Origin: Mesorhizobium sp.
Lineage (GTDB): Bacteria > Pseudomonadota > Alphaproteobacteria > Rhizobiales > Rhizobiaceae
Direction: 5' to 3'
Assembly: GCA_004020545.1 (NCBI GenBank)
Contig: SAQE01000046.1
Location: forward strand, 1 to 51,324
Length of the DNA: 51,324 nt
The notes beneath the pieces were generated by a model. It made no database searches. It was given only the letters and a program-made list of their open reading frames with translations, and was not told the DNA's origin. Of the stretch, positions 1 to 51,324 are shown one piece after another (position 1 is the stretch's first letter; each line of letters opens with the position of its first letter). A program made the position numbers and the translations under genes.

Positions 1-43
1 CATCCTTTACCCACGGAATCACCAACCCGGTTCCGTGCAAAGG

Positions 44-98
44 CCTCACAAGGGGGAGATGTCCGGCAGGACAGAGGGGGTGCTGTCCCGCCGACCTC
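44..98. repeat. Palindromic intergenic repeat, CCCCTTGTG family (partial copy)
   Basis: The stretch contains CACAAGGGGGAGAT followed by a dyad (GGCAGGACA, then TGTCCCGCC, 8 of 9 pairs). The same ACAAGGGGGAG core recurs twice more in the window, around 6785-6893 and 7707-7820. It lies just downstream of the last phnE gene. Such short palindromic elements are widespread between genes in rhizobia. Nothing else is visible in positions 1-120. Confidence 0.6.
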
Positions 99-120
99 TC
101 GTAAGAAGGCAGCAGTCAAA

Positions 121-1485
121 CTACCCCTGCGCAGCCTGCAGCCGGTTGTAATCATGCAGCGTGCGGCTGAGACGGCGGCGCAGGAAGTTCGAGATGTTGT
201 CGAAGACGAAGACGACGAGCAGCGTCAGCAGCACCATGTAGAAGACGTTGGCCCAGTTCGAATTGGTGCGCATGGCTTCCCATAATTTCAGGCCGATGCC
301 GCCGGCGCCGACGGCGCCGATGATGGTTGCGCCGCGGGTGTTCGATTCCCACTGATAGAGCGTCTGGCTGATGAAAACCGGCACCACTTCCGGCAGCACG
401 CCGTAGCGCTGCACAAGCAGGCCGTTGGCGCCGGTCGAGAGCACGCCTTCGCGCGGCTTGTCGTCGATGTTTTCCAGCGCCTCGGAGTAGGTTTTGCCCA
501 GCGTGCCGATCTCGGTGAAGAAGATCGCGGCACTTCCCGCGAGCGGGCCAGGGCCGAAGGCGCGGGTGAAGAACAGCGCCCAGATCAGCATGTCCACCGA
601 GCGCATGAAGTCGAAGAAGCGCTTGAGCACCTGGCTGAGCAGGCCGCTCGGCGTGATGTTGCGGGCGGCGAAGAAGGCAAGCGGGAAGGCGACGATGCCG
701 CCGAGCAGCGTGCCGAGGAAGGCCATGACGATGGTCTGCAACAGCTTCGTCCAGACATCGCCGTGCTGCCACTGCGCGTTATTCCAGATGTTATCGGCGG
801 CTAAAGCGAGGTTCGACGTGCCGGGCTGGAGCTCAGGGCCAGAGACGATCAGCGAGAACACTTCGCCGGCCGATTTGCCGAAGAAGGGCGAGCGGGTGTC
901 GAAGACGAAATTCGCCCAGCCAAGGAAGCGCTTGCGCACCTTGACGCGGTCGACGGTGACGCGCACCTCGCCGGCAAAGCCCATCTTGGCGACGACCTCG
1001 TCGTCATGCACGGTCACCCAGTCCGGCACCGGGCCGGACATCACCGGTTTGCCGCTGGTGAGCGAGACCGGCACCGTCTGGCCATTGGCGACGATTGTCG
1101 CCCTTGTCTTGTCGAAGGTGACGGATTTTGCATCGCCGTCGATCTGAACCGTGAAGCTGCCGTCCGGATTCTTGATCACCCAATCCGGATTGGGGTTCTC
1201 GCCAAGGGCGGAAAAACGCGGATATTTGGGCGTGATCTCCGGTTGATCTAGGCGGAATTCCGGCTGCAGGTCGTAGCTGATCCATTGCGACAGGAAGAGC
1301 GGCAGGCGCTCCCAATGCGATTCCTTCAGCACCTGCGGCAGGCTGAAGAACCATAATGCGTAAGCGAGATAAAGCACCGTACCCGCGACCAGCAACAGCG
1401 GCCAGAAGCGTTTGTACAGCGGGCGCCGGAACACCAGCGGGTGGCGTTCCTCGATCGCACTGATTTCGTCAGCGGTCATAGCCAT
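121..1485 (-). CDS. phnE: Phosphonate ABC transporter permease PhnE with large periplasmic insertion
   Basis: Inner-membrane permease of the phosphonate importer, 454 residues. A first hydrophobic segment (about 26-48) is followed by a long soluble stretch (about 50-245, predicted periplasmic) and then a normal PhnE-like membrane domain carrying the EAA-type loop (GANGLLVQRYGVLPEVVP) and the GAVGAGGIG segment. Usual PhnE proteins are about 260-320 residues, so roughly 150-190 residues are extra, all between the first and second membrane segments. The start ATG follows the stop of the upstream phnE by one base, so the two are probably translationally coupled. It is the last gene of phnC-D-E-E. 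The role is firm from family and context; the job of the extra domain is unknown. Confidence 0.93.
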   Translation of the reverse strand: MAMTADEISAIEERHPLVFRRPLYKRFWPLLLVAGTVLYLAYALWFFSLPQVLKESHWERLPLFLSQWISYDLQPEFRLDQPEITPKYPRFSALGENPNPDWVIKNPDGSFTVQIDGDAKSVTFDKTRATIVANGQTVPVSLTSGKPVMSGPVPDWVTVHDDEVVAKMGFAGEVRVTVDRVKVRKRFLGWANFVFDTRSPFFGKSAGEVFSLIVSGPELQPGTSNLALAADNIWNNAQWQHGDVWTKLLQTIVMAFLGTLLGGIVAFPLAFFAARNITPSGLLSQVLKRFFDFMRSVDMLIWALFFTRAFGPGPLAGSAAIFFTEIGTLGKTYSEALENIDDKPREGVLSTGANGLLVQRYGVLPEVVPVFISQTLYQWESNTRGATIIGAVGAGGIGLKLWEAMRTNSNWANVFYMVLLTLLVVFVFDNISNFLRRRLSRTLHDYNRLQAAQG

Positions 1486-1486
1486 G

Positions 1487-2443
1487 TCAGGCGCTCATCA
1501 GGAAAGCCTGCTCGCCAACCAGCTTGCGGCGCAGCCAGGCGGAGAACTGGTCGACGAGGAAGATGGTGACGAAGAGCAGCAGGACCAGCGCCAGCGTCTT
1601 GGCGCCGAAGCCGCGCGAGATCGAGAGCTTCAGCTCCTCGCCGATGCCGCCGCCGCCGACGGCGCCCATGATGGTCGAGATGCGCACGTTGATCTCGATC
1701 CTGAGCAGCGTGTAGGACATGAAATTGGGCAGCACCTGCGGCAAGTCGGCGAAGCGCACGCGCTCGATCCAGTTGGCGCCGACCGCGCGCAGGCCCTCCT
1801 CGGGGCGCATGTCGATGTTCTCGTTGATCTCGTAGAACAGCTTGCCCAGAGCGCCGATCGAATGCAGGCCGATGGCAATGATGGCGGCGACCGGACCGAT
1901 CGAGACGATGGCTGCGAACAGCCCGGCAATGACGATCTCGGGGAAGGCGCGCAGCAGTTCCATGAAGCGCTTGACCACCAGCCGCAGGATCGGGCTCGGC
2001 GTCAGGTTGCGCGCCGCGATGAAGGAGAACGGAACGGCAAAGACGAAGCCGATGAAGGTCGAGACCAGCGCCACGTTGATGGTGGTCAGCATCAGCTCGA
2101 AATATTCGGGGATGTAGAAGCCGCTCCAGATGTAGACGCGGCCGAGCGGGAAGTTGAACTCCTGCGTGCCCTTGTCGTGCGGCGAGGCGATGTCGAACAG
2201 CGCCCGCCAGACGTCGTTCCAGTCCTTCGGGATCAGCCAGCTTAGGAAATCGAGGATATGCGGCAGCCGCTCGAAGAAGTGGCCGGCATTGGCCTCGTCG
2301 GCGAACCACATGGTCGCGCCCATGGCGGCGAGCAGCAGGCCGACGCCGAGCGCGGTGTAGAAGCGGCGGAGCGACGTCTGGCGCCGCCAGGCATCGGCCT
2401 GCCGCCTCGTCGCTTCGGAGTGGATTGTGGTCGAAAGGGTCAT
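1487..2443 (-). CDS. phnE: Phosphonate ABC transporter permease PhnE
   Basis: Second PhnE-type permease, 318 residues from the chosen ATG. Hydrophobic segments, the permease loop (GANWIERVRFADLPQVLP) and GAVGGGGIGEEL are visible. With the longer PhnE downstream it probably forms a heterodimeric channel for phosphonates or phosphate esters delivered by PhnD. The frame can be extended to a TTG at 2458, but that codon sits in the T-run of the terminator-like hairpin after phnD, so the ATG giving MTLSTTIHS is preferred; no clear Shine-Dalgarno sequence precedes either. It lies 61 bases from phnD and one base from the next gene. Confidence 0.93.
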   Translation of the reverse strand: MTLSTTIHSEATRRQADAWRRQTSLRRFYTALGVGLLLAAMGATMWFADEANAGHFFERLPHILDFLSWLIPKDWNDVWRALFDIASPHDKGTQEFNFPLGRVYIWSGFYIPEYFELMLTTINVALVSTFIGFVFAVPFSFIAARNLTPSPILRLVVKRFMELLRAFPEIVIAGLFAAIVSIGPVAAIIAIGLHSIGALGKLFYEINENIDMRPEEGLRAVGANWIERVRFADLPQVLPNFMSYTLLRIEINVRISTIMGAVGGGGIGEELKLSISRGFGAKTLALVLLLFVTIFLVDQFSAWLRRKLVGEQAFLMSA

Positions 2444-2456
2444 GATCGGTGGATGC

Positions 2457-2494
2457 AAAAAGGGCGGCGTTCTTGCAGCGCCGCCCTTTTTTTT
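2457..2494 (-). terminator. Bidirectional terminator-like hairpin between phnD and phnE
   Basis: GGGCGGCG and CGCCGCCC form a perfect 8-bp stem around a 9-base loop. An A-run lies on one side and a T-run on the other, so it looks like an intrinsic terminator on both strands. It sits inside the operon, after the binding-protein gene and before the permease genes, where partial termination or 3'-end protection would leave more phnD mRNA than phnE mRNA. Confidence 0.75.
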
Positions 2495-2504
2495 CCTGAT
2501 GCCG

Positions 2505-3413
2505 TCAGCCGCCGATCGCGGCTTTGCGGGCTTCGACGATGACGCTGTAGAAGTCCGGCTTCACCGGGACGTAACCGGTGAAATCGCCGCCCTCGACGCC
2601 TTCGAAGCAGGGCTTGTCCTTGGTCGGCAGCTGGGTGAAGAAGTCGGTCAGCTTGGCGGTCATGTCGGCGCCGAGCGCGGTGCGGACAACCAGCGGGCCG
2701 TTCGGGATCAGGCCCGAGCGCCAGACTTCGACGAAGTCGTTCGGGTCGACGGCGCCCTTGGCGACTTCCTTGTGGAAGGTGCCGGAGGTGTAGCCGTTCT
2801 TGAAGTCGCCGATGCCGGAGGAATCGTCCACGGCCACGTCGACCTTGCCGTCGCGGACGGCGAGCACGTTGTTCTCATGGCCGCCGTTGAACTGGGTCGA
2901 GGCGAAATAGGTTTCGTTGGAGGCGCCGGTGTCCTTCGGAATCTGGGTCAGCGGGATCAGATAGCCAGACGTCGAATCCGGATCGGCATAGCCGAGCTTC
3001 TTGCCCTTGGCCGACTTGATGTCGGTGATGCCGGAGGTCTTCAGCGCCAGGCCGATCGAATAGTAGCCGGTCGAACCATCGGTCTGCTTGGTGGTGAGGA
3101 TCGGGATGACCGCGTTCGGGTCCTTGAGGTAGACGCTGGCGTAGCCGGAGGCGCCGAGCTCGGCGAAGTCGAGCGTGCCGCCGAGCAGGCCCTGGATAAC
3201 GCCGTCATAGTCGGCGGCCGGGAACAGTGACACCTTCTCGAAGCCGAATTCGACCTTCAGGTGGTCGGCAAGGCACTGGTAGTTGCGCAGACGGTCGGTC
3301 TCGTTCTCGCCGCCGAGGATGCCGACGCGGAACTCCTTGATGTCGGCGGCGTGCGCGGCGCTTGCCGCCATGGCCAGCATCGATACGGCACCAAAAACCA
3401 TTTTCCTGAACAT
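2505..3413 (-). CDS. phnD: Phosphonate ABC transporter substrate-binding protein PhnD
   Basis: Periplasmic binding protein of the phosphonate importer, 302 residues. The N-terminus MFRKMVFGAVSMLAMAA ends in AHAAD, a clear Sec signal peptide with cleavage after AHA. The mature part starts KEFRVGILGGENETDR, typical of PhnD. The track frame runs further upstream, but the ATG at 3413 has an AGGAGAG Shine-Dalgarno sequence seven bases upstream and begins exactly at the signal peptide, so it is chosen. A 7-bp hairpin lies 20 bases upstream and a terminator-like hairpin follows the stop. Its partners are PhnC and the two PhnE proteins. Confidence 0.95.
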   Translation of the reverse strand: MFRKMVFGAVSMLAMAASAAHAADIKEFRVGILGGENETDRLRNYQCLADHLKVEFGFEKVSLFPAADYDGVIQGLLGGTLDFAELGASGYASVYLKDPNAVIPILTTKQTDGSTGYYSIGLALKTSGITDIKSAKGKKLGYADPDSTSGYLIPLTQIPKDTGASNETYFASTQFNGGHENNVLAVRDGKVDVAVDDSSGIGDFKNGYTSGTFHKEVAKGAVDPNDFVEVWRSGLIPNGPLVVRTALGADMTAKLTDFFTQLPTKDKPCFEGVEGGDFTGYVPVKPDFYSVIVEARKAAIGG

Positions 3414-3432
3414 TTTGATCTCTCTCCTGTTT

Positions 3433-3451
3433 TGCCGGCTTCGCGCCGGCA
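3433..3451 (-). other. Hairpin in the phnC-phnD gap
   Basis: TGCCGGC and GCCGGCA form a perfect 7-bp stem with a 5-base loop, just upstream of the phnD ribosome-binding site. There is no T-run, so it is more likely an mRNA-stabilising or processing structure than a terminator. Confidence 0.5.
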
Positions 3452-3554
3452 GCGTTCGAATTTTAAGTCTGGCCTTTGACGCGGGCGGGCGATCCGGGTT
3501 GCTCTTGCCGAGATCCACGATTTTGCCCGGAACCCCTCGGCCCGGGCGATGGAC

Positions 3555-4412
3555 TCAGTAGCCAGGGAAGGCCGGTTCGAGCGGTCCGGCGGATGCGGTG
3601 ATCTTCGGCTTGACGGTGACGCTGGTCGACGTGATGGCCTCGGAGATCTCGACGCCGTTGGCGTCGGCGCCATAGACGGTGCGCACGGCCTCGCGATCGA
3701 GGTCCTCGGGCGCGCCGTCGAAGACGACCTTGCCGGCGGCCATGCCGATGATGCGGTTGCAATAGGCGCGGGCGGTGTCCAGCGTGTGCAGGTTGGTGAC
3801 GACGGTGATGCCCTCGCGCAGGTTGATGTCGCGCAGCGAATCCATCACCACCTTGGCGTTGAGCGGGTCGAGCGAGGCGATCGGCTCGTCGGCCAGAAGC
3901 ACCTTCGGCTGCTGCATCATGGCGCGCGCGATCGCCACGCGCTGCTGCTGGCCGCCGGAAAGCGTGCCGGCCGGCTGCAGCGCGGTGCGGGCAATGTCGA
4001 GGCGCTCGAGAGCCGCCACCGCCTCGGCGCATTCGGTGCGCGAGAACATGCCGAGCAGGTTGGAGAGCGTCGAGCGATGATTGAGGCGGCCGAGCAGCAC
4101 GTTGGTCAGCACGTCGAGGCGCGGCACCAGGTTGAACTGCTGGAAGATCATGGCGCAGTCGCGCTGCCAGCGGCGCAACGGCGAGCCCTGCAGGCGGGAA
4201 ACGTCGGAGCCGTCAAAAAAAATCGATCCCTGGCTGGGATCGATGAGACGGTTGATCATGCGCAATAACGTCGACTTGCCGGCGCCCGAACGGCCGATAA
4301 TGCCGACCATCTGGCCCTGCGGGATCGAGACGTTGATGTCGCTGACGGCGGTGTTCTTGCCAAATCGTCGGGTTACGCCGCGAATTTCCAGCGTGGCCGA
4401 TGATGCTGACAT
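3555..4412 (-). CDS. phnC: Phosphonate ABC transporter ATP-binding protein PhnC
   Basis: Cytoplasmic ATPase that energises phosphonate import, 285 residues. Walker A is GRSGAGKST, the signature is [13 protein letters not shown], Walker B is VLLADEP, and the switch histidine follows in TNLHTL. The start ATG at 4412 has GGAGTC upstream. It is the first gene of phnC-D-E-E, with a PHO-box-like element about 70 bases upstream of its start. The C-terminal 30 residues or so beyond the usual domain ([16 protein letters not shown]) show no recognised motif. Confidence 0.95.
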
Positions 4413-4482
4413 GGCAAGACTCCGGTACGTCGCGGTTTTGAAGGTCCGTTAACCCTCGCTACCGCAGCCCCATGAAACTGGG

Positions 4483-4500
4483 GTGTCGGATTGATGTCAG
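4483..4500 (-). promoter_or_regulatory. Candidate PHO box upstream of phnC
   Basis: On the minus strand the sequence reads CTGACAT-CAAT-CCGACAC. These are two 7-mers spaced by four bases, matching the PhoB-box pattern CTGTCAT-N4-CTGTCAC with one mismatch in the first 7-mer and two in the second. It points towards phnC. Phosphate-starvation control of this transporter is known in rhizobia. The match itself was read by eye. Confidence 0.6.
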
Positions 4501-4533
4501 TTTTGTTACGTCCCACAGGCTGGATTCCTGGTT

Positions 4534-4583
4534 GATGCATGTCGTTGTCCCAAAACCGCTGCGCACTCTCGGCGGCATGCATC
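4534..4583. repeat. Palindromic repeat, GCATGTCG...CGACATGC family, copy 1
   Basis: The element opens with GCATGTCGTTGTCCCAAAAC, continues through CGCTGCGCAC and closes with an inverted arm (GGCATGC). A close copy lies at 42094-42138. It sits between the DUF1868 stop and the phnC promoter. It resembles the RIME-type intergenic palindromes of rhizobia and shows no coding potential. Confidence 0.65.
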
Positions 4584-4586
4584 GGC

Positions 4587-5297
4587 TTAGCCCAGGACCA
4601 GCAATTCCTCGAAATGCTTCATGTCCTTGAAGCTGCAGAAGGCCGGAGGCCTGAGCTCGATCACCGGAGCCTCGCGTTCGAGGAACGACAGGCAATCGTC
4701 GAACAGATCCTGCCAGGCGGCCGCGCGTTCGTCGACGAGGCGGCGGATCTGGTAGGCGAAGGTGATGTGGAAGACATAGGCGTCGTGATCCGGATGGCGG
4801 TAGCCAAACGGGACGGTGAGCGCGCCGCGCCATAGGCGCAGGATGCGTTCGTCCTCGTCAGAAGCGCCGGCGACCGTGAGGCCGTTCGGCGTGACGCCGA
4901 TGGTCTTGACGCGGAAAGGCGGGCAAGGCTGAAAGCCCTGCAGCCGCTCCAGATAGAAGCGAGTCATGTCGTCGATGCTGGTGTTCAACGGCACATCGGA
5001 AGGCCAGTAGGGAAGGCGGCGCCGGTATTCGATGATCCCCTGGAACAGGGTCATGTGCAGGCTGGAGACCGGCGTGAAGGCGAGGCGATCGGCGTCGCGC
5101 ATGGCGCGGATGCGCTCGCGCACCGCGACGATTGCGGCTTCGGATGGCGAGCCCTCGACGAGGTGGCTGACGACGGTGTTGCCCGGCTCGAAAAGGAAAT
5201 TGCCCGATGTGTCATAGCGGGTGCCGAGATGCATCGGCGGCATCGGGTTGGTGCCTTCGAAGAAGGAGGCGAGCGAGGGTCTGACTTTGTCGAGCAT
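4587..5297 (-). CDS. DUF1868 2H-phosphoesterase family protein in the phn cluster
   Basis: A 236-residue cytoplasmic protein with the two HxT motifs of the 2H phosphoesterase superfamily: H81-M-T83 (in SSLHMTLFQG) and H177-I-T179 (in YVFHITFAY). The GNTVVSHL segment near residue 40 and the HD-Y-FHIT context match DUF1868. Family members hydrolyse cyclic phosphate esters. The C-P lyase reaction ends in a 5-phosphoribosyl 1,2-cyclic phosphate, normally opened by PhnP, which is not seen here, so this protein may do that step; that is inference. The gene lies between the acetyltransferase and phnC on the same strand. Its ribosome-binding site is inside a perfect hairpin. Confidence 0.82.
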   Translation of the reverse strand: MLDKVRPSLASFFEGTNPMPPMHLGTRYDTSGNFLFEPGNTVVSHLVEGSPSEAAIVAVRERIRAMRDADRLAFTPVSSLHMTLFQGIIEYRRRLPYWPSDVPLNTSIDDMTRFYLERLQGFQPCPPFRVKTIGVTPNGLTVAGASDEDERILRLWRGALTVPFGYRHPDHDAYVFHITFAYQIRRLVDERAAAWQDLFDDCLSFLEREAPVIELRPPAFCSFKDMKHFEELLVLG

Positions 5298-5322
5298 GGC
5301 GATCTCCCTGGGGGAGATCGCC
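5298..5322 (-). promoter_or_regulatory. Hairpin enclosing the ribosome-binding site of the DUF1868 gene
   Basis: GGCGATCTCCC and GGGAGATCGCC form a perfect 11-bp stem with a three-base loop. The second arm, in mRNA sense, holds the only Shine-Dalgarno-like sequence (GGGAG) and abuts the ATG at 5297. When folded, it should block initiation. Confidence 0.7.
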
Positions 5323-5393
5323 TCTGCCCGAGTCGTGTGTCAAGGATGTGAATGGTGAAGTAGGCTTCCCTAGTCCGAACCTTGTGGTCCGCC

Positions 5394-5421
5394 ATTCACC
5401 ATTGACCATTCACCATTCACC
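5394..5421. repeat. Four tandem copies of a 7-bp unit
   Basis: The unit ATTCACC occurs four times in a row; the second copy is ATTGACC. Further partial matches (AATGGTGAA) lie at about 5350. The array runs into the stop codon of the acetyltransferase gene. It is a simple short tandem repeat, possibly variable in copy number. Confidence 0.7.
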
Positions 5422-6040
5422 GGATTGAGCCGCCATACTTCTCCAGAAACGCTTCCGCCGACAGCTCGCGAAAATCGTCGAGCGCAGCGCGCAGCCGAGA
5501 GTGGTCCCAATCCCACCAGGCGAGCGCCTGGTAGCGCTCGGCGGTGCGGCGGTCGAAGCGCTCGCGGATCGGTTTTGCCGGCACGCCGGCAACGATGGTG
5601 TAGGGCGCGACATCCTTCGACACCACCGCACCCGCGCCGACTGCCGCGCCATCACCGACGGTGACGCCGGGCAGGATGGTCGAGCCGTGGCCGAGCCAGG
5701 TGTCGTGGCCGATGGTGACGCGCTTGGCGCGCCGCTCTGCGAAAAACTCGCTCTCATGCTCGGCGTCATCCCAATAGTCCGAGGCGCGGTAGGTGAAGTG
5801 GTGCAGCGTCGGCCGCCAGGTCGGATGATTGGTGGCGTTGAGGCGAACACTTGCCGCGATGTTCGAAAACTTGCCAATGGTCGCGCACCACACGGCGCAG
5901 TCCTGCATCATGTAGGAATAGTCGCCGAGCTCGCTTTCAGAGACGCGGCTGCGTTCGGCGATCTCGGTCCAGCGGCCGAGCTTCGAGTTCTCGACCTGCG
6001 CCGTCTCGTGGACCAGCGGCATCTCCGAAAGCTTCCTCAT
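5417..6040 (-). CDS. Phosphonate-cluster hexapeptide-repeat acetyltransferase
   Basis: A 207-residue left-handed beta-helix acyltransferase. Hexapeptide repeats run through TIGKFSNIAASV and IGHDTWLGHGSTILPGVTVGDGAAVGAGAVVSKD in separate parts, ending in the usual PYTIVAGVPAKPI. A xenobiotic-acetyltransferase-like HHFTYRAS segment is present. The family is the one regularly found inside C-P lyase operons (phosphonate metabolism, transferase hexapeptide repeat type). It may acetylate aminophosphonates, as the unrelated PhnO does; the substrate is not known. The start ATG overlaps the phnL stop (ATGA), so the long upstream frame extension, which is a phnL shadow, is rejected. Confidence 0.85.
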   Translation of the reverse strand: MRKLSEMPLVHETAQVENSKLGRWTEIAERSRVSESELGDYSYMMQDCAVWCATIGKFSNIAASVRLNATNHPTWRPTLHHFTYRASDYWDDAEHESEFFAERRAKRVTIGHDTWLGHGSTILPGVTVGDGAAVGAGAVVSKDVAPYTIVAGVPAKPIRERFDRRTAERYQALAWWDWDHSRLRAALDDFRELSAEAFLEKYGGSIR

Positions 6041-6744
6041 GCGGCGATCTTTCCGGCGGCGAAGGCGGTGACGTCGATGACGCGGTCGGCCACCGCGTCG
6101 CGCACATCCAGGTCGTGGAAGATGCCGAGCAGGGCGACGCCCGCCGCCTTCTTGGCGGCGATGAGGTCGACCACGACGTCGCGGTTTTTGGCGTCGAGCG
6201 AAGCGGTCGGCTCGTCGAGCAGCAGGATCGGATGCTCGGTGATGAAGCCGCGCGCGATGTTGACGCGCTGCTGCTCGCCGCCGGAGAAGGTCGCCGGCGG
6301 CAGGGCCCAAAGTTTTTCGGGGAGGTTGAGCTGCGCAAGCAAGGTGCGTGCTTTCTCCCGCGCGCCTTCCCGGTCCTCGCCGCGCTCGACCAGCGGCTCG
6401 GCGACGACGTCGAGCGCCGAGACGCGCGGCACGGTGCGCAGGAACTGGCTGACATAGCCGATGGTATGGCGGCGCACGGCAAGCACCGTGCGCGGGCTGG
6501 CGGAGGCGAGATCGATCAGGCCACCCTCGTGCTGGATGATGATCTGGCCTTCATCGACGGCGTAGTTGCCGTAAAGCATCTTCAGGATCGAGCTTTTTCC
6601 TGCGCCGGACGGACCGCCGAGCACGGCGCATTCGCCGGCGCGGATCGAGAAGGAGACGGCCGCCACCACCGGCAGCGTGACGCCGTCGCGCAGATGCATG
6701 GTGAAGCTTTTCGCGACATCGGAAACGACGAGAGGGGTGGGCAT
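6037..6744 (-). CDS. phnL: C-P lyase complex accessory ATP-binding protein PhnL
   Basis: ABC-type ATPase of the C-P lyase machinery, 235 residues, not a transporter subunit. Walker A is GGPSGAGKSS, the signature is FSGGEQQRVNIARG, Walker B is ILLLDEPTASLD. PhnL works with PhnG-H-I-J-K in converting alkylphosphonate and ATP to the triphosphoribosyl intermediate. The ATG at 6744 (MPTPLVVSDV) has AGGAGA about nine bases upstream and is preferred over the longer frame. A palindromic repeat fills much of the 175-base gap from phnK. The stop overlaps the start of the acetyltransferase gene by four bases. Confidence 0.94.
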   Translation of the reverse strand: MPTPLVVSDVAKSFTMHLRDGVTLPVVAAVSFSIRAGECAVLGGPSGAGKSSILKMLYGNYAVDEGQIIIQHEGGLIDLASASPRTVLAVRRHTIGYVSQFLRTVPRVSALDVVAEPLVERGEDREGAREKARTLLAQLNLPEKLWALPPATFSGGEQQRVNIARGFITEHPILLLDEPTASLDAKNRDVVVDLIAAKKAAGVALLGIFHDLDVRDAVADRVIDVTAFAAGKIAA

Positions 6745-6784
6745 CAGAAGGTTCTCCTGCCGTTGTTCGTGTCGCATCTGAAGT

Positions 6785-6893
6785 ACCCCCACCCGGACCT
6801 TCGGTCCGACCTCCCCACAAGGGGGAGGTAGGGCGCCGGCGCATTACCCTCCCCCTTGTGGGGAGGGTCGCTGCGAAGCAGCGGGGTGGGGGT
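6785..6893. repeat. Palindromic repeat pair in the phnK-phnL gap
   Basis: Two facing copies of the CCCCTTGTG family: CCACCCGGACC...GGTCCGACC with CTCCCCACAAGGGGGAG, then CCCTCCCCCTTGTGGGGAGG with GCTGCGAAGCAGC. The two halves are inverted relative to each other, so the transcript could fold into several strong stems. It lies within the phnG-L transcription unit. Confidence 0.75.
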
Positions 6894-6919
6894 CGGTGCC
6901 GAGGGCATGTGTTCCATCG

Positions 6920-7696
6920 TCACACCTGCAAAATCGAAGAAACGAGAAGCTGGGTATACGGCGCGCGCGGATCGTCGAGCACGCGGTCGGTGAGGCCGCT
7001 TTCGACGACGCGGCCGTCCTTCATCACCATCATGCGCTGCGAGAGAAGCCGCGCCACGGCGAGGTCGTGGGTGACGACGATCGCGGCGAGGCCGAGATCG
7101 GTGACCAGCCCGCGCAACAGGTCGAGCAGGCGCGCCTGCACCGAGACGTCGAGGCCGCCGGTCGGCTCGTCCATGAACACAAGCCGCGGTCCGGTCACCA
7201 GGTTGCGGGCGATCTGCAGGCGCTGGCGCATGCCTCCGGAAAAGGCGCGGGGCTCGTCGTCGATGCGATCCTCGTCGATCTCGACGCGCGACAGCCAGTC
7301 GACCGCCGTGGCGCGGATCCTGCCGTAGTGGCGGTCGCCGACCGCCATCAGCCGCTCGCCGACATTGGCGCCGGCCGACACCGTCATGCGCAGGCCATCG
7401 GCCGGATTCTGGTGGACAAAACCCCAGTCGGTGCGCATCAGGAAGCGGCGCTCGGCCTCGCTCATGCGGTAAAGCTCGCGCCACTGGCCATCGCGCATGC
7501 GATAGCTCGCGGTGCCGGAGGACGGCAGCAGCCGCGTCGAAAGGCAGTTGAGCAGCGTCGTCTTGCCGGAGCCGGACTCGCCGACCACCGCCAGCATCTC
7601 GCCCGGCCAGAGATCGAAGGAGATGTTCTCGCAGCCGACGCGCGAGCCGTAGAATTTGGAAAGTGCGGAGACGCGCAGCAGCGGTTCGTCGGTCAT
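6920..7696 (-). CDS. phnK: C-P lyase complex ATP-binding protein PhnK
   Basis: ABC-type ATPase of the C-P lyase complex, 258 residues. Walker A is GESGSGKTT, the signature is FSGGMRQRLQIARN, Walker B is LVFMDEPTGGLD, and the switch is VTHD. In known systems PhnK binds the PhnG-H-I-J core on PhnJ. Its ATG at 7696 overlaps the phnJ stop (ATGA), so the two are translationally coupled even though a repeat lies inside the phnJ 3' end. Its closest relatives are the oligopeptide-transporter type ATPases. Confidence 0.95.
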   Translation of the reverse strand: MTDEPLLRVSALSKFYGSRVGCENISFDLWPGEMLAVVGESGSGKTTLLNCLSTRLLPSSGTASYRMRDGQWRELYRMSEAERRFLMRTDWGFVHQNPADGLRMTVSAGANVGERLMAVGDRHYGRIRATAVDWLSRVEIDEDRIDDEPRAFSGGMRQRLQIARNLVTGPRLVFMDEPTGGLDVSVQARLLDLLRGLVTDLGLAAIVVTHDLAVARLLSQRMMVMKDGRVVESGLTDRVLDDPRAPYTQLLVSSILQV

Positions 7697-8664
7697 TCGG
7701 CCTCCTTACCCTCCCCCTTGTGGGGAGGGTCGGCGCGCAGCGCCGGGGTGGGGGTTGCGGGGGTTGTCGCCAGGTCACCCGCGCCTTCGGCGCGACCTCC
7801 CCACAAGGGGGTGGTAGGGTCGCCGCGCCGCTTCTCGCAGTGGTCGGTGTCCGAGCAGACGAACATGTGGCCGCCATGGTCGTCGAGGATGACCTCGTCG
7901 AGATAGACGTTCTCGGCGCCGCAGAGCGCGCAGGGCTGATCGAAGGTCTGCACCTCGAAGGGGTGATCCTCGAAATCGAGGCTGACGACGTCGGTGAAGG
8001 GCGGCACCGCATAGATGCGTTTCTCGCGGCCGGCGCCGAACAATTGCAAAGCCGGCGAACGATGCATCTTCGGATTGTCGAATTTCGGCGTCGGCGAAGG
8101 GTCCATCACATAGCGGCCCTCGACCTTGACCGGATAGGCATAGGTGGTGGCGATGCGGCCATGCTTGGCGATGTCCTCGTAGAGTTTGACATGCATGAGG
8201 CCGTATTCCTCCAGCGCATGCATCTTGCGCGTCTCGGTCTCGCGCGGTTCGAGGAAGCGGAGTGGCTCGGGGATCGGCACCTGGAAGACCAGCACCTGGC
8301 CTGCCGTTAGTGAATGCTCGGGAATGCGGTGGCGGGTCTGGATGATGGTGGCCCTGGCGGTATCGGTTGTCACCTCGACCTTGGCGACCTTCTTGAAGAA
8401 GGCGCGGATCGAGACGGCGTTGGTTGTGTCGTCGGCGCCCTGGTCGATGACCTTGAGCACGTCGTCCGGACCGATGATCGAGGCGGTGACCTGCACCCCG
8501 CCGGTGCCCCAGCCATAAGGCATCGGCATCTCGCGCGAGGCGAAGGGCACCTGGTAGCCGGGAATGGCGATGCCCTTCAAAATGGCGCGGCGGATCATCC
8601 GCTTGGTCTGCTCGTCGAGATAGGCGAAGTTGTAGGTGGCTATGTCGGTCGATTGTGCGCTCAT
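7693..8664 (-). CDS. phnJ: Alpha-D-ribose 1-methylphosphonate 5-phosphate C-P lyase PhnJ, repeat-extended C-terminus
   Basis: Radical-SAM enzyme that breaks the carbon-phosphorus bond, 323 residues. C245, C248, C270 and C276 (CALCG and CSDTDHC) match the four cysteines of PhnJ: three iron-sulfur ligands and the thiyl-radical cysteine. G36 in IPGYQVP corresponds to the glycyl-radical site. PhnJ proteins are usually about 280-300 residues. Here about 40 residues after CEKRR (from PTTPLWGG to ADPPHKGEG) are encoded by an intergenic-type palindromic repeat. The frame stays open and ends in EAE, and the stop still overlaps the phnK start. The start overlaps the phnI stop by four bases. Confidence 0.95.
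   Translation of the reverse strand: MSAQSTDIATYNFAYLDEQTKRMIRRAILKGIAIPGYQVPFASREMPMPYGWGTGGVQVTASIIGPDDVLKVIDQGADDTTNAVSIRAFFKKVAKVEVTTDTARATIIQTRHRIPEHSLTAGQVLVFQVPIPEPLRFLEPRETETRKMHALEEYGLMHVKLYEDIAKHGRIATTYAYPVKVEGRYVMDPSPTPKFDNPKMHRSPALQLFGAGREKRIYAVPPFTDVVSLDFEDHPFEVQTFDQPCALCGAENVYLDEVILDDHGGHMFVCSDTDHCEKRRGDPTTPLWGGRAEGAGDLATTPATPTPALRADPPHKGEGKEAE
7707..7820. repeat. Palindromic repeat inserted in the 3' end of phnJ
   Basis: The element carries CCCTCCCCCTTGTGGGGAGG, GCGCGCAGCGCC and, inverted, GCGCCTTCGGCGC with CTCCCCACAAGGGGG. It has the same two-headed layout as the copy at 6785-6893. It lies fully inside the phnJ reading frame, about 12 bases from the stop codon. Confidence 0.8.
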
Positions 8665-9773
8665 TCCGCGGCCTCCCTTTTGTCTTCGGCCCTGTTCTCA
8701 TTTTCCCGCGCCTCATATTCGGCGCGCATGCGGCGGACGAGGTCGAGCTCAGCCTGGAAGTCGACATAGTGCGGCAGCTTCAGGTGCTCGACGAAGCCGG
8801 TCGCCTGGACATTGTCGGAATGCGAGATGACGAACTCCTCGTCCTGCGCGGCCGCGACGACATCCTCGCCCAATTCGCTCGCGCGCAGCGCCCGGTCGCA
8901 GAGCGCCATCGCCATCGCCTTGCGCTCGCTCTGGCCGAAGACCAGGCCGTAGCCGCGGGTGAATTGCGGCGGCGCCTTGGCCGAGCCCTTGAACTGGTTG
9001 ACCATCTGGCATTCGGTGACCCGGATGGCGCCCAGCGGCACGGCGAAAGGCAGTTCCGGCACGTCGAGTTCCAGCTCGACCTCGCCGATGCGGATCTCGC
9101 CGACGAACGGGTGGTTGCGCGCATAGCCGCGCTGCGTCGAATAGCCGAGCGCGAGCAGAAAACCTTCGTCGCCGCGCGACAGCGCCTGCAGGCGGATGTC
9201 GCGCGCCATCGGGAACTGCAGCGGCTCGCGCGTGATGTCGCCGGGCACATGATCGAGCGGCATGTCGCCGTCGGCTTCGATCAGCCCCTCATGGGCGAGG
9301 ATCGAGGAGACACGCGGCATCGCCTCGGCCTCGGCCGGACGCTCCGTGGGCGCCTCGACATCTCCCCCGGCGGCAAGCTCCGGATCGAGCAGCCGGTGGG
9401 TGTAGTCGAAAGTCGGGCCGAGCACCTGGCCGCCGGGCAGGTCCTTGTAGGTGGCCGACACGCGCCGCTCGACCTGCATGGCGCCGGTGTCGACCGGACA
9501 GGTGTAGCCGAAGCGCGGCAGCGTGGTGCGATAGGCGCGCACCAGGAAGATGGCCTCGATCATGTCGCCGCGCGCCTGGACGACGGCTAAAGCAGCAAGC
9601 TCGCGATCATAGAGCGAGCCTTCGCTCATCACCCGGTCTACGCCGAGCGCCAGCTGCTCGGCGATCTGGTCGAGGCGCAGCGCCGGCACCGAGCGGTCGC
9701 CGCGACGGCGGTCGGCCAGCAGGCGATGGGCGTTGGCAATTGCGGCCTCGCCGCCTTTCACAGCGACATACAT
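8661..9773 (-). CDS. phnI: Alpha-D-ribose 1-methylphosphonate 5-triphosphate synthase subunit PhnI
   Basis: Nucleosidase subunit of the C-P lyase core complex, 370 residues (about 354 in E. coli). It replaces the adenine of ATP by the phosphonate, aided by PhnG, PhnH and PhnL. The N-terminus MYVAVKGGEAAIANAHRLL is characteristic. The ATG at 9773 lies one base after the phnH stop; the longer open frame upstream is a phnH shadow. The stop overlaps the phnJ start (ATGA). Tight spacing of G-H-I-J-K points to one mRNA and stoichiometric synthesis of the complex. Confidence 0.95.
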   Translation of the reverse strand: MYVAVKGGEAAIANAHRLLADRRRGDRSVPALRLDQIAEQLALGVDRVMSEGSLYDRELAALAVVQARGDMIEAIFLVRAYRTTLPRFGYTCPVDTGAMQVERRVSATYKDLPGGQVLGPTFDYTHRLLDPELAAGGDVEAPTERPAEAEAMPRVSSILAHEGLIEADGDMPLDHVPGDITREPLQFPMARDIRLQALSRGDEGFLLALGYSTQRGYARNHPFVGEIRIGEVELELDVPELPFAVPLGAIRVTECQMVNQFKGSAKAPPQFTRGYGLVFGQSERKAMAMALCDRALRASELGEDVVAAAQDEEFVISHSDNVQATGFVEHLKLPHYVDFQAELDLVRRMRAEYEARENENRAEDKREAAE

Positions 9774-9774
9774 G

Positions 9775-10386
9775 TCATGCCTCCATCGTCTTGATGCGGG
9801 TGGTGCGCGGCAGGCAGGCGAGGCTGCCGGGCGCCGCCAGGATGATGTCGACGCCACGCGGGAAACGCTGGTTGTTCTGCTTCCATTGCTCGACGAAATG
9901 GCGCGGCATGCCAACCGGCGCGATCATCGCGGTCTTCTCGATGCCCGGTCCTTCGAGCAGGAGCGAGGGACCGGAGGCGAGATCGTCGACCAAAAGGATC
10001 AGCGTCGTCGAGCGGTCGGGATATTCCTGGGTGCCTTGCGAGAAGCCGTCGAGCGCAGCCATCTCCGCCGGGTTGGCTACCAAAGCGAAATGCGCGTCGG
10101 CCGGCGTGTTGGCCAAAGGTGCGCCGGTATGGAAGCCGAGCCAGGCCTTGACCGAGGCTTCCGCCTGCAGCCGCGGATCGAGCCAGATCGGCGTGTCGTT
10201 GTCGCAGAGCGAAAGCGCCACGGCTGCGGCGGTCGCCGCCAGCGGCGCCGGCGGCTGCGCGAGCTGCGGCAGGGCTTGAACGCTGCCGGGGCGGGCCATG
10301 GCATCCATGATGGCGCGGAACACGGTCTGCGCGTTGAAGACCGGATCGGCGAAGCCGCCTTCGATCGATTGCGTGGCGATATCCAT
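9775..10386 (-). CDS. phnH: C-P lyase core complex subunit PhnH
   Basis: Subunit of the PhnGHIJ core complex, 203 residues. It begins MDIATQSIEGGFADPVF and continues with AQTVFRAIMDAMARPG, the conserved PhnH start. The ATG shares one base with the phnG stop (TGATG). The upstream extension of the open frame is a phnG shadow. No catalytic motif is assigned to PhnH; it dimerises and contacts PhnI in known structures. It is followed after one base by phnI. Confidence 0.94.
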   Translation of the reverse strand: MDIATQSIEGGFADPVFNAQTVFRAIMDAMARPGSVQALPQLAQPPAPLAATAAAVALSLCDNDTPIWLDPRLQAEASVKAWLGFHTGAPLANTPADAHFALVANPAEMAALDGFSQGTQEYPDRSTTLILLVDDLASGPSLLLEGPGIEKTAMIAPVGMPRHFVEQWKQNNQRFPRGVDIILAAPGSLACLPRTTRIKTMEA

Positions 10387-10847
10387 CAGTCCTCTCCGCG
10401 CACCATGGTGAAGAAATCCACTTTCGTGGCCGCTGTCTCGACACGACGCTTTTCGCGCGCCTCTTCGAGCGCTGCCCGCAATGGCGCGACCAGTCCAGTC
10501 TCGACCGCTTCGCGGTGAGCCGGCTCCTGCCAGAGCGCATCGGCTATTGCCGCAAGCCTGGCTTTGCCCTTGTCGCGGCCGAGCGCGTAGGAATGGCCGA
10601 CCTGTCCGGAGGGCAGCCGCACCGTGGCGCGGGTGACGGTCGCCTCGCCGACATTGAAGGGCGCGCCGCCGCCGCCAATCCGGCCGCGCACTGTGACCAG
10701 CCCGGTTTCGGGGCCGCGCAGCAGTTCGGCCTCGGAGGGCAGCCCAGCCTCGCTCCACAGGCGCGCGATCTCGTCGGCTTTCGCCTGCGCCAGTATCGCC
10801 ATCATGGCCTTCCGCTCGGCCTGCTCGCGAGCTTCCTGTCGCCGCAT
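10386..10847 (-). CDS. phnG: C-P lyase core complex subunit PhnG
   Basis: First gene of the C-P lyase operon, 153 residues (150 in E. coli). The conserved features are GPETGLVTVRGRIGGGG, FNVGEATVTRATVRL and the GHSYALGRDKGKA segment. The start ATG has GAGGA eight bases upstream. The promoter region shared with divergent phnF holds a PhnF-type palindrome, a TATAAT box and a PHO-box-like element, all oriented for phnG. Confidence 0.95.
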   Translation of the reverse strand: MRRQEAREQAERKAMMAILAQAKADEIARLWSEAGLPSEAELLRGPETGLVTVRGRIGGGGAPFNVGEATVTRATVRLPSGQVGHSYALGRDKGKARLAAIADALWQEPAHREAVETGLVAPLRAALEEAREKRRVETAATKVDFFTMVRGED

Positions 10848-10871
10848 CGCTTCAATCCTCGCATGGAGATA

Positions 10872-10895
10872 AGTTGTCTATTGATATAGACAACT
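10872..10895. promoter_or_regulatory. Candidate PhnF operator between phnG and phnF
   Basis: AGTTGTCTAT, four bases, ATAGACAACT: a perfect 10-bp inverted repeat. It lies just downstream of the TATAAT box of phnG and upstream of phnF, where a HutC/PhnF-type GntR repressor would block phnG transcription and could regulate itself. Confidence 0.75.
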
Positions 10896-10901
10896 ATACA
10901 A

Positions 10902-10946
10902 ATTATATTCATCTCGTAACGAGAGTCCATGACGGGTGGATGACAA
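10902..10946 (-). promoter_or_regulatory. PHO-box-like element and -10 box of the phnG operon
   Basis: The minus strand shows TTGTCAT-CCAC-CCGTCAT at 10946-10929, two 7-mers spaced by four bases as in PhoB boxes, and a TATAAT hexamer at 10907-10902. The 21-base gap is one 11-base repeat longer than the classic E. coli layout; a third, unrecognisable half-site could fill it. Confidence 0.6.
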
Positions 10947-10987
10947 GAGGCGCAAAAGTTAGGGGGAAGACGTTTGGGGGCGAGGGA

Positions 10988-11734
10988 ATGATCGGGCTGG
11001 TGAGCAGCATCGAAAAGCGCAGCGGCGTGTCGCTGTGGCGGCAGATCGCCGACAGGATCCTGCAGGGGATCGCGAGCGGCGATTTCGCCGAGAATGCGGC
11101 GCTGCCGCCCGAGGTGGCGCTGGCCGAGCGCTATGGCGTCAACCGTCATACGGTGCGCAGCGCCATTGCCGCGTTGGTGCAGGAGGGCGTGCTGAGGGCC
11201 GAGCAGGGACGTGGCACCTTCGTGTTGTCGCGCAAGCGCCTGTCCTATCCGATCGGCGCGCGCACGCGATTTTCGACCGGACTGCAGGGCCAGACGACCG
11301 AACGGCACATCGCGTTGCTGTCGTCATCGACCGAGCCGGCAAACCGGCGCATCGCCGAGGCGCTGGGTATCGCTAAAGGGTCGGCCGTGATCCGCCTGGA
11401 GACGCGCGGCGAGGCCGACGGGCATCCGGTGTCGCGCGCCTCGACCTGGTTCGATGCCAAGCGCTTCGCCGGCATCGAGGCGGCGATGGCGGAGACGGGA
11501 TCGGTCACCGCCTCGCTCAAGCGCTTCGGCATCAACGACTATCTGAGGCACTCGACGGTGCTCTCGGCGCGTCACGCCGACGCCACCGATCTTGCCGATC
11601 TCGATCTGCAGCCCGGCGCCATCGTGCTGGTGACGGTCGCCGTCAACGTCACGCTGGACGGCCAGCCGATCCAGTTCGCGGAGTCGCGGTTTCCGGCGGA
11701 GAGGGTGGAGCTCAAACTGTCGGCGAACGATTAG
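10988..11734 (+). CDS. phnF: GntR/HutC-family phosphonate regulator PhnF
   Basis: DNA-binding repressor of the phn genes, 248 residues from the chosen start. The N-terminal GntR winged helix (about 10-75) contains LPPEVALAERYGVNRHTVRS and EGVLRAEQGRGTFV. The C-terminal UTRA effector domain (about 95-240) is of HutC type. The frame is open from 10874, but the ATG at 10988 (MIGLVSSIEK) is preceded by a G-rich GGGGGCGAGGGA and gives the family length. It is divergent from phnG and has the palindrome at 10872-10895 in its leader. The ligand is unknown. Confidence 0.9.
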   Translation: MIGLVSSIEKRSGVSLWRQIADRILQGIASGDFAENAALPPEVALAERYGVNRHTVRSAIAALVQEGVLRAEQGRGTFVLSRKRLSYPIGARTRFSTGLQGQTTERHIALLSSSTEPANRRIAEALGIAKGSAVIRLETRGEADGHPVSRASTWFDAKRFAGIEAAMAETGSVTASLKRFGINDYLRHSTVLSARHADATDLADLDLQPGAIVLVTVAVNVTLDGQPIQFAESRFPAERVELKLSAND

Positions 11735-11773
11735 CCTTCGACGTCGTCATCTTCGGGCGATAACCCAGAGGCC

Positions 11774-11952
11774 GTCGTCCACGGGCGGAGCGGAAGCGAA
11801 GCGGACGCGTAGACCCGAGGATCCATTCCGTAACCTTGATCGTAGGGCGCAGCGGAGCAGAATTCTGGATCGTTGTAACGCGTCGAAGTCACGGAATGGA
11901 TCCTCGGGTCTGCGCTGCGTCGCTACGCTCCTTGCTTCGCCCGTGGATGACG
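11774..11952. repeat. Long composite palindromic element, GGATCC core, copy 1
   Basis: Outer arms GTCGTCCACGGGCG and CGCCCGTGGATGAC, and inner arms AGACCCGAGGATCCATTCCG and CGGAATGGATCCTCGGGTCT, enclose a spacer with GCAGAATTCTGG. A diverged copy lies at 36095-36261. It occupies most of the 305-base gap between the convergent phnF and alcohol dehydrogenase genes; nothing else is seen there. It is likely a non-autonomous element or a terminator-like palindrome. Confidence 0.7.
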
Positions 11953-12039
11953 AAGGGATAGGCGCTTCAGCCAATCACCAAGACTGCGATTTGCCAGGGA
12001 AGACAACCATCCAGCTCGCAGATATCGAATCGGGCCTTC

Positions 12040-13056
12040 CTACCCGACCTCGATAACCGCCTTGATCAGGCCGGTTTTCTCATGCGCCCATCGCGCGAGA
12101 TCGCGCGGCGTGTCGGCAAGGGTCGTGCGGTGGGTGACGAGCTTGGCTAGCGGCACCGCGCCACCGCGGATCGAAGCGGCGACATGATCGAAATCGGCTC
12201 TCAGCGCGTTGCGGCTGCCGACCAGCGTCATCTCGCGTTTGTGGAACTCGGGGTCGGAGAAGGTGATGTCGTCCTTGACGACGCTGACCAGAACCAGCGT
12301 GCCGCCATGCGCGACATGGGCAAAGGCGGACTGCACCGACTGCGTGTTGCCGGTGGCGTCGAACACCAGGTCGAAGCCTTCGCCATTGGTCGCCTGTCGA
12401 ACCAGATCGGCGGCCGGTGCTTTCGAGCCGTCGAGTGCGGCAAATCCGAGCTCGCTTTCGGCGAAACCGAGCCGCTCGCTGCTCATGTCGAGCAGGCTGA
12501 CGTCGAGGCCGGCAATCCGTGCGAAAAGCGCCGTGCCAAGGCCGATCGGGCCGGCGCCGATGACCAGCGTGCGCTGACCCGGCGCGGCAAGCGAGCGCCG
12601 TACGGCATGGGCGCCGATGGCCAGGAATTCGACCGTTGCGGCATCGGCCAGCGACAGGCCGTTCGCCGGGTAAAGGTTTTGCGCCGGCACCAGGATCTCG
12701 TCGCACATGGCGCCGTCGCGATGCACGCCGAGCACCTCGATGCTCACGCAGCAGTTCGGCTTGCCGTGCCGGCAGGCGATGCATTTGCCGCAGGCGAGAT
12801 AGGGATTGATGATCACCGGCTCGCCCACGGCCAGCTCAACACCTTCACCCCTTTCGACGACCGTGCCCGAGACCTCGTGGCCCATGATGCGCGGATAGGC
12901 GAGGAAGGGATGCTTGCCCTCGAAGATGTGGTAGTCGGTGCCGCAAATGCCGACATGGCTGACAGCGACCCGTGCCCAGCCGGGAGGTGGCGCGCCAGGT
13001 GCGGCGCGGTCTTCGAGGACAAGGTCGCCGGGCGAGCGGCAGATGACGGCTTTCAT
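12040..13056 (-). CDS. Zinc-dependent sugar (acid) dehydrogenase, MDR family
   Basis: NAD(P)-dependent medium-chain dehydrogenase, 338 residues. C38, H60 and E61 fit the catalytic zinc site (GICGTDYH, GHE); C89, C92, C95 and C103 fit the structural zinc. The nucleotide-binding motif is GAGPIGLGTA. The family includes L-idonate, L-gulonate and L-galactonate 5-dehydrogenases and threonine dehydrogenase. The start MKAVICRSPGD at 13056 is the standard one; the upstream extension is rejected. It ends the cluster after the ABC permease, so it probably oxidises the imported compound or a derivative; the substrate is not determined. Confidence 0.87.
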   Translation of the reverse strand: MKAVICRSPGDLVLEDRAAPGAPPPGWARVAVSHVGICGTDYHIFEGKHPFLAYPRIMGHEVSGTVVERGEGVELAVGEPVIINPYLACGKCIACRHGKPNCCVSIEVLGVHRDGAMCDEILVPAQNLYPANGLSLADAATVEFLAIGAHAVRRSLAAPGQRTLVIGAGPIGLGTALFARIAGLDVSLLDMSSERLGFAESELGFAALDGSKAPAADLVRQATNGEGFDLVFDATGNTQSVQSAFAHVAHGGTLVLVSVVKDDITFSDPEFHKREMTLVGSRNALRADFDHVAASIRGGAVPLAKLVTHRTTLADTPRDLARWAHEKTGLIKAVIEVG

Positions 13057-13121
13057 ACGCTGGTCCAGTATTTGCGAGCGCCGGCCCTTCGATCGAGCAG
13101 GCCGGCGCGTCATTTCAGGGA

Positions 13122-14087
13122 CTATTTTCCGCGACGGCGCAGGCCGTCGAAGTAGACGATGACGATGATCAGCACGCCGGTGATGACACGCTGCCAGAAG
13201 GTGTTGACGTTGAGCAGGTTGGCGCCGTTGTTGATCGTCGAAAGGATGAAAGAGCCGATCAGCGGCCCGTGCACCGAGCCGATGGCGCCGAACAGCGAGG
13301 TGCCGCCGATCACCGACGAGGCGATGGCCTGCAGCTCATAGGTGTCGCCCTGCGTCGGGTTGCCGATACCAATGCGCGACGCCAAGAGCACGCCGACGAA
13401 AGCCGCCAGCAGGCCGGACAGGATATAGGCCATGAAGATGGTGCGCGGCACATTCACGCCCGACAGGCGCGCGGCCTCCGCATTGGAGCCGACCGAGAAC
13501 AAATAGCGGCCCCAGCGCGTGTGGTGCAGGAAGACATAGGCCGGTATCGCGACCAGGATCACCATCCAGAACAGATAGGGGATGCCGAGCAGCGAGCCGC
13601 GCGAGAAGGCCTGGAACGGATCGGAATTGATCGAGATCGAGTTGCCGTTGGTCATAAGCAGGCCGATGCCGCGCAGCGAGGTCATGGTGGCGAGAGTGAT
13701 GATGAAGGGCGGCAAGCCCATCTTGACGATGCCGAAGCCGTGGAAGAGGCCGATGGCGACGCCGACCAGCAGGGTGATCAGAACGGCTGCCCAGATCGGC
13801 CAGCCGGCATTGATCAGGAGCGCGACAACGACGGTGGTGAAGCCGACGACTGCGCCGACGGACAGGTCGATGCCGCCGGTGATGATGACGAAGGTCTGGC
13901 CGACCGCGAGGATGGCGATCAGCGAGCCCTGGCGCAAAAGGTTGGTGATGTTGAGCGCCGTGGCGAAGGACGGCGTGGCAAGTGCCAGCACGATCCACAT
14001 CAAGAGCAACAGGCCAAGCAGCGTCAGCCCGAACAGGGCGTTGAAATTGCGCTTGGGTTTTTCGGCGGGGATCGCCTCGGTGCTCAT
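13122..14087 (-). CDS. CUT2-family sugar ABC transporter permease (RbsC-like)
   Basis: Inner-membrane permease, 321 residues, with many hydrophobic segments and the RbsC/BPD_transp_2 hallmarks GGIDLSVGAVVGFTTV and GNPTQGDTYELQAIASSVIG. Its ATG overlaps the ATPase stop (ATGA). CUT2 importers work with one permease type and one double-domain ATPase, as found here. The open frame upstream is an ATPase shadow. Confidence 0.92.
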   Translation of the reverse strand: MSTEAIPAEKPKRNFNALFGLTLLGLLLLMWIVLALATPSFATALNITNLLRQGSLIAILAVGQTFVIITGGIDLSVGAVVGFTTVVVALLINAGWPIWAAVLITLLVGVAIGLFHGFGIVKMGLPPFIITLATMTSLRGIGLLMTNGNSISINSDPFQAFSRGSLLGIPYLFWMVILVAIPAYVFLHHTRWGRYLFSVGSNAEAARLSGVNVPRTIFMAYILSGLLAAFVGVLLASRIGIGNPTQGDTYELQAIASSVIGGTSLFGAIGSVHGPLIGSFILSTINNGANLLNVNTFWQRVITGVLIIVIVYFDGLRRRGK

Positions 14088-15637
14088 TTTTGTCCTCCCG
14101 TCTTTTCTTGTTTCTCGGCCAGCGCCTGGCCCAAAATGTCCTCGTGGCTGGCGGTGTGGAAGCCATGCGTGGCGACCAGCTTGCCGCGCCGGAACACATG
14201 CAGCGTGTCGGCGAGCTCGTAGACCTCCGGCAGATAGGACGAGATCAGGATGATGCCGGCCCCCTTGGACAGCAGCGTCGAGAACAGGCGGTAGATCTCG
14301 GCCTTGGTGCCGACATCGACGCCGACCGTCGGCTCGTCGAAAATGAACAGCTTGGCGCCATGCGCCAGCCACTTGCCGATGACGATCTTCTGCTGGTTGC
14401 CGCCCGACAGGCTGGAGGCGAGCGCGTTGCGCGTCGGCGTCTTGATGCGCAGGTCGGCGATCTGGCGGTCGGCCTCGGCCTTCTCTCGCGAGCCGGAGAT
14501 AAGAAGATTGTTCGAGATGCGCTTGTAGATCGGCAGGTTGAGGTTCATGCCGACCGGCAAGTTGAGGCAAAGGCCCTGGTCGCGGCGGCTTTCCGGCGCC
14601 AATGCCATGCCGAGCCTTATCGCGTCATGCTCGGAGTTGACCTGTACCTCCTTGCCTTGCCAAAAAATCTGGCCGGCCGATTTCCGGTGGCGGCCATAAA
14701 GCGTGGTGACGAACTCGCTGCGGCCGGCGCCGATCAGGCCGTAGAGGCCGACGATCTCGCCGGCGCGGACGGTCATCGAGACGTTCTCAAAACCCTTGCC
14801 GGAGAGGTTCCTCGTCTCGACAATCGTCGCGCCCGGCGTGAAATGCTCCTTGTGGTAGATCTGCTCGATCGAGCGGTTGATCATCAACCTGACCAGTTCC
14901 GGCTCGCTGGTCTCGGCGATGTTGCGGGTGCCGACGAGCGTGCCGTCGCGCAGCACCGAGACGCGGTCGGCCAGCTCGAACACCTCCTCCATGCGATGGC
15001 TGATATAGATGATGGTGACGCCTTCGCCCTTCAGCCGGCGGATCAGCTTGAAGAGCTGGTCGGCTTCCTTGCGGGTGAGGTAGGCGGTCGGCTCGTCGAA
15101 GATCAGGAACTTTGTGCCGCGCACGGTGGCGCGGGCGGCGGCGATCAGCTGCTGCTGGCCGATGGTGAGGTCGCCGAGCATGACATGCGCCGGCAGGTCG
15201 AAGCCGAGGCCGTCGATGATCTTCTGCGCTTCCTTGACCATGGCGCGCTGCTGCAACAGGCCGAAGCGCGAATTCTCCTCGCCGAGGAACATGTTCGCTG
15301 CGACGGTGAGGTGACGGCAGAGCACGACCTCCTGGTGGACGGCATTGATGCCAAGCGCCATCGCCTCATGCGGGGTCGCGAGCGCTTCAGGCTTACCCTC
15401 CCAGATCACCTCGCCGGAGGTGCGCGGCATGACGCCGGTAAGCAGCTTGATCAGCGTCGACTTGCCGGCGCCGTTCTCGCCGACGATGGCGTGGATCTCG
15501 CCCGACTTGAAGGCAAGGTCCACCGGCTTCAGCGCATGCGTGCCGGGATAGCGTTTTTCGAGGCCTTTCAGCTCGAGGATCGTCCTGCCCGGTTCCAGCG
15601 CGGGTGGGGGGTGCAGTTCCTGCGCCGTCGATGTCAT
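14084..15637 (-). CDS. CUT2-family sugar ABC transporter ATP-binding protein (RbsA-like)
   Basis: Double ABC ATPase, 517 residues. Domain 1 has Walker A GENGAGKST, signature LTIGQQQLIAAAR and Walker B FLIFDEPTA. Domain 2 (after about 265) has a degenerate Walker A (GLIGAGRSE), signature LSGGNQQKIVIGK and IFDEPTVGVD. This matches monosaccharide importers of the RbsA/AraG/MglA type. It follows the binding-protein gene after a gap that holds a strong hairpin, and overlaps the permease gene by four bases. Confidence 0.94.
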   Translation of the reverse strand: MTSTAQELHPPPALEPGRTILELKGLEKRYPGTHALKPVDLAFKSGEIHAIVGENGAGKSTLIKLLTGVMPRTSGEVIWEGKPEALATPHEAMALGINAVHQEVVLCRHLTVAANMFLGEENSRFGLLQQRAMVKEAQKIIDGLGFDLPAHVMLGDLTIGQQQLIAAARATVRGTKFLIFDEPTAYLTRKEADQLFKLIRRLKGEGVTIIYISHRMEEVFELADRVSVLRDGTLVGTRNIAETSEPELVRLMINRSIEQIYHKEHFTPGATIVETRNLSGKGFENVSMTVRAGEIVGLYGLIGAGRSEFVTTLYGRHRKSAGQIFWQGKEVQVNSEHDAIRLGMALAPESRRDQGLCLNLPVGMNLNLPIYKRISNNLLISGSREKAEADRQIADLRIKTPTRNALASSLSGGNQQKIVIGKWLAHGAKLFIFDEPTVGVDVGTKAEIYRLFSTLLSKGAGIILISSYLPEVYELADTLHVFRRGKLVATHGFHTASHEDILGQALAEKQEKTGGQK

Positions 15638-15754
15638 GACAATCCTCCCAGATTGGCCTCAACCGTTGGGGTACGCAGCGATGCGTCTTGAGCGCGCATC
15701 CTGAAGACGGAGCCTAAAGCAAGCGGGGGAATTGCCAAGCCGCTCGCAGCGGAT

Positions 15755-15782
15755 GTTTCCGGGGCGCAATGGCCCCGGAAAC
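15755..15782 (-). other. Intra-operon hairpin after the CUT2 binding-protein gene
   Basis: GTTTCCGGGGC and GCCCCGGAAAC form a perfect 11-bp stem with a 6-base loop, 17 bases after the binding-protein stop. No T-run follows, so it resembles a 3'-end-stabilising REP-like structure rather than a full terminator. Confidence 0.7.
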
Positions 15783-15799
15783 GACACTCATGGCAGCGC

Positions 15800-16795
15800 T
15801 TACTTGAGCTTCGGGTTGAGCAGCGCGTCGATCTTCGGATCCTTCATGTTGTCCTTGGTGACGAGATTGGCGCCGGTGTCGACATTGGCCTCGACCTTCT
15901 CGCCCTTCGAGGCGGCAAGCGCGGTCTTGATGCCATCATAGCCCATCCGGTACGGATCCTGGACGACGAGGCCGGAGATGACGCCGTCGTTCAAGAACTT
16001 GATCAGCTTCTCGTCGCTGTCGAAACCGATCAGCCCAACCTTGCCGGCGAGGCTGTTCTCGGCGATCGCCTGGCCGACGCCCTGCGCCATGATCAGGTTC
16101 GAGGCGAAGATGCCCTTGAGGTCCGGATTGGCGGTGATCAGGTCGGTCGCGATGTTGAGGCCGGTCGTGGCCTGGCCGTCGGCATATTTGTCGGCGACGA
16201 GCTCGAGGCCGGGATATTTGGCCTTGAGCTGTTCCTTGAAGCCTTGCGCGCGTTGCTCGAGCGAGCCGGCACCGGGGAGCGCGGTGATCAGCGCGACCTT
16301 GCCTTCGACCTTGCCGCCATTGGCAGCGGCGATCGCCGCCGCGAGGCCGTCAGCCGCGACGCGGCCGCCCTGGACGTTGTCGGTGGTCAGGAAGGAGGTG
16401 AAGGCTTTGGATTCGGCGCTGGAGTCGATGCCGATGACCTTGACCTTGCTGGCGGCCTCATCGATCGGCTTGCCGAGCGCCTTCGCCTCGGTCGGCGCGA
16501 TCACGATCGCGGCCGGATTGCCGGCGACTGCGTTCTCGAGGATCGAGATCTGGCCGTTGACGTCGGTCTCGGCCTGGGCACCGAGCTCCGGCACGTTGAC
16601 GCCGAGGTCCTTGCCGGCCTTGCGGGCACCGGCCAGCACGATCTGCCAGTAGAAGGAGGTGGTGTCCTTGACGATGATCGGGATGGTCACGTCAGCCGCC
16701 GAGGCCGGGGCGGAATGCATTGCGCCGGCGAGCATCGAGGCGGCGGCGAGAGCCACGAAGGCGCGGCGGTTGAGAAGGCTGGTCACGAATTTCAT
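15800..16795 (-). CDS. CUT2-family sugar ABC transporter substrate-binding protein
   Basis: Periplasmic ribose-type binding protein, 331 residues. The signal peptide runs from MKFVTSLLNRRAF to APASAAD. The mature domain holds the Peripla_BP_4 features: SFYWQIVLAGARKAG, AIVIAPTEA, VIGIDSS, NLIMAQGVGQAI and GLIGFDSDEKL. The ATG at 16795 has GGGAGGA six bases upstream; the longer frame is rejected. A 20-bp motif shared with the dehydratase promoter lies 73-92 bases upstream of the start, so it probably has its own promoter. Confidence 0.93.
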   Translation of the reverse strand: MKFVTSLLNRRAFVALAAASMLAGAMHSAPASAADVTIPIIVKDTTSFYWQIVLAGARKAGKDLGVNVPELGAQAETDVNGQISILENAVAGNPAAIVIAPTEAKALGKPIDEAASKVKVIGIDSSAESKAFTSFLTTDNVQGGRVAADGLAAAIAAANGGKVEGKVALITALPGAGSLEQRAQGFKEQLKAKYPGLELVADKYADGQATTGLNIATDLITANPDLKGIFASNLIMAQGVGQAIAENSLAGKVGLIGFDSDEKLIKFLNDGVISGLVVQDPYRMGYDGIKTALAASKGEKVEANVDTGANLVTKDNMKDPKIDALLNPKLK

Positions 16796-16867
16796 TAGGT
16801 TCCTCCCTAAGGTCGCCTGTTGAAGGTTGCGGAAGTTCCATCTGGATAGGCGCGGCCCAAACGGAAC

Positions 16868-16887
16868 TTTATCAATAAAAAACATTT
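16868..16887 (-). promoter_or_regulatory. Shared operator-like motif upstream of the binding-protein gene
   Basis: The plus strand reads TTTATC-AAT-AAAAAACATTT. Seventeen of 20 positions match the motif at 19578-19597. It lies at nearly the same distance from the start codon in both cases (72-91 and 68-87 bases). It is a candidate site for the divergent GntR/FCD regulator. Confidence 0.6.
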
Positions 16888-16952
16888 GCCATGTTTTGAT
16901 AGTGCATCGGTCTGGCCGATGCAAGCGGATGTTTGGTGCCGATTGCGTGATG

Positions 16953-17951
16953 TCAGCCGAGTTGCTGCACGATCGTGTAGGGATCGTATTTGGCGAACTC
17001 CGCCGGCGGCACATCGATATCGAGCAGTTCGAGATTGCGGGTCAGATTGGCGGGCTTGGCCGTGCCGGTCAGAACCGAGGCAACGACCGGCTCATGCAGC
17101 GGGAACTGGAACGCCGCAGCGGCCAGCGGGTAGCCGCCTTTCGCGGCGATCTTTTCCATCGCGCCGACCCGGTCGAGAATATCCCTGCTCGCCGGCAGAT
17201 AGTCGAAATGCGCGCCGTGCACCGGACCCGTCGCCAGGATGCCCGAGTTGAAGACGCCGCCGACGATCAGCGAAGTCTGCCGTTCGCGGCAGAGCGGCAG
17301 CAATTCGGCCTCGGCGCTGCGGTCGAGCAGCGAATAGCGGCTGGCGAGCAGGATGCAGTCGAGCGGCGCGCGGCGAAGCACGTCGAGGCAGATCTGGACC
17401 TCGTTGACGCCGAGGCCATAGGCGGAGATCGTGCCGGACGACTTCAGCTCCTCCAGCGCCTTCAGCCCGCCTTCCATCAGCTGGCGGAAATGCAGCTTCG
17501 TCTTCTCGACGCCGTGCGTATAGACGCCGATGTCGTGGACGAACAGGATGTCAATTCTGTTGAGGCCGAGCCGCGCGTAGGAGAAATCCACCGAGCGCAT
17601 GATCCCATCATAGGAATAGTCGTAGTCGAGCGCGAAGGGCAGCGGGTCGACATAGGAGTGATCGGGAACCTGGTCCTCCGGCACCGGGCGGAACAGGCGC
17701 CCGACCTTGGTCGACAGCACGTAGGACGAGCGCGGCTTCTCACGCAGGAAATCACCGGTCCGGCGCTCGGACAGGCCGAAGCCGTAGAAGGGCGCGGTGT
17801 CGAAGTAGCGCAAGCCGCTGTCCCAGGCCGTCTGCAGCGTTTCCATCGCGGGCTCGCGCGGACAGGCGCGGTAGAGGCCACCGATCGCGGCGCCGCCGAA
17901 GCTGATCTCGGTCACTTCGAGCGCAGTCGTGCCGATCCGGCGTCTGTTCAT
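16953..17951 (-). CDS. Aldo/keto reductase, D-threo-aldose/L-fucose dehydrogenase-like
   Basis: NAD(P)-dependent TIM-barrel oxidoreductase, 332 residues. FDTAPFYGFGLSERRTG holds the catalytic Asp and Tyr, KVGR the catalytic lysine, and FVHDIG the histidine. The sequence type (RRRIGTTALEVTEISFGGAA, LTGTAKPANLTRN) is that of D-threo-aldose 1-dehydrogenase (L-fucose dehydrogenase) and pyridoxal 4-dehydrogenase. The ATG at 17951 has GGAGG five bases upstream; the TTG three bases earlier is less likely. It sits between the dehydratase and the importer, fitting the oxidation of an aldose to a lactone as a first step (inferred). Confidence 0.85.
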   Translation of the reverse strand: MNRRRIGTTALEVTEISFGGAAIGGLYRACPREPAMETLQTAWDSGLRYFDTAPFYGFGLSERRTGDFLREKPRSSYVLSTKVGRLFRPVPEDQVPDHSYVDPLPFALDYDYSYDGIMRSVDFSYARLGLNRIDILFVHDIGVYTHGVEKTKLHFRQLMEGGLKALEELKSSGTISAYGLGVNEVQICLDVLRRAPLDCILLASRYSLLDRSAEAELLPLCRERQTSLIVGGVFNSGILATGPVHGAHFDYLPASRDILDRVGAMEKIAAKGGYPLAAAAFQFPLHEPVVASVLTGTAKPANLTRNLELLDIDVPPAEFAKYDPYTIVQQLG

Positions 17952-18003
17952 CAAAGCCTCCCCCTTTGCCGGCTGCTTGTGCAGGCTGCGTTTTTTCCGA
18001 TGT

Positions 18004-19509
18004 CTAGAGCGTCGCGCCGAGATGCCAGGGGACGAACTCGTTGTCGCCGTAACCGAATGCCTCGCTCTTGGTCTTGCGGCCGGACGCCGTCTCGATGATC
18101 AGCTCGAAGATCTCGCGGCCCATGCCGGCGATGGTCTTCTCGCCGGAGGCGATGACGCCGCAATTGACGTCCATGTCCTCCTCCATCTGGTGGTACATGG
18201 TCGAGTTGGTGGCGACCTTGATCGACGGCGTCGGCCGGCAGCCGAAGCAGGAACCGCGGCCTGTGGTGAAGACGATGACGTTGGCGCCGCCCGCCACCTG
18301 GCCGGTGGCCGAGACCGGGTCGTAGCCGGGCGTGTCCATGAACACCAACCCGCTGCCGCTGACCTTCTCGGCGTAGCCGAAGACGCCGTTGAGCGGCGTC
18401 TGGCCGCCCTTGGCGACGGCGCCCAGCGACTTCTCCAGGATGGTGGTCAGGCCGCCGCGCTTGTTGCCGGGCGAGGGGTTGTTGTCGATCGAGGCGCCGT
18501 GCTTGGCGGTATGGTCCTCCCACCATTTCACATAGCTGTCGAGCTTGGCGGCGATCTCGGGCGAGGCGGCGCGATAGGCCAGCAGATGCTCGGCGCCGTA
18601 GATTTCGGTCGTTTCCGACAGGATGCCGATGCCGCCGACGCCGGCGAGGATATCGACGGCCGCGCCCAGCGCCGGGTTGGCGGTGATGCCGGACATGCCG
18701 TCCGAACCGCCGCATTGCAGGCCGACGACGATCTCGCTGACAGGGATAGGCTCGCGCTGCAACTGGCCGACTTCCTCGGCGATCTCGGCCAGCACGCCCA
18801 TCGCCTTCTCGACGGATTTGCGCGAGCCGCCGGCCTCCTGGATGTTGAAATGGCGCTTGCCGGCGGCGACGCCCTTTTGGCCGTAAAGCGTGAGCTGGTT
18901 GACCTCGCAGCCGAGCCCCACCATCAGCACGCCGCCGAAATTCGGGTGGCGGGCGTAGCCGGCGAGCGTGCGGTGCAGCACCATCATGCCGTCGCCGGTC
19001 GCGCTCATGCCGCAGCCCTGGCCGTGAACGATCGGCACGAAGCCGTCGATACCGGGATATTTCGGCAGCAGCGTGCGGTTTGCCGCGTCGGCAATGGCGT
19101 GGCAGACGGTGGCCGAGCAATTGACGCTGGCGATGATGCCGATGAAGTTGCGGGTGCCGGCGCGGCCGTCGGCGCGGCGATAGCCCATGAAGGTGCGGGC
19201 GCGATCGGCCTCCGTCGCGTGCACGGCCTCGCTCGGCGGCACCACCGGCAGGCGGCCGCTCTCGAACACCAGATTGTGTGAGTGGACGTGCTCGCCAGGC
19301 GCGATATCCTGCGTGGCGCGGCCGATCGCCTGCGCATATTTCACCACCGCTTCGCCGGCCGCGATCTTCTTGATCGCCACCTTGTGCCCGGGGTCGATCG
19401 CTGCCGCCGCGACCGCGCCGCCGGGCAAGGCCGCGCCGATCTCGATACGGCCATTGGCAACCGCGACATTGTCGGCGGGGGAGAGAAGAATGGTGTTTGC
19501 GGCGTTCAC
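18004..19509 (-). CDS. UxaA/GarD-family sugar-acid dehydratase (altronate dehydratase-like)
   Basis: A 501-residue two-domain dehydratase. The N-terminal SAF domain is about residues 1-105 (KVAIKKIAAGEAVVKYAQAI, GEHVHSHN). The C-terminal UxaA/GarD domain has GYRRADGRAGTRNFIGI, HGQGCGMS, GLGCEVNQL, GLQCGGSDGMSG and GRGSCFGCRPTPSIK, with the metal-site cysteines. The family removes water from altronate, galactarate and related aldonates such as fuconate. The start is a GTG at 19509 with AGGAC about ten bases upstream. A 20-bp shared motif lies 68-87 bases upstream. The substrate cannot be told from sequence. Confidence 0.88.
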   Translation of the reverse strand: MNAANTILLSPADNVAVANGRIEIGAALPGGAVAAAAIDPGHKVAIKKIAAGEAVVKYAQAIGRATQDIAPGEHVHSHNLVFESGRLPVVPPSEAVHATEADRARTFMGYRRADGRAGTRNFIGIIASVNCSATVCHAIADAANRTLLPKYPGIDGFVPIVHGQGCGMSATGDGMMVLHRTLAGYARHPNFGGVLMVGLGCEVNQLTLYGQKGVAAGKRHFNIQEAGGSRKSVEKAMGVLAEIAEEVGQLQREPIPVSEIVVGLQCGGSDGMSGITANPALGAAVDILAGVGGIGILSETTEIYGAEHLLAYRAASPEIAAKLDSYVKWWEDHTAKHGASIDNNPSPGNKRGGLTTILEKSLGAVAKGGQTPLNGVFGYAEKVSGSGLVFMDTPGYDPVSATGQVAGGANVIVFTTGRGSCFGCRPTPSIKVATNSTMYHQMEEDMDVNCGVIASGEKTIAGMGREIFELIIETASGRKTKSEAFGYGDNEFVPWHLGATL

Positions 19510-19577
19510 GGGCGGCTGTCCTGGGTAATCCTGGGAGTGCGGGCGGATTGACTTACGCCCATTTGAAGATAATGTCT

Positions 19578-19597
19578 TTTATCGGGAAAAAACATTT
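19578..19597 (-). promoter_or_regulatory. Shared operator-like motif in the divergent dehydratase/regulator gap
   Basis: The plus strand reads TTTATC-GGG-AAAAAACATTT, matching 17 of 20 bases of the motif at 16868-16887; only the three central bases differ. The gap also contains a dyad GCGCCC-TTT-GGGCGC at 19631-19645. Confidence 0.6.
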
Positions 19598-19765
19598 TTG
19601 CGTCAATTGTTTTTTCACCGTGCGGGTCGCGCGCCCTTTGGGCGCACGGTTGCCCGTTTGGCAAAGCCGGCGAAATTCGATTTCCGCATTCCGCAGGCCT
19701 GCGCTAGGAACACCGATCATATCGCGCTTCCGGCCAGCCGCCGCAAGCGTTGGGGGATGCGGGGC

Positions 19766-20668
19766 ATGTCGAAGAGCAACAACGTCTACAAGGACGCCTT
19801 CAACCGCTGTCTGCGGCTGCTCGACGAAACCAAAAGCCTGCCGTCCGAGCCCGAGCTCGGCACGCTGCTCGGCGTCAGTCGCACCACGGTGCGCAGCATC
19901 CTTTCGCGCATGGAGGAGACCGGGCTGATCGCCTGGAACAAGCGCAACAAGACGGTGCTGAGATCGCCGCGCGCGGAAGACTTCTTCCCGGAAGAAGAAA
20001 CCGATTCGCTGGCCGAGATCATCGAGCGCTCCTTCATGCGCCGGCTGCTTGCCGAAGGCGCCGAGGCCGGCATGCAGATCAACGAGCTGGAGCTGGCGCG
20101 CGAGATCGGCGTCGGCACCACCAGCGTGCGCGAATTCCTGATCCGCTTCTCGCGCTTCGGCCTGATCGAGAAGCGGCGCAACAGCCATTGGGTGCTGAAG
20201 GGCTTCACCCGCGCCTTCGCGCTGGAGCTGACAGAGATCCGCGAGATGTTCGAACTGCGCTCGGCCAGCGCCTTCGTCGCGTTGCCGGAAGACAGCGGAG
20301 TCTGGGTCGATCTCGACAGCCTGGAGATCGAACATCGTGAGCTCGCCAGCGAGATCGCCACGCGCTTCAACGAATTCTCCGAGCTCGACGAGCGCTTTCA
20401 TCGGCTGATCCACCGCGCCTCGCACAACCGCTTCATCGTCGATTTCTACGATGTGATCGCGATGATCTTCCATTACCACTACCAGTGGAACAAGGCTGAG
20501 GAGCGCCAGCGCAACGCGGTCGCGGTCCAGGAGCATCTGGCCTATATCGCGGCGCTGAAATCGCGCGACCCTGCCAAGGTGGACGTCGCCTGCCGCAAGC
20601 ACCTGAAGTCGGCGCGCCAGACGCTGCTGAGCTCCATCCCGGAAGGGCGGCAGGTACAGCCCGCCTGA
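19766..20668 (+). CDS. GntR/FCD-family regulator with tandem winged-helix domains
   Basis: A 300-residue transcription regulator. Residues 8-66 hold one winged helix (LPSEPELGTLLGVSRTTVRS, METGLIAW-type wing). Residues 84-148 hold a second GntR-like one (INELELAREIGVGTTSVREF, FGLIEKRRNSHWVL). Residues 150-285 are an FCD ligand domain with ERFHRLIH and QEHLAYI, which carry the metal-binding histidines. FadR-type proteins normally have one winged helix and about 220-250 residues, so one domain is extra. It is divergent from the dehydratase and probably controls the cluster. The start could also be the ATG nine bases upstream. Confidence 0.85.
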   Translation: MSKSNNVYKDAFNRCLRLLDETKSLPSEPELGTLLGVSRTTVRSILSRMEETGLIAWNKRNKTVLRSPRAEDFFPEEETDSLAEIIERSFMRRLLAEGAEAGMQINELELAREIGVGTTSVREFLIRFSRFGLIEKRRNSHWVLKGFTRAFALELTEIREMFELRSASAFVALPEDSGVWVDLDSLEIEHRELASEIATRFNEFSELDERFHRLIHRASHNRFIVDFYDVIAMIFHYHYQWNKAEERQRNAVAVQEHLAYIAALKSRDPAKVDVACRKHLKSARQTLLSSIPEGRQVQPA

Positions 20669-20745
20669 TCGAGCGCATCGCGCCGCGTTGCCGCAGCCCG
20701 GTTTTGCCGATTTTCCGGCCGCTGGCCCCATGCTAGGGTCGGCAG

Positions 20746-21141
20746 GTGGGGAAAAGAGGCAGTCCGTTGGATATCCGGCTGAGACGATGGAGCATGCCGG
20801 CCGCGTTCGTCGCGGCATGGCTGCTTTTGCTCCAGTCGACGCTGGGTGCCTTCGCCTTTGGCGGACCCTCACAGATCGACGCCTTCGGCAATGTGATCTG
20901 CACGCATGAAGGGGCGGTCAAGCTTCCAGGCGGCGATCCGCATCAGCAAAACATGCCGGCTTGCTGTTTGCTTGGCTGCAACATGGTTTCGCCGGCGCAT
21001 CTGCCGCCGCCGGAGACCGGCGCGCTTGCCGGAGCGCTAGCGTTCGAAGCGGTCGCTTTCCCGCCTCCCTCCTTCCGGCATCTCGATTTCGCCCGCGACC
21101 GCTCTCCAGCCAATCCTCGAGCGCCGCCGGCAACGGTCTGA
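20746..21141 (+). CDS. DUF2946-like cysteine-containing exported protein
   Basis: A 131-residue small protein with an N-terminal hydrophobic segment (PAAFVAAWLLLLQSTLGAFA) and a later PACCLLGCNM cluster with histidines (DPHQQNMP). This layout fits DUF2946, a family often next to copper-handling genes. It probably sits in the membrane or periplasm. The start is uncertain: GTG at 20746, or a TTG at 20767 that follows AGAGG. It opens a copper group with PCuAC, YcnI and CopCD. Confidence 0.7.
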   Translation: MGKRGSPLDIRLRRWSMPAAFVAAWLLLLQSTLGAFAFGGPSQIDAFGNVICTHEGAVKLPGGDPHQQNMPACCLLGCNMVSPAHLPPPETGALAGALAFEAVAFPPPSFRHLDFARDRSPANPRAPPATV

Positions 21142-21238
21142 CGGCACGACCCCGCGGAACCTTTCGCGGGAACATTCATCCAAGATCAGACTGTTTCGCG
21201 ACCGGATGACGGCGCGATCCCATATTCATGGAGCAACC

Positions 21239-21724
21239 ATGTCCAGTTTCGTTTCCAAAGCCGGTGCGGCGTTCGTCCTTGTTTTTCTGCTCGCCTGTGT
21301 TCCCGGCGCCTTCGCGCATGAATTCAAGGTTGGCGAACTCGAAATCGGCCATCCCTGGTCGCGCGCGACGCCGCCCGGCGCCAAGGTGGCCGGCGGCTAT
21401 TTCACCGTGACCAACAAGGGCAACTCGCCCGACCGCCTGCTGTCGATCTCCTCGGACATCTCCGACAAGGCCGAACTGCATGAAATGGGAGTCAAGGACG
21501 GCGTCATGACCATGCGGCCGGTCACCGGCGGCCTCGAAATCCCGGCCGGCGGCAAGGTCGCGCTCAAGCCCGGCGGCTATCACTTGATGTTCATCGGCCT
21601 GAAGCGACAGCCCAAACAAGGCGAAAAATTCCCTGCGACGTTGACCTTCGAAAAGGCCGGCAGCGTTGCCGTCGAGTTCGCGGTCGAGGGCATGGGCGAG
21701 ATGGAGATGGATCACGCCGAGTGA
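21239..21724 (+). CDS. PCu(A)C periplasmic copper chaperone
   Basis: A 161-residue exported copper(I) chaperone. The signal peptide ends in PGAFAH. The copper-binding set is visible: H81 and M83 (LHEM), M92, H115 and M117 (GGYHLMFIG). Members deliver copper to the CuA site of cytochrome oxidase. GGAG precedes the ATG at 21239 by six bases; the earlier ATG at 21206 would place the signal peptide oddly far inside. The C-terminus EMEMDHAE is rich in Met, His and acid residues, as often in copper proteins. Confidence 0.9.
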   Translation: MSSFVSKAGAAFVLVFLLACVPGAFAHEFKVGELEIGHPWSRATPPGAKVAGGYFTVTNKGNSPDRLLSISSDISDKAELHEMGVKDGVMTMRPVTGGLEIPAGGKVALKPGGYHLMFIGLKRQPKQGEKFPATLTFEKAGSVAVEFAVEGMGEMEMDHAE

Positions 21725-21761
21725 TCCGCCATCCCCCAATTCGAAATCAGAGGGACAACTT

Positions 21762-22280
21762 ATGAAGGCACATGTTTTTGCGGCGGGCGCGCTTTTCGCG
21801 CTCGGCACGAATGCCGCGCTCGCCCACATCACGCTCGAAACGCAGGAAGCGGCTGTCGGCTCGACCTACAGGGCCGTTCTGCGCGTGCCGCATGGCTGCG
21901 AGGGCAAGGCGACGACGTCGGTCAGAGTGCAGATCCCGGAGGGTGTCATTTCGGTGAAGCCGATGCCGAAGCCTGGCTGGACACTGCAGACCAAGAAAGG
22001 CAGATACGAGAAGTCCTACCAGCTCTATGGTGAGACGCTGACGACCGGCGTCAAGGAAGTCGACTGGAGCGGCGGCAATCTGCCGGACGAATTCTATGAC
22101 GAGTTCGTCTTCCGCGCCTCATTGGCTGCCGATCTGCCTGCCGGCCAGATGCTCTACTTCCCGGTCGTGCAGGAATGCGGCGATGCCGCCGATCGTTGGG
22201 TCGAAATTCCGGCGGCAGGCCAGGATGAGGACGCGCTGGAAAATCCGGCTCCCGGCATCAAATTGCTGCCGAAGAAATGA
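21762..22280 (+). CDS. YcnI-like (DUF1775) copper-binding protein
   Basis: A 172-residue exported protein. After the signal peptide, cleaved after AALA, the mature chain starts with a histidine (HITLETQEAAVGS), the N-terminal residue used for copper in YcnI monohistidine-brace sites, and KPGWTL supplies the conserved tryptophan. No C-terminal membrane anchor is seen. The ATG has GAGGGA upstream. It stands 37 bases after the PCuAC gene and about 50 before the CopCD fusion, the usual company for this family. Confidence 0.88.
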   Translation: MKAHVFAAGALFALGTNAALAHITLETQEAAVGSTYRAVLRVPHGCEGKATTSVRVQIPEGVISVKPMPKPGWTLQTKKGRYEKSYQLYGETLTTGVKEVDWSGGNLPDEFYDEFVFRASLAADLPAGQMLYFPVVQECGDAADRWVEIPAAGQDEDALENPAPGIKLLPKK

Positions 22281-22331
22281 TCCTTTGATGGCGTGCCCGC
22301 ACGGGCGCGTCGTCGCTTCTCGAAAGACCGC

Positions 22332-23963
22332 ATGAACGCTGCAACTTTCCCAACCCGCCCGAACGGCATCCGCGTCAGGCCTGCTACCGGCGGCCTGGTG
22401 GCGGCGCTCATGCTGATGGTGCTGGTGCTGCCCGGTCGCGCCTTCGCGCACGCGGCGCTGGTCGCGGCCGATCCGGCCGACGGCACGGTGTTGGTGCAGA
22501 GTCCGGCGCATTTCTCGCTGACCTTCAGCGAGCCGGTGTCGCCCCTGGTCCTCACTCTAGTGCGGCCGGATGGCACGCGGCTTGCGCTGACCTCCTTCCG
22601 CCTCACGGACCGGAGCGTCGAGATCGACAACCCGGAGACGCTCAAATCCGGCACGCATGTGCTGAGCTGGCGGGTGATTTCGGAAGACGGCCATCCCGTC
22701 GGCGGCTCGGCGCTGTTTTCGATCGGCGCGCCCAGTGTGGCGCCTTTCGCTGGTGAAACGGTCGACTGGTCACTGCGCACAGCGATCTGGATCGGAAAGC
22801 TCCTTCTCTATGCCGGCCTTTTTCTCGGCGTCGGCGGGGCCTTCTCGCTTGTCTGGCTCGCCGAATACCGGCGGTGCGGCCGACGGTTCGTCGTTGGTGC
22901 CGTTCTATTCGGCTTGGTAGCAGCGTCCGTGTCCTTGGGGCTACAAGGGCTGGATGCGCTCGGCGCGCCGCTTGCACGATTCGCGGCGCCGGCGGTCTGG
23001 GAGACCGCATTGGAGACAAGCTTCGGCTGGACGGTGCTTATCGCGCTGAGCTCGCTTGGGCTTGCATTGCTGTCCCTCGCCGGGCCGCGCGTTCCTCGCA
23101 AGCTGGTTGCGCTTGCCGGGCTTGTCGGCGTCGGCGCGGCCCTTGCCGCGAGCGGCCATGCAAGTGCCGCCGAGCCACAATGGCTAACGCGACCTTTGGT
23201 GTTCCTGCATGCCACGGCCATTGCCTTCTGGGCCGGGGCGCTGGCGCCGCTCGGCCTTGCGTTGCGGTACCAGCCGGCGGAGGCCAAGATTTTCCTTCGC
23301 CGATTCTCGCGCGCGATCCTGCCCGTCGTTGCCGTGCTTGCCGCAAGCGGCATCGTGCTGGCGATCGTCCAGGTGCAGACCCCGGCTGCATTGATCAACA
23401 CCGCCTATGGCCGCTTGCTGCTGTTGAAACTGGCCCTGCTGCTGTTCCTGTTCACGCTCGCCTCCGTCAACCGCTGGACGCTGACCGCGCCGGCCGAGGC
23501 GGGCGACACGGAGGTGCAGCGGCGGCTGGTGCGTTCGATCGGCATCGAGACGCTGATCGTGCTCGCCATCTTCGGCGTCGCCGCAGGCTGGCGCTTCACG
23601 CCGCCGCCGCGGGCGCTGGCGATCGCCGCCGCGCAGCCGGCGTCCATCCATATCCACACGCTGCAGGCTATGGCCGATCTCAGCATCACCCCCGGCCATG
23701 CCGGGCAGGTCGCCGCTTCGATGGTGATCATGACCGGCGATTTCGGCCCGCTCGACGCCAAGCAGGTGACGTTGGTGCTGTCGAAGCCGGATTCTGGCAT
23801 CGAGCCGATCAAGCGTCCGGCGACCAAGCCCGGCGACGGCACCTGGCGGGTCGACAATCTCGTCATTCCGCTGTCCGGCCGCTGGAACGCCCGGCTGGAT
23901 ATCCTCGTTTCGGATTTCGAGATGGTGAAGATCGAGGCGCCAATTGATATCAGAGCCGACTGA
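22332..23963 (+). CDS. CopC-CopD fusion, copper resistance/import protein
   Basis: A 543-residue fusion. Residues about 1-40 are a signal segment (ALMLMVLVLPGRAFAH). Residues 40-135 form a CopC beta-barrel starting at the copper-ligand histidine (HAALVAADPADG) with a later EDGHPVGG. From about 150 come eight or so hydrophobic CopD segments and then a C-terminal soluble part. Such proteins bind copper in the periplasm and move it across the inner membrane. The start is uncertain; the ATG at 22332 is favoured over a GTG at 22293, and neither has a strong ribosome-binding site. Confidence 0.88.
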   Translation: MNAATFPTRPNGIRVRPATGGLVAALMLMVLVLPGRAFAHAALVAADPADGTVLVQSPAHFSLTFSEPVSPLVLTLVRPDGTRLALTSFRLTDRSVEIDNPETLKSGTHVLSWRVISEDGHPVGGSALFSIGAPSVAPFAGETVDWSLRTAIWIGKLLLYAGLFLGVGGAFSLVWLAEYRRCGRRFVVGAVLFGLVAASVSLGLQGLDALGAPLARFAAPAVWETALETSFGWTVLIALSSLGLALLSLAGPRVPRKLVALAGLVGVGAALAASGHASAAEPQWLTRPLVFLHATAIAFWAGALAPLGLALRYQPAEAKIFLRRFSRAILPVVAVLAASGIVLAIVQVQTPAALINTAYGRLLLLKLALLLFLFTLASVNRWTLTAPAEAGDTEVQRRLVRSIGIETLIVLAIFGVAAGWRFTPPPRALAIAAAQPASIHIHTLQAMADLSITPGHAGQVAASMVIMTGDFGPLDAKQVTLVLSKPDSGIEPIKRPATKPGDGTWRVDNLVIPLSGRWNARLDILVSDFEMVKIEAPIDIRAD

Positions 23964-24072
23964 CCTAGACCGCGACACAATTCGGCGAGGCGGTTGACGC
24001 CGTCGCGAAGGCCCGTCAATCATCCGTGCCAAACACGACCTCAACAGAAGATCCGAAAGCAGGGAAGAAACG

Positions 24073-25500
24073 ATGGAAAAAGCCGAAATCGGCCTGATCG
24101 GCCTTGGCACGATGGGCTCCAACCTGGCGCTCAACATCGCCGAGCACGGGCACCGCATCGCCGTCTTCAACCGCACGCCATCGCGCACCGATGCCTTCGT
24201 CGAGAGCGCCGGATCGCTGAAGGACATGGTCGTTCCCTGCTATAGCCTCGAGGAACTGGCCGCCGCGATCCGGCCGCCCCGGCCGATCATCATCATGGTG
24301 CTGGCCGGCAAGCCGGTCGACGAGCAGATCGCGGCGCTCCGTGGCGTGCTGTCTAACAACGACATCGTCATCGATGCCGGCAACGCCAATTTCCGCGACA
24401 CGATGCGGCGCTTCTCGGAGCTCTCGGGCTCCGGCCTGACCTTCATCGGCATGGGCGTGTCGGGCGGCGAGGAGGGCGCGCGTCACGGGCCGTCCATCAT
24501 GGTCGGCGGCACGGAAGACTCCTGGAAGCGTGTCGAAAAAGTGCTGACGGCGATCTCCGCCAAGTTCAAGGACGAGCCCTGTGCGGCCTGGCTCGGCACC
24601 GACGGCGCCGGGCATTTCGTCAAGACCATCCACAACGGCATCGAATATGCCGACATGCAGATGATCGCCGAGATCTACGGCATCCTGCGCGACGGCCTCG
24701 GCATGGGACCGAAGGAGATCGGAGCAGTCTTCGACGGCTGGAACAAGGGCCGGCTCAACTCCTACCTGATCGAGATCACCGCCAAGGTTCTCGCCGCCGA
24801 CGATGCCAAGACCGGCAAGCCGGTGGTCGACGTCATCCTCGACCGCGCCGGCCAGAAGGGCACTGGCAAGTGGTCGGTCATCGAGGCGCAGCAGCTCGGC
24901 ATCCCGGCGACGGCAATAGAGGCGGCGGTGGCGGCGCGCGTGCTGTCGTCGATCAAGGACGAGCGGCAGGCGGCGGAAAAGGCCTATGGCAATATCGGCG
25001 TCGAAAAGATTGCCGGCGACAAGGCGGCCCTTTTGAAGGATCTCGAGCTGGCGCTGTTCGCCGGCAAGATCGCCGCCTATGCGCAAGGCTTCGCGGTGAT
25101 GAGCGGCGCCTCAAGAGAGTTCAACTGGAACCTGCCGATGCCGACCATCGCCAAGATCTGGCGCGCCGGCTGCATCATCCGCTCGCAGATGCTGGACACG
25201 ATGGCGGAAGCCTTCGGCTCGGGCGGCGCCGCCACCAACCTCCTGATGGCGCCGGCCTTCATCGCCATGATGAAGGAAGCGCATCCGTCACTCCGACGCA
25301 TCGTGGCGCGGGCCTCCGAGGCCGGCTCGCCGGCACCGGCGCTGTCTTCGGCGCTTGCCTATTTTGACAGCTACCGCCAGGGCCGCGGCACCTCGAACCT
25401 GATCCAGGCGCAGCGCGATTTCTTCGGCGCGCACGGCTTCGAGCGCATCGGCGAGCAGGGCGCGTTCCATGGACCGTGGGGCAGTGGCGCGAGCGGGTGA
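24073..25500 (+). CDS. gnd: 6-phosphogluconate dehydrogenase (decarboxylating)
   Basis: Oxidative pentose-phosphate enzyme giving ribulose 5-phosphate, CO2 and NADPH, 475 residues. It has the nucleotide site GLIGLGTMGSNLALN, FNRTPSR, and the substrate segments GMGVSGGEEGARHGPSIM and KTIHNGIEYADMQ with the catalytic lysine. AGGGAA lies before the ATG. It is the long (about 470-residue) class. It stands alone, convergent with the TetR gene, and is not an obvious part of either sugar cluster. Confidence 0.96.
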   Translation: MEKAEIGLIGLGTMGSNLALNIAEHGHRIAVFNRTPSRTDAFVESAGSLKDMVVPCYSLEELAAAIRPPRPIIIMVLAGKPVDEQIAALRGVLSNNDIVIDAGNANFRDTMRRFSELSGSGLTFIGMGVSGGEEGARHGPSIMVGGTEDSWKRVEKVLTAISAKFKDEPCAAWLGTDGAGHFVKTIHNGIEYADMQMIAEIYGILRDGLGMGPKEIGAVFDGWNKGRLNSYLIEITAKVLAADDAKTGKPVVDVILDRAGQKGTGKWSVIEAQQLGIPATAIEAAVAARVLSSIKDERQAAEKAYGNIGVEKIAGDKAALLKDLELALFAGKIAAYAQGFAVMSGASREFNWNLPMPTIAKIWRAGCIIRSQMLDTMAEAFGSGGAATNLLMAPAFIAMMKEAHPSLRRIVARASEAGSPAPALSSALAYFDSYRQGRGTSNLIQAQRDFFGAHGFERIGEQGAFHGPWGSGASG

Positions 25501-25526
25501 GACGAGCCGCCGCTCTCGCGGAACGT

Positions 25527-26150
25527 CTATTTCAGATATCCGACCACGAGCCGAGTGGCCTCGTCGATGAGCGTTTCGGCCGCTTTATTCGACAGCTTCT
25601 CAGAGCTGTGCAACACCGCAGCATGAGCCAGCGCTTCAATCGAAGTCACGCACACGAAGGCTGCAAGTCCAAGATCGGCTGCGTGTAGCTCGTCGCTGTG
25701 GCTTTCGAGATAGCTCTTGAAGAGAGCATGGGCTTCACGATTGAAGGCTTCCACATTTTCTAGGCGTCCCGTGCGCGGAATCTGCTCGGCAAGGACACGA
25801 TGCAGCTTGGGGTCGATGCGATGCGCCTCGATCGCGACAGCGACAAGCCGGCGCACTGCCCTCTCGACCGGCTGCGAGGCGACCTCCGCGAACACCCTTC
25901 GAACGACCCGCATGATATCGTGGTTGTGACGATCGATGACTGCGGCAACGAGCGCTTCCTTGCTCGGGTAATACTGGTAAAGCGAGCCGATGCTCACACC
26001 GGCCTCTTCGGCGATCCGGTTGGTGCTGGCCCTGTCGAAACCGTCCCGGACCAAAATGCGAGCGGTCGCGTCGACAAGCGCGTCCACCGTCGCGCGGGAT
26101 CTATCCTGAGAGGCGTTCTTCCTTGGATTCGTGAGCGGCTTAGGTGCCAT
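25527..26150 (-). CDS. TetR-family transcriptional regulator
   Basis: A 207-residue repressor. The N-terminal helix-turn-helix (about 20-65) is TNRIAEEAGVSIGSLYQYYP. The rest is a helical ligand domain of no assigned class. The ATG giving MAPKPLTN is chosen over an upstream in-frame start, which would run into the operator-like dyad at 26173-26209. It is divergent from a small membrane protein, which it probably controls together with itself. Confidence 0.87.
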   Translation of the reverse strand: MAPKPLTNPRKNASQDRSRATVDALVDATARILVRDGFDRASTNRIAEEAGVSIGSLYQYYPSKEALVAAVIDRHNHDIMRVVRRVFAEVASQPVERAVRRLVAVAIEAHRIDPKLHRVLAEQIPRTGRLENVEAFNREAHALFKSYLESHSDELHAADLGLAAFVCVTSIEALAHAAVLHSSEKLSNKAAETLIDEATRLVVGYLK

Positions 26151-26172
26151 CTTTCTGTCGGTCCCAATGCGA

Positions 26173-26209
26173 GTAGACAATTGTGAGCTATCGCTCGCAT
26201 TATGTCTAC
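26173..26209. promoter_or_regulatory. Dyad between the TetR gene and the membrane-protein gene
   Basis: Outer arms GTAGAC and GTCTAC, and inner arms GTGAGC and GCTCGC (one mismatch) around TATC, form nested inverted repeats, as TetR operators often do. Confidence 0.6.
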
Positions 26210-26240
26210 CAACGCTCCCCAACGATTTGGACGGTAACAG

Positions 26241-26696
26241 ATGCTCTATGGAACTGTTTTAGGAATCCATGCGTACGCCATGTGCGCCGCTTTGCTATTG
26301 TTCGTGGCGAACGAACTTCTGCTCATTCCTGCCCGACGAGGGCAGCGAGGGCCGGCCAGATTGGCTTTCTTCGCCAGTCGTTTTGCAGGGCTTCTGGTGG
26401 GCGCCGGTGTGCTTGCCGGCATTGTCCTCGTCTTTCTTGGCGGCTGGTCCCTGTTGACGCCGTGGCTGGTGGTGTCGCTTGCGCTTGTCGCCGCCTTGAT
26501 GACGGTCGAACACAGGCTCGTACGCCCCTGGGCGACGCAGGCCCAGACAGCGCTCCGCGGCGCCATCTCTGGCAAAGAGATCAAAGCATTTGCTGGCGAC
26601 AAACGCGCGCTGATTGGACGCCTAACGATGATCATGCTCTTTGCGCTCATTGTCGCCTTGATGACTGCGAAGCCGCAACTGAACCTCTTTGCATGA
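26241..26696 (+). CDS. Small membrane protein of unknown function
   Basis: 151 residues with about four hydrophobic segments (AYAMCAALLLFVANELLLI, LLVGAGVLAGIVLVFLGG, WLVVSLALVAALM, MIMLFALIVALM). A charged region (TALRGAISGKEIKAFAGDKR) precedes the last one. No family is recognised with confidence. It is divergent from the TetR gene, with a dyad between them, so it may be the regulator's target. Confidence 0.75.
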   Translation: MLYGTVLGIHAYAMCAALLLFVANELLLIPARRGQRGPARLAFFASRFAGLLVGAGVLAGIVLVFLGGWSLLTPWLVVSLALVAALMTVEHRLVRPWATQAQTALRGAISGKEIKAFAGDKRALIGRLTMIMLFALIVALMTAKPQLNLFA

Positions 26697-26722
26697 AGAT
26701 TGCCGTCGCAGTAGGCGCAGCG

Positions 26723-27778
26723 TCATTGCCCTCCCCAATGCCGATAGGGCAGAACTTCGCTAGGCTTGCTGAGCGATTGCAGCGAGCCGGGTTCCTTGCC
26801 GCCGATCCAGCCTAGCACCGCGCGGGCGAGCTCGGAGCCGGCGAGCCGGAAATTCTCGTTGACGACGAAGAGTTCCCGCCGGAACAGGTGCAGCAGCTCC
26901 GACGACTGTTTCGACACCACGTCAACATCGCGGCCGAGTTTCAGGCCGGTGTCCTCGATGCCGGCGACCACGGCAAGGGTGGCTGCGGCGGCGCTGCTGA
27001 TGATGCCGTCGGGGCGATCGTCCCGGCGCATGAGCTGCGCGGTCCGCATCCTGATCTGCTCGATCGTGTGGTCGATGGAGACGGTGTTGAACGGCACCTC
27101 GCCGGCGCCGACTTCGCTCAGCGCATCGGCAAAGCCGTTCACCGTGTGGCCGTAATAGGTGAGGCCGACCGGCGGCGTCACCAGAGCGAGCCGGCGCCGG
27201 CCCATGCCGGCGAGATGGCGCACCGCCTCGCCGGCGAAAGCGTAATTGTCGAAGTCGTGATAGGGATGCACCAGCCCCATGTCGGTGCGGCCGTGCGTGG
27301 CGAAGGGAATGCCGCGCTCCAGCATATAGCGGGCCCGTGGATCGTCGGGCTGCGTGCGCGAAATGATGACGCCGTCGGCGGAGCCCGTCTCGACCAGGTA
27401 GCGGACCGGATCCAGAGGATCCTGCGAGCGCGAATAGGGCGTGACGATCAGGTGATAGGGCGTATCGGCGATCACTTCGGTGACGCCATAGATGATGTCG
27501 GAGACGAAGCTCATCAGCTCGTGCTCGGTGTTGAGCACCAGGCTGATGACGTTGGTCTTGCCGGTCCTCAGCCTGACGCCGGCACGGTTCGGCCGGTAGC
27601 CGATCTGCTTGGCGACGAGCTGGACGCGCCGCCTGGTCTCGGCGCCGATTTCCGGCGCGTCCTTCAGCGCGCGCGAGACGGTCGTGACGCCGAGCCCGGT
27701 CATGAAGGCAAGCGTCTTCAGCGTCGGCCGTTCCTTGGCCGACGTGTCGCCGTCCTTGTCCTTGGTTCGTCTGTCCAT
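26723..27778 (-). CDS. LacI-family transcriptional regulator of the CUT1 sugar cluster
   Basis: A 351-residue repressor. The helix-turn-helix (about 18-45) is TLKTLAFMTGLGVTTVSRAL with the hinge YRPNRAGVRLRTGKT. The remainder is a periplasmic-binding-protein-like sensor domain. It is divergent from the sugar importer. An operator of the expected LacI type (palindrome centred on CG) lies about 100 bases upstream of its start and again just before the importer gene, suggesting control of both. The sugar effector is unknown. Confidence 0.92.
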   Translation of the reverse strand: MDRRTKDKDGDTSAKERPTLKTLAFMTGLGVTTVSRALKDAPEIGAETRRRVQLVAKQIGYRPNRAGVRLRTGKTNVISLVLNTEHELMSFVSDIIYGVTEVIADTPYHLIVTPYSRSQDPLDPVRYLVETGSADGVIISRTQPDDPRARYMLERGIPFATHGRTDMGLVHPYHDFDNYAFAGEAVRHLAGMGRRRLALVTPPVGLTYYGHTVNGFADALSEVGAGEVPFNTVSIDHTIEQIRMRTAQLMRRDDRPDGIISSAAAATLAVVAGIEDTGLKLGRDVDVVSKQSSELLHLFRRELFVVNENFRLAGSELARAVLGWIGGKEPGSLQSLSKPSEVLPYRHWGGQ

Positions 27779-27877
27779 TCGTCCCGCCCATCAGGCGCAT
27801 AGCAGCCGCAGGGCCGACCGGCAATCGCGCGCGTTGACATTTGCGCGGCTTTTCAGCCCGTGACGCGGTTCAATATA

Positions 27878-27891
27878 CTGAAACGTTACAG
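27878..27891. promoter_or_regulatory. LacI-type operator 1
   Basis: CTGAAACGTTACAG, a 14-bp near-palindrome with central CG, typical of LacI/GalR operators. The identical sequence, in inverse orientation, occurs at 28133-28146. It is on the lacI side of the 386-base divergent gap. That gap also has a perfect dyad GTCAGC-GCTGAC at 27935-27946; no gene is seen in it. Confidence 0.75.
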
Positions 27892-28132
27892 ATTGCCAAT
27901 GTCCGTGATCGACCGGTTGATCGGGATGATCGCAGTCAGCGCTGACGCGATGGAGCCAAAGCCACTGGAATCACAAAGAAATCTCAATTTGCAGCGGTTT
28001 TTGGCAGCAATCGACCAAGCTTGGCGCTGTTGAACCCTCTTGAGAAGCACCATTTTGTTCGCGTCTCGAAAAAATTTTACACCGTGTTCATTCGAGGGGT
28101 TGCCTATGCCGGGCATTTGCCGTATCGAAAAT

Positions 28133-28146
28133 CTGTAACGTTTCAG
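28133..28146. promoter_or_regulatory. LacI-type operator 2
   Basis: CTGTAACGTTTCAG, the exact reverse complement of operator 1. It lies 18 bases upstream of the importer start codon and just before its ribosome-binding site, where a bound repressor would block elongation or initiation. The two centres are 255 bases apart, so looping is possible. Confidence 0.75.
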
Positions 28147-28164
28147 ATTCTGGGAGGAACCGAA

Positions 28165-29412
28165 ATGCGATATAGATTCCTGACCGCCGCGTTCGCCGCG
28201 TTCGCCGCGACGGTCGCGCTGAATTTCGCCGGGCCGGCGGCCGCGACCGACCTCGAAGTTACCCATTGGTGGACTTCGGGCGGTGAGGCGGCGGCGGTGG
28301 CGGAACTCGCCAAGGCCTTCGACGCGACCGGCAATCACTGGGTCGACGGCGCCATCGCCGGTTCCGGCGGCACGGCGCGGCCGATCATGATCAGCCGCAT
28401 CACCGGCGGCGATCCGATGGGCGCCACCCAGTTCAACCACGGCCGCCAGGCGGAAGAGCTCGTCCAGGCCGGTCTGATGCGCGACCTCACCGACATCGCG
28501 ACAAAGGGCAAGTGGACGGAGGTCGTGCGGCCGAAGAGCCTGCTCGACTCGTGCACCATCGACGGCAAGATCTATTGCGTGCCGGTCAACATCCACTCCT
28601 GGCAGTGGCTCTGGCTGTCGAACGAGGCCTTCCAGAAGGCAGGCGTGCCGATGCCGAAGGACTGGAATGAATTCGTGGCCGCCGCTCCGGCGCTGGAAAA
28701 GGCCGGTATCATCCCGCTCGCTGTCGGCGGGCAGCCCTGGCAGGCATCGGGCGCCTTCGACGTGCTGCTCGCCGCTGTCGGCGGCACCGACGCCTTCCTC
28801 AAGGTCTACAAGGAAAAGGACGCCAAGTTCGCCGGCGGCCCCGAGATCGCCAAGGTGTTCAAGGCAGCCGACGACGCCCGCAAGATGGCCAAGAACACCA
28901 ATGTGCAGGATTGGAACCAGGCGACCAACCTCGTCATCACCGGCAAGGCCGGTGGCCAGATCATGGGCGACTGGGCGCAAGGCGAGTTCCAGGTCGCCGG
29001 CAAGACCGCCGGCAAGGACTATACCTGCCTGCCCGGCCTCGGCCTGAACGAGGTCATCGCCACCGGTGGCGACGCCTTCTACTTCCCGCTGCTGAAGGAC
29101 GCCGACAAGTCCAAGGCGCAGGAGGTTCTCGCCGAGACGCTGCTCGATCCGAAGACGCAGGTCGCCTTCAACCTCAAGAAGGGCTCACTCCCGGTGCGCG
29201 GCGACGTCGACCTCAACGCGGCGAACGACTGCATGAAGAAGGGCATTGCCATCCTTGCCAAGGGCGCTGTCATCCCGTGGACGGACCAGCTGCTCTCGCA
29301 GGACAGCCAGAAGCAGAAGGAGGATCTGTTCTCCGAATTCTTCGCCAAGCCCGACATGAGCCTCGAAGAGGCGCAGAAGCGCTTCGCCGACATCATCGCT
29401 TCGGCCGACTGA
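28165..29412 (+). CDS. CUT1-family sugar ABC transporter substrate-binding protein (GtsA-like)
   Basis: Periplasmic sugar-binding lipid-free protein, 415 residues. The signal peptide starts MRYRFLTAAFAAFAATVAL and ends near GPAAATD. The mature start LEVTHWWTSGGEAAAV and the segments PVNIHSWQWLWLS and GQIMGDWAQGEF resemble the glucose/mannose-binding GtsA group of CUT1 importers. GGGAGGA lies eight bases before the ATG at 28165; the open frame upstream is rejected because it contains the operator. The substrate is probably a hexose or a glucoside (inferred). Confidence 0.92.
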   Translation: MRYRFLTAAFAAFAATVALNFAGPAAATDLEVTHWWTSGGEAAAVAELAKAFDATGNHWVDGAIAGSGGTARPIMISRITGGDPMGATQFNHGRQAEELVQAGLMRDLTDIATKGKWTEVVRPKSLLDSCTIDGKIYCVPVNIHSWQWLWLSNEAFQKAGVPMPKDWNEFVAAAPALEKAGIIPLAVGGQPWQASGAFDVLLAAVGGTDAFLKVYKEKDAKFAGGPEIAKVFKAADDARKMAKNTNVQDWNQATNLVITGKAGGQIMGDWAQGEFQVAGKTAGKDYTCLPGLGLNEVIATGGDAFYFPLLKDADKSKAQEVLAETLLDPKTQVAFNLKKGSLPVRGDVDLNAANDCMKKGIAILAKGAVIPWTDQLLSQDSQKQKEDLFSEFFAKPDMSLEEAQKRFADIIASAD

Positions 29413-29430
29413 TCGACGGCGCCCCCGCCA

Positions 29431-29463
29431 GCTCCCGGCCCCTGCCTATCCGGGGTCGGGAGC
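29431..29463 (+). other. Intra-operon hairpin after the CUT1 binding-protein gene
   Basis: GCTCCCGGCCCC and GGGGTCGGGAGC pair over 12 bp (one G-T) around a 9-base loop, 18 bases after the stop codon. It has no T-run. It holds the same position as the hairpins after phnD and after the CUT2 binding-protein gene. Confidence 0.65.
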
Positions 29464-29497
29464 GTGACGTCCTCATTGTCCCAGCCCGGCTGCCGAG

Positions 29498-30391
29498 ATG
29501 AGCAACAGCGAACGCCCCAACCAGCTTTTCCGCAATCTCAACGCCAAGGTCGCGTCGATCCCGATGATCCTGACCGCGCTGGTGGTCTTCGTCGGCGGGA
29601 CGGCCTGGACGGTGCTCTATTCCTTCACCAATTCGAAGCTGTTGCCGCGGCTGAACTTCGTCGGGGTCGACCAGTATTACCGGCTGTGGGCGACGCCGCG
29701 CTGGCTGGTCTCGATCGAGAACCTCCTGATCTACGGCATCATCTCGCTGGTGTTCTCGCTGGTGATCGGCTTCATCCTTGCGGCGCTGCTCGACCAGAAG
29801 ATCCGCTTCGAGGACACGTTCCGCACCATCTTCCTCTATCCCTTCGCGCTGTCCTTCATCGTCACCGGGCTGGTCTGGCAGTGGCTGCTCAATCCGGATT
29901 TCGGCATCCAGCGCGTGGTGCGCGATCTCGGCTGGACGAGCTTCAGCTTCGACCCGCTCTATAATTCCAGCATCGTCATCTACGGCATTTCGATCGCGGC
30001 GCTCTGGCAGGGCACCGGGCTGATCATGTGCCTGATGCTCGCCGGCCTGCGCGGCATCGACGAGGATATCTGGAAGGCGGCGCGGGTGGACGGCATTCCC
30101 ATGTGGAAGACCTATCTGTTCATCATCATCCCGATGATGCGGCCGGTGTTCATCACCACGCTGGTGATCATCGCCGCCGGCATCGTCAAGGTCTACGACC
30201 TGGTCGTCGCCCAGACCAGCGGCGGGCCGGGCATCGCCTCCGAAGTGCCGGCAAAATACGTCTACGACTACATGTTCTTCGCCCAGAATCTCGGCCAGGG
30301 CTTTGCCGCCTCGACCATGATGCTGCTTTCGGTGGTGATCGTCATCGTGCCGTGGGCCTATCTCGAATTCGGAGGCAAGAAGCGTGGCTGA
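29498..30391 (+). CDS. CUT1 sugar ABC transporter permease, first subunit
   Basis: Inner-membrane permease of the MalF type, 297 residues, with six or so hydrophobic segments and the EAA loop (DEDIWKAARVDGIPMWKTYL followed by IIIP). It pairs with the following permease. Its end overlaps the start of that gene by eight bases. Confidence 0.93.
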   Translation: MSNSERPNQLFRNLNAKVASIPMILTALVVFVGGTAWTVLYSFTNSKLLPRLNFVGVDQYYRLWATPRWLVSIENLLIYGIISLVFSLVIGFILAALLDQKIRFEDTFRTIFLYPFALSFIVTGLVWQWLLNPDFGIQRVVRDLGWTSFSFDPLYNSSIVIYGISIAALWQGTGLIMCLMLAGLRGIDEDIWKAARVDGIPMWKTYLFIIIPMMRPVFITTLVIIAAGIVKVYDLVVAQTSGGPGIASEVPAKYVYDYMFFAQNLGQGFAASTMMLLSVVIVIVPWAYLEFGGKKRG

Positions 30392-31313
30392 CGTCTCCCT
30401 CGCCACCGAAGCGGCCACCATCAGATCCGCGGCGTCCGGACCGAGCGGGCCAAAGCCGCGGCATCGGCTCTCGCGCCGCAACATCTTTCTCTACGGCACG
30501 CTCATCGTCGTGGCGCTCTATTACCTCCTACCGCTCTATGTGATGGTGGTGACCTCGCTCAAAGGCATGCCGGAGATACGCCTCGGCAACATCTTCTCGC
30601 CGCCGCTGGAGATCACCTTCGAGCCCTGGGTGAAGGCGTGGGCGACCGCCTGCACGGGGCTGAATTGTGACGGGCTTTCGCGCGGCTTCTGGAACTCGGT
30701 GCGCATCACGGTGCCGTCGGTGCTGCTGTCGATCGCGATCGCCTCGGTGAATGGCTACGCTTTGGCCAACTGGCGCTTCAAGGGCGCCGATACCTTCTTC
30801 ATCATCCTGATCGTCGGCGCCTTCATCCCCTATCAGGTGATGATCTATCCGATCGTCATCATCCTGCGCGAGATCGGCATCTACGGCACACTGACCGGCC
30901 TGGTGATCGTACATTCGATCTTCGGCATGCCGATCCTGACGCTGCTCTTCCGCAACTATTTCACGTCGATGCCGGAGGAACTGTTCCGCGCCGCGCGCGT
31001 CGACGGCGCCGGCTTCTGGGGCATCTATCTGCGCATCATGCTGCCGATGTCGCTGCCGATCTTCGTCGTCGCCATCATCCTGCAAGTGACCGGCATCTGG
31101 AACGACTTCCTGTTCGGCGTCGTCTACACCCGCCCCGACACCTATCCGATGACGGTGCAGCTCAACAATATCGTCAACTCGGTGCAAGGCGTGAAGGAAT
31201 ACAACGTCAACATGGCCGCGACCATCCTGACCGGCCTCGTGCCGCTCATCGTCTACTTCGTTTCCGGCAAGCTCTTCGTGCGCGGCATCGCCGCCGGCGC
31301 GGTGAAAGGATGA
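30384..31313 (+). CDS. CUT1 sugar ABC transporter permease, second subunit
   Basis: MalG-type permease, 309 residues, with an EAA loop (PEELFRAARVDGAGFWGIYL followed by RIMLP) and about six hydrophobic segments. The start is a GTG at 30384 with GGAGG about eight bases upstream, inside the end of the preceding gene. The stop overlaps the ATPase start (ATGA). Confidence 0.93.
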   Translation: MADVSLATEAATIRSAASGPSGPKPRHRLSRRNIFLYGTLIVVALYYLLPLYVMVVTSLKGMPEIRLGNIFSPPLEITFEPWVKAWATACTGLNCDGLSRGFWNSVRITVPSVLLSIAIASVNGYALANWRFKGADTFFIILIVGAFIPYQVMIYPIVIILREIGIYGTLTGLVIVHSIFGMPILTLLFRNYFTSMPEELFRAARVDGAGFWGIYLRIMLPMSLPIFVVAIILQVTGIWNDFLFGVVYTRPDTYPMTVQLNNIVNSVQGVKEYNVNMAATILTGLVPLIVYFVSGKLFVRGIAAGAVKG

Positions 31314-32422
31314 TGATGGCAGCAGCAATCGCCGATCCCAGCGTTTCGATCCAGGACCTGTCGCTGAATTTCGGCTCGGTCTCGGTTCTGCAGACGCTCA
31401 ATCTCGACGTCGCCGAAGGCGAGTTCATCGTGCTGCTCGGACCGTCGGGCTGCGGCAAGTCGACCTTGCTCAACTGCATCGCCGGCCTGCTCGACATTTC
31501 CGACGGCCGCATCTTCATCAAGGGCAAGAACGTCACTTGGGAAGAGCCAAAAGACCGCGGCATCGGCATGGTGTTCCAGTCCTATGCGCTCTATCCGCAG
31601 ATGACGGTGGAGAAGAACCTCTCGTTCGGGCTGCGGGTTGCCGGTGTACCGAAGGAAGAGATCGCCAAACGCATCGCGCGGGCGGCGGAGATCCTGCAAA
31701 TCGAGCCGCTGCTGCAGCGCAAGCCGTCGGCGCTTTCCGGCGGCCAGCGCCAGCGCGTGGCGATCGGGCGCGCTCTGGTGCGCGACGTCGACGTGTTCCT
31801 GTTCGATGAGCCGCTGTCCAACCTCGACGCCAAGCTGCGCTCGGAACTGCGCGTCGAGATCAAGCTGCTGCACCGCAAGCTCGAGAATACCATGATCTAC
31901 GTCACCCACGACCAGATCGAGGCGATGACGCTCGCCGACCGCATCGCCGTCATGAGGGGTGGGGTCATCCAGCAGCTCGATGCGCCGCAAACGATCTACA
32001 ACCGGCCGGTCAACCGCTTCGTCGCCGGCTTCCTCGGCTCGCCTGCGATGAATTTCCTCAAAGGGGAGTTGGAAGCGGGCGACGCTCCCGTGTTCAAGGC
32101 CGACGGCGTTTCGGTGCCGCTCGGCCGCTATCAGTTCGAAGGCGACGGCGGCCGCGCCGCCAGGCCTTGCATCTTCGGCATCAGGCCCGAGCACATTGCC
32201 TTGGGCGACGCGGCCAAGGCGATGCCGTTCAGCGCCGAGTCGACCGTCGAGATCGTCGATCCGATGGGCTCCGACACGCTGGTGTGGACGAAGCTCGGCG
32301 GCCAGATCGTCTCCTTCCGCGTCGAGGCGGACAAGACGCTGCGCAACGGCGACGCGATCCGCATCGGCTTCGATCCGGCGCGCGCCTCGCTGTTCGACGC
32401 CGAGACCGACAGCCGCCTCTAA
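31310..32422 (+). CDS. CUT1 sugar ABC transporter ATP-binding protein (UgpC/MsmK/MalK-like)
   Basis: A 370-residue ATPase. Walker A is GPSGCGKST, signature LSGGQRQRVAIGRA, Walker B VFLFDEPLSNLD, and the switch VTHDQIEAM. From about 240 a C-terminal OB-fold regulatory domain (FLGSPAMNFL, FGIRPEHI) is present, as in MalK. Three Met codons in a row or nearly so (31310, 31313, 31316) make the exact start uncertain; AAAGGA lies upstream. Confidence 0.94.
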   Translation: MMMAAAIADPSVSIQDLSLNFGSVSVLQTLNLDVAEGEFIVLLGPSGCGKSTLLNCIAGLLDISDGRIFIKGKNVTWEEPKDRGIGMVFQSYALYPQMTVEKNLSFGLRVAGVPKEEIAKRIARAAEILQIEPLLQRKPSALSGGQRQRVAIGRALVRDVDVFLFDEPLSNLDAKLRSELRVEIKLLHRKLENTMIYVTHDQIEAMTLADRIAVMRGGVIQQLDAPQTIYNRPVNRFVAGFLGSPAMNFLKGELEAGDAPVFKADGVSVPLGRYQFEGDGGRAARPCIFGIRPEHIALGDAAKAMPFSAESTVEIVDPMGSDTLVWTKLGGQIVSFRVEADKTLRNGDAIRIGFDPARASLFDAETDSRL

Positions 32423-32462
32423 CTCCCGAAGAATCATCCCCCAAGCAGAACGGACAGGACAG

Positions 32463-33209
32463 ATGAACTGGTCATTCCAACTCTACAGCGCCCGAAATTT
32501 CCAACCATGGAACGGCGTGCTGAAAATGCTCGGCGAACTCGGCTACAAGGAAGTCGAAGGTTTCGGCGGCGTCTATGACGATCCCAAGGCCTTTCGCGCC
32601 GAGCTCGACAAGAACGGGCTTGCGATGCCCACCGGGCACTTCTCGATCGACGCGCTGGAAAAGGATTTCGACGGCGTGCGCAGGATCGCCGATGCGCTCG
32701 GCGTCAAGCTGCTGATCTGCCCCTACCTGATGCCCGATGCGCGGCCGGGCGACGCCACCGGCTGGCGCGGCTTCGGCGAGCGCCTCGCCAAGGTCGGCGA
32801 GACGGCGAAGAGGGCCGGCTACGGCTTTGCCTGGCACAATCACGATTTCGAGTTCAAGGCGCTCGCCGACGGCTCGCTGCCGCAGGACCATATCCTGTCG
32901 GCCGCGCCCGATATCGGCTGGGAGATGGACGTCGCCTGGGTGGTGCGCGGCGGCGCCGATCCGCTGCCCTGGATCGAGAAGCATGGCAAGCGCATCAATG
33001 CGGTCCACGTCAAGGACATGGCGAAACCCGGCGAGGGACTGGACGAGGACGGCTGGGCCGATGTCGGCCACGGCACCATCGACTGGCCCGGCCTGATCAA
33101 GGCGTTGCGCGCCGGAAGCGCGGCGCAGTATTTCGTCATGGAACAGGATAACCCCAACGACATCGAGCGCTTTGCCCGCCGCTCGATCGCGGCAGCCAAG
33201 AGCTGGTAG
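32463..33209 (+). CDS. Sugar phosphate isomerase/epimerase-family TIM-barrel protein
   Basis: A 248-residue AP-endonuclease-2/xylose-isomerase-like barrel. FQLYSARN opens it. The metal-site residues are likely in WHNHDFEF, WEMDVAWV, INAVHVKDM and FVMEQDN. Relatives include myo-inosose dehydratases, YcjR-type 3-keto-sugar epimerases and related 3-keto-glycoside enzymes. With the next gene it resembles the YcjR-YcjS pair. The ATG has AGGAC upstream; the frame's upstream extension overlaps the ATPase gene and is rejected. Confidence 0.85.
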   Translation: MNWSFQLYSARNFQPWNGVLKMLGELGYKEVEGFGGVYDDPKAFRAELDKNGLAMPTGHFSIDALEKDFDGVRRIADALGVKLLICPYLMPDARPGDATGWRGFGERLAKVGETAKRAGYGFAWHNHDFEFKALADGSLPQDHILSAAPDIGWEMDVAWVVRGGADPLPWIEKHGKRINAVHVKDMAKPGEGLDEDGWADVGHGTIDWPGLIKALRAGSAAQYFVMEQDNPNDIERFARRSIAAAKSW

Positions 33210-33221
33210 GAGCAAATCAAA

Positions 33222-34364
33222 ATGGCAAGCAAACTTGGCGTAGGCGTCATCGGCTGCGGCAACATCTCGAAGGCGTATTTCTCGCTGGCGCCGCTGTTTC
33301 GCGGCATCGAGATGAGGGCCTGTGCGGACATCAACATGGACGCCGCGAAGGCGCGGGCGAAGGAGTTCAAGCTGCGCGCGCAAACGGTCGACGAGCTGCT
33401 CGAAGCCGACGACATCGATATCGTGGTCAATCTCACGATTCCAGCCGTGCACTATGACGTGTCGAAGCGGGTGCTCGACGCTGGCAAGCATGTCTATTCG
33501 GAAAAGCCGTTTGTGCTTTCCATCAAGGAAGGGCTCGACCTGAAGAAGCGGGCCGAGAAGAAGGGCCTGCGCATCGGTTCGGCGCCGGACACGTTCTTCG
33601 GCGGCGCGCATCAGCTGGTGCGCGAGCTGATCGACAGCGGCAAGCTCGGCAGGATCACCAGCGGCACCTGTCATGTGATGGGACATGGCATGGAGCACTG
33701 GCATCCCAATCCCGACTTCTTCTTCCAGCCGGGCGCCGGCCCGGTGCTCGACATCGGTCCGTACTACGTCACCAACCTGATCCAGCTCGTCGGGCCGGTG
33801 AAGCACGTGGCAGCCTTCGCCGCGACGCCGGCCAAGGAGCGCACCATCAGCTCCAAGCCGCGCGCGGGCGAGAAGATCCCGGTGAATACGCCGACCACCA
33901 TCCACGCGCTGCTGGAATTCGAGAACGGCGCCGTGGTGACGCTCAACACCAGCTGGGATGTCTGGAGCCACGGCCATGCGCCGATGGAGCTCTATGGCGA
34001 GTTGGGCACCGTCTTCGTGCCGGATCCGAACTTCTTCGGCGGCGAGGTGCGTTTCACCGACGCCACCAAGCCGGTGAAGAAGCTGCCGAAATGGGATCAT
34101 CCGTTCGGCGTGCCCAACGAGATGCACAGCCAAGGCATGATGGCCAACTACCGCACCGCCGGCCTCGCCGACATGGCGATCGCGATCGCCGAAGGGCGGT
34201 CGCATCGCTGCTCGATGGAACTGGCGCTGCATGCCGTCGACGTCATGACCGGCATCCTGCGCTCGGGCGAAAGCGGCAAGTTCGTCGCCATGCAGACGAC
34301 CTGCGAGCGGCCGGCGGCGCTCGGCATCAAGGAGGCGAAGGCGCTGCTGGCAAAGAAAAAGTAG
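33222..34364 (+). CDS. Gfo/Idh/MocA-family oxidoreductase
   Basis: A 380-residue NAD(P)-dependent sugar oxidoreductase. The Rossmann motif is GVGVIGCGNISKAY, and the conserved EKP is in YSEKPFVLS. The second domain has HWHPNPDFFFQPG and GPVLDIGPYYV, the last with the family's catalytic aspartate region. Relatives oxidise sugars or glycosides, for example at C3 (YcjS, ThuB). It is 12 bases after the isomerase gene. The substrate is unknown; oxidation of an imported glycoside is a reasonable guess. Confidence 0.9.
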   Translation: MASKLGVGVIGCGNISKAYFSLAPLFRGIEMRACADINMDAAKARAKEFKLRAQTVDELLEADDIDIVVNLTIPAVHYDVSKRVLDAGKHVYSEKPFVLSIKEGLDLKKRAEKKGLRIGSAPDTFFGGAHQLVRELIDSGKLGRITSGTCHVMGHGMEHWHPNPDFFFQPGAGPVLDIGPYYVTNLIQLVGPVKHVAAFAATPAKERTISSKPRAGEKIPVNTPTTIHALLEFENGAVVTLNTSWDVWSHGHAPMELYGELGTVFVPDPNFFGGEVRFTDATKPVKKLPKWDHPFGVPNEMHSQGMMANYRTAGLADMAIAIAEGRSHRCSMELALHAVDVMTGILRSGESGKFVAMQTTCERPAALGIKEAKALLAKKK

Positions 34365-34371
34365 GTGGCGA

Positions 34372-34403
34372 TACCCTCTCCCCGTTTCGGCCGGGAGAGG
34401 GTA
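34372..34403. repeat. Palindromic repeat TACCCTCTCCC / GGGAGAGGGTA
   Basis: A perfect 11-bp inverted repeat with a 10-base loop, followed by AAGGGTTGGGGG. It is of the type seen repeatedly between genes in rhizobia. It lies eight bases after the oxidoreductase stop, where it may also act as a transcript-end stabiliser. Confidence 0.65.
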
Positions 34404-34477
34404 AGGGTTGGGGGCAAGCATCGATTCAATTCACGTTGGCGGCGATCGCCGCGCCGCTTCGATCCCGAGGATTCCCC

Positions 34478-35524
34478 ATGCCCTATGTCGCCGCCGAGAA
34501 CCGCTACGAGAAGATGATCTACAACCGCTGCGGACGGTCCGGCCTCAAGCTGCCGGCGATCTCGCTCGGCCTGTGGCACAATTTCGGCAACGACACGCCG
34601 CACAGGACCAAGCAGGCGATCGTGCGCAAGGCCTTCGACCTCGGCATCACGCATTTCGACCTCGCCAACAATTACGGCCCGCCGCCCGGTTCGGCCGAGA
34701 CCGCCTTCGGCGAGATTCTGCGCAGCGATTTCGCCGCCTATCGCGACGAGCTGATCATCTCGACCAAGGCCGGCTACGAGATGTGGGCGGGTCCCTATGG
34801 CGAATGGGGCAGCCGCAAATATGTGCTGGCCAGCCTCGACCAGAGCCTGAAGCGGATGGGGCTCGACTATGTCGACATCTTCTATTCCCACCGCTTCGAT
34901 CCCGAGACGCCGCTGGAAGAGACGATGGGCGCGCTCGACCATGCCGTACGCTCCGGCAAGGCGCTCTATGCCGGCATCTCCTCCTACAACTCGCAGCGCA
35001 CGCGCGAGGCGGCCGACATCCTGAGGCAGCTCGGCACGCCCTGCCTCATCCACCAGCCGAGCTATTCGATGCTCAACCGCTGGGTCGAGGAGGACGGACT
35101 GCTCGACACGCTGGAGGGCTTGGGTATCGGCTCGATCGTGTTCTCGCCGCTGGCGCAGGGCATGCTGACCGACAAATATCTCGGCGGCATTCCCGAGGGC
35201 AGCCGTGCATCCCAGGGCAAGTCGCTACGGCCGGCCTTCATCAACGACAAGTCGATCGCCAACATCAAGGCGCTCAACGCCATCGCCGGCCGGCGCGGCC
35301 AGACGCTGGCGCAGATGGCGCTGGCCTGGGTGCTGCGCAAGGGCCGCGTGACGACGGCGCTGATCGGCGCCAGCCGGCCGGAACAGGTCGAGGATTGCGT
35401 CGGCGCGCTCAAAGCGCTCGACTTCAGCGATGCCGAGCTCGCCGAGATCGATACTTACGCCCGCGAGGCCGATATCAACCTGTGGGCGGCTTCCGCCGAG
35501 CGCAAGGGGCCGCCGCGCAAGTAG
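34478..35524 (+). CDS. Aldo/keto reductase, YghZ/L-glyceraldehyde 3-phosphate reductase-like
   Basis: A 348-residue NADPH-dependent TIM-barrel enzyme. FDLANNYGPPPGSAE carries the catalytic Asp and Tyr, STKAGYEM the lysine, and YSHRFDP the histidine. GNDTPHRTKQAIV, the late IGASRPEQVEDC and GSIVFSPLAQGMLT identify the YghZ/KCNAB-like group. CGAGG lies before the ATG at 34478; the upstream open frame is a shadow of the preceding gene. It closes the sugar cluster. Confidence 0.9.
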   Translation: MPYVAAENRYEKMIYNRCGRSGLKLPAISLGLWHNFGNDTPHRTKQAIVRKAFDLGITHFDLANNYGPPPGSAETAFGEILRSDFAAYRDELIISTKAGYEMWAGPYGEWGSRKYVLASLDQSLKRMGLDYVDIFYSHRFDPETPLEETMGALDHAVRSGKALYAGISSYNSQRTREAADILRQLGTPCLIHQPSYSMLNRWVEEDGLLDTLEGLGIGSIVFSPLAQGMLTDKYLGGIPEGSRASQGKSLRPAFINDKSIANIKALNAIAGRRGQTLAQMALAWVLRKGRVTTALIGASRPEQVEDCVGALKALDFSDAELAEIDTYAREADINLWAASAERKGPPRK

Positions 35525-35680
35525 CGATTGGCCGGCGAGCCATTGGCCGCGGCTTGTCGCTCAGCGACACCTGCTGCGGAAACGGTGGCAAAGATGCGCG
35601 TTCGTCGCTATCTCATGGGGCGGAGAGCGTTTCATGAGCACAATCGGCACGCGAAACGACGCGACGACCGGACGGACAAG

Positions 35681-36085
35681 ATGACGGCAAGGGATACGCT
35701 GACCAAGAACCAGTTGTGCGTGCTCGAGAAGCTCGAGGCCGCCAGCGGACCGCTCAGCGCCTATATGCTGCTCGACCAGCTGCGTGAGCGCGGCTTCCGG
35801 GCACCGCTGCAGGTCTATCGCGCGCTCGACACGCTGGTGAAGTCGGGCTTCGTGCACCGGTTGGAAAGCCTCAACTCCTTCGTCGCCTGCGCCGAGCCGC
35901 ATGACCACGGCCATTCGATGACTGCCTTCGCCATCTGCGACAGTTGCGGCCAAGTGACCGAGATGTCCGACCACGATGTCGACCACCGGCTGGACGAATG
36001 GGTGCGCTCGACGGGTTTCGCTGCCAAGAAGGCGGTGATCGAGTTTCGCGGGGTCTGCGCGAAGTGTAGAGCCGAGGCGGCGTAA
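35681..36085 (+). CDS. zur: Fur-family zinc uptake regulator (Zur-like)
   Basis: A 134-residue metal-responsive repressor. The winged helix contains FRAPLQVYRALDTLVKSGFV, typical of Zur/Fur. The metal-binding region reads PHDHGHSMTAFAICDSCG, with a second CxxC near the end (VCAKC) for the structural zinc. The ATG at 35681 (MTARDTLTKNQ) gives the family length; longer in-frame starts upstream lack homology. The sequence type favours Zur over Fur, though metal specificity is inferred. No zinc-transporter gene is adjacent. Confidence 0.82.
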   Translation: MTARDTLTKNQLCVLEKLEAASGPLSAYMLLDQLRERGFRAPLQVYRALDTLVKSGFVHRLESLNSFVACAEPHDHGHSMTAFAICDSCGQVTEMSDHDVDHRLDEWVRSTGFAAKKAVIEFRGVCAKCRAEAA

Positions 36086-36094
36086 GGCCTTCAT

Positions 36095-36261
36095 TTCGTC
36101 ATACCAGGGCGGAGCAGGAGCGAAGCTCCGTCGCGAAGACCCTAGTATCCATGCCGTGACATCGACGCCTTACTGCGATGCAGAACTCGAATTCTGGCCC
36201 GCCGCGCTTGTTGAATGAGGTCACGGCATGGATCCTCGGGTCAAGCCCGAGGATGACGAAG
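36095..36261. repeat. Long composite palindromic element, GGATCC core, copy 2
   Basis: TTCGTCAT at one end and ATGACGAA at the other. Inner arms AGACCCTAGTATCCATGCCG and CGGCATGGATCCTCGGGTC enclose a spacer with GCAGAA and GAATTCTGG. The layout and core match the element at 11774-11952. It fills the gap between the convergent zur and polA genes exactly. Confidence 0.7.
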
Positions 36262-36266
36262 TTGCA

Positions 36267-39209
36267 TCAATGCGCCTCGTCCCAGTTGTCGGCGGCGCGC
36301 GCGTCGACATGCAGCGGCACCGACATCGAGACGGCCGGCATCGGCGCGTTCTCCATCACGCGGCGCACCACGGGGATCGTCGCTTCGACCTCCGCATCCA
36401 CCGTCTCGAAGATCAGCTCGTCATGCACTTGCAGCAGCATGCGGGCCGAGAGCTTCGCCTTCTCCAAGGCTTCTTCCATGTGCACCATGGCGCGGCGGAT
36501 GATGTCGGCGGCGGTGCCCTGGAGCCTGGCGTTGATCGAGGCGCGCTCGTTGAAGGCGCGGACCGACGGGTTGGAGGCCCTTATCTCCGGGTAGTGGATG
36601 CGGCGGCCGAAGATGGTCTCGACGAAGCCGTATTCGCGGGCATAGGCCTTGGTTTCCTCGATATAGTCGCGGATGCCCGGGAAGCGCTCGAAATAGCGCT
36701 TGATATACGCGCTTGCCTCCTCGCGCGGGATCGACAACTGATTGGCGAGGCCGAAGGCCGAGATGCCGTAGATGATGCCGAAATTGATCGCCTTGGCGCG
36801 CCGGCGCACCTCCGAGGGCATGCCTTCGACCGGCACGTTGAACATTTCCGACGCGGTGATGGCGTGGATGTCGGCGCCGTCGGCGAAGGCCTGCTTGAGC
36901 TGCGGGATCTCGGCAACATGGGCGAGCACCCGCAGCTCGATCTGGCTGTAGTCGGCCGAGACCAGCTTGTGGCCCTTCTCGGCGATGAAGGCGGTCCTGA
37001 TCTTGCGGCCTTCGGCGGTGCGCACAGGGATGTTCTGCAGATTGGGGTCGGAGGACGACAGGCGGCCTGTCGTCGTCGCAGCCAGCGCGTATGAGGTGTG
37101 GACACGATTGGTGCCGGGATTGATGAAGCCGGGCAGCGCGTCGGTGTAGGTCGATTTCAGCTTGGTGAGCTGGCGCCAGTCGACGATCTTGCGCGGCAGT
37201 TCGTGGCCTTCGGCCGCAAGGTCCTCCAGAAGCTGCGCCGAGGTCGACCATTGGCCGGTCTTGGTCTTGGAGCCGCCCGGCAGACCCATTTTGCCGAACA
37301 ATATGTCGCCGAGCTGTTTCGGCGAGCCGATGTTGATGCGCTCGCCGACGATCCCGTAAATTTCTTCCTCGACGCGGGCAGCCCCTTGCGCCAGCTCGCC
37401 CGACAGCCTTGACAGGATCTGGCGGTCGACCGAGATGCCGCGCTGCTCCATGCGGGCGAGCACGGGCACCAGCGGCCGCTCCAGCCGCTCATAGACGGAA
37501 ACGAGGCCCTTGGCGGCGAGCCGGGGCTTCAGCAATTGCCAGAGCCGCAGCGCCAGATCGGCCTGCTCACCGGCATAGGCGGTCGCCCGCCCGATATCGA
37601 TCTGGTCGAAGCCGACGGCGCTCTTGCCCGAGCCGGCAAGCTCCTTCTTCGAAGTAGGTGCATAGCCGAGCCACTTCTCAGACAGCGAGGCGAGATCGTG
37701 GCCGCCGGATGTGCCGGCATCGAGCACATAGGAGATCAGCATCGTGTCGTCGAACGGGCCGACCTCGATGCCGTGCCGGCTCATGACGACGATGTCGTAT
37801 TTCATGTCCTGCACGATCTTGAGAACGGATCTGTCCTCCAGCAGGGGCTTCAGCAGCGCGAGCGCTTCGCGGACAGGGATCTGGTCCGCCAGCAGGCCGC
37901 CGCCAAGCAGGTCGCCATTGCCGCTCGCGTGGGCGAGCGGCACGTAGACGGCGCGGCCTGGCGCAACTGCCATGGAGAGGCCGATCAGCTCGGCCTGCAT
38001 CGGGTCGGACGAGGTGGTCTCGGCGTCGAAGGCCAGAATGCCGGCTTCCTTCACCTCGGCGATCCAGGATTTGAGCGTGGCCGTATCGCGAATGGCCGTA
38101 TAGGCCGAAGGGTCGATCTTGCGCGCCGTCGCCTGCTCCAGTCGCAGCGCCGAGAGCAGGGAAGGGGTGTCGCCCTGAGGCGGGGCGTCTTCCGCTCTGA
38201 CGGGCGGCTGAGCAGGCTTTGCGGCTGCGACCGGCGGCGCGCCGGCGCCGACATCGGGGCCGTGCGCCGTATCGGTACGCTCGATAATGACGGCGGAAGC
38301 CTGGACATCGCCGATCTCGGTTGCGGTCGCCTCCGCGACGCGGCGGGTCAGGGTGGTGAATTCCATCGTCTTCAGGAAGCCGATCAGCTTCGGCCCGTCC
38401 GGCGCATGCAGCACCAGATCGTCCAGCCCCTCCTTCAGCGGCACGTCGTTTTTCAGCGTCACCAGCTCACGCGAGATGCGCGCCTTGTCGGCATTGGCGA
38501 TGATGGTTTCGCGCCGCTTCTCCTGCTTGATCTCGGAGGCGCGCGCGAGCAACCCGTCCAGGTCGCCGAACTGCTCCAGGAGTTGTGCCGCGGTCTTCGG
38601 TCCGATGCCGGGCACGCCCGGCACGTTGTCGACGGAGTCGCCGGTCAGCGCCTGCAGGTCGATCATCTTTTCCGGCGGCACGCCCCATTTCTCGATCACC
38701 TCGGGGACGCCGATCTGGCGGTCCTTCATTGGGTCGTACATGCCGACCGTAGGGCCGACGAGCTGCATCAGGTCCTTGTCGGAGGAAATGATGGTGGTGT
38801 CGGCGCCGACCTCGCAGGCCAGCCGGCAATAGGTGGCGATGATGTCGTCGGCCTCAAAACCTTCCATCTCGATGCAGGGCAGGTTGAACGCCACGGTCGC
38901 CTGGCGGATCAGGCCGAATTGCGGGATGAGGTCTTCCGGCGGCGCCGATCGGTTGGCCTTGTATTCGGGATAGAGATCGCTGCGGAAGGTTTTCGAGGAA
39001 TAGTCGAAGATGACGGCGAAATGCGTCGGCACGATACCCACATCGGTGTTGCGGGCGTCCTGCATCAGTTTCCACACCATGTTGCAGAAGCCGAGCACGG
39101 CGCTGGTCGGCAGGCCGTCGGATTTGCGGTTGAGCGGCGGCAGCGCGTGGTAAGCGCGGAAAATGTAGCCGGAGCCGTCGACAAGGAAGAGGTGATCGCC
39201 TTTTTTCAT
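36267..39209 (-). CDS. polA: DNA polymerase I
   Basis: Repair and Okazaki-fragment polymerase, 980 residues. The 5'-3' exonuclease domain spans about 1-290, with YDPMKD-type acidic sites and a helix-hairpin-helix at 195-215. After a Pro/Ala-rich linker (303-360) comes the 3'-5' exonuclease with D395 and E397 intact in FDAETTS, so proofreading is likely active. Polymerase motif A (DYSQIELR) is at about 753, motif B (RRRAKAINFGIIYG) at about 800 with the Phe that excludes dideoxynucleotides, and motif C (QVHDE) at about 930. The ATG at 39209 starts MKKGDHLFLVDGSG; the upstream extension is rejected. Confidence 0.97.
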   Translation of the reverse strand: MKKGDHLFLVDGSGYIFRAYHALPPLNRKSDGLPTSAVLGFCNMVWKLMQDARNTDVGIVPTHFAVIFDYSSKTFRSDLYPEYKANRSAPPEDLIPQFGLIRQATVAFNLPCIEMEGFEADDIIATYCRLACEVGADTTIISSDKDLMQLVGPTVGMYDPMKDRQIGVPEVIEKWGVPPEKMIDLQALTGDSVDNVPGVPGIGPKTAAQLLEQFGDLDGLLARASEIKQEKRRETIIANADKARISRELVTLKNDVPLKEGLDDLVLHAPDGPKLIGFLKTMEFTTLTRRVAEATATEIGDVQASAVIIERTDTAHGPDVGAGAPPVAAAKPAQPPVRAEDAPPQGDTPSLLSALRLEQATARKIDPSAYTAIRDTATLKSWIAEVKEAGILAFDAETTSSDPMQAELIGLSMAVAPGRAVYVPLAHASGNGDLLGGGLLADQIPVREALALLKPLLEDRSVLKIVQDMKYDIVVMSRHGIEVGPFDDTMLISYVLDAGTSGGHDLASLSEKWLGYAPTSKKELAGSGKSAVGFDQIDIGRATAYAGEQADLALRLWQLLKPRLAAKGLVSVYERLERPLVPVLARMEQRGISVDRQILSRLSGELAQGAARVEEEIYGIVGERINIGSPKQLGDILFGKMGLPGGSKTKTGQWSTSAQLLEDLAAEGHELPRKIVDWRQLTKLKSTYTDALPGFINPGTNRVHTSYALAATTTGRLSSSDPNLQNIPVRTAEGRKIRTAFIAEKGHKLVSADYSQIELRVLAHVAEIPQLKQAFADGADIHAITASEMFNVPVEGMPSEVRRRAKAINFGIIYGISAFGLANQLSIPREEASAYIKRYFERFPGIRDYIEETKAYAREYGFVETIFGRRIHYPEIRASNPSVRAFNERASINARLQGTAADIIRRAMVHMEEALEKAKLSARMLLQVHDELIFETVDAEVEATIPVVRRVMENAPMPAVSMSVPLHVDARAADNWDEAH

Positions 39210-39327
39210 GCCGGCAGGGATAGCGCGGCGAAGCTTCGCGGTCCATGCCAAAGGCTGCGCAACCCACGGGTTCCGGCAACACCCTGACAAGTGCCGATTC
39301 CGCTGGAATCCGACCGCTCACGGGTAT

Positions 39328-39343
39328 GTTACAAAAGTGTAAC
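39328..39343. promoter_or_regulatory. Dyad in the polA / sRNA divergent gap
   Basis: GTTACA-AAAG-TGTAAC, a perfect 6-bp inverted repeat with a 4-base spacer. It lies about 120 bases upstream of polA and just upstream of the -35-like CTTGAA of the candidate small RNA. It looks like a regulator site; the protein is unknown. Confidence 0.45.
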
Positions 39344-39387
39344 GTTCGTGCCCTTGAATCGCCATGTTCGCACACCCAAATAGCTGG

Positions 39388-39537
39388 CATCGGCAATTTT
39401 CGCCGAAGTCCGGAGTAAGGCCCGTCCCCCGCCTATCCCGGGCAAACTGCGGCAGCCTATCCCCCCTCTCCGGGCTGCCGCAACGTTTCGAGTAAAGACC
39501 GCCGTGGTTCCCCCTCCACCACGGCGGTTCTTTTTTG
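39388..39537 (+). ncRNA. Candidate small RNA with three C-rich-loop hairpins
   Basis: Three consecutive stems are visible: GCCCG/CGGGC (39420-39443), TGCGGCAGCC/GGCTGCCGCA (39448-39482) and ACCGCCGTGG/CCACGGCGGT (39498-39528). Their loops are all rich in C: TCCCCCGCCTATCC, TATCCCCCCTCTCCG and TTCCCCCTCCA. The third stem is followed by TCTTTTTT, an intrinsic terminator. CTTGAA at 39353 with a weak CCAAAT 17 bases on could be the promoter, so the 5' end is approximate. C-rich loops can pair with Shine-Dalgarno sequences, as in the CcsR/cuckoo (alpha-r14) RNAs, although the exact CCUCCUCCC motif is not present. No open frame fits. The gap from polA to the M20 gene has no protein gene. Confidence 0.65.
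39498..39537 (+). terminator. Intrinsic terminator of the candidate small RNA
   Basis: A perfect 10-bp GC-rich stem with an 11-base C-rich loop followed by TCTTTTTT. It lies upstream of the M20 gene, so it must end a separate upstream transcript. Confidence 0.85.
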
Positions 39538-39633
39538 CCTTTCGACATGCCTCCGATCCTTGGTCCAACGATCACGGCTTTTCGTTTTCGGCCCGGCCCT
39601 TTAGGGTCGGCGCAAAAATCGAAAGGCAAAAGC

Positions 39634-41019
39634 ATGTCCAGAATTTCTCCCGTCCTCGATCGTCTCGACCAGAACCTCGACCAAAGCCTGGAGCGGCTTT
39701 TTGGCCTGCTCGGCATCAGGTCGATCTCGACCGATCCCGCCTATGCAGCCGACTGCCGCAAGGGCGCCGAGTGGCTGGTGGCCGAGCTCAAGCTGATCGG
39801 CTTCGACGCCAGCGTGCGCGACACGCCCGGACATCCGATGGTGGTGGCGCATCACGAGGGGCCGGCCGGCGCGCCGCATGTGCTGTTCTACGGCCATTAC
39901 GACGTGCAGCCGGTCGATCCGATCGAGCTTTGGGAGACCGACCCCTTCGCGCCGTCGATCAAGGAGATCGAGCCCGGCCGCAAGGTGATCACCGGTCGCG
40001 GCTCGGCCGACGACAAGGGTCAGCTGATGACCTTCGTCGAGGCATGCCGCGCCTGGAAGCAGGTGCACGGCAATCTGCCGTGCCGTGTCACCATCCTGTT
40101 CGAGGGCGAAGAGGAGTCCGGCTCGCCGTCGCTCAATCCTTTCCTCGAGGCGAACGCGGCCGAGCTCAAGGCGGATTTCGCTTTGGTCTGCGACACCAGC
40201 ATGTGGAACCGCGAGACGCCGTCGATCTGCGTGTCGCTGCGCGGCATGGTCGGCGAGGAGGTCACCGTCAAGGCAGCCAGCCGCGACCTGCATTCAGGTC
40301 TCTATGGCGGCCCGGCCGCCAATCCGATCCGCATCCTGGCCAAGGTCCTTGCCGACGTTCACGATCAAGATGGCCGTGTCACCATCCCAGGCTTCTATGA
40401 CGGCGTCGAGGAGACGCCTAGCCAAGTGCTGAAGTCGTGGGAGGGGCTTGGCGAGACCGCCGAGACATTCCTCGGTCCGGTCGGCCTCTCCATTCCCGCC
40501 GGCGAAAAAGGCCGTTCGCTGCTCGAACTCACCTGGGCGCGGCCGACTGCCGAATTCAACGGCATCATCGGCGGCTATACCGGAAAAGGCTTCAAGACGG
40601 TGATTGCGGCCGAGGCCTCGGCGAAAGTGTCGTTCCGGCTCGTCCACAAGCAGGATCCGAAGAAGATCCGCGCCGCCTTCCAGGCCTTCGTGCGCGAACG
40701 CATCCCGGCCGACTGCTCGGTCGAATTCCATCCGCATGGCGGCTCGCCGGCGATCCAGCTCTCCTACGACTCGCCTTTCCTGGCCAAGGCCAAGGATGCG
40801 CTCTCCGACGAATGGGAGAAGCAGGCCGTCACCACCGGCGGCGGCGGCTCCATTCCCGTCGTCGGCGACTTCCAGACCTATCTCGGCATGGAATCGCTGC
40901 TGGTCGGCTTCGGCCTCGATGACGACCGCATCCATTCGCCGAACGAGAAATACGAGCTCTCGTCTTTCCACAAGGGACAGCGATCCTGGGCGCGCATCCT
41001 CGATGCGCTCACCCGCTGA
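39634..41019 (+). CDS. M20-family dipeptidase
   Basis: A 461-residue cytoplasmic zinc peptidase of the M20 (CPG/DapE-like dipeptidase) family. FYGHYDVQPVDP has the first metal histidine and catalytic aspartate, RGSADDKGQL the bridging aspartate, and FEGEEESGSPSL the catalytic and metal glutamates. A dimerisation domain lies in the middle (DLHSGLYGGPAANP). The ATG at 39634 (MSRISPVLDRL) is chosen because the longer frame crosses the small-RNA terminator. The peptide substrate is unknown. Confidence 0.93.
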   Translation: MSRISPVLDRLDQNLDQSLERLFGLLGIRSISTDPAYAADCRKGAEWLVAELKLIGFDASVRDTPGHPMVVAHHEGPAGAPHVLFYGHYDVQPVDPIELWETDPFAPSIKEIEPGRKVITGRGSADDKGQLMTFVEACRAWKQVHGNLPCRVTILFEGEEESGSPSLNPFLEANAAELKADFALVCDTSMWNRETPSICVSLRGMVGEEVTVKAASRDLHSGLYGGPAANPIRILAKVLADVHDQDGRVTIPGFYDGVEETPSQVLKSWEGLGETAETFLGPVGLSIPAGEKGRSLLELTWARPTAEFNGIIGGYTGKGFKTVIAAEASAKVSFRLVHKQDPKKIRAAFQAFVRERIPADCSVEFHPHGGSPAIQLSYDSPFLAKAKDALSDEWEKQAVTTGGGGSIPVVGDFQTYLGMESLLVGFGLDDDRIHSPNEKYELSSFHKGQRSWARILDALTR

Positions 41020-41105
41020 GACGCTGGAAAGACAAGTTTTTGTTGATTTTTCTTCCGATCGCGGCGAGGACGGACCATCTAGCGCAAAGTGCAGCGGCGT
41101 CCTTT

Positions 41106-41125
41106 GCGCATCCCAAAGGATGCGC
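41106..41125. other. Hairpin before the RNase D-like gene
   Basis: GCGCATCC-CAAA-GGATGCGC, a perfect 8-bp stem with a 4-base loop, about 30 bases upstream of the exonuclease start, flanked by further GC dyads (GGCGCCGCAGGCCGC). It may cap the leader or close the dipeptidase mRNA. Confidence 0.5.
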
Positions 41126-41155
41126 GGCGCCGCAGGCCGCGATCCGGAGAAGAGA

Positions 41156-41776
41156 ATGACCGATATCCGTTTCCACAAGAGCGATCTGCCGGACCTGTCC
41201 CGCTACAATGTCGGGGCGGTGGCCATCGACACGGAAACGCTGGGGCTCAATCCGCATCGCGACAGGCTCTGTGTGGTGCAGATTTCACCCGGCGACGGCA
41301 GCGCCGACGTCATCCAGATCTCTCCCGGCCAGAAGAAGGCGCCGAACCTCGTCAGCCTGCTCCGGAACCGCGCGATCACCAAGCTGTTCCACTACGGCCG
41401 CTTCGACATCGCCGTGCTCTACAACGCCTTCGGCGTCATGGCCGAGCCGGTGTTCTGCACCAAGATCGCTTCGCGGCTGACCCGGACCTACACCGACCGC
41501 CACGGGTTGAAGGACATCTGCAACGAGCTGCTCGGCATAGGCCTGTCCAAGGCGCAGCAATCCTCGGACTGGGCGGCCGAAACGCTGTCGCCCGAACAAC
41601 TCGAATATGCCGCCTCAGACGTGCTCTACCTGCACCGGCTGCGCGAGGTGCTGGCCGCGCGGCTGGCGCGCGAGGGTCGCACCAAGGAGGCCGAGGCCTG
41701 CTTCCGCTTCCTGCCGACGCGCGCCAGGCTCGACCTGATGGGCTGGGCGGAGGAAGACATCTTCGCGCATAGCTGA
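41156..41776 (+). CDS. RNase D-like DEDDy 3'-5' exonuclease, short form
   Basis: A 206-residue exonuclease consisting of the catalytic domain only. The motifs are IDTETLG (ExoI Asp and Glu), FHYGRFDIAVL (ExoII) and YAASDVLYL (ExoIII with the tyrosine of the DEDDy subclass). The HRDC domains of full RNase D (about 370-390 residues) are absent, so it is a ribonuclease D-like protein rather than classical Rnd. GGAGAAG precedes the ATG. The long frame upstream is a shadow of the dipeptidase gene. Confidence 0.9.
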   Translation: MTDIRFHKSDLPDLSRYNVGAVAIDTETLGLNPHRDRLCVVQISPGDGSADVIQISPGQKKAPNLVSLLRNRAITKLFHYGRFDIAVLYNAFGVMAEPVFCTKIASRLTRTYTDRHGLKDICNELLGIGLSKAQQSSDWAAETLSPEQLEYAASDVLYLHRLREVLAARLAREGRTKEAEACFRFLPTRARLDLMGWAEEDIFAHS

Positions 41777-41843
41777 TGGAACCCGGCGCATTGAAGCACG
41801 TTCCTGCCGGTCCATTGTCGGAGCGAGATGCGGAGGGAATGAA

Positions 41844-42044
41844 ATGGCAGAGCGCAAACCGATCGCGAGCGCGCCGAAAGACGGCTCGAAAGTCACTGTC
41901 ATGTGGAAGGACGGCGACGGCGTGATCAACGAATCCGTCGGCCAATATCGCGACGGCGGCTGGTGGGTCTACACCGACAGCAACACGCAAAAGAAGGTCG
42001 ATCCGACGAGCTGGCGGCCCGCATCGGGCGATGACGACGATTAA
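41844..42044 (+). CDS. Small conserved-looking hypothetical protein
   Basis: A 66-residue soluble protein, MAERKPIASAPKDGSKVTV at the start, with WWVYTD and a tail ending in DDDD. GGAGGG lies nine bases before the ATG, which supports translation. The IASAPKDG and GQYRDGGWW segments are of the kind seen in short proteins that carry one small beta domain. No function is recognised. Confidence 0.75.
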   Translation: MAERKPIASAPKDGSKVTVMWKDGDGVINESVGQYRDGGWWVYTDSNTQKKVDPTSWRPASGDDDD

Positions 42045-42093
42045 AGCGCGTCGGGCTGAGCCGGAGGCGAGGGGCCTTAGTTTTTGTTTTTTA

Positions 42094-42138
42094 GCATGTC
42101 GTTTTCCCAAAACCGCTGCGCACTTTTGGGCGACATGC
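42094..42138. repeat. Palindromic repeat, GCATGTCG...CGACATGC family, copy 2
   Basis: GCATGTCG and CGACATGC form an 8-bp inverted repeat; inside, TTTCCCAAAA and CTTTTGGG extend the pairing. The core CCCAAAACCGCTGCGCAC is identical to the copy at 4534-4583. It lies in the gap before the GlsB-like gene. Confidence 0.7.
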
Positions 42139-42253
42139 GTTAGCAGTGACCTCGCTGGCGCGTACAATCACTTTCGCATAGCTTGAAACTGTTGATCTCG
42201 AAGGCGATTCGGAGCCTTGCTCCGCTCTCGTCGTTTGCCCGGAGGGAACCTGC

Positions 42254-42508
42254 ATGGGTATCGAAAGTCTTCTCGTCTTCATCATCATCGGCGCCATTGC
42301 CGGCTGGCTCGCCGGCCTGATCGTCAAGGGATTCGGCTTTGGGCTGGTCGGCAACATCGTCGTCGGCATCGTTGGCGCCCTGATCGCCGGCTGGATCTTC
42401 CCAAGGCTGGGCTTTGCCGTGGGTGGCGGGGTCCTTGCCGCCATCGTCCACGCCACGATCGGCGCGGTGGTCTTGCTTGTGCTGATCAAACTGGTGAAAC
42501 AGGCCTGA
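42254..42508 (+). CDS. GlsB/YeaQ/YmgE-family small membrane protein
   Basis: 84 residues, three glycine-rich membrane segments (LLVFIIIGAIAGWLAGLIV, GNIVVGIVGALIAGWIF, LAAIVHATIGAVVLLVLI). This is the transglycosylase-associated/GlsB family, often induced by general stress. GGAGGGAA precedes the ATG. Its function is not known. A tiny membrane-anchored protein gene follows 27 bases later. Confidence 0.88.
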   Translation: MGIESLLVFIIIGAIAGWLAGLIVKGFGFGLVGNIVVGIVGALIAGWIFPRLGFAVGGGVLAAIVHATIGAVVLLVLIKLVKQA

Positions 42509-42535
42509 TCTTCGAGCAGGTATCGGGGACGCGCC

Positions 42536-42682
42536 ATGAAGCAGAACATGCTCTATCTCATCATTGGCGCGCTCGTGGTGGTCGTCATCGCCCTTGGCGT
42601 CTACATCTATCGCGAGCAGACCAGGCCGAAAGGCGTGGAGCTCAAGATCGACGACAAGGGCATTTCGATCCAGCAGAATTGA
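42536..42682 (+). CDS. Small single-span membrane protein, 48 residues
   Basis: The frame reads MKQNMLYLIIGALVVVVIAL then GVYIYREQTRPKGVELKIDD and so on to QQN. It has one N-terminal hydrophobic helix followed by a short charged tail. The codon choice (GC-rich third positions) matches neighbouring genes. It follows the GlsB-like gene closely and may share its mRNA. No family is assigned. Confidence 0.7.
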   Translation: MKQNMLYLIIGALVVVVIALGVYIYREQTRPKGVELKIDDKGISIQQN

Positions 42683-42839
42683 GGCTGCCGCGATGCGGCC
42701 GCGAAATCGGCCGCATCGTGCGATCGCCAAGCATTTGATTTTCTATCGCTTCGATTTTTCCCCATTTAACGCGCCTTTAAACCGCCGCATCTACTCTGCA
42801 ACCGAGCGCCATCGGCACCGGGGACAGCAAGCACAGCGC

Positions 42840-45095
42840 ATGGCGAACCGCAGAGACAGTCGCATCGAACCGAGCTTCGAGGGCTCGCCGCGGGCGAAAT
42901 CCTCCGATGGCTTCTCGGTCAGCGAGGAGGATCGCGTCGTGCCGGCAAATCGCAAATCCGCAGCAAAACGCAAATCCGCCAAGGCGAAATCCTCGCGTCG
43001 CGGCCGCGACCGCAACCGGCGCGGGCTGTTTTCCGTCTTCGGCCGGCTGCTCTACTGGTGCTTCGTGCTCTGCATCTGGGGCGGCATCGCGGTGGCCGGC
43101 GTCGTTGTCTACTACGGCGCCAAGATGCCGGCGGCGACGACATGGTCGATCCCCGACCGCGCGCCCAACATCAAGATCGTCTCGGTCGACGACCAGCTCA
43201 TCGCCAATCGCGGCATGAGCGGCGGCGAGGCCGTCGGCCTGCACGAAATGTCGCCCTATATCCCCGAGGCCGTCGTCGCCATCGAGGACCGGCGCTTCTA
43301 TTCGCATTTCGGCATCGACCCGATCGGGCTGACGCGCGCCATGGTCACCAACGTTCTCGGCGGCCATTTCTCGCAGGGCGGCTCGACGCTGACGCAGCAG
43401 CTTGCCAAGAACCTGTTCCTGACACCCGATCGCACGCTGGAGCGCAAGGTGCAGGAGGTGCTGCTAGCGCTCTGGCTGGAGCACAAGCACAGCAAGGACC
43501 AGATCCTCGAAATGTACCTCAACCGGGTCTATTTCGGGTCCGGCGCCTACGGTGTGGAAGCCGCCTCGCGGCGCTATTTCGGCAAGAGCGCGCGCGATGT
43601 CTCGCTCTCCGAGGCAGCGCTTCTCGCCGGCCTCTTGAAGGCGCCATCGCGGCTATCGCCGGCGCGCGATCCGAAGGCGGCGGAAGAGCGCGCGCAACTC
43701 GTGCTCGCCGCCATGCGCGAGGAAGGCAAGATCAGCGACAAGGAATACAAGGTGGCGCTGAGCGCGCCGGCGACGCGCTCGCCCTCCTACTGGACCGGCT
43801 CGGAAAACTACGTCGCCGATACGGTCATGGAGGAGCTGCCCGACCTGATCGGCGACGTGCGCGGCGACATCGTCATCGACACCACCGTGGACCTAACGCT
43901 GCAGAAGCTTGCCGAGCAGTCGATCCGCCGGCTGATCGACGAAAGCGGCAAGAAGCTCAACGTCACGCAAGGCGCGCTGGTGTCGATCGACGATTCCGGC
44001 GCGGTGCGCGCCATGGTCGGCGGCTACGACTATTCGACCAGCCAGTTCGACCGCGCCTCGGAGGCTCGGCGCCAGCCGGGTTCGGCCTTCAAGCCCTTCG
44101 TCTATATGGCGGCGCTCGAAGCCGGCCGCACGCCGGACAGCGTGCGCAACGACGCTCCTATCAAGATCGGCAAATGGACGCCGGATAACTATGGCGGCAA
44201 GTACTATGGCAAGGTGACGCTGGCGACGGCGCTGGCCAAGTCGCTGAACTCGGTGGCGGCGCAGCTTACCATGGAAGTCGGGCCCGACGCGGTCGTCGAG
44301 GCGGCTCACCGCATGGGTATTCAGTCCGACCTGCAGTCGAACACCTCGATCGCGCTCGGCACCTCGGAAGTGACGCCGCTGGAACTGACCGCGGCCTATG
44401 TGCCTTTCGCCAATGGCGGCTACAAGCCGGATATCCACTTCATCCGCCGCGTCACCACAGCCAGCGGCAAGGTGCTTTACGAGAACAATGGCGGCAGCGC
44501 GCCGCGCGTCATCAAGGCCGATATCGTCGGCATGATGAACTCGATGATGACGGGAACCGTCGAGATAGGCACCGCCAAGAAGGCGGCCTTCAACTGGCCC
44601 TCGGCCGGCAAGACGGGCACCAGCCAGAATTCGCGCGACGCCTGGTTCGTCGGCTACACCGCCAACCTCACCACCGGCGTGTGGTTCGGCAATGACGACG
44701 GCAGCGCGATGAAGAAGGTGACCGGCGGCGCGCTGCCGGCGCAGGCCTGGCACGAGTTCATGGTCGCCGCGCATGAAGGCGTGCCGGTCAGGCCGCTGCC
44801 CGGCACATGGAAGTCGACGCCGTCCGATACGGTCGTGCCGGACGAGATTCCGTCGGCAGACAACTCGCAGCCGGCCCCGGTGCCGCAGGCGCCGGTCGGC
44901 CAGTCGTCCGCGCCTGTCGCCCAGGCGCCGGCACGCCAGGCGCGTCCCGCTCAAACCGTCGACGCCGACGGTTTCGACATGCCCAGCGACGGCGGTACCA
45001 CCGCGTCGGTCGGGCATCCGGTGCCGCCCGGCGACGTCGGCGGCCCGAAGAAACGGCGGCAGACGTCGATCCTCGACATCCTCGGCGGCGGTTGA
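42840..45095 (+). CDS. Penicillin-binding protein 1A (transglycosylase/transpeptidase)
   Basis: Bifunctional peptidoglycan synthase, 751 residues. A basic cytoplasmic N-terminus (KRKSAKAKSSRRGRDRNRRG) is followed by a membrane segment at 66-92. The transglycosylase domain has E149 in AIEDRRFYSHFG and GGSTLTQQLAKNLF. The transpeptidase domain has S415 and K418 in PGSAFKPF, the S468-L-N motif and K591-T-G. A Pro/Ala/Gln-rich C-terminal tail (about 675-750) is probably disordered in the periplasm. The ATG at 42840 is preferred to longer frames; its ribosome-binding site is weak. Confidence 0.95.
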   Translation: MANRRDSRIEPSFEGSPRAKSSDGFSVSEEDRVVPANRKSAAKRKSAKAKSSRRGRDRNRRGLFSVFGRLLYWCFVLCIWGGIAVAGVVVYYGAKMPAATTWSIPDRAPNIKIVSVDDQLIANRGMSGGEAVGLHEMSPYIPEAVVAIEDRRFYSHFGIDPIGLTRAMVTNVLGGHFSQGGSTLTQQLAKNLFLTPDRTLERKVQEVLLALWLEHKHSKDQILEMYLNRVYFGSGAYGVEAASRRYFGKSARDVSLSEAALLAGLLKAPSRLSPARDPKAAEERAQLVLAAMREEGKISDKEYKVALSAPATRSPSYWTGSENYVADTVMEELPDLIGDVRGDIVIDTTVDLTLQKLAEQSIRRLIDESGKKLNVTQGALVSIDDSGAVRAMVGGYDYSTSQFDRASEARRQPGSAFKPFVYMAALEAGRTPDSVRNDAPIKIGKWTPDNYGGKYYGKVTLATALAKSLNSVAAQLTMEVGPDAVVEAAHRMGIQSDLQSNTSIALGTSEVTPLELTAAYVPFANGGYKPDIHFIRRVTTASGKVLYENNGGSAPRVIKADIVGMMNSMMTGTVEIGTAKKAAFNWPSAGKTGTSQNSRDAWFVGYTANLTTGVWFGNDDGSAMKKVTGGALPAQAWHEFMVAAHEGVPVRPLPGTWKSTPSDTVVPDEIPSADNSQPAPVPQAPVGQSSAPVAQAPARQARPAQTVDADGFDMPSDGGTTASVGHPVPPGDVGGPKKRRQTSILDILGGG

Positions 45096-45159
45096 GCGGC
45101 AAACTCGCCTCTCGCAATGGCGAGCGCGTTCGGCTACATGTCCGGCCGGAGATCAAGCC

Positions 45160-45909
45160 ATGGCCGAGACCGACCCCAGAAAAACCATCGTGCTCACCGG
45201 CGCCAGCCGTGGCATCGGCCATGCGACGGTGAAGCGTTTTTCGCGCGAGGGCTGGCGAGTGATCACCTGCTCGCGCCAGGCTTTCGCCGAGGATTGTCCA
45301 TGGCCAGCAGGCCCTGAGGACCATATCAAGGTCGATCTCGCCGACCAGGAGGATGTCGGCATCGCGATCTCGGAAATCCGGCACCGGCTGGAGGCGCATG
45401 GCGGGCAACTGCACGCGCTGGTCAACAATGCCGGCATTTCGCCGAAGCTGAAGGACGGCAGCCGGATGAACTCGATCGACACGCCGATGCATGTCTGGCG
45501 CGACGTGTTCCAGGTCAATTTCTTCGCGCCGATCATGCTGGCGCGCGGCCTGTTCAAGGAGCTTGCCGCAGCCAAGGGCTCGATCGTCAACGTCACCTCG
45601 ATCGCCGGCACACGTGTGCATCCGTTCGCCGGCACGGCCTACGCGACATCGAAGGCGGCGCTCGGCTCGCTGACGCGCGAGATGGCGCATGACTTCGGTC
45701 CGCACGGCATCCGCGTCAACGCGATCGCGCCGGGCGAGATCGACACGGCGATCTTGTCGCCAGGCACCGACAGGATCGTCGAGACGATCCCGCTAAGGCG
45801 CCTCGGCGCCACGTCGGAAGTGGCCGATATCATCTTCTTCCTGTGCAGCGGCCAAGCGTCCTACGTGACCGGCTCGGAAATCCACATCAACGGCGGCCAG
45901 CACGTGTGA
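45160..45909 (+). CDS. SDR-family oxidoreductase
   Basis: A 249-residue classical short-chain dehydrogenase. The cofactor site is TGASRGIG at 13-20, followed by NNAGIS, the catalytic serine in VTSIAG and the YxxxK site in AYATSKAAL. The C-terminus GSEIHINGGQHV is typical. The substrate is unknown. It is convergent with the quinone-oxidoreductase gene, stops being six bases apart. Confidence 0.92.
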   Translation: MAETDPRKTIVLTGASRGIGHATVKRFSREGWRVITCSRQAFAEDCPWPAGPEDHIKVDLADQEDVGIAISEIRHRLEAHGGQLHALVNNAGISPKLKDGSRMNSIDTPMHVWRDVFQVNFFAPIMLARGLFKELAAAKGSIVNVTSIAGTRVHPFAGTAYATSKAALGSLTREMAHDFGPHGIRVNAIAPGEIDTAILSPGTDRIVETIPLRRLGATSEVADIIFFLCSGQASYVTGSEIHINGGQHV

Positions 45910-45915
45910 GCTGTT

Positions 45916-46836
45916 TCATCCGCTTATAGTGAGAACAGCCTTGCCGCTGATGCTGCGCTGCCGCAGCGCGTCTAGCGCTTGGCCAATGTCCGTCCATGGC
46001 AAGGTCAAGGCCACCCGGGTCTCCAGCCGGCCGGCCGCGACCAGGGCGATGAGCGTGGCGATGTCGGCGCCAATTGCTGAACCGGACGTGTAGTAAGCGA
46101 AAGTCTGGAGCCTCGCGCCTTCGTGACCCGGAACGAATTGACGGAACCCGACGGGCGTGAGGTCGCCGCTGCTCGAACCGAACATGACAATGGTTCCGCC
46201 AGGCGCGACGCGTTCGATCGCGTGTGCGAGGCTTTCGCCGCCGACCGACTCGGTGATCAGCGAAAACGGCCCCGCGGCCAGTTCGATCGACGCGACGACT
46301 TGTCCGGCCCCCAACCCGCGCAGATCCTCGTCGTGCCGGGAGGCGGCGACCGCGGTCACGAACCCGCCCTGCTCGCGGGCGATCTGGATCTGGAAACGAC
46401 CGACCGCGCCGCTTGCGCCGGTGATCAGAACCCGCTGGCCGGCCAGGTCACCGCCATGGCGCAACGTCCTCAGCGCCGTCGTGCCCGCGACCGGAAGCGT
46501 GGCCGCGGAAACGAAGCTGACGTCATCCGGCAGGACGGCGAGACGGTCGGTCGGAACGGCGACACGTTCGGCCCAGCCGGCCTGGTCGACCAAGGCCGCA
46601 ACCCGGGTGCCCACGGTGGGCCCGGAGCCATCGGCGGCTGCCCGTTCGACAACCCCAACGATATCCTGGCCAGGTATCCAGCCGTCCGGACGGATACCGA
46701 GCAGGCGCAGTTCGCCACGGTTCAACGATGTTGCATGAACGGTCACCAATGCTTCATTCTCATTGCAGTTTGGCTCGTCGGTCTCGGTGAGTTTCAGCCG
46801 GTTGGGGCTGTCTGAAGAGATAGCAAGGGCAAGCAT
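45916..46836 (-). CDS. Zinc-independent quinone oxidoreductase-like MDR protein
   Basis: A 306-residue medium-chain reductase. It lacks the zinc ligands of alcohol dehydrogenases; the N-terminal catalytic domain has SLNRGELRLLG and PGQDIVGVV, and the nucleotide site is ITGASGAVGRF. These point to the NADPH:quinone oxidoreductase group. The start at 46836 (MLALAISSDS) is preferred to a longer N-terminus that is not homologous. It is divergent from an AraC regulator, which is the likely controller. Confidence 0.87.
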   Translation of the reverse strand: MLALAISSDSPNRLKLTETDEPNCNENEALVTVHATSLNRGELRLLGIRPDGWIPGQDIVGVVERAAADGSGPTVGTRVAALVDQAGWAERVAVPTDRLAVLPDDVSFVSAATLPVAGTTALRTLRHGGDLAGQRVLITGASGAVGRFQIQIAREQGGFVTAVAASRHDEDLRGLGAGQVVASIELAAGPFSLITESVGGESLAHAIERVAPGGTIVMFGSSSGDLTPVGFRQFVPGHEGARLQTFAYYTSGSAIGADIATLIALVAAGRLETRVALTLPWTDIGQALDALRQRSISGKAVLTISG

Positions 46837-46949
46837 GGGCCACTCTGGAATTGGCGGTTTAGGTTGCGGCGATATCGGCTCGAACCTATCGACTTTCGGG
46901 ATTGAAGAATTTAGATATAAAGCCAGATAATCGCTATAACCAGTCAAGT

Positions 46950-47756
46950 ATGAGACAACCACTCCGCTGGCCCTGGCTGGACTTCGACGTCGACGACGTG
47001 CTCGCGCCAGCGATTGCCGTTCGCGTCGACGTGACCGAGACCAGGGCCGAGGTGCCCGAGCACTGGCATCGCAAAGGGCAACTCGTCTTCGCGCTCGGCG
47101 GCGGTGTCACCTGCCGCGTTCCCGGCGGTCTGTGGATGGTGCCGCCGCATTGCGGCGTGTGGATTCCGGGCGGCATGAGGCACAGCAACATCGCGACGGC
47201 CAACGCCCGGATCTTCTTCGTCTACATCGAGCCGGGCGCGGCCGACCTCCCGGACCGATGCTGCACGCTTTCGATCTCGCCGCTCCTGCGCGAGCTGATC
47301 ATCGAATTGTCGGACTGCGCGCCGAGCGACGAAAGGTGCGATTTCCTGGGAAGGATCCTGCTCGCCGAACTGCCGCTCATGCCTGTTCAGCAATTGCACC
47401 TGCCGATCTCGGCCGAGCTGCGCTTGAGGCGTATCGCGGAAGCGCTGGCGGATGATCCCGCCGACCGCAGAACTTTGGCGGAATTGGCAAACCATGTCGC
47501 GCTCAGCGAGAGCAGCCTGGCGCGCCTTGTCGTGAAGGAGACCGGGTTGACTTTCGGGCGCTGGCGCCGGCAGCTGCACCTGATCGTGGCGTTGCGGGAG
47601 CTGGCCTCCGGCGCCAGCGTGCAGCAGGTTTCAGGCGATCTCGGCTACGAATCCGTCACCGCCTTCATCACCATGTTCAAGAAGGCGCTGGGCAAGCCGC
47701 CAGCGAAATATCTTGGCGATATCGCGCAAAACGGTGGTTCCGCATTTATCGCTTGA
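46950..47756 (+). CDS. AraC-family transcriptional regulator
   Basis: A 268-residue regulator. The N-terminal cupin-like sensor has PEHWHRKGQLVFALGGGVTC and PPHCGVWIPGGMRHSN. The C-terminal pair of helix-turn-helix motifs spans about 170-265: LAELANHVALSESSLARLVV and VQQVSGDLGYESVTAFITMF. The ATG at 46950 gives a normal N-terminus; a TTG upstream at 46902 is unlikely. It is divergent from the quinone-oxidoreductase gene, with a 113-base AT-rich gap. Confidence 0.88.
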   Translation: MRQPLRWPWLDFDVDDVLAPAIAVRVDVTETRAEVPEHWHRKGQLVFALGGGVTCRVPGGLWMVPPHCGVWIPGGMRHSNIATANARIFFVYIEPGAADLPDRCCTLSISPLLRELIIELSDCAPSDERCDFLGRILLAELPLMPVQQLHLPISAELRLRRIAEALADDPADRRTLAELANHVALSESSLARLVVKETGLTFGRWRRQLHLIVALRELASGASVQQVSGDLGYESVTAFITMFKKALGKPPAKYLGDIAQNGGSAFIA

Positions 47757-47780
47757 TCAGCTGCCTTGCGGATATGCGCC

Positions 47781-49571
47781 TCAAGCGGGCTGCGGTTTGA
47801 TCTCGATAGCGGGTTCATCCGGGACGGCGGTCTCGCCCGTCACGATCTCGACGATGCCGCGCGCGATCTCGCGTTCGCCCATGATGACGGTGTCGGCTCC
47901 GAGTCCCTTCAGATGTTCGACCTCGGCATCGGAATGGGCTCGCGCAATGACGTCTATCGCCGGATTGGCGGCGCGGGCCCGAAGCACGACCTGTCCGGCC
48001 TCGAAGGCATTGGGGATGGCGAGGATCAGCCGCTTGGCGCCTTCCGGATTGGCGGCTGAAAAGACCTCCGCATTGGCGGCATTGCCGGCGACGGTTTCGA
48101 TGCCGTCGGCCTTGAGCTTCGCCAGCGTCTTTTGGGTATCCTCGATGACCAGGAGGGGCAGGGCGGCCTCCTTCAACGCCGCGCCCACAAGGCTGCCGAC
48201 ACGGCCATAGCCGACCAGGATGGAATGGCCGGCAAGCGCGGTCCGCGGCGGCGGGCCGTCCTCCTTCTCCGGAGCTGTCGCTACCGAAGCCACCTGACCG
48301 GGCTCTGTCGCCGGGCCGATTGGCCTTGTTTCCTCGGGGGCCTTGCCGACGCGCTTTTCCAGCCATGGCTTCATCCAGTCGACAAGGAGGAACATCAGCG
48401 GGTTGAGCAGGATCGACAGGATGGCGCCGGCCAGGATCAGGTCGCGGCCCTGTTCGGGCAACAGCTTCAAGCCGACGCCGAGCTCGGCCAGGATGAAGGA
48501 GAATTCACCGATCTGGGCGAGGCTCGCCGAGATCATCAGCGCGGTTGCGATCGGATAGCGGAAGGCAATGACGATGACGAAGGCGGCAAGCGATTTGCCA
48601 ATGACGATGATGGCTAAAGTGGCGAGTATAGGCAGGCCGTTGCTGATCAGGCTGAGCGGGTCGAACAGCATGCCGACCGAGACGAAGAACAGCACGGAGA
48701 AGGCGTCGCGCAGCGGCAGCGATTCCTCCGCCGCGCGGTGGCTGAGCTCCGACTCGCTCATGATCATGCCGGCGAAGAAGGCGCCGAGCGCCAGCGAGAC
48801 GCCGAACAGTTTCGCCGCGCCGAAGGCAACGCCGAGCGCAATCGCCAGCACCGAGAGCCGGAACAGCTCGCGCGAGCCGGTATGCGCGACATAGTGCAGG
48901 ATCCACGGGATAACCCGGCGGCCGACGACCAGCATGACGACGACGAAGGCGACGACCTTGGCCAGCGTCATGCCGACCACGCCCCAGATGCCGTAGCTGG
49001 CGGGCAGCGAGAGCAGGCTCGAATGGTCGGCCTGCGGCTGGCCGCCCAGCACGCCGGCGAGCGCCGGCAAAAGCACCAGCGCCAGCACCATGGCCAGATC
49101 CTCGACGATCAGCCAGCCGACAGCGATGCGGCCGCGCTCGGTCTCGATCAGCCGTCGCTCCTGCATGGCGCGCAGCAGCACGACGGTCGAGGCGACGGAC
49201 AGAGCGAGGCCGAAGACCAGGCCGGCGCCCAAGGACCAGCCGAGCAGCCAGGCCAGCCCGGCGCCGAGCAGCGTGGCAAAACCGATCTGCACGATGGCGC
49301 CAGGCACGGCAATCGCACGGACCGACAGAAGGTCCTTCAGCGAAAAATGCAGGCCGACGCCGAACATCAGCAGGATGACGCCGATCTCGGCGAGTTCGTT
49401 GGCGAGGCTGGCGTCGGCGACAAAGCCCGGCGTGTTCGGCCCGACGAGCACGCCGGCCACCAGATAGCCGACGAGCGGCGGGACGCGGAAACGGTTGGCC
49501 AGTGCTCCAAAGACGAAAGCAAACCCCAAACCGGCGACGATGGTGGCGATAAGGGGCGTGTCATGCGGCAT
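47781..49571 (-). CDS. CPA2-family cation/proton antiporter with RCK domain (YbaL/KefB-like)
   Basis: A 596-residue transporter. About 12 membrane segments fill residues 1-390. A cytoplasmic linker follows, then a C-terminal RCK/TrkA-N domain (about 440-560) with the nucleotide site LVGYGRVGSLVG. It resembles YbaL/KefB potassium-efflux type proteins; ion specificity is not shown by sequence. It is convergent with the AraC gene and lies downstream of the host-attachment-family gene on the same strand. Confidence 0.92.
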   Translation of the reverse strand: MPHDTPLIATIVAGLGFAFVFGALANRFRVPPLVGYLVAGVLVGPNTPGFVADASLANELAEIGVILLMFGVGLHFSLKDLLSVRAIAVPGAIVQIGFATLLGAGLAWLLGWSLGAGLVFGLALSVASTVVLLRAMQERRLIETERGRIAVGWLIVEDLAMVLALVLLPALAGVLGGQPQADHSSLLSLPASYGIWGVVGMTLAKVVAFVVVMLVVGRRVIPWILHYVAHTGSRELFRLSVLAIALGVAFGAAKLFGVSLALGAFFAGMIMSESELSHRAAEESLPLRDAFSVLFFVSVGMLFDPLSLISNGLPILATLAIIVIGKSLAAFVIVIAFRYPIATALMISASLAQIGEFSFILAELGVGLKLLPEQGRDLILAGAILSILLNPLMFLLVDWMKPWLEKRVGKAPEETRPIGPATEPGQVASVATAPEKEDGPPPRTALAGHSILVGYGRVGSLVGAALKEAALPLLVIEDTQKTLAKLKADGIETVAGNAANAEVFSAANPEGAKRLILAIPNAFEAGQVVLRARAANPAIDVIARAHSDAEVEHLKGLGADTVIMGEREIARGIVEIVTGETAVPDEPAIEIKPQPA

Positions 49572-49649
49572 GGTCTATGGAGCGCCTTTCAGAAATCGCG
49601 ATGTCGGATGAGCGCCGCCCGAGGCCGTCGCCTTTCGCAATATGGTGGG

Positions 49650-49682
49650 CAGAGCGGCGGTCATGCAACCACCGCCGCTCTG
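49650..49682. other. Strong hairpin in the antiporter leader region
   Basis: CAGAGCGGCGGT and ACCGCCGCTCTG form a perfect 12-bp stem with a 9-base loop. It lies between the antiporter start and the terminator of the next gene. No T-run follows on either strand. Confidence 0.55.
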
Positions 49683-49713
49683 AAATCAGCGCCATGGACA
49701 CGCGCCGGACGAG

Positions 49714-49750
49714 AAAAGCCGCGCGCGGCCGTCATGGCCAGCCGCGCGGC
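49714..49750 (-). terminator. Intrinsic terminator after the host-attachment-family gene
   Basis: On the minus strand, GCCGCGCG and CGCGCGGC close a long stem (with GGCC/GGCC pairing inside) followed by TTTTCTC. It would end transcription of the gene at 49793-50239 before the antiporter gene. Confidence 0.65.
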
Positions 49751-49792
49751 ATCCGCCCTCACGGCGTTCGAAGGTCTCGTGATGTCCGTCGC

Positions 49793-50239
49793 TCAAGCCG
49801 CCTGAAGCAGGCTCTCGATCTCGGAGATCGTGTGGTTCGTCAGCGTTTTCGGTATCTCCGCCTTCACCCTGTCGCAGACCTCCTTATGCAGCTTCTGCCG
49901 CATCTCGCCCAATACCTGGGGCGGGGCGATCAGCACGATCTCGTCGAACTCGCCGCGGTGCGCAAGCTTGTAGAGCCGCCCCGCGATGTTGTCGGCAAAG
50001 CGTTCCTTGCCGAGGCGGTGCCAATCGGTGTCTTCAACCGCGCTGCGATGAACCGTGGGCCCGTCACTGTAGCGGCCCGGCCTGTCGCTGCCCTGCTCAC
50101 GGGTGGCAGGGTTCTCCTGCTCCATCTCCTGGACAACCTCCAGGTTCGGAAATTTGCTGTCTCCCTCGTTGCGGAGGAAGAGCGCTTTTTCACCATCGGC
50201 CACGACGACCCAAAGACCACGTTTCAGATTGATGCTCAT
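49793..50239 (-). CDS. Host attachment family (baeRF-like) protein
   Basis: A 148-residue soluble protein of the host-attachment / bacterial eRF1-like family: LWVVVADGEKALFL at the start, FADNIAGRLYKLAH, and IVLIAPPQVLGEMRQKL in the second half. The ATG at 50239 has AAGGAGGAA seven bases upstream, one of the strongest ribosome-binding sites in the window. The name comes from an Agrobacterium plant-attachment locus; its biochemical role is unknown. The longer frame upstream is rejected. Confidence 0.87.
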   Translation of the reverse strand: MSINLKRGLWVVVADGEKALFLRNEGDSKFPNLEVVQEMEQENPATREQGSDRPGRYSDGPTVHRSAVEDTDWHRLGKERFADNIAGRLYKLAHRGEFDEIVLIAPPQVLGEMRQKLHKEVCDRVKAEIPKTLTNHTISEIESLLQAA

Positions 50240-50403
50240 AGGGCGTTCCTCCTTGCTTCCAGGGGGCCGATCGAACCGGGATCGGCCTGATGGATCGCTA
50301 GCCAAAACGTGCTGCGAAGCTTGATTGTTCCGGACTTATCGGGACGGCTCGTCCGCCGCCCGAAAGGCTCTTCAAACGCTGGGTTGGCGAGAGGCGCCTT
50401 TAA

Positions 50404-50420
50404 TCTACTAAGTTAGTAGA
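50404..50420. promoter_or_regulatory. Perfect palindrome upstream of the siroheme synthase gene
   Basis: TCTACTAA-G-TTAGTAGA, 8-bp arms around one base. It is the main feature of the 415-base gap at 50240-50654, in an AT-rich part. The rest of the gap shows no gene. It looks like a dimeric regulator site, possibly of an Rrf2-type or other sulfur regulator (inferred). Confidence 0.55.
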
Positions 50421-50654
50421 ATTTAGAAAAATCTATTTTGCCGCTCCCAGGCTTGGGCGCTAAAAATGCGACGGATCAAGGGGGCGATGCCAAGGCTCCG
50501 CCGGCTCACAGCACCAGAGTAGAATTTTTTTCTCCCGCATTTCGCGGTTGCGAAAAAGCGATTGCCTGCTTTGGAGGCATGCGCGAGTGCGTGCCTTCTG
50601 ATTTTCGGCGTGCTCGCATAAAACTGCAAGACTGTTATCGTATTGCTTATCGCC

Positions 50655-51324
50655 ATGTCGCCAGCCAACGCCAAGCTCAACACCTTCCCCGTCTTTGTGC
50701 GGGTCGACGGCGAAGCCGTGGCCATCGTCGGCAATGGCGAGGAGGCGCTTGCCAAGGCACGGCTGCTTGCGCAATCGAGCGCTGCGCTGCGCGTCATCGC
50801 CGACGATGCCGATGCGGAGTTGCTTGCATTCGTCTCATCCGTCGACGCTGTCCATGTCGATGCCGCCTATGATGTCGCGCATCTCGAAGGCGCGGCCATG
50901 GTGTTTGCCGCCAGCGGCGACGAGGCGCTCGATCGCCGCGTCGCCGGGGATGCGCGCCGGCTGGGCATTCCCGTCAATGTGGTAGACCGCCCGGAGCTCT
51001 GCGATTTCTTCACGCCTGCGCTGGTCAACCGGGCGCCGATCGCCATCGCCATCGGCACCGAGGGCGCCGGGCCGGTGCTCGCGCAGATGCTGCGCGCGCG
51101 CATCGACCGCATGCTGTCGCCGTCACTCGGTCGGCTGGCGGCCTTGGCAGCCTCGTTCCGGGCCGCGGCCGAGCGGCTGCCGAAGGGCAATCGCCGCCGC
51201 CGCTTCTGGAGCGATTTCTTCGCCGGCGCTCCGGCCAGGGCAATGGAAGCCGGAGAGTTCGCCAGGGCGCATGATGCGGCGCTCGATCTTCTGGCTTCGG
51301 ATGCGCCGGCGGCGGGCCATATCG
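50655..51324 (+). CDS. cysG: Siroheme synthase N-terminal domain protein (precorrin-2 dehydrogenase/ferrochelatase), partial
   Basis: The frame is open to the window edge, 223 codons. MSPANAKLNTFPVFVRVDGE leads into the nucleotide site AIVGNGEEALAKARLL. NVVDRPELCDFFTPALV holds the conserved Asp of the NAD-dependent dehydrogenase/ferrochelatase active site, and SPSLGRLAALA the regulatory serine region of CysG-like proteins. It makes siroheme for sulfite and nitrite reductase. Whether a methyltransferase domain follows cannot be seen, so it could be a full CysG or only the N-terminal protein. Confidence 0.9.
   Translation, partial: MSPANAKLNTFPVFVRVDGEAVAIVGNGEEALAKARLLAQSSAALRVIADDADAELLAFVSSVDAVHVDAAYDVAHLEGAAMVFAASGDEALDRRVAGDARRLGIPVNVVDRPELCDFFTPALVNRAPIAIAIGTEGAGPVLAQMLRARIDRMLSPSLGRLAALAASFRAAAERLPKGNRRRRFWSDFFAGAPARAMEAGEFARAHDAALDLLASDAPAAGHI

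What the first reader, a model, noticed from the sequence alone, without database searches (positions are those of the whole stretch)
39388..39537. Candidate small RNA with three stacked hairpins, each exposing a C-rich loop
Three perfect stems in a row, all with loops dominated by C (up to six in a run), end in a strong terminator placed upstream of a gene that needs no terminator there. C-rich loops would pair with the G-rich Shine-Dalgarno sequences common in this genome. This is like the CcsR/cuckoo RNAs of alphaproteobacteria, but the loops differ from their CCUCCUCCC motif, so it may be a distinct family next to polA.
Basis: partly seen in the sequence, partly recalled or inferred. Interest (0 to 1): 0.7.

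Follow-up and report, generated by a model that had tools for sequence, protein, structure and literature searches.

The report
Known small RNA ar7 beside polA
The C-loop hairpins are a real small regulatory RNA gene, but it belongs to the already known alphaproteobacterial family ar7 (SmrC7 of Sinorhizobium meliloti), which usually sits next to the DNA polymerase I gene.

Summary
The hairpins are real and the locus is a small RNA gene, but not a new family. Rfam RF02342 (ar7) matches window 39388-39533 over its whole model at 118.9 bits (cut-off 60). It is the same locus as SmrC7/sra03/SmelC023 of S. meliloti, reported in 2007 between polA and SMc02851 with Northern and RACE evidence. In 56 family members 97.5% of cells pair and 24 of 32 pairs show two-sided changes (0 of 500 shuffles), while loops 1 and 2 hardly change (54 and 52 of 56). 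polA lies divergently just upstream in 165 of 181 loci, and a CCCTTGAA promoter box sits at a fixed distance. Loops 2 and 3 favour Shine-Dalgarno windows in this genome and loop 1 does not, but a reversed loop 2 does as well, so this is not specific. The published zapA target is not supported by conservation in 29 genera. Diverged copies lie at polA in genomes of 1.0-1.1 Mb. Targets remain unknown. Interest is low; what is left open is the partner of loop 1 and the family's wider range.

The parts
39388..39536 (+). ar7 small RNA gene (SmrC7/sra03/SmelC023 orthologue), about 149 nt; start inferred from the model start and promoter spacing, end at the last U
   Evidence: Rfam RF02342, 118.9 bits against a cut-off of 60, model 1-145 of 145 at 39388-39533; fold z -6.61; covariation
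39353..39358 (+). -35 box CTTGAA (within CCCTTGAA)
   Evidence: CTTGA at -45..-25 in 63 of 74 representatives against 1.2% of 21677 background 20-mers
39375..39381 (+). -10 box CCCAAAT, 16 bases after CTTGAA; compare RpoH1 motif CTTGAA-N15-16-CCTATAT
   Evidence: conserved CAaaT columns; motif as quoted in PMC4843759
39328..39343 (.). GTTACAAAAGTGTAAC inverted repeat upstream of the promoter, partly conserved
   Evidence: sequence; moderate column conservation around -63..-47; function unknown
39391..39405 (+). 5' mini-hairpin CGGC/GCCG (4 pairs)
   Evidence: helix 1
39409..39442 (+). hairpin 1; loop 39422-39430 CCGUCCCCC, holding the GUCCCCCG block that is invariant in 56 of 56 aligned members
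39448..39482 (+). hairpin 2; 15-nt loop 39458-39472 UAUCCCCCCUCUCCG; 9 of 10 pairs of this helix have two-sided changes
39499..39536 (+). hairpin 3, intrinsic terminator; loop 39509-39517 UCCCCCUCC (holds CCUCC), then U6
36267..39209 (-). polA, DNA polymerase I, divergent neighbour
   Evidence: Pfam PF00476, PF02739, PF01367; divergent upstream in 165 of 181 loci
39634..41019 (+). M20 family peptidase, downstream neighbour
   Evidence: Pfam PF01546, PF07687; same strand downstream in 134 of 181 loci

Best explanation
The feature is the gene of ar7, a trans-encoded small regulatory RNA of about 149 nt, in a Mesorhizobium-type genome (family membership shown; genus inferred from relatives). It is transcribed away from polA from its own CTTGAA-type promoter, perhaps of RpoH/RpoD class (inferred from sequence), and ends at its own terminator (inferred from sequence). 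Covarying stems hold up C-rich loops; the sequences of loops 1 and 2 were kept across the family while the stems changed (shown). The likeliest mechanism is antisense pairing of loops 2 and 3 to G-rich ribosome-binding regions of mRNAs, repressing them without strong dependence on Hfq (inferred). Loop 1 probably has a more specific partner, because it shows no preference for Shine-Dalgarno windows and is the most conserved block (inferred). In S. meliloti the RNA was tested as most abundant in log phase in rich medium, rises about 13-fold in nodules and is cut to a 106-nt form (published). That cut maps to loop 1 in aligned Sinorhizobium-type sequences, leaving hairpins 2 and 3 (computed here).
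For: Whole-model Rfam hit; one copy above cut-off in its own genome; 282 of 394 family genomes above cut-off and 335 of 394 at E <= 0.001. Covariation: 97.5% of 1782 cells paired, 24 of 32 pairs with two-sided change, 0 of 500 shuffles, slid structures 25-54% paired. Loops: GUCCCCCGC in 54 of 56 and CCCCUCUCC in 52 of 56. polA in 165 of 181. Promoter. S. meliloti literature: about 13-fold up in nodules, 5' ends and 106-nt processed form, RpoD RpoH1/2 in a review table, not detected with tagged Hfq. Mean duplex energy of loops 2 and 3 with the -22..-2 window of 265 called genes: -5.59 and -4.96 against -2.4 to -3.8 kcal/mol in the other windows.
Against: No transcript data for this organism. 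The Shine-Dalgarno preference is shared by a reversed loop 2 (-5.89). Only 119 of the 265 genes carry an SD-like tetramer by my rule. Near-complements of loop 2 are no more frequent than the reversed pattern (25 against 32, one of the 25 being the RNA gene itself). The zapA operon shows no conserved complementarity. Non-detection with Hfq may be low affinity, as that paper says. RpoH: del Val 2007 proposed sigma-70 and found no alternative sigma site with reliable values, PMC2245857 found neither a sigma-70 nor a sigma-54 site for sra03, and the simple sigma-70 scan here found none.
Confidence: 0.8

Rival explanations
1. It is a member of the cuckoo/CcsR or ar14 (NfeR1) RNA group, acting through repeated CCUCCUCCC loops.
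For: Similar architecture of hairpins with C-rich loops; sub-threshold cross-match to ar14, 45.6 bits against 58.8; loop 3 holds CCUCC.
Against: Whole ar7 match at 118.9 bits; CCUCCUCCC in 0 of 56 and 0 of 18 members; the genome has separate ar14 copies at 91.0 and 87.9 bits.
Confidence: 0.03
2. It is a 5' leader or attenuator of the downstream M20 peptidase gene, not a free RNA.
For: M20 follows on the same strand in 134 of 181 loci, here 97 bases after the terminator.
Against: In many of those loci M20 starts more than 500 bases away while the polA side stays put; the promoter box has fixed spacing; a free transcript of about 150 nt is published for S. meliloti.
Confidence: 0.03
3. The loops work mainly by binding a protein other than Hfq, so that the RNA is a sponge and not an antisense regulator.
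For: Loops 1 and 2 hardly change although the one target tested across genera was not supported; not detected with tagged Hfq; loop 1 does not favour Shine-Dalgarno windows.
Against: No binding protein is known to me; C-rich loops pair well with G-rich RNA in principle; the rhizobial NfeR1 with such loops silences targets post-transcriptionally (passage of PMC7143759).
Confidence: 0.12

Closest known systems
Rfam RF02342 ar7 = SmrC7/sra03/SmelC023/sm13 of S. meliloti (that ar7 was named after Smr7C is recalled; locus, strand and neighbours agree in the calls)
   Same: Whole model match, polA divergent upstream, covarying stems, conserved loops, terminator, promoter position
   Different: Hairpin 2 stem of the GCGGCAGCC type instead of the GGACAAAGGCC type seen in Sinorhizobium-type loci; -35 followed by TC rather than AA
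ar14 / NfeR1 (RF02344)
   Same: Several hairpins with C-rich loops and variable stems; conserved in rhizobia
   Different: CCUCCUCCC loops; six copies in S. meliloti; here a tandem pair elsewhere in the genome beside two DUF1127 genes
CcsR1 (RF02791) / cuckoo RNAs
   Same: C-rich loops
   Different: CCUCCUCCC motif absent here; no match of this locus to RF02791 up to E 0.5
PmaR of Agrobacterium (PMC6234868; abstract, outline and passages seen)
   Same: C-rich loop engages targets; a four-base loop change abolished regulation
   Different: One long stem with one loop; said to be restricted to Agrobacterium and Rhizobium sp. IRBG74; kinship not tested here

Membership tests
ar7 (RF02342) | Score above the curated cut-off over the whole model | tested here: met
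   118.9 bits, cut-off 60, positions 1-145 of 145
ar7 (RF02342) | Covarying stems with conserved loops 1 and 2 | tested here: met
ar7 (RF02342) | Location next to the DNA polymerase I gene | tested here: met
   polA start 178 bases upstream, divergent
ar7 (RF02342) | Expressed as a free transcript of about 150 nt | not testable with these tools
   Published for S. meliloti, not for this organism
ar14 / NfeR1 (RF02344) | CCUCCUCCC in every loop | tested here: not met
   absent in the window RNA and in all 56 representatives
ar14 / NfeR1 (RF02344) | Score above the curated cut-off | tested here: not met
   45.6 bits, cut-off 58.8
CcsR / cuckoo (RF02791) | CCUCCUCCC loops and model match | tested here: not met
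   no match of L001 to RF02791 up to E 0.5; motif absent
RpoH-class promoter | CTTGAA-N15-16-CCTATAT | tested here: inconclusive
   -35 exact, spacing 16, -10 CCCAAAT agrees at 5 of 7; no expression data

The most novel reading that the evidence does not exclude
ar7 is an old stress-linked RNA of the whole GTDB-sense Rhizobiaceae, reaching even genomes of 1.0-1.1 Mb at the same polA site. Its most conserved element, loop 1 (GUCCCCCG), is not an anti-Shine-Dalgarno but recognises one specific, still unknown partner; loss of that loop in the reduced genomes marks loss of the partner.
Probability: 0.25. Interest if true: 0.4.

Novelty: already known. Interest (0 to 1): 0.13.

Why it matters
As a discovery it matters little: the RNA has been in print since 2007 and is in Rfam. 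It is still a widely conserved rhizobial small RNA for which I saw no confirmed target in the passages that I read. The alignment gives a clear handle (two fixed loops on freely covarying stems), suggests that the Rfam cut-off misses real members (16 of 18 sub-threshold loci lie at polA), weakens the published zapA suggestion, and sits uneasily with a report that Smr7C was not discovered in one Mesorhizobium.

Tried and rejected
New family: rejected by the Rfam match. Second ar7 copy in the genome (35.8 bits): rejected, it is a tandem pair of ar14. This warns that weak hits in the 335 of 394 tally may include ar14. I looked at 18 below-cut-off loci (best hits of 18 of the 30 genomes that I chose for weak scores): 16 lie at polA. 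17 of the 18 match ar7 best at E <= 0.05, where L102 drops out; L089 and L093 also give weak ar14 cross-matches (31.7 and 34.3 bits). Loop 1 GTCCCCCGC is kept in 13 and loop 2 CCCCTCTCC in 10 of these 18.

zapA/DUF4164 operon as a target (proposed in PMC2245857): 30 genomes searched, 29 matched. Mean z over 29 was +0.11 for loop 2, +0.31 for its core, -0.43 for loop 1 and +0.31 for loop 3, so not supported. Against this, 4 of 29 reach z <= -2 with loop 1 (L250, L255, L256, L259) and 1 with loop 2 (L251). In the own genome loops 1, 2 and 3 fall in the best 7%, 10% and 70% of 300 shuffles. Start codons were picked by a simple rule and generic loop sequences were used.

Near-complement of loop 2 (GGRGRGGGGGR) in the own genome: 25 hits against 32 for the pattern read backwards. 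One hit is the RNA gene itself. By eye at least 14 of 25 share one of two repeated contexts. 5 of 25 have a start codon within 25 bases and a frame of 60 codons or more (L224, L226, both strands at L231/L232, L238); these were not followed up.

GANTC methylation sites in the promoter as a cell-cycle link: 35 of 74 upstream stretches against 10.7% of background windows. Of 70 anchored promoters 25 overlap the -35 box, 8 have one further down, 37 none. The background includes coding sequence and relatedness is not corrected, so it stays a note. Genome-wide target prediction with conservation was not done. Literature search listed only unrelated papers.

Full report
Observation. The + strand of window 39388-39536 holds a 4-pair 5' hairpin, an imperfect hairpin 1, two perfect hairpins and a U6 tail. 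It folds far better than dinucleotide shuffles (z -6.61, 0 of 200; z -6.07, 0 of 200, for 39380-39545); the opposite strand is weaker (z -2.90, 1 of 200). The loops are CCGUCCCCC, UAUCCCCCCUCUCCG and UCCCCCUCC.

Identity. A scan of the whole window against Rfam 15 at the curated cut-offs gave one match: RF02342 ar7 at 39388-39533, 118.9 bits against 60, whole model. The own genome has one copy above cut-off; its weaker second hit is a tandem pair of ar14 RNAs. In a sample of 394 genomes of the same family 282 exceed the cut-off and 335 match at E <= 0.001, from 94 of 109 genera. In 297 genomes of the order 12 match, all 12 in the window's family; one unmatched family member (G164) is shown, and 265 unmatched rows are not listed (strict filters). 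The window is therefore most likely from a Mesorhizobium, judged by similarity and genome size.

Same locus as the published RNA. Table 1 of PMC2780559 lists candidate C7 between polA and SMc02851 with flanks pointing apart (passages and section 6). The same RNA is sra03 in PMC2245857 (passages), smrC7/sm13 in PMC2573895 (passages) and SmelC023 in PMC2873474 (passage). PMC3927594 (passages) reports 29 relatives, all but the one of A. tumefaciens C58 beside a DNA polymerase I gene, with conserved loops on stems that exchange base pairs. That the Rfam name ar7 was coined for Smr7C is recalled; agreement of locus, strand and neighbours is what the calls show.

Covariation. Of the 83 above-cut-off loci among L001-L084, 56 rows from 55 genera were aligned by sequence alone; the rest were mostly further members of the same genera, and L082 (71.0 bits, the only one of its genus) was left out. 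By eye L082 keeps loop 1 and not loop 2. RNAalifold finds the same stems, 24 of 32 pairs being changed on both sides in at least one row. On that structure 97.5% of 1782 cells pair against 86.8% in shuffles; 249 cells have two-sided changes against 77.4; 0 of 500 shuffles reach any of the five measures; sliding the partners by 1-3 columns drops pairing to 25-54%. The structure came from this alignment's consensus, which favours it, and relatedness inflates such counts, but the Rfam structure agrees. Loop 1 GUCCCCCGC is in 54 of 56 and loop 2 CCCCUCUCC in 52 of 56; CCUCCUCCC is in 0.

Synteny. polA is divergent within 800 bases upstream in 165 of 181 loci. The 16 misses are L008, L011, L040, L058, L059, L063, L067, L081, L083, L084, L091, L096, L141, L158, L169 and L174; seven of them (L058, L059, L063, L067, L141, L158, L174) hold at most 600 upstream bases. 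An M20 gene follows on the same strand in 134 of 181, often at a distance.

Promoter. CTTGA lies at -45..-25 in 63 of 74 representatives (the 56 and the 18 below cut-off), against 1.2% of 21677 background 20-mers. Anchored on CTTG (70 of 74), the columns read CCCTTGAAt.GCCAc.TTc, a gap, then CAaaT, with the RNA start at a fixed place (the anchor itself makes CTTG invariant). In the window it is CTTGAA-N16-CCCAAAT. PMC4843759 quotes the RpoH1 motif as CTTGAA-N15-16-CCTATAT (passage), and PMC7143759 lists RpoD RpoH1/2 for SmelC023 (table passage). Against RpoH: PMC2780559 proposed sigma-70 and a UlaR-like site and found no reliable alternative sigma site, and PMC2245857 found no sigma-70 or sigma-54 site for sra03. 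RpoH control is plausible, not shown.

Expression and processing in S. meliloti (published). About 13-fold more in nodules than in free-living cells; 5' ends at 201679 and 201681, a cut at 201723, forms of 148-150 and 106 nt. The RNA was not detected with tagged Hfq, which the authors read as absent or weak binding.

How it works. In the window plus one contig of the own genome (265 genes from a simple caller of my own), loops 2 and 3 bind the -22..-2 window better than seven other windows (-5.59 and -4.96 kcal/mol against -2.4 to -3.8), like an anti-Shine-Dalgarno decamer (-5.08) and the ar14 motif (-5.32). Loop 1 does not (-9.21 against -7.8 to -9.2). A reversed loop 2 gives -5.89, so the preference is one of composition. 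This leaves antisense pairing at ribosome-binding sites possible, without a specific target. The zapA suggestion of PMC2245857 is not backed by conservation. I rate the identity at about 0.98 and the antisense mechanism at about 0.65.

Range. Of 10 small-genome family members searched, 6 had a hit at E <= 1 and 2 were above cut-off; at that loose limit 5 of 14 control genomes also ring, so position is the main support for the weak ones. L102 (27.1 bits) and L277 (35.9 bits), from genomes of 1.1 and 1.0 Mb of one genus, and L276 (74.2 bits) and L279 (15.0 bits) of another, have polA within about 90-155 bases upstream; L278 (16.4 bits) has none and is taken as noise. A third genome of the first genus (G403, 1.5 Mb) gave no hit. 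L102 and L277 keep the TTGAAATGCCA box, a GATCCCCTTTCC loop 2 and the C-rich terminator loop, but have lost loop 1; L279 has lost more. Both fold better than shuffles (z -4.90 and -3.26). PMC3927594 found no relative in Liberibacter. PMC5596092 says Smr7C was not discovered in M. huakuii 7653R (passage). The 8 listed genomes of the window's genus all have it above cut-off (39 unmatched rows of that call are not shown); that strain was not examined.

Verdict. Real, structured, conserved and already known. The open point is what loops 1 and 2 recognise.

Noticed in passing
L002 1501-1778 (own genome contig C122), minus strand: Tandem pair of ar14 (NfeR1 family) RNAs at 91.0 and 87.9 bits, beside two small DUF1127 genes (L002 1974-2120 and 1783-1923, minus strand; 62.2 and 55.2 bits). 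DUF1127 next to CCUCCUCCC RNAs recalls the ccaF1-CcsR loci of Rhodobacter (recalled).
   Followed up: partly
window 39328-39343: Inverted repeat GTTACAAAAGTGTAAC between polA and the small RNA promoter, partly conserved in relatives; possibly a binding site shared by the two divergent genes.
   Followed up: partly
window 39356-39360 and promoters of relatives: A GANTC (CcrM-type) site overlaps the -35 box in 25 of 70 anchored promoters and lies further down in 8 of 70; 35 of 74 upstream stretches have one against 10.7% of background windows.
   Followed up: partly
L102 1501-1627; L277; L276; L279: ar7 copies at polA in genomes of 1.0-2.3 Mb, three of the four below the Rfam cut-off, L102, L277 and L279 without loop 1.
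   Followed up: partly
own genome, for example L226, L235, L236, L243, L246 and L233, L237, L239: Two dispersed contexts, aagccgagacGGAGAGGGGGA and tccccacaagGGGGAGGGGGA, seen among the loop 2 complements.
   Followed up: no
L091 (G377): A genome with two ar7-like matches; the better one, L091, has both conserved loops, lacks the terminator hairpin and has no polA in the held flank.
   Followed up: no
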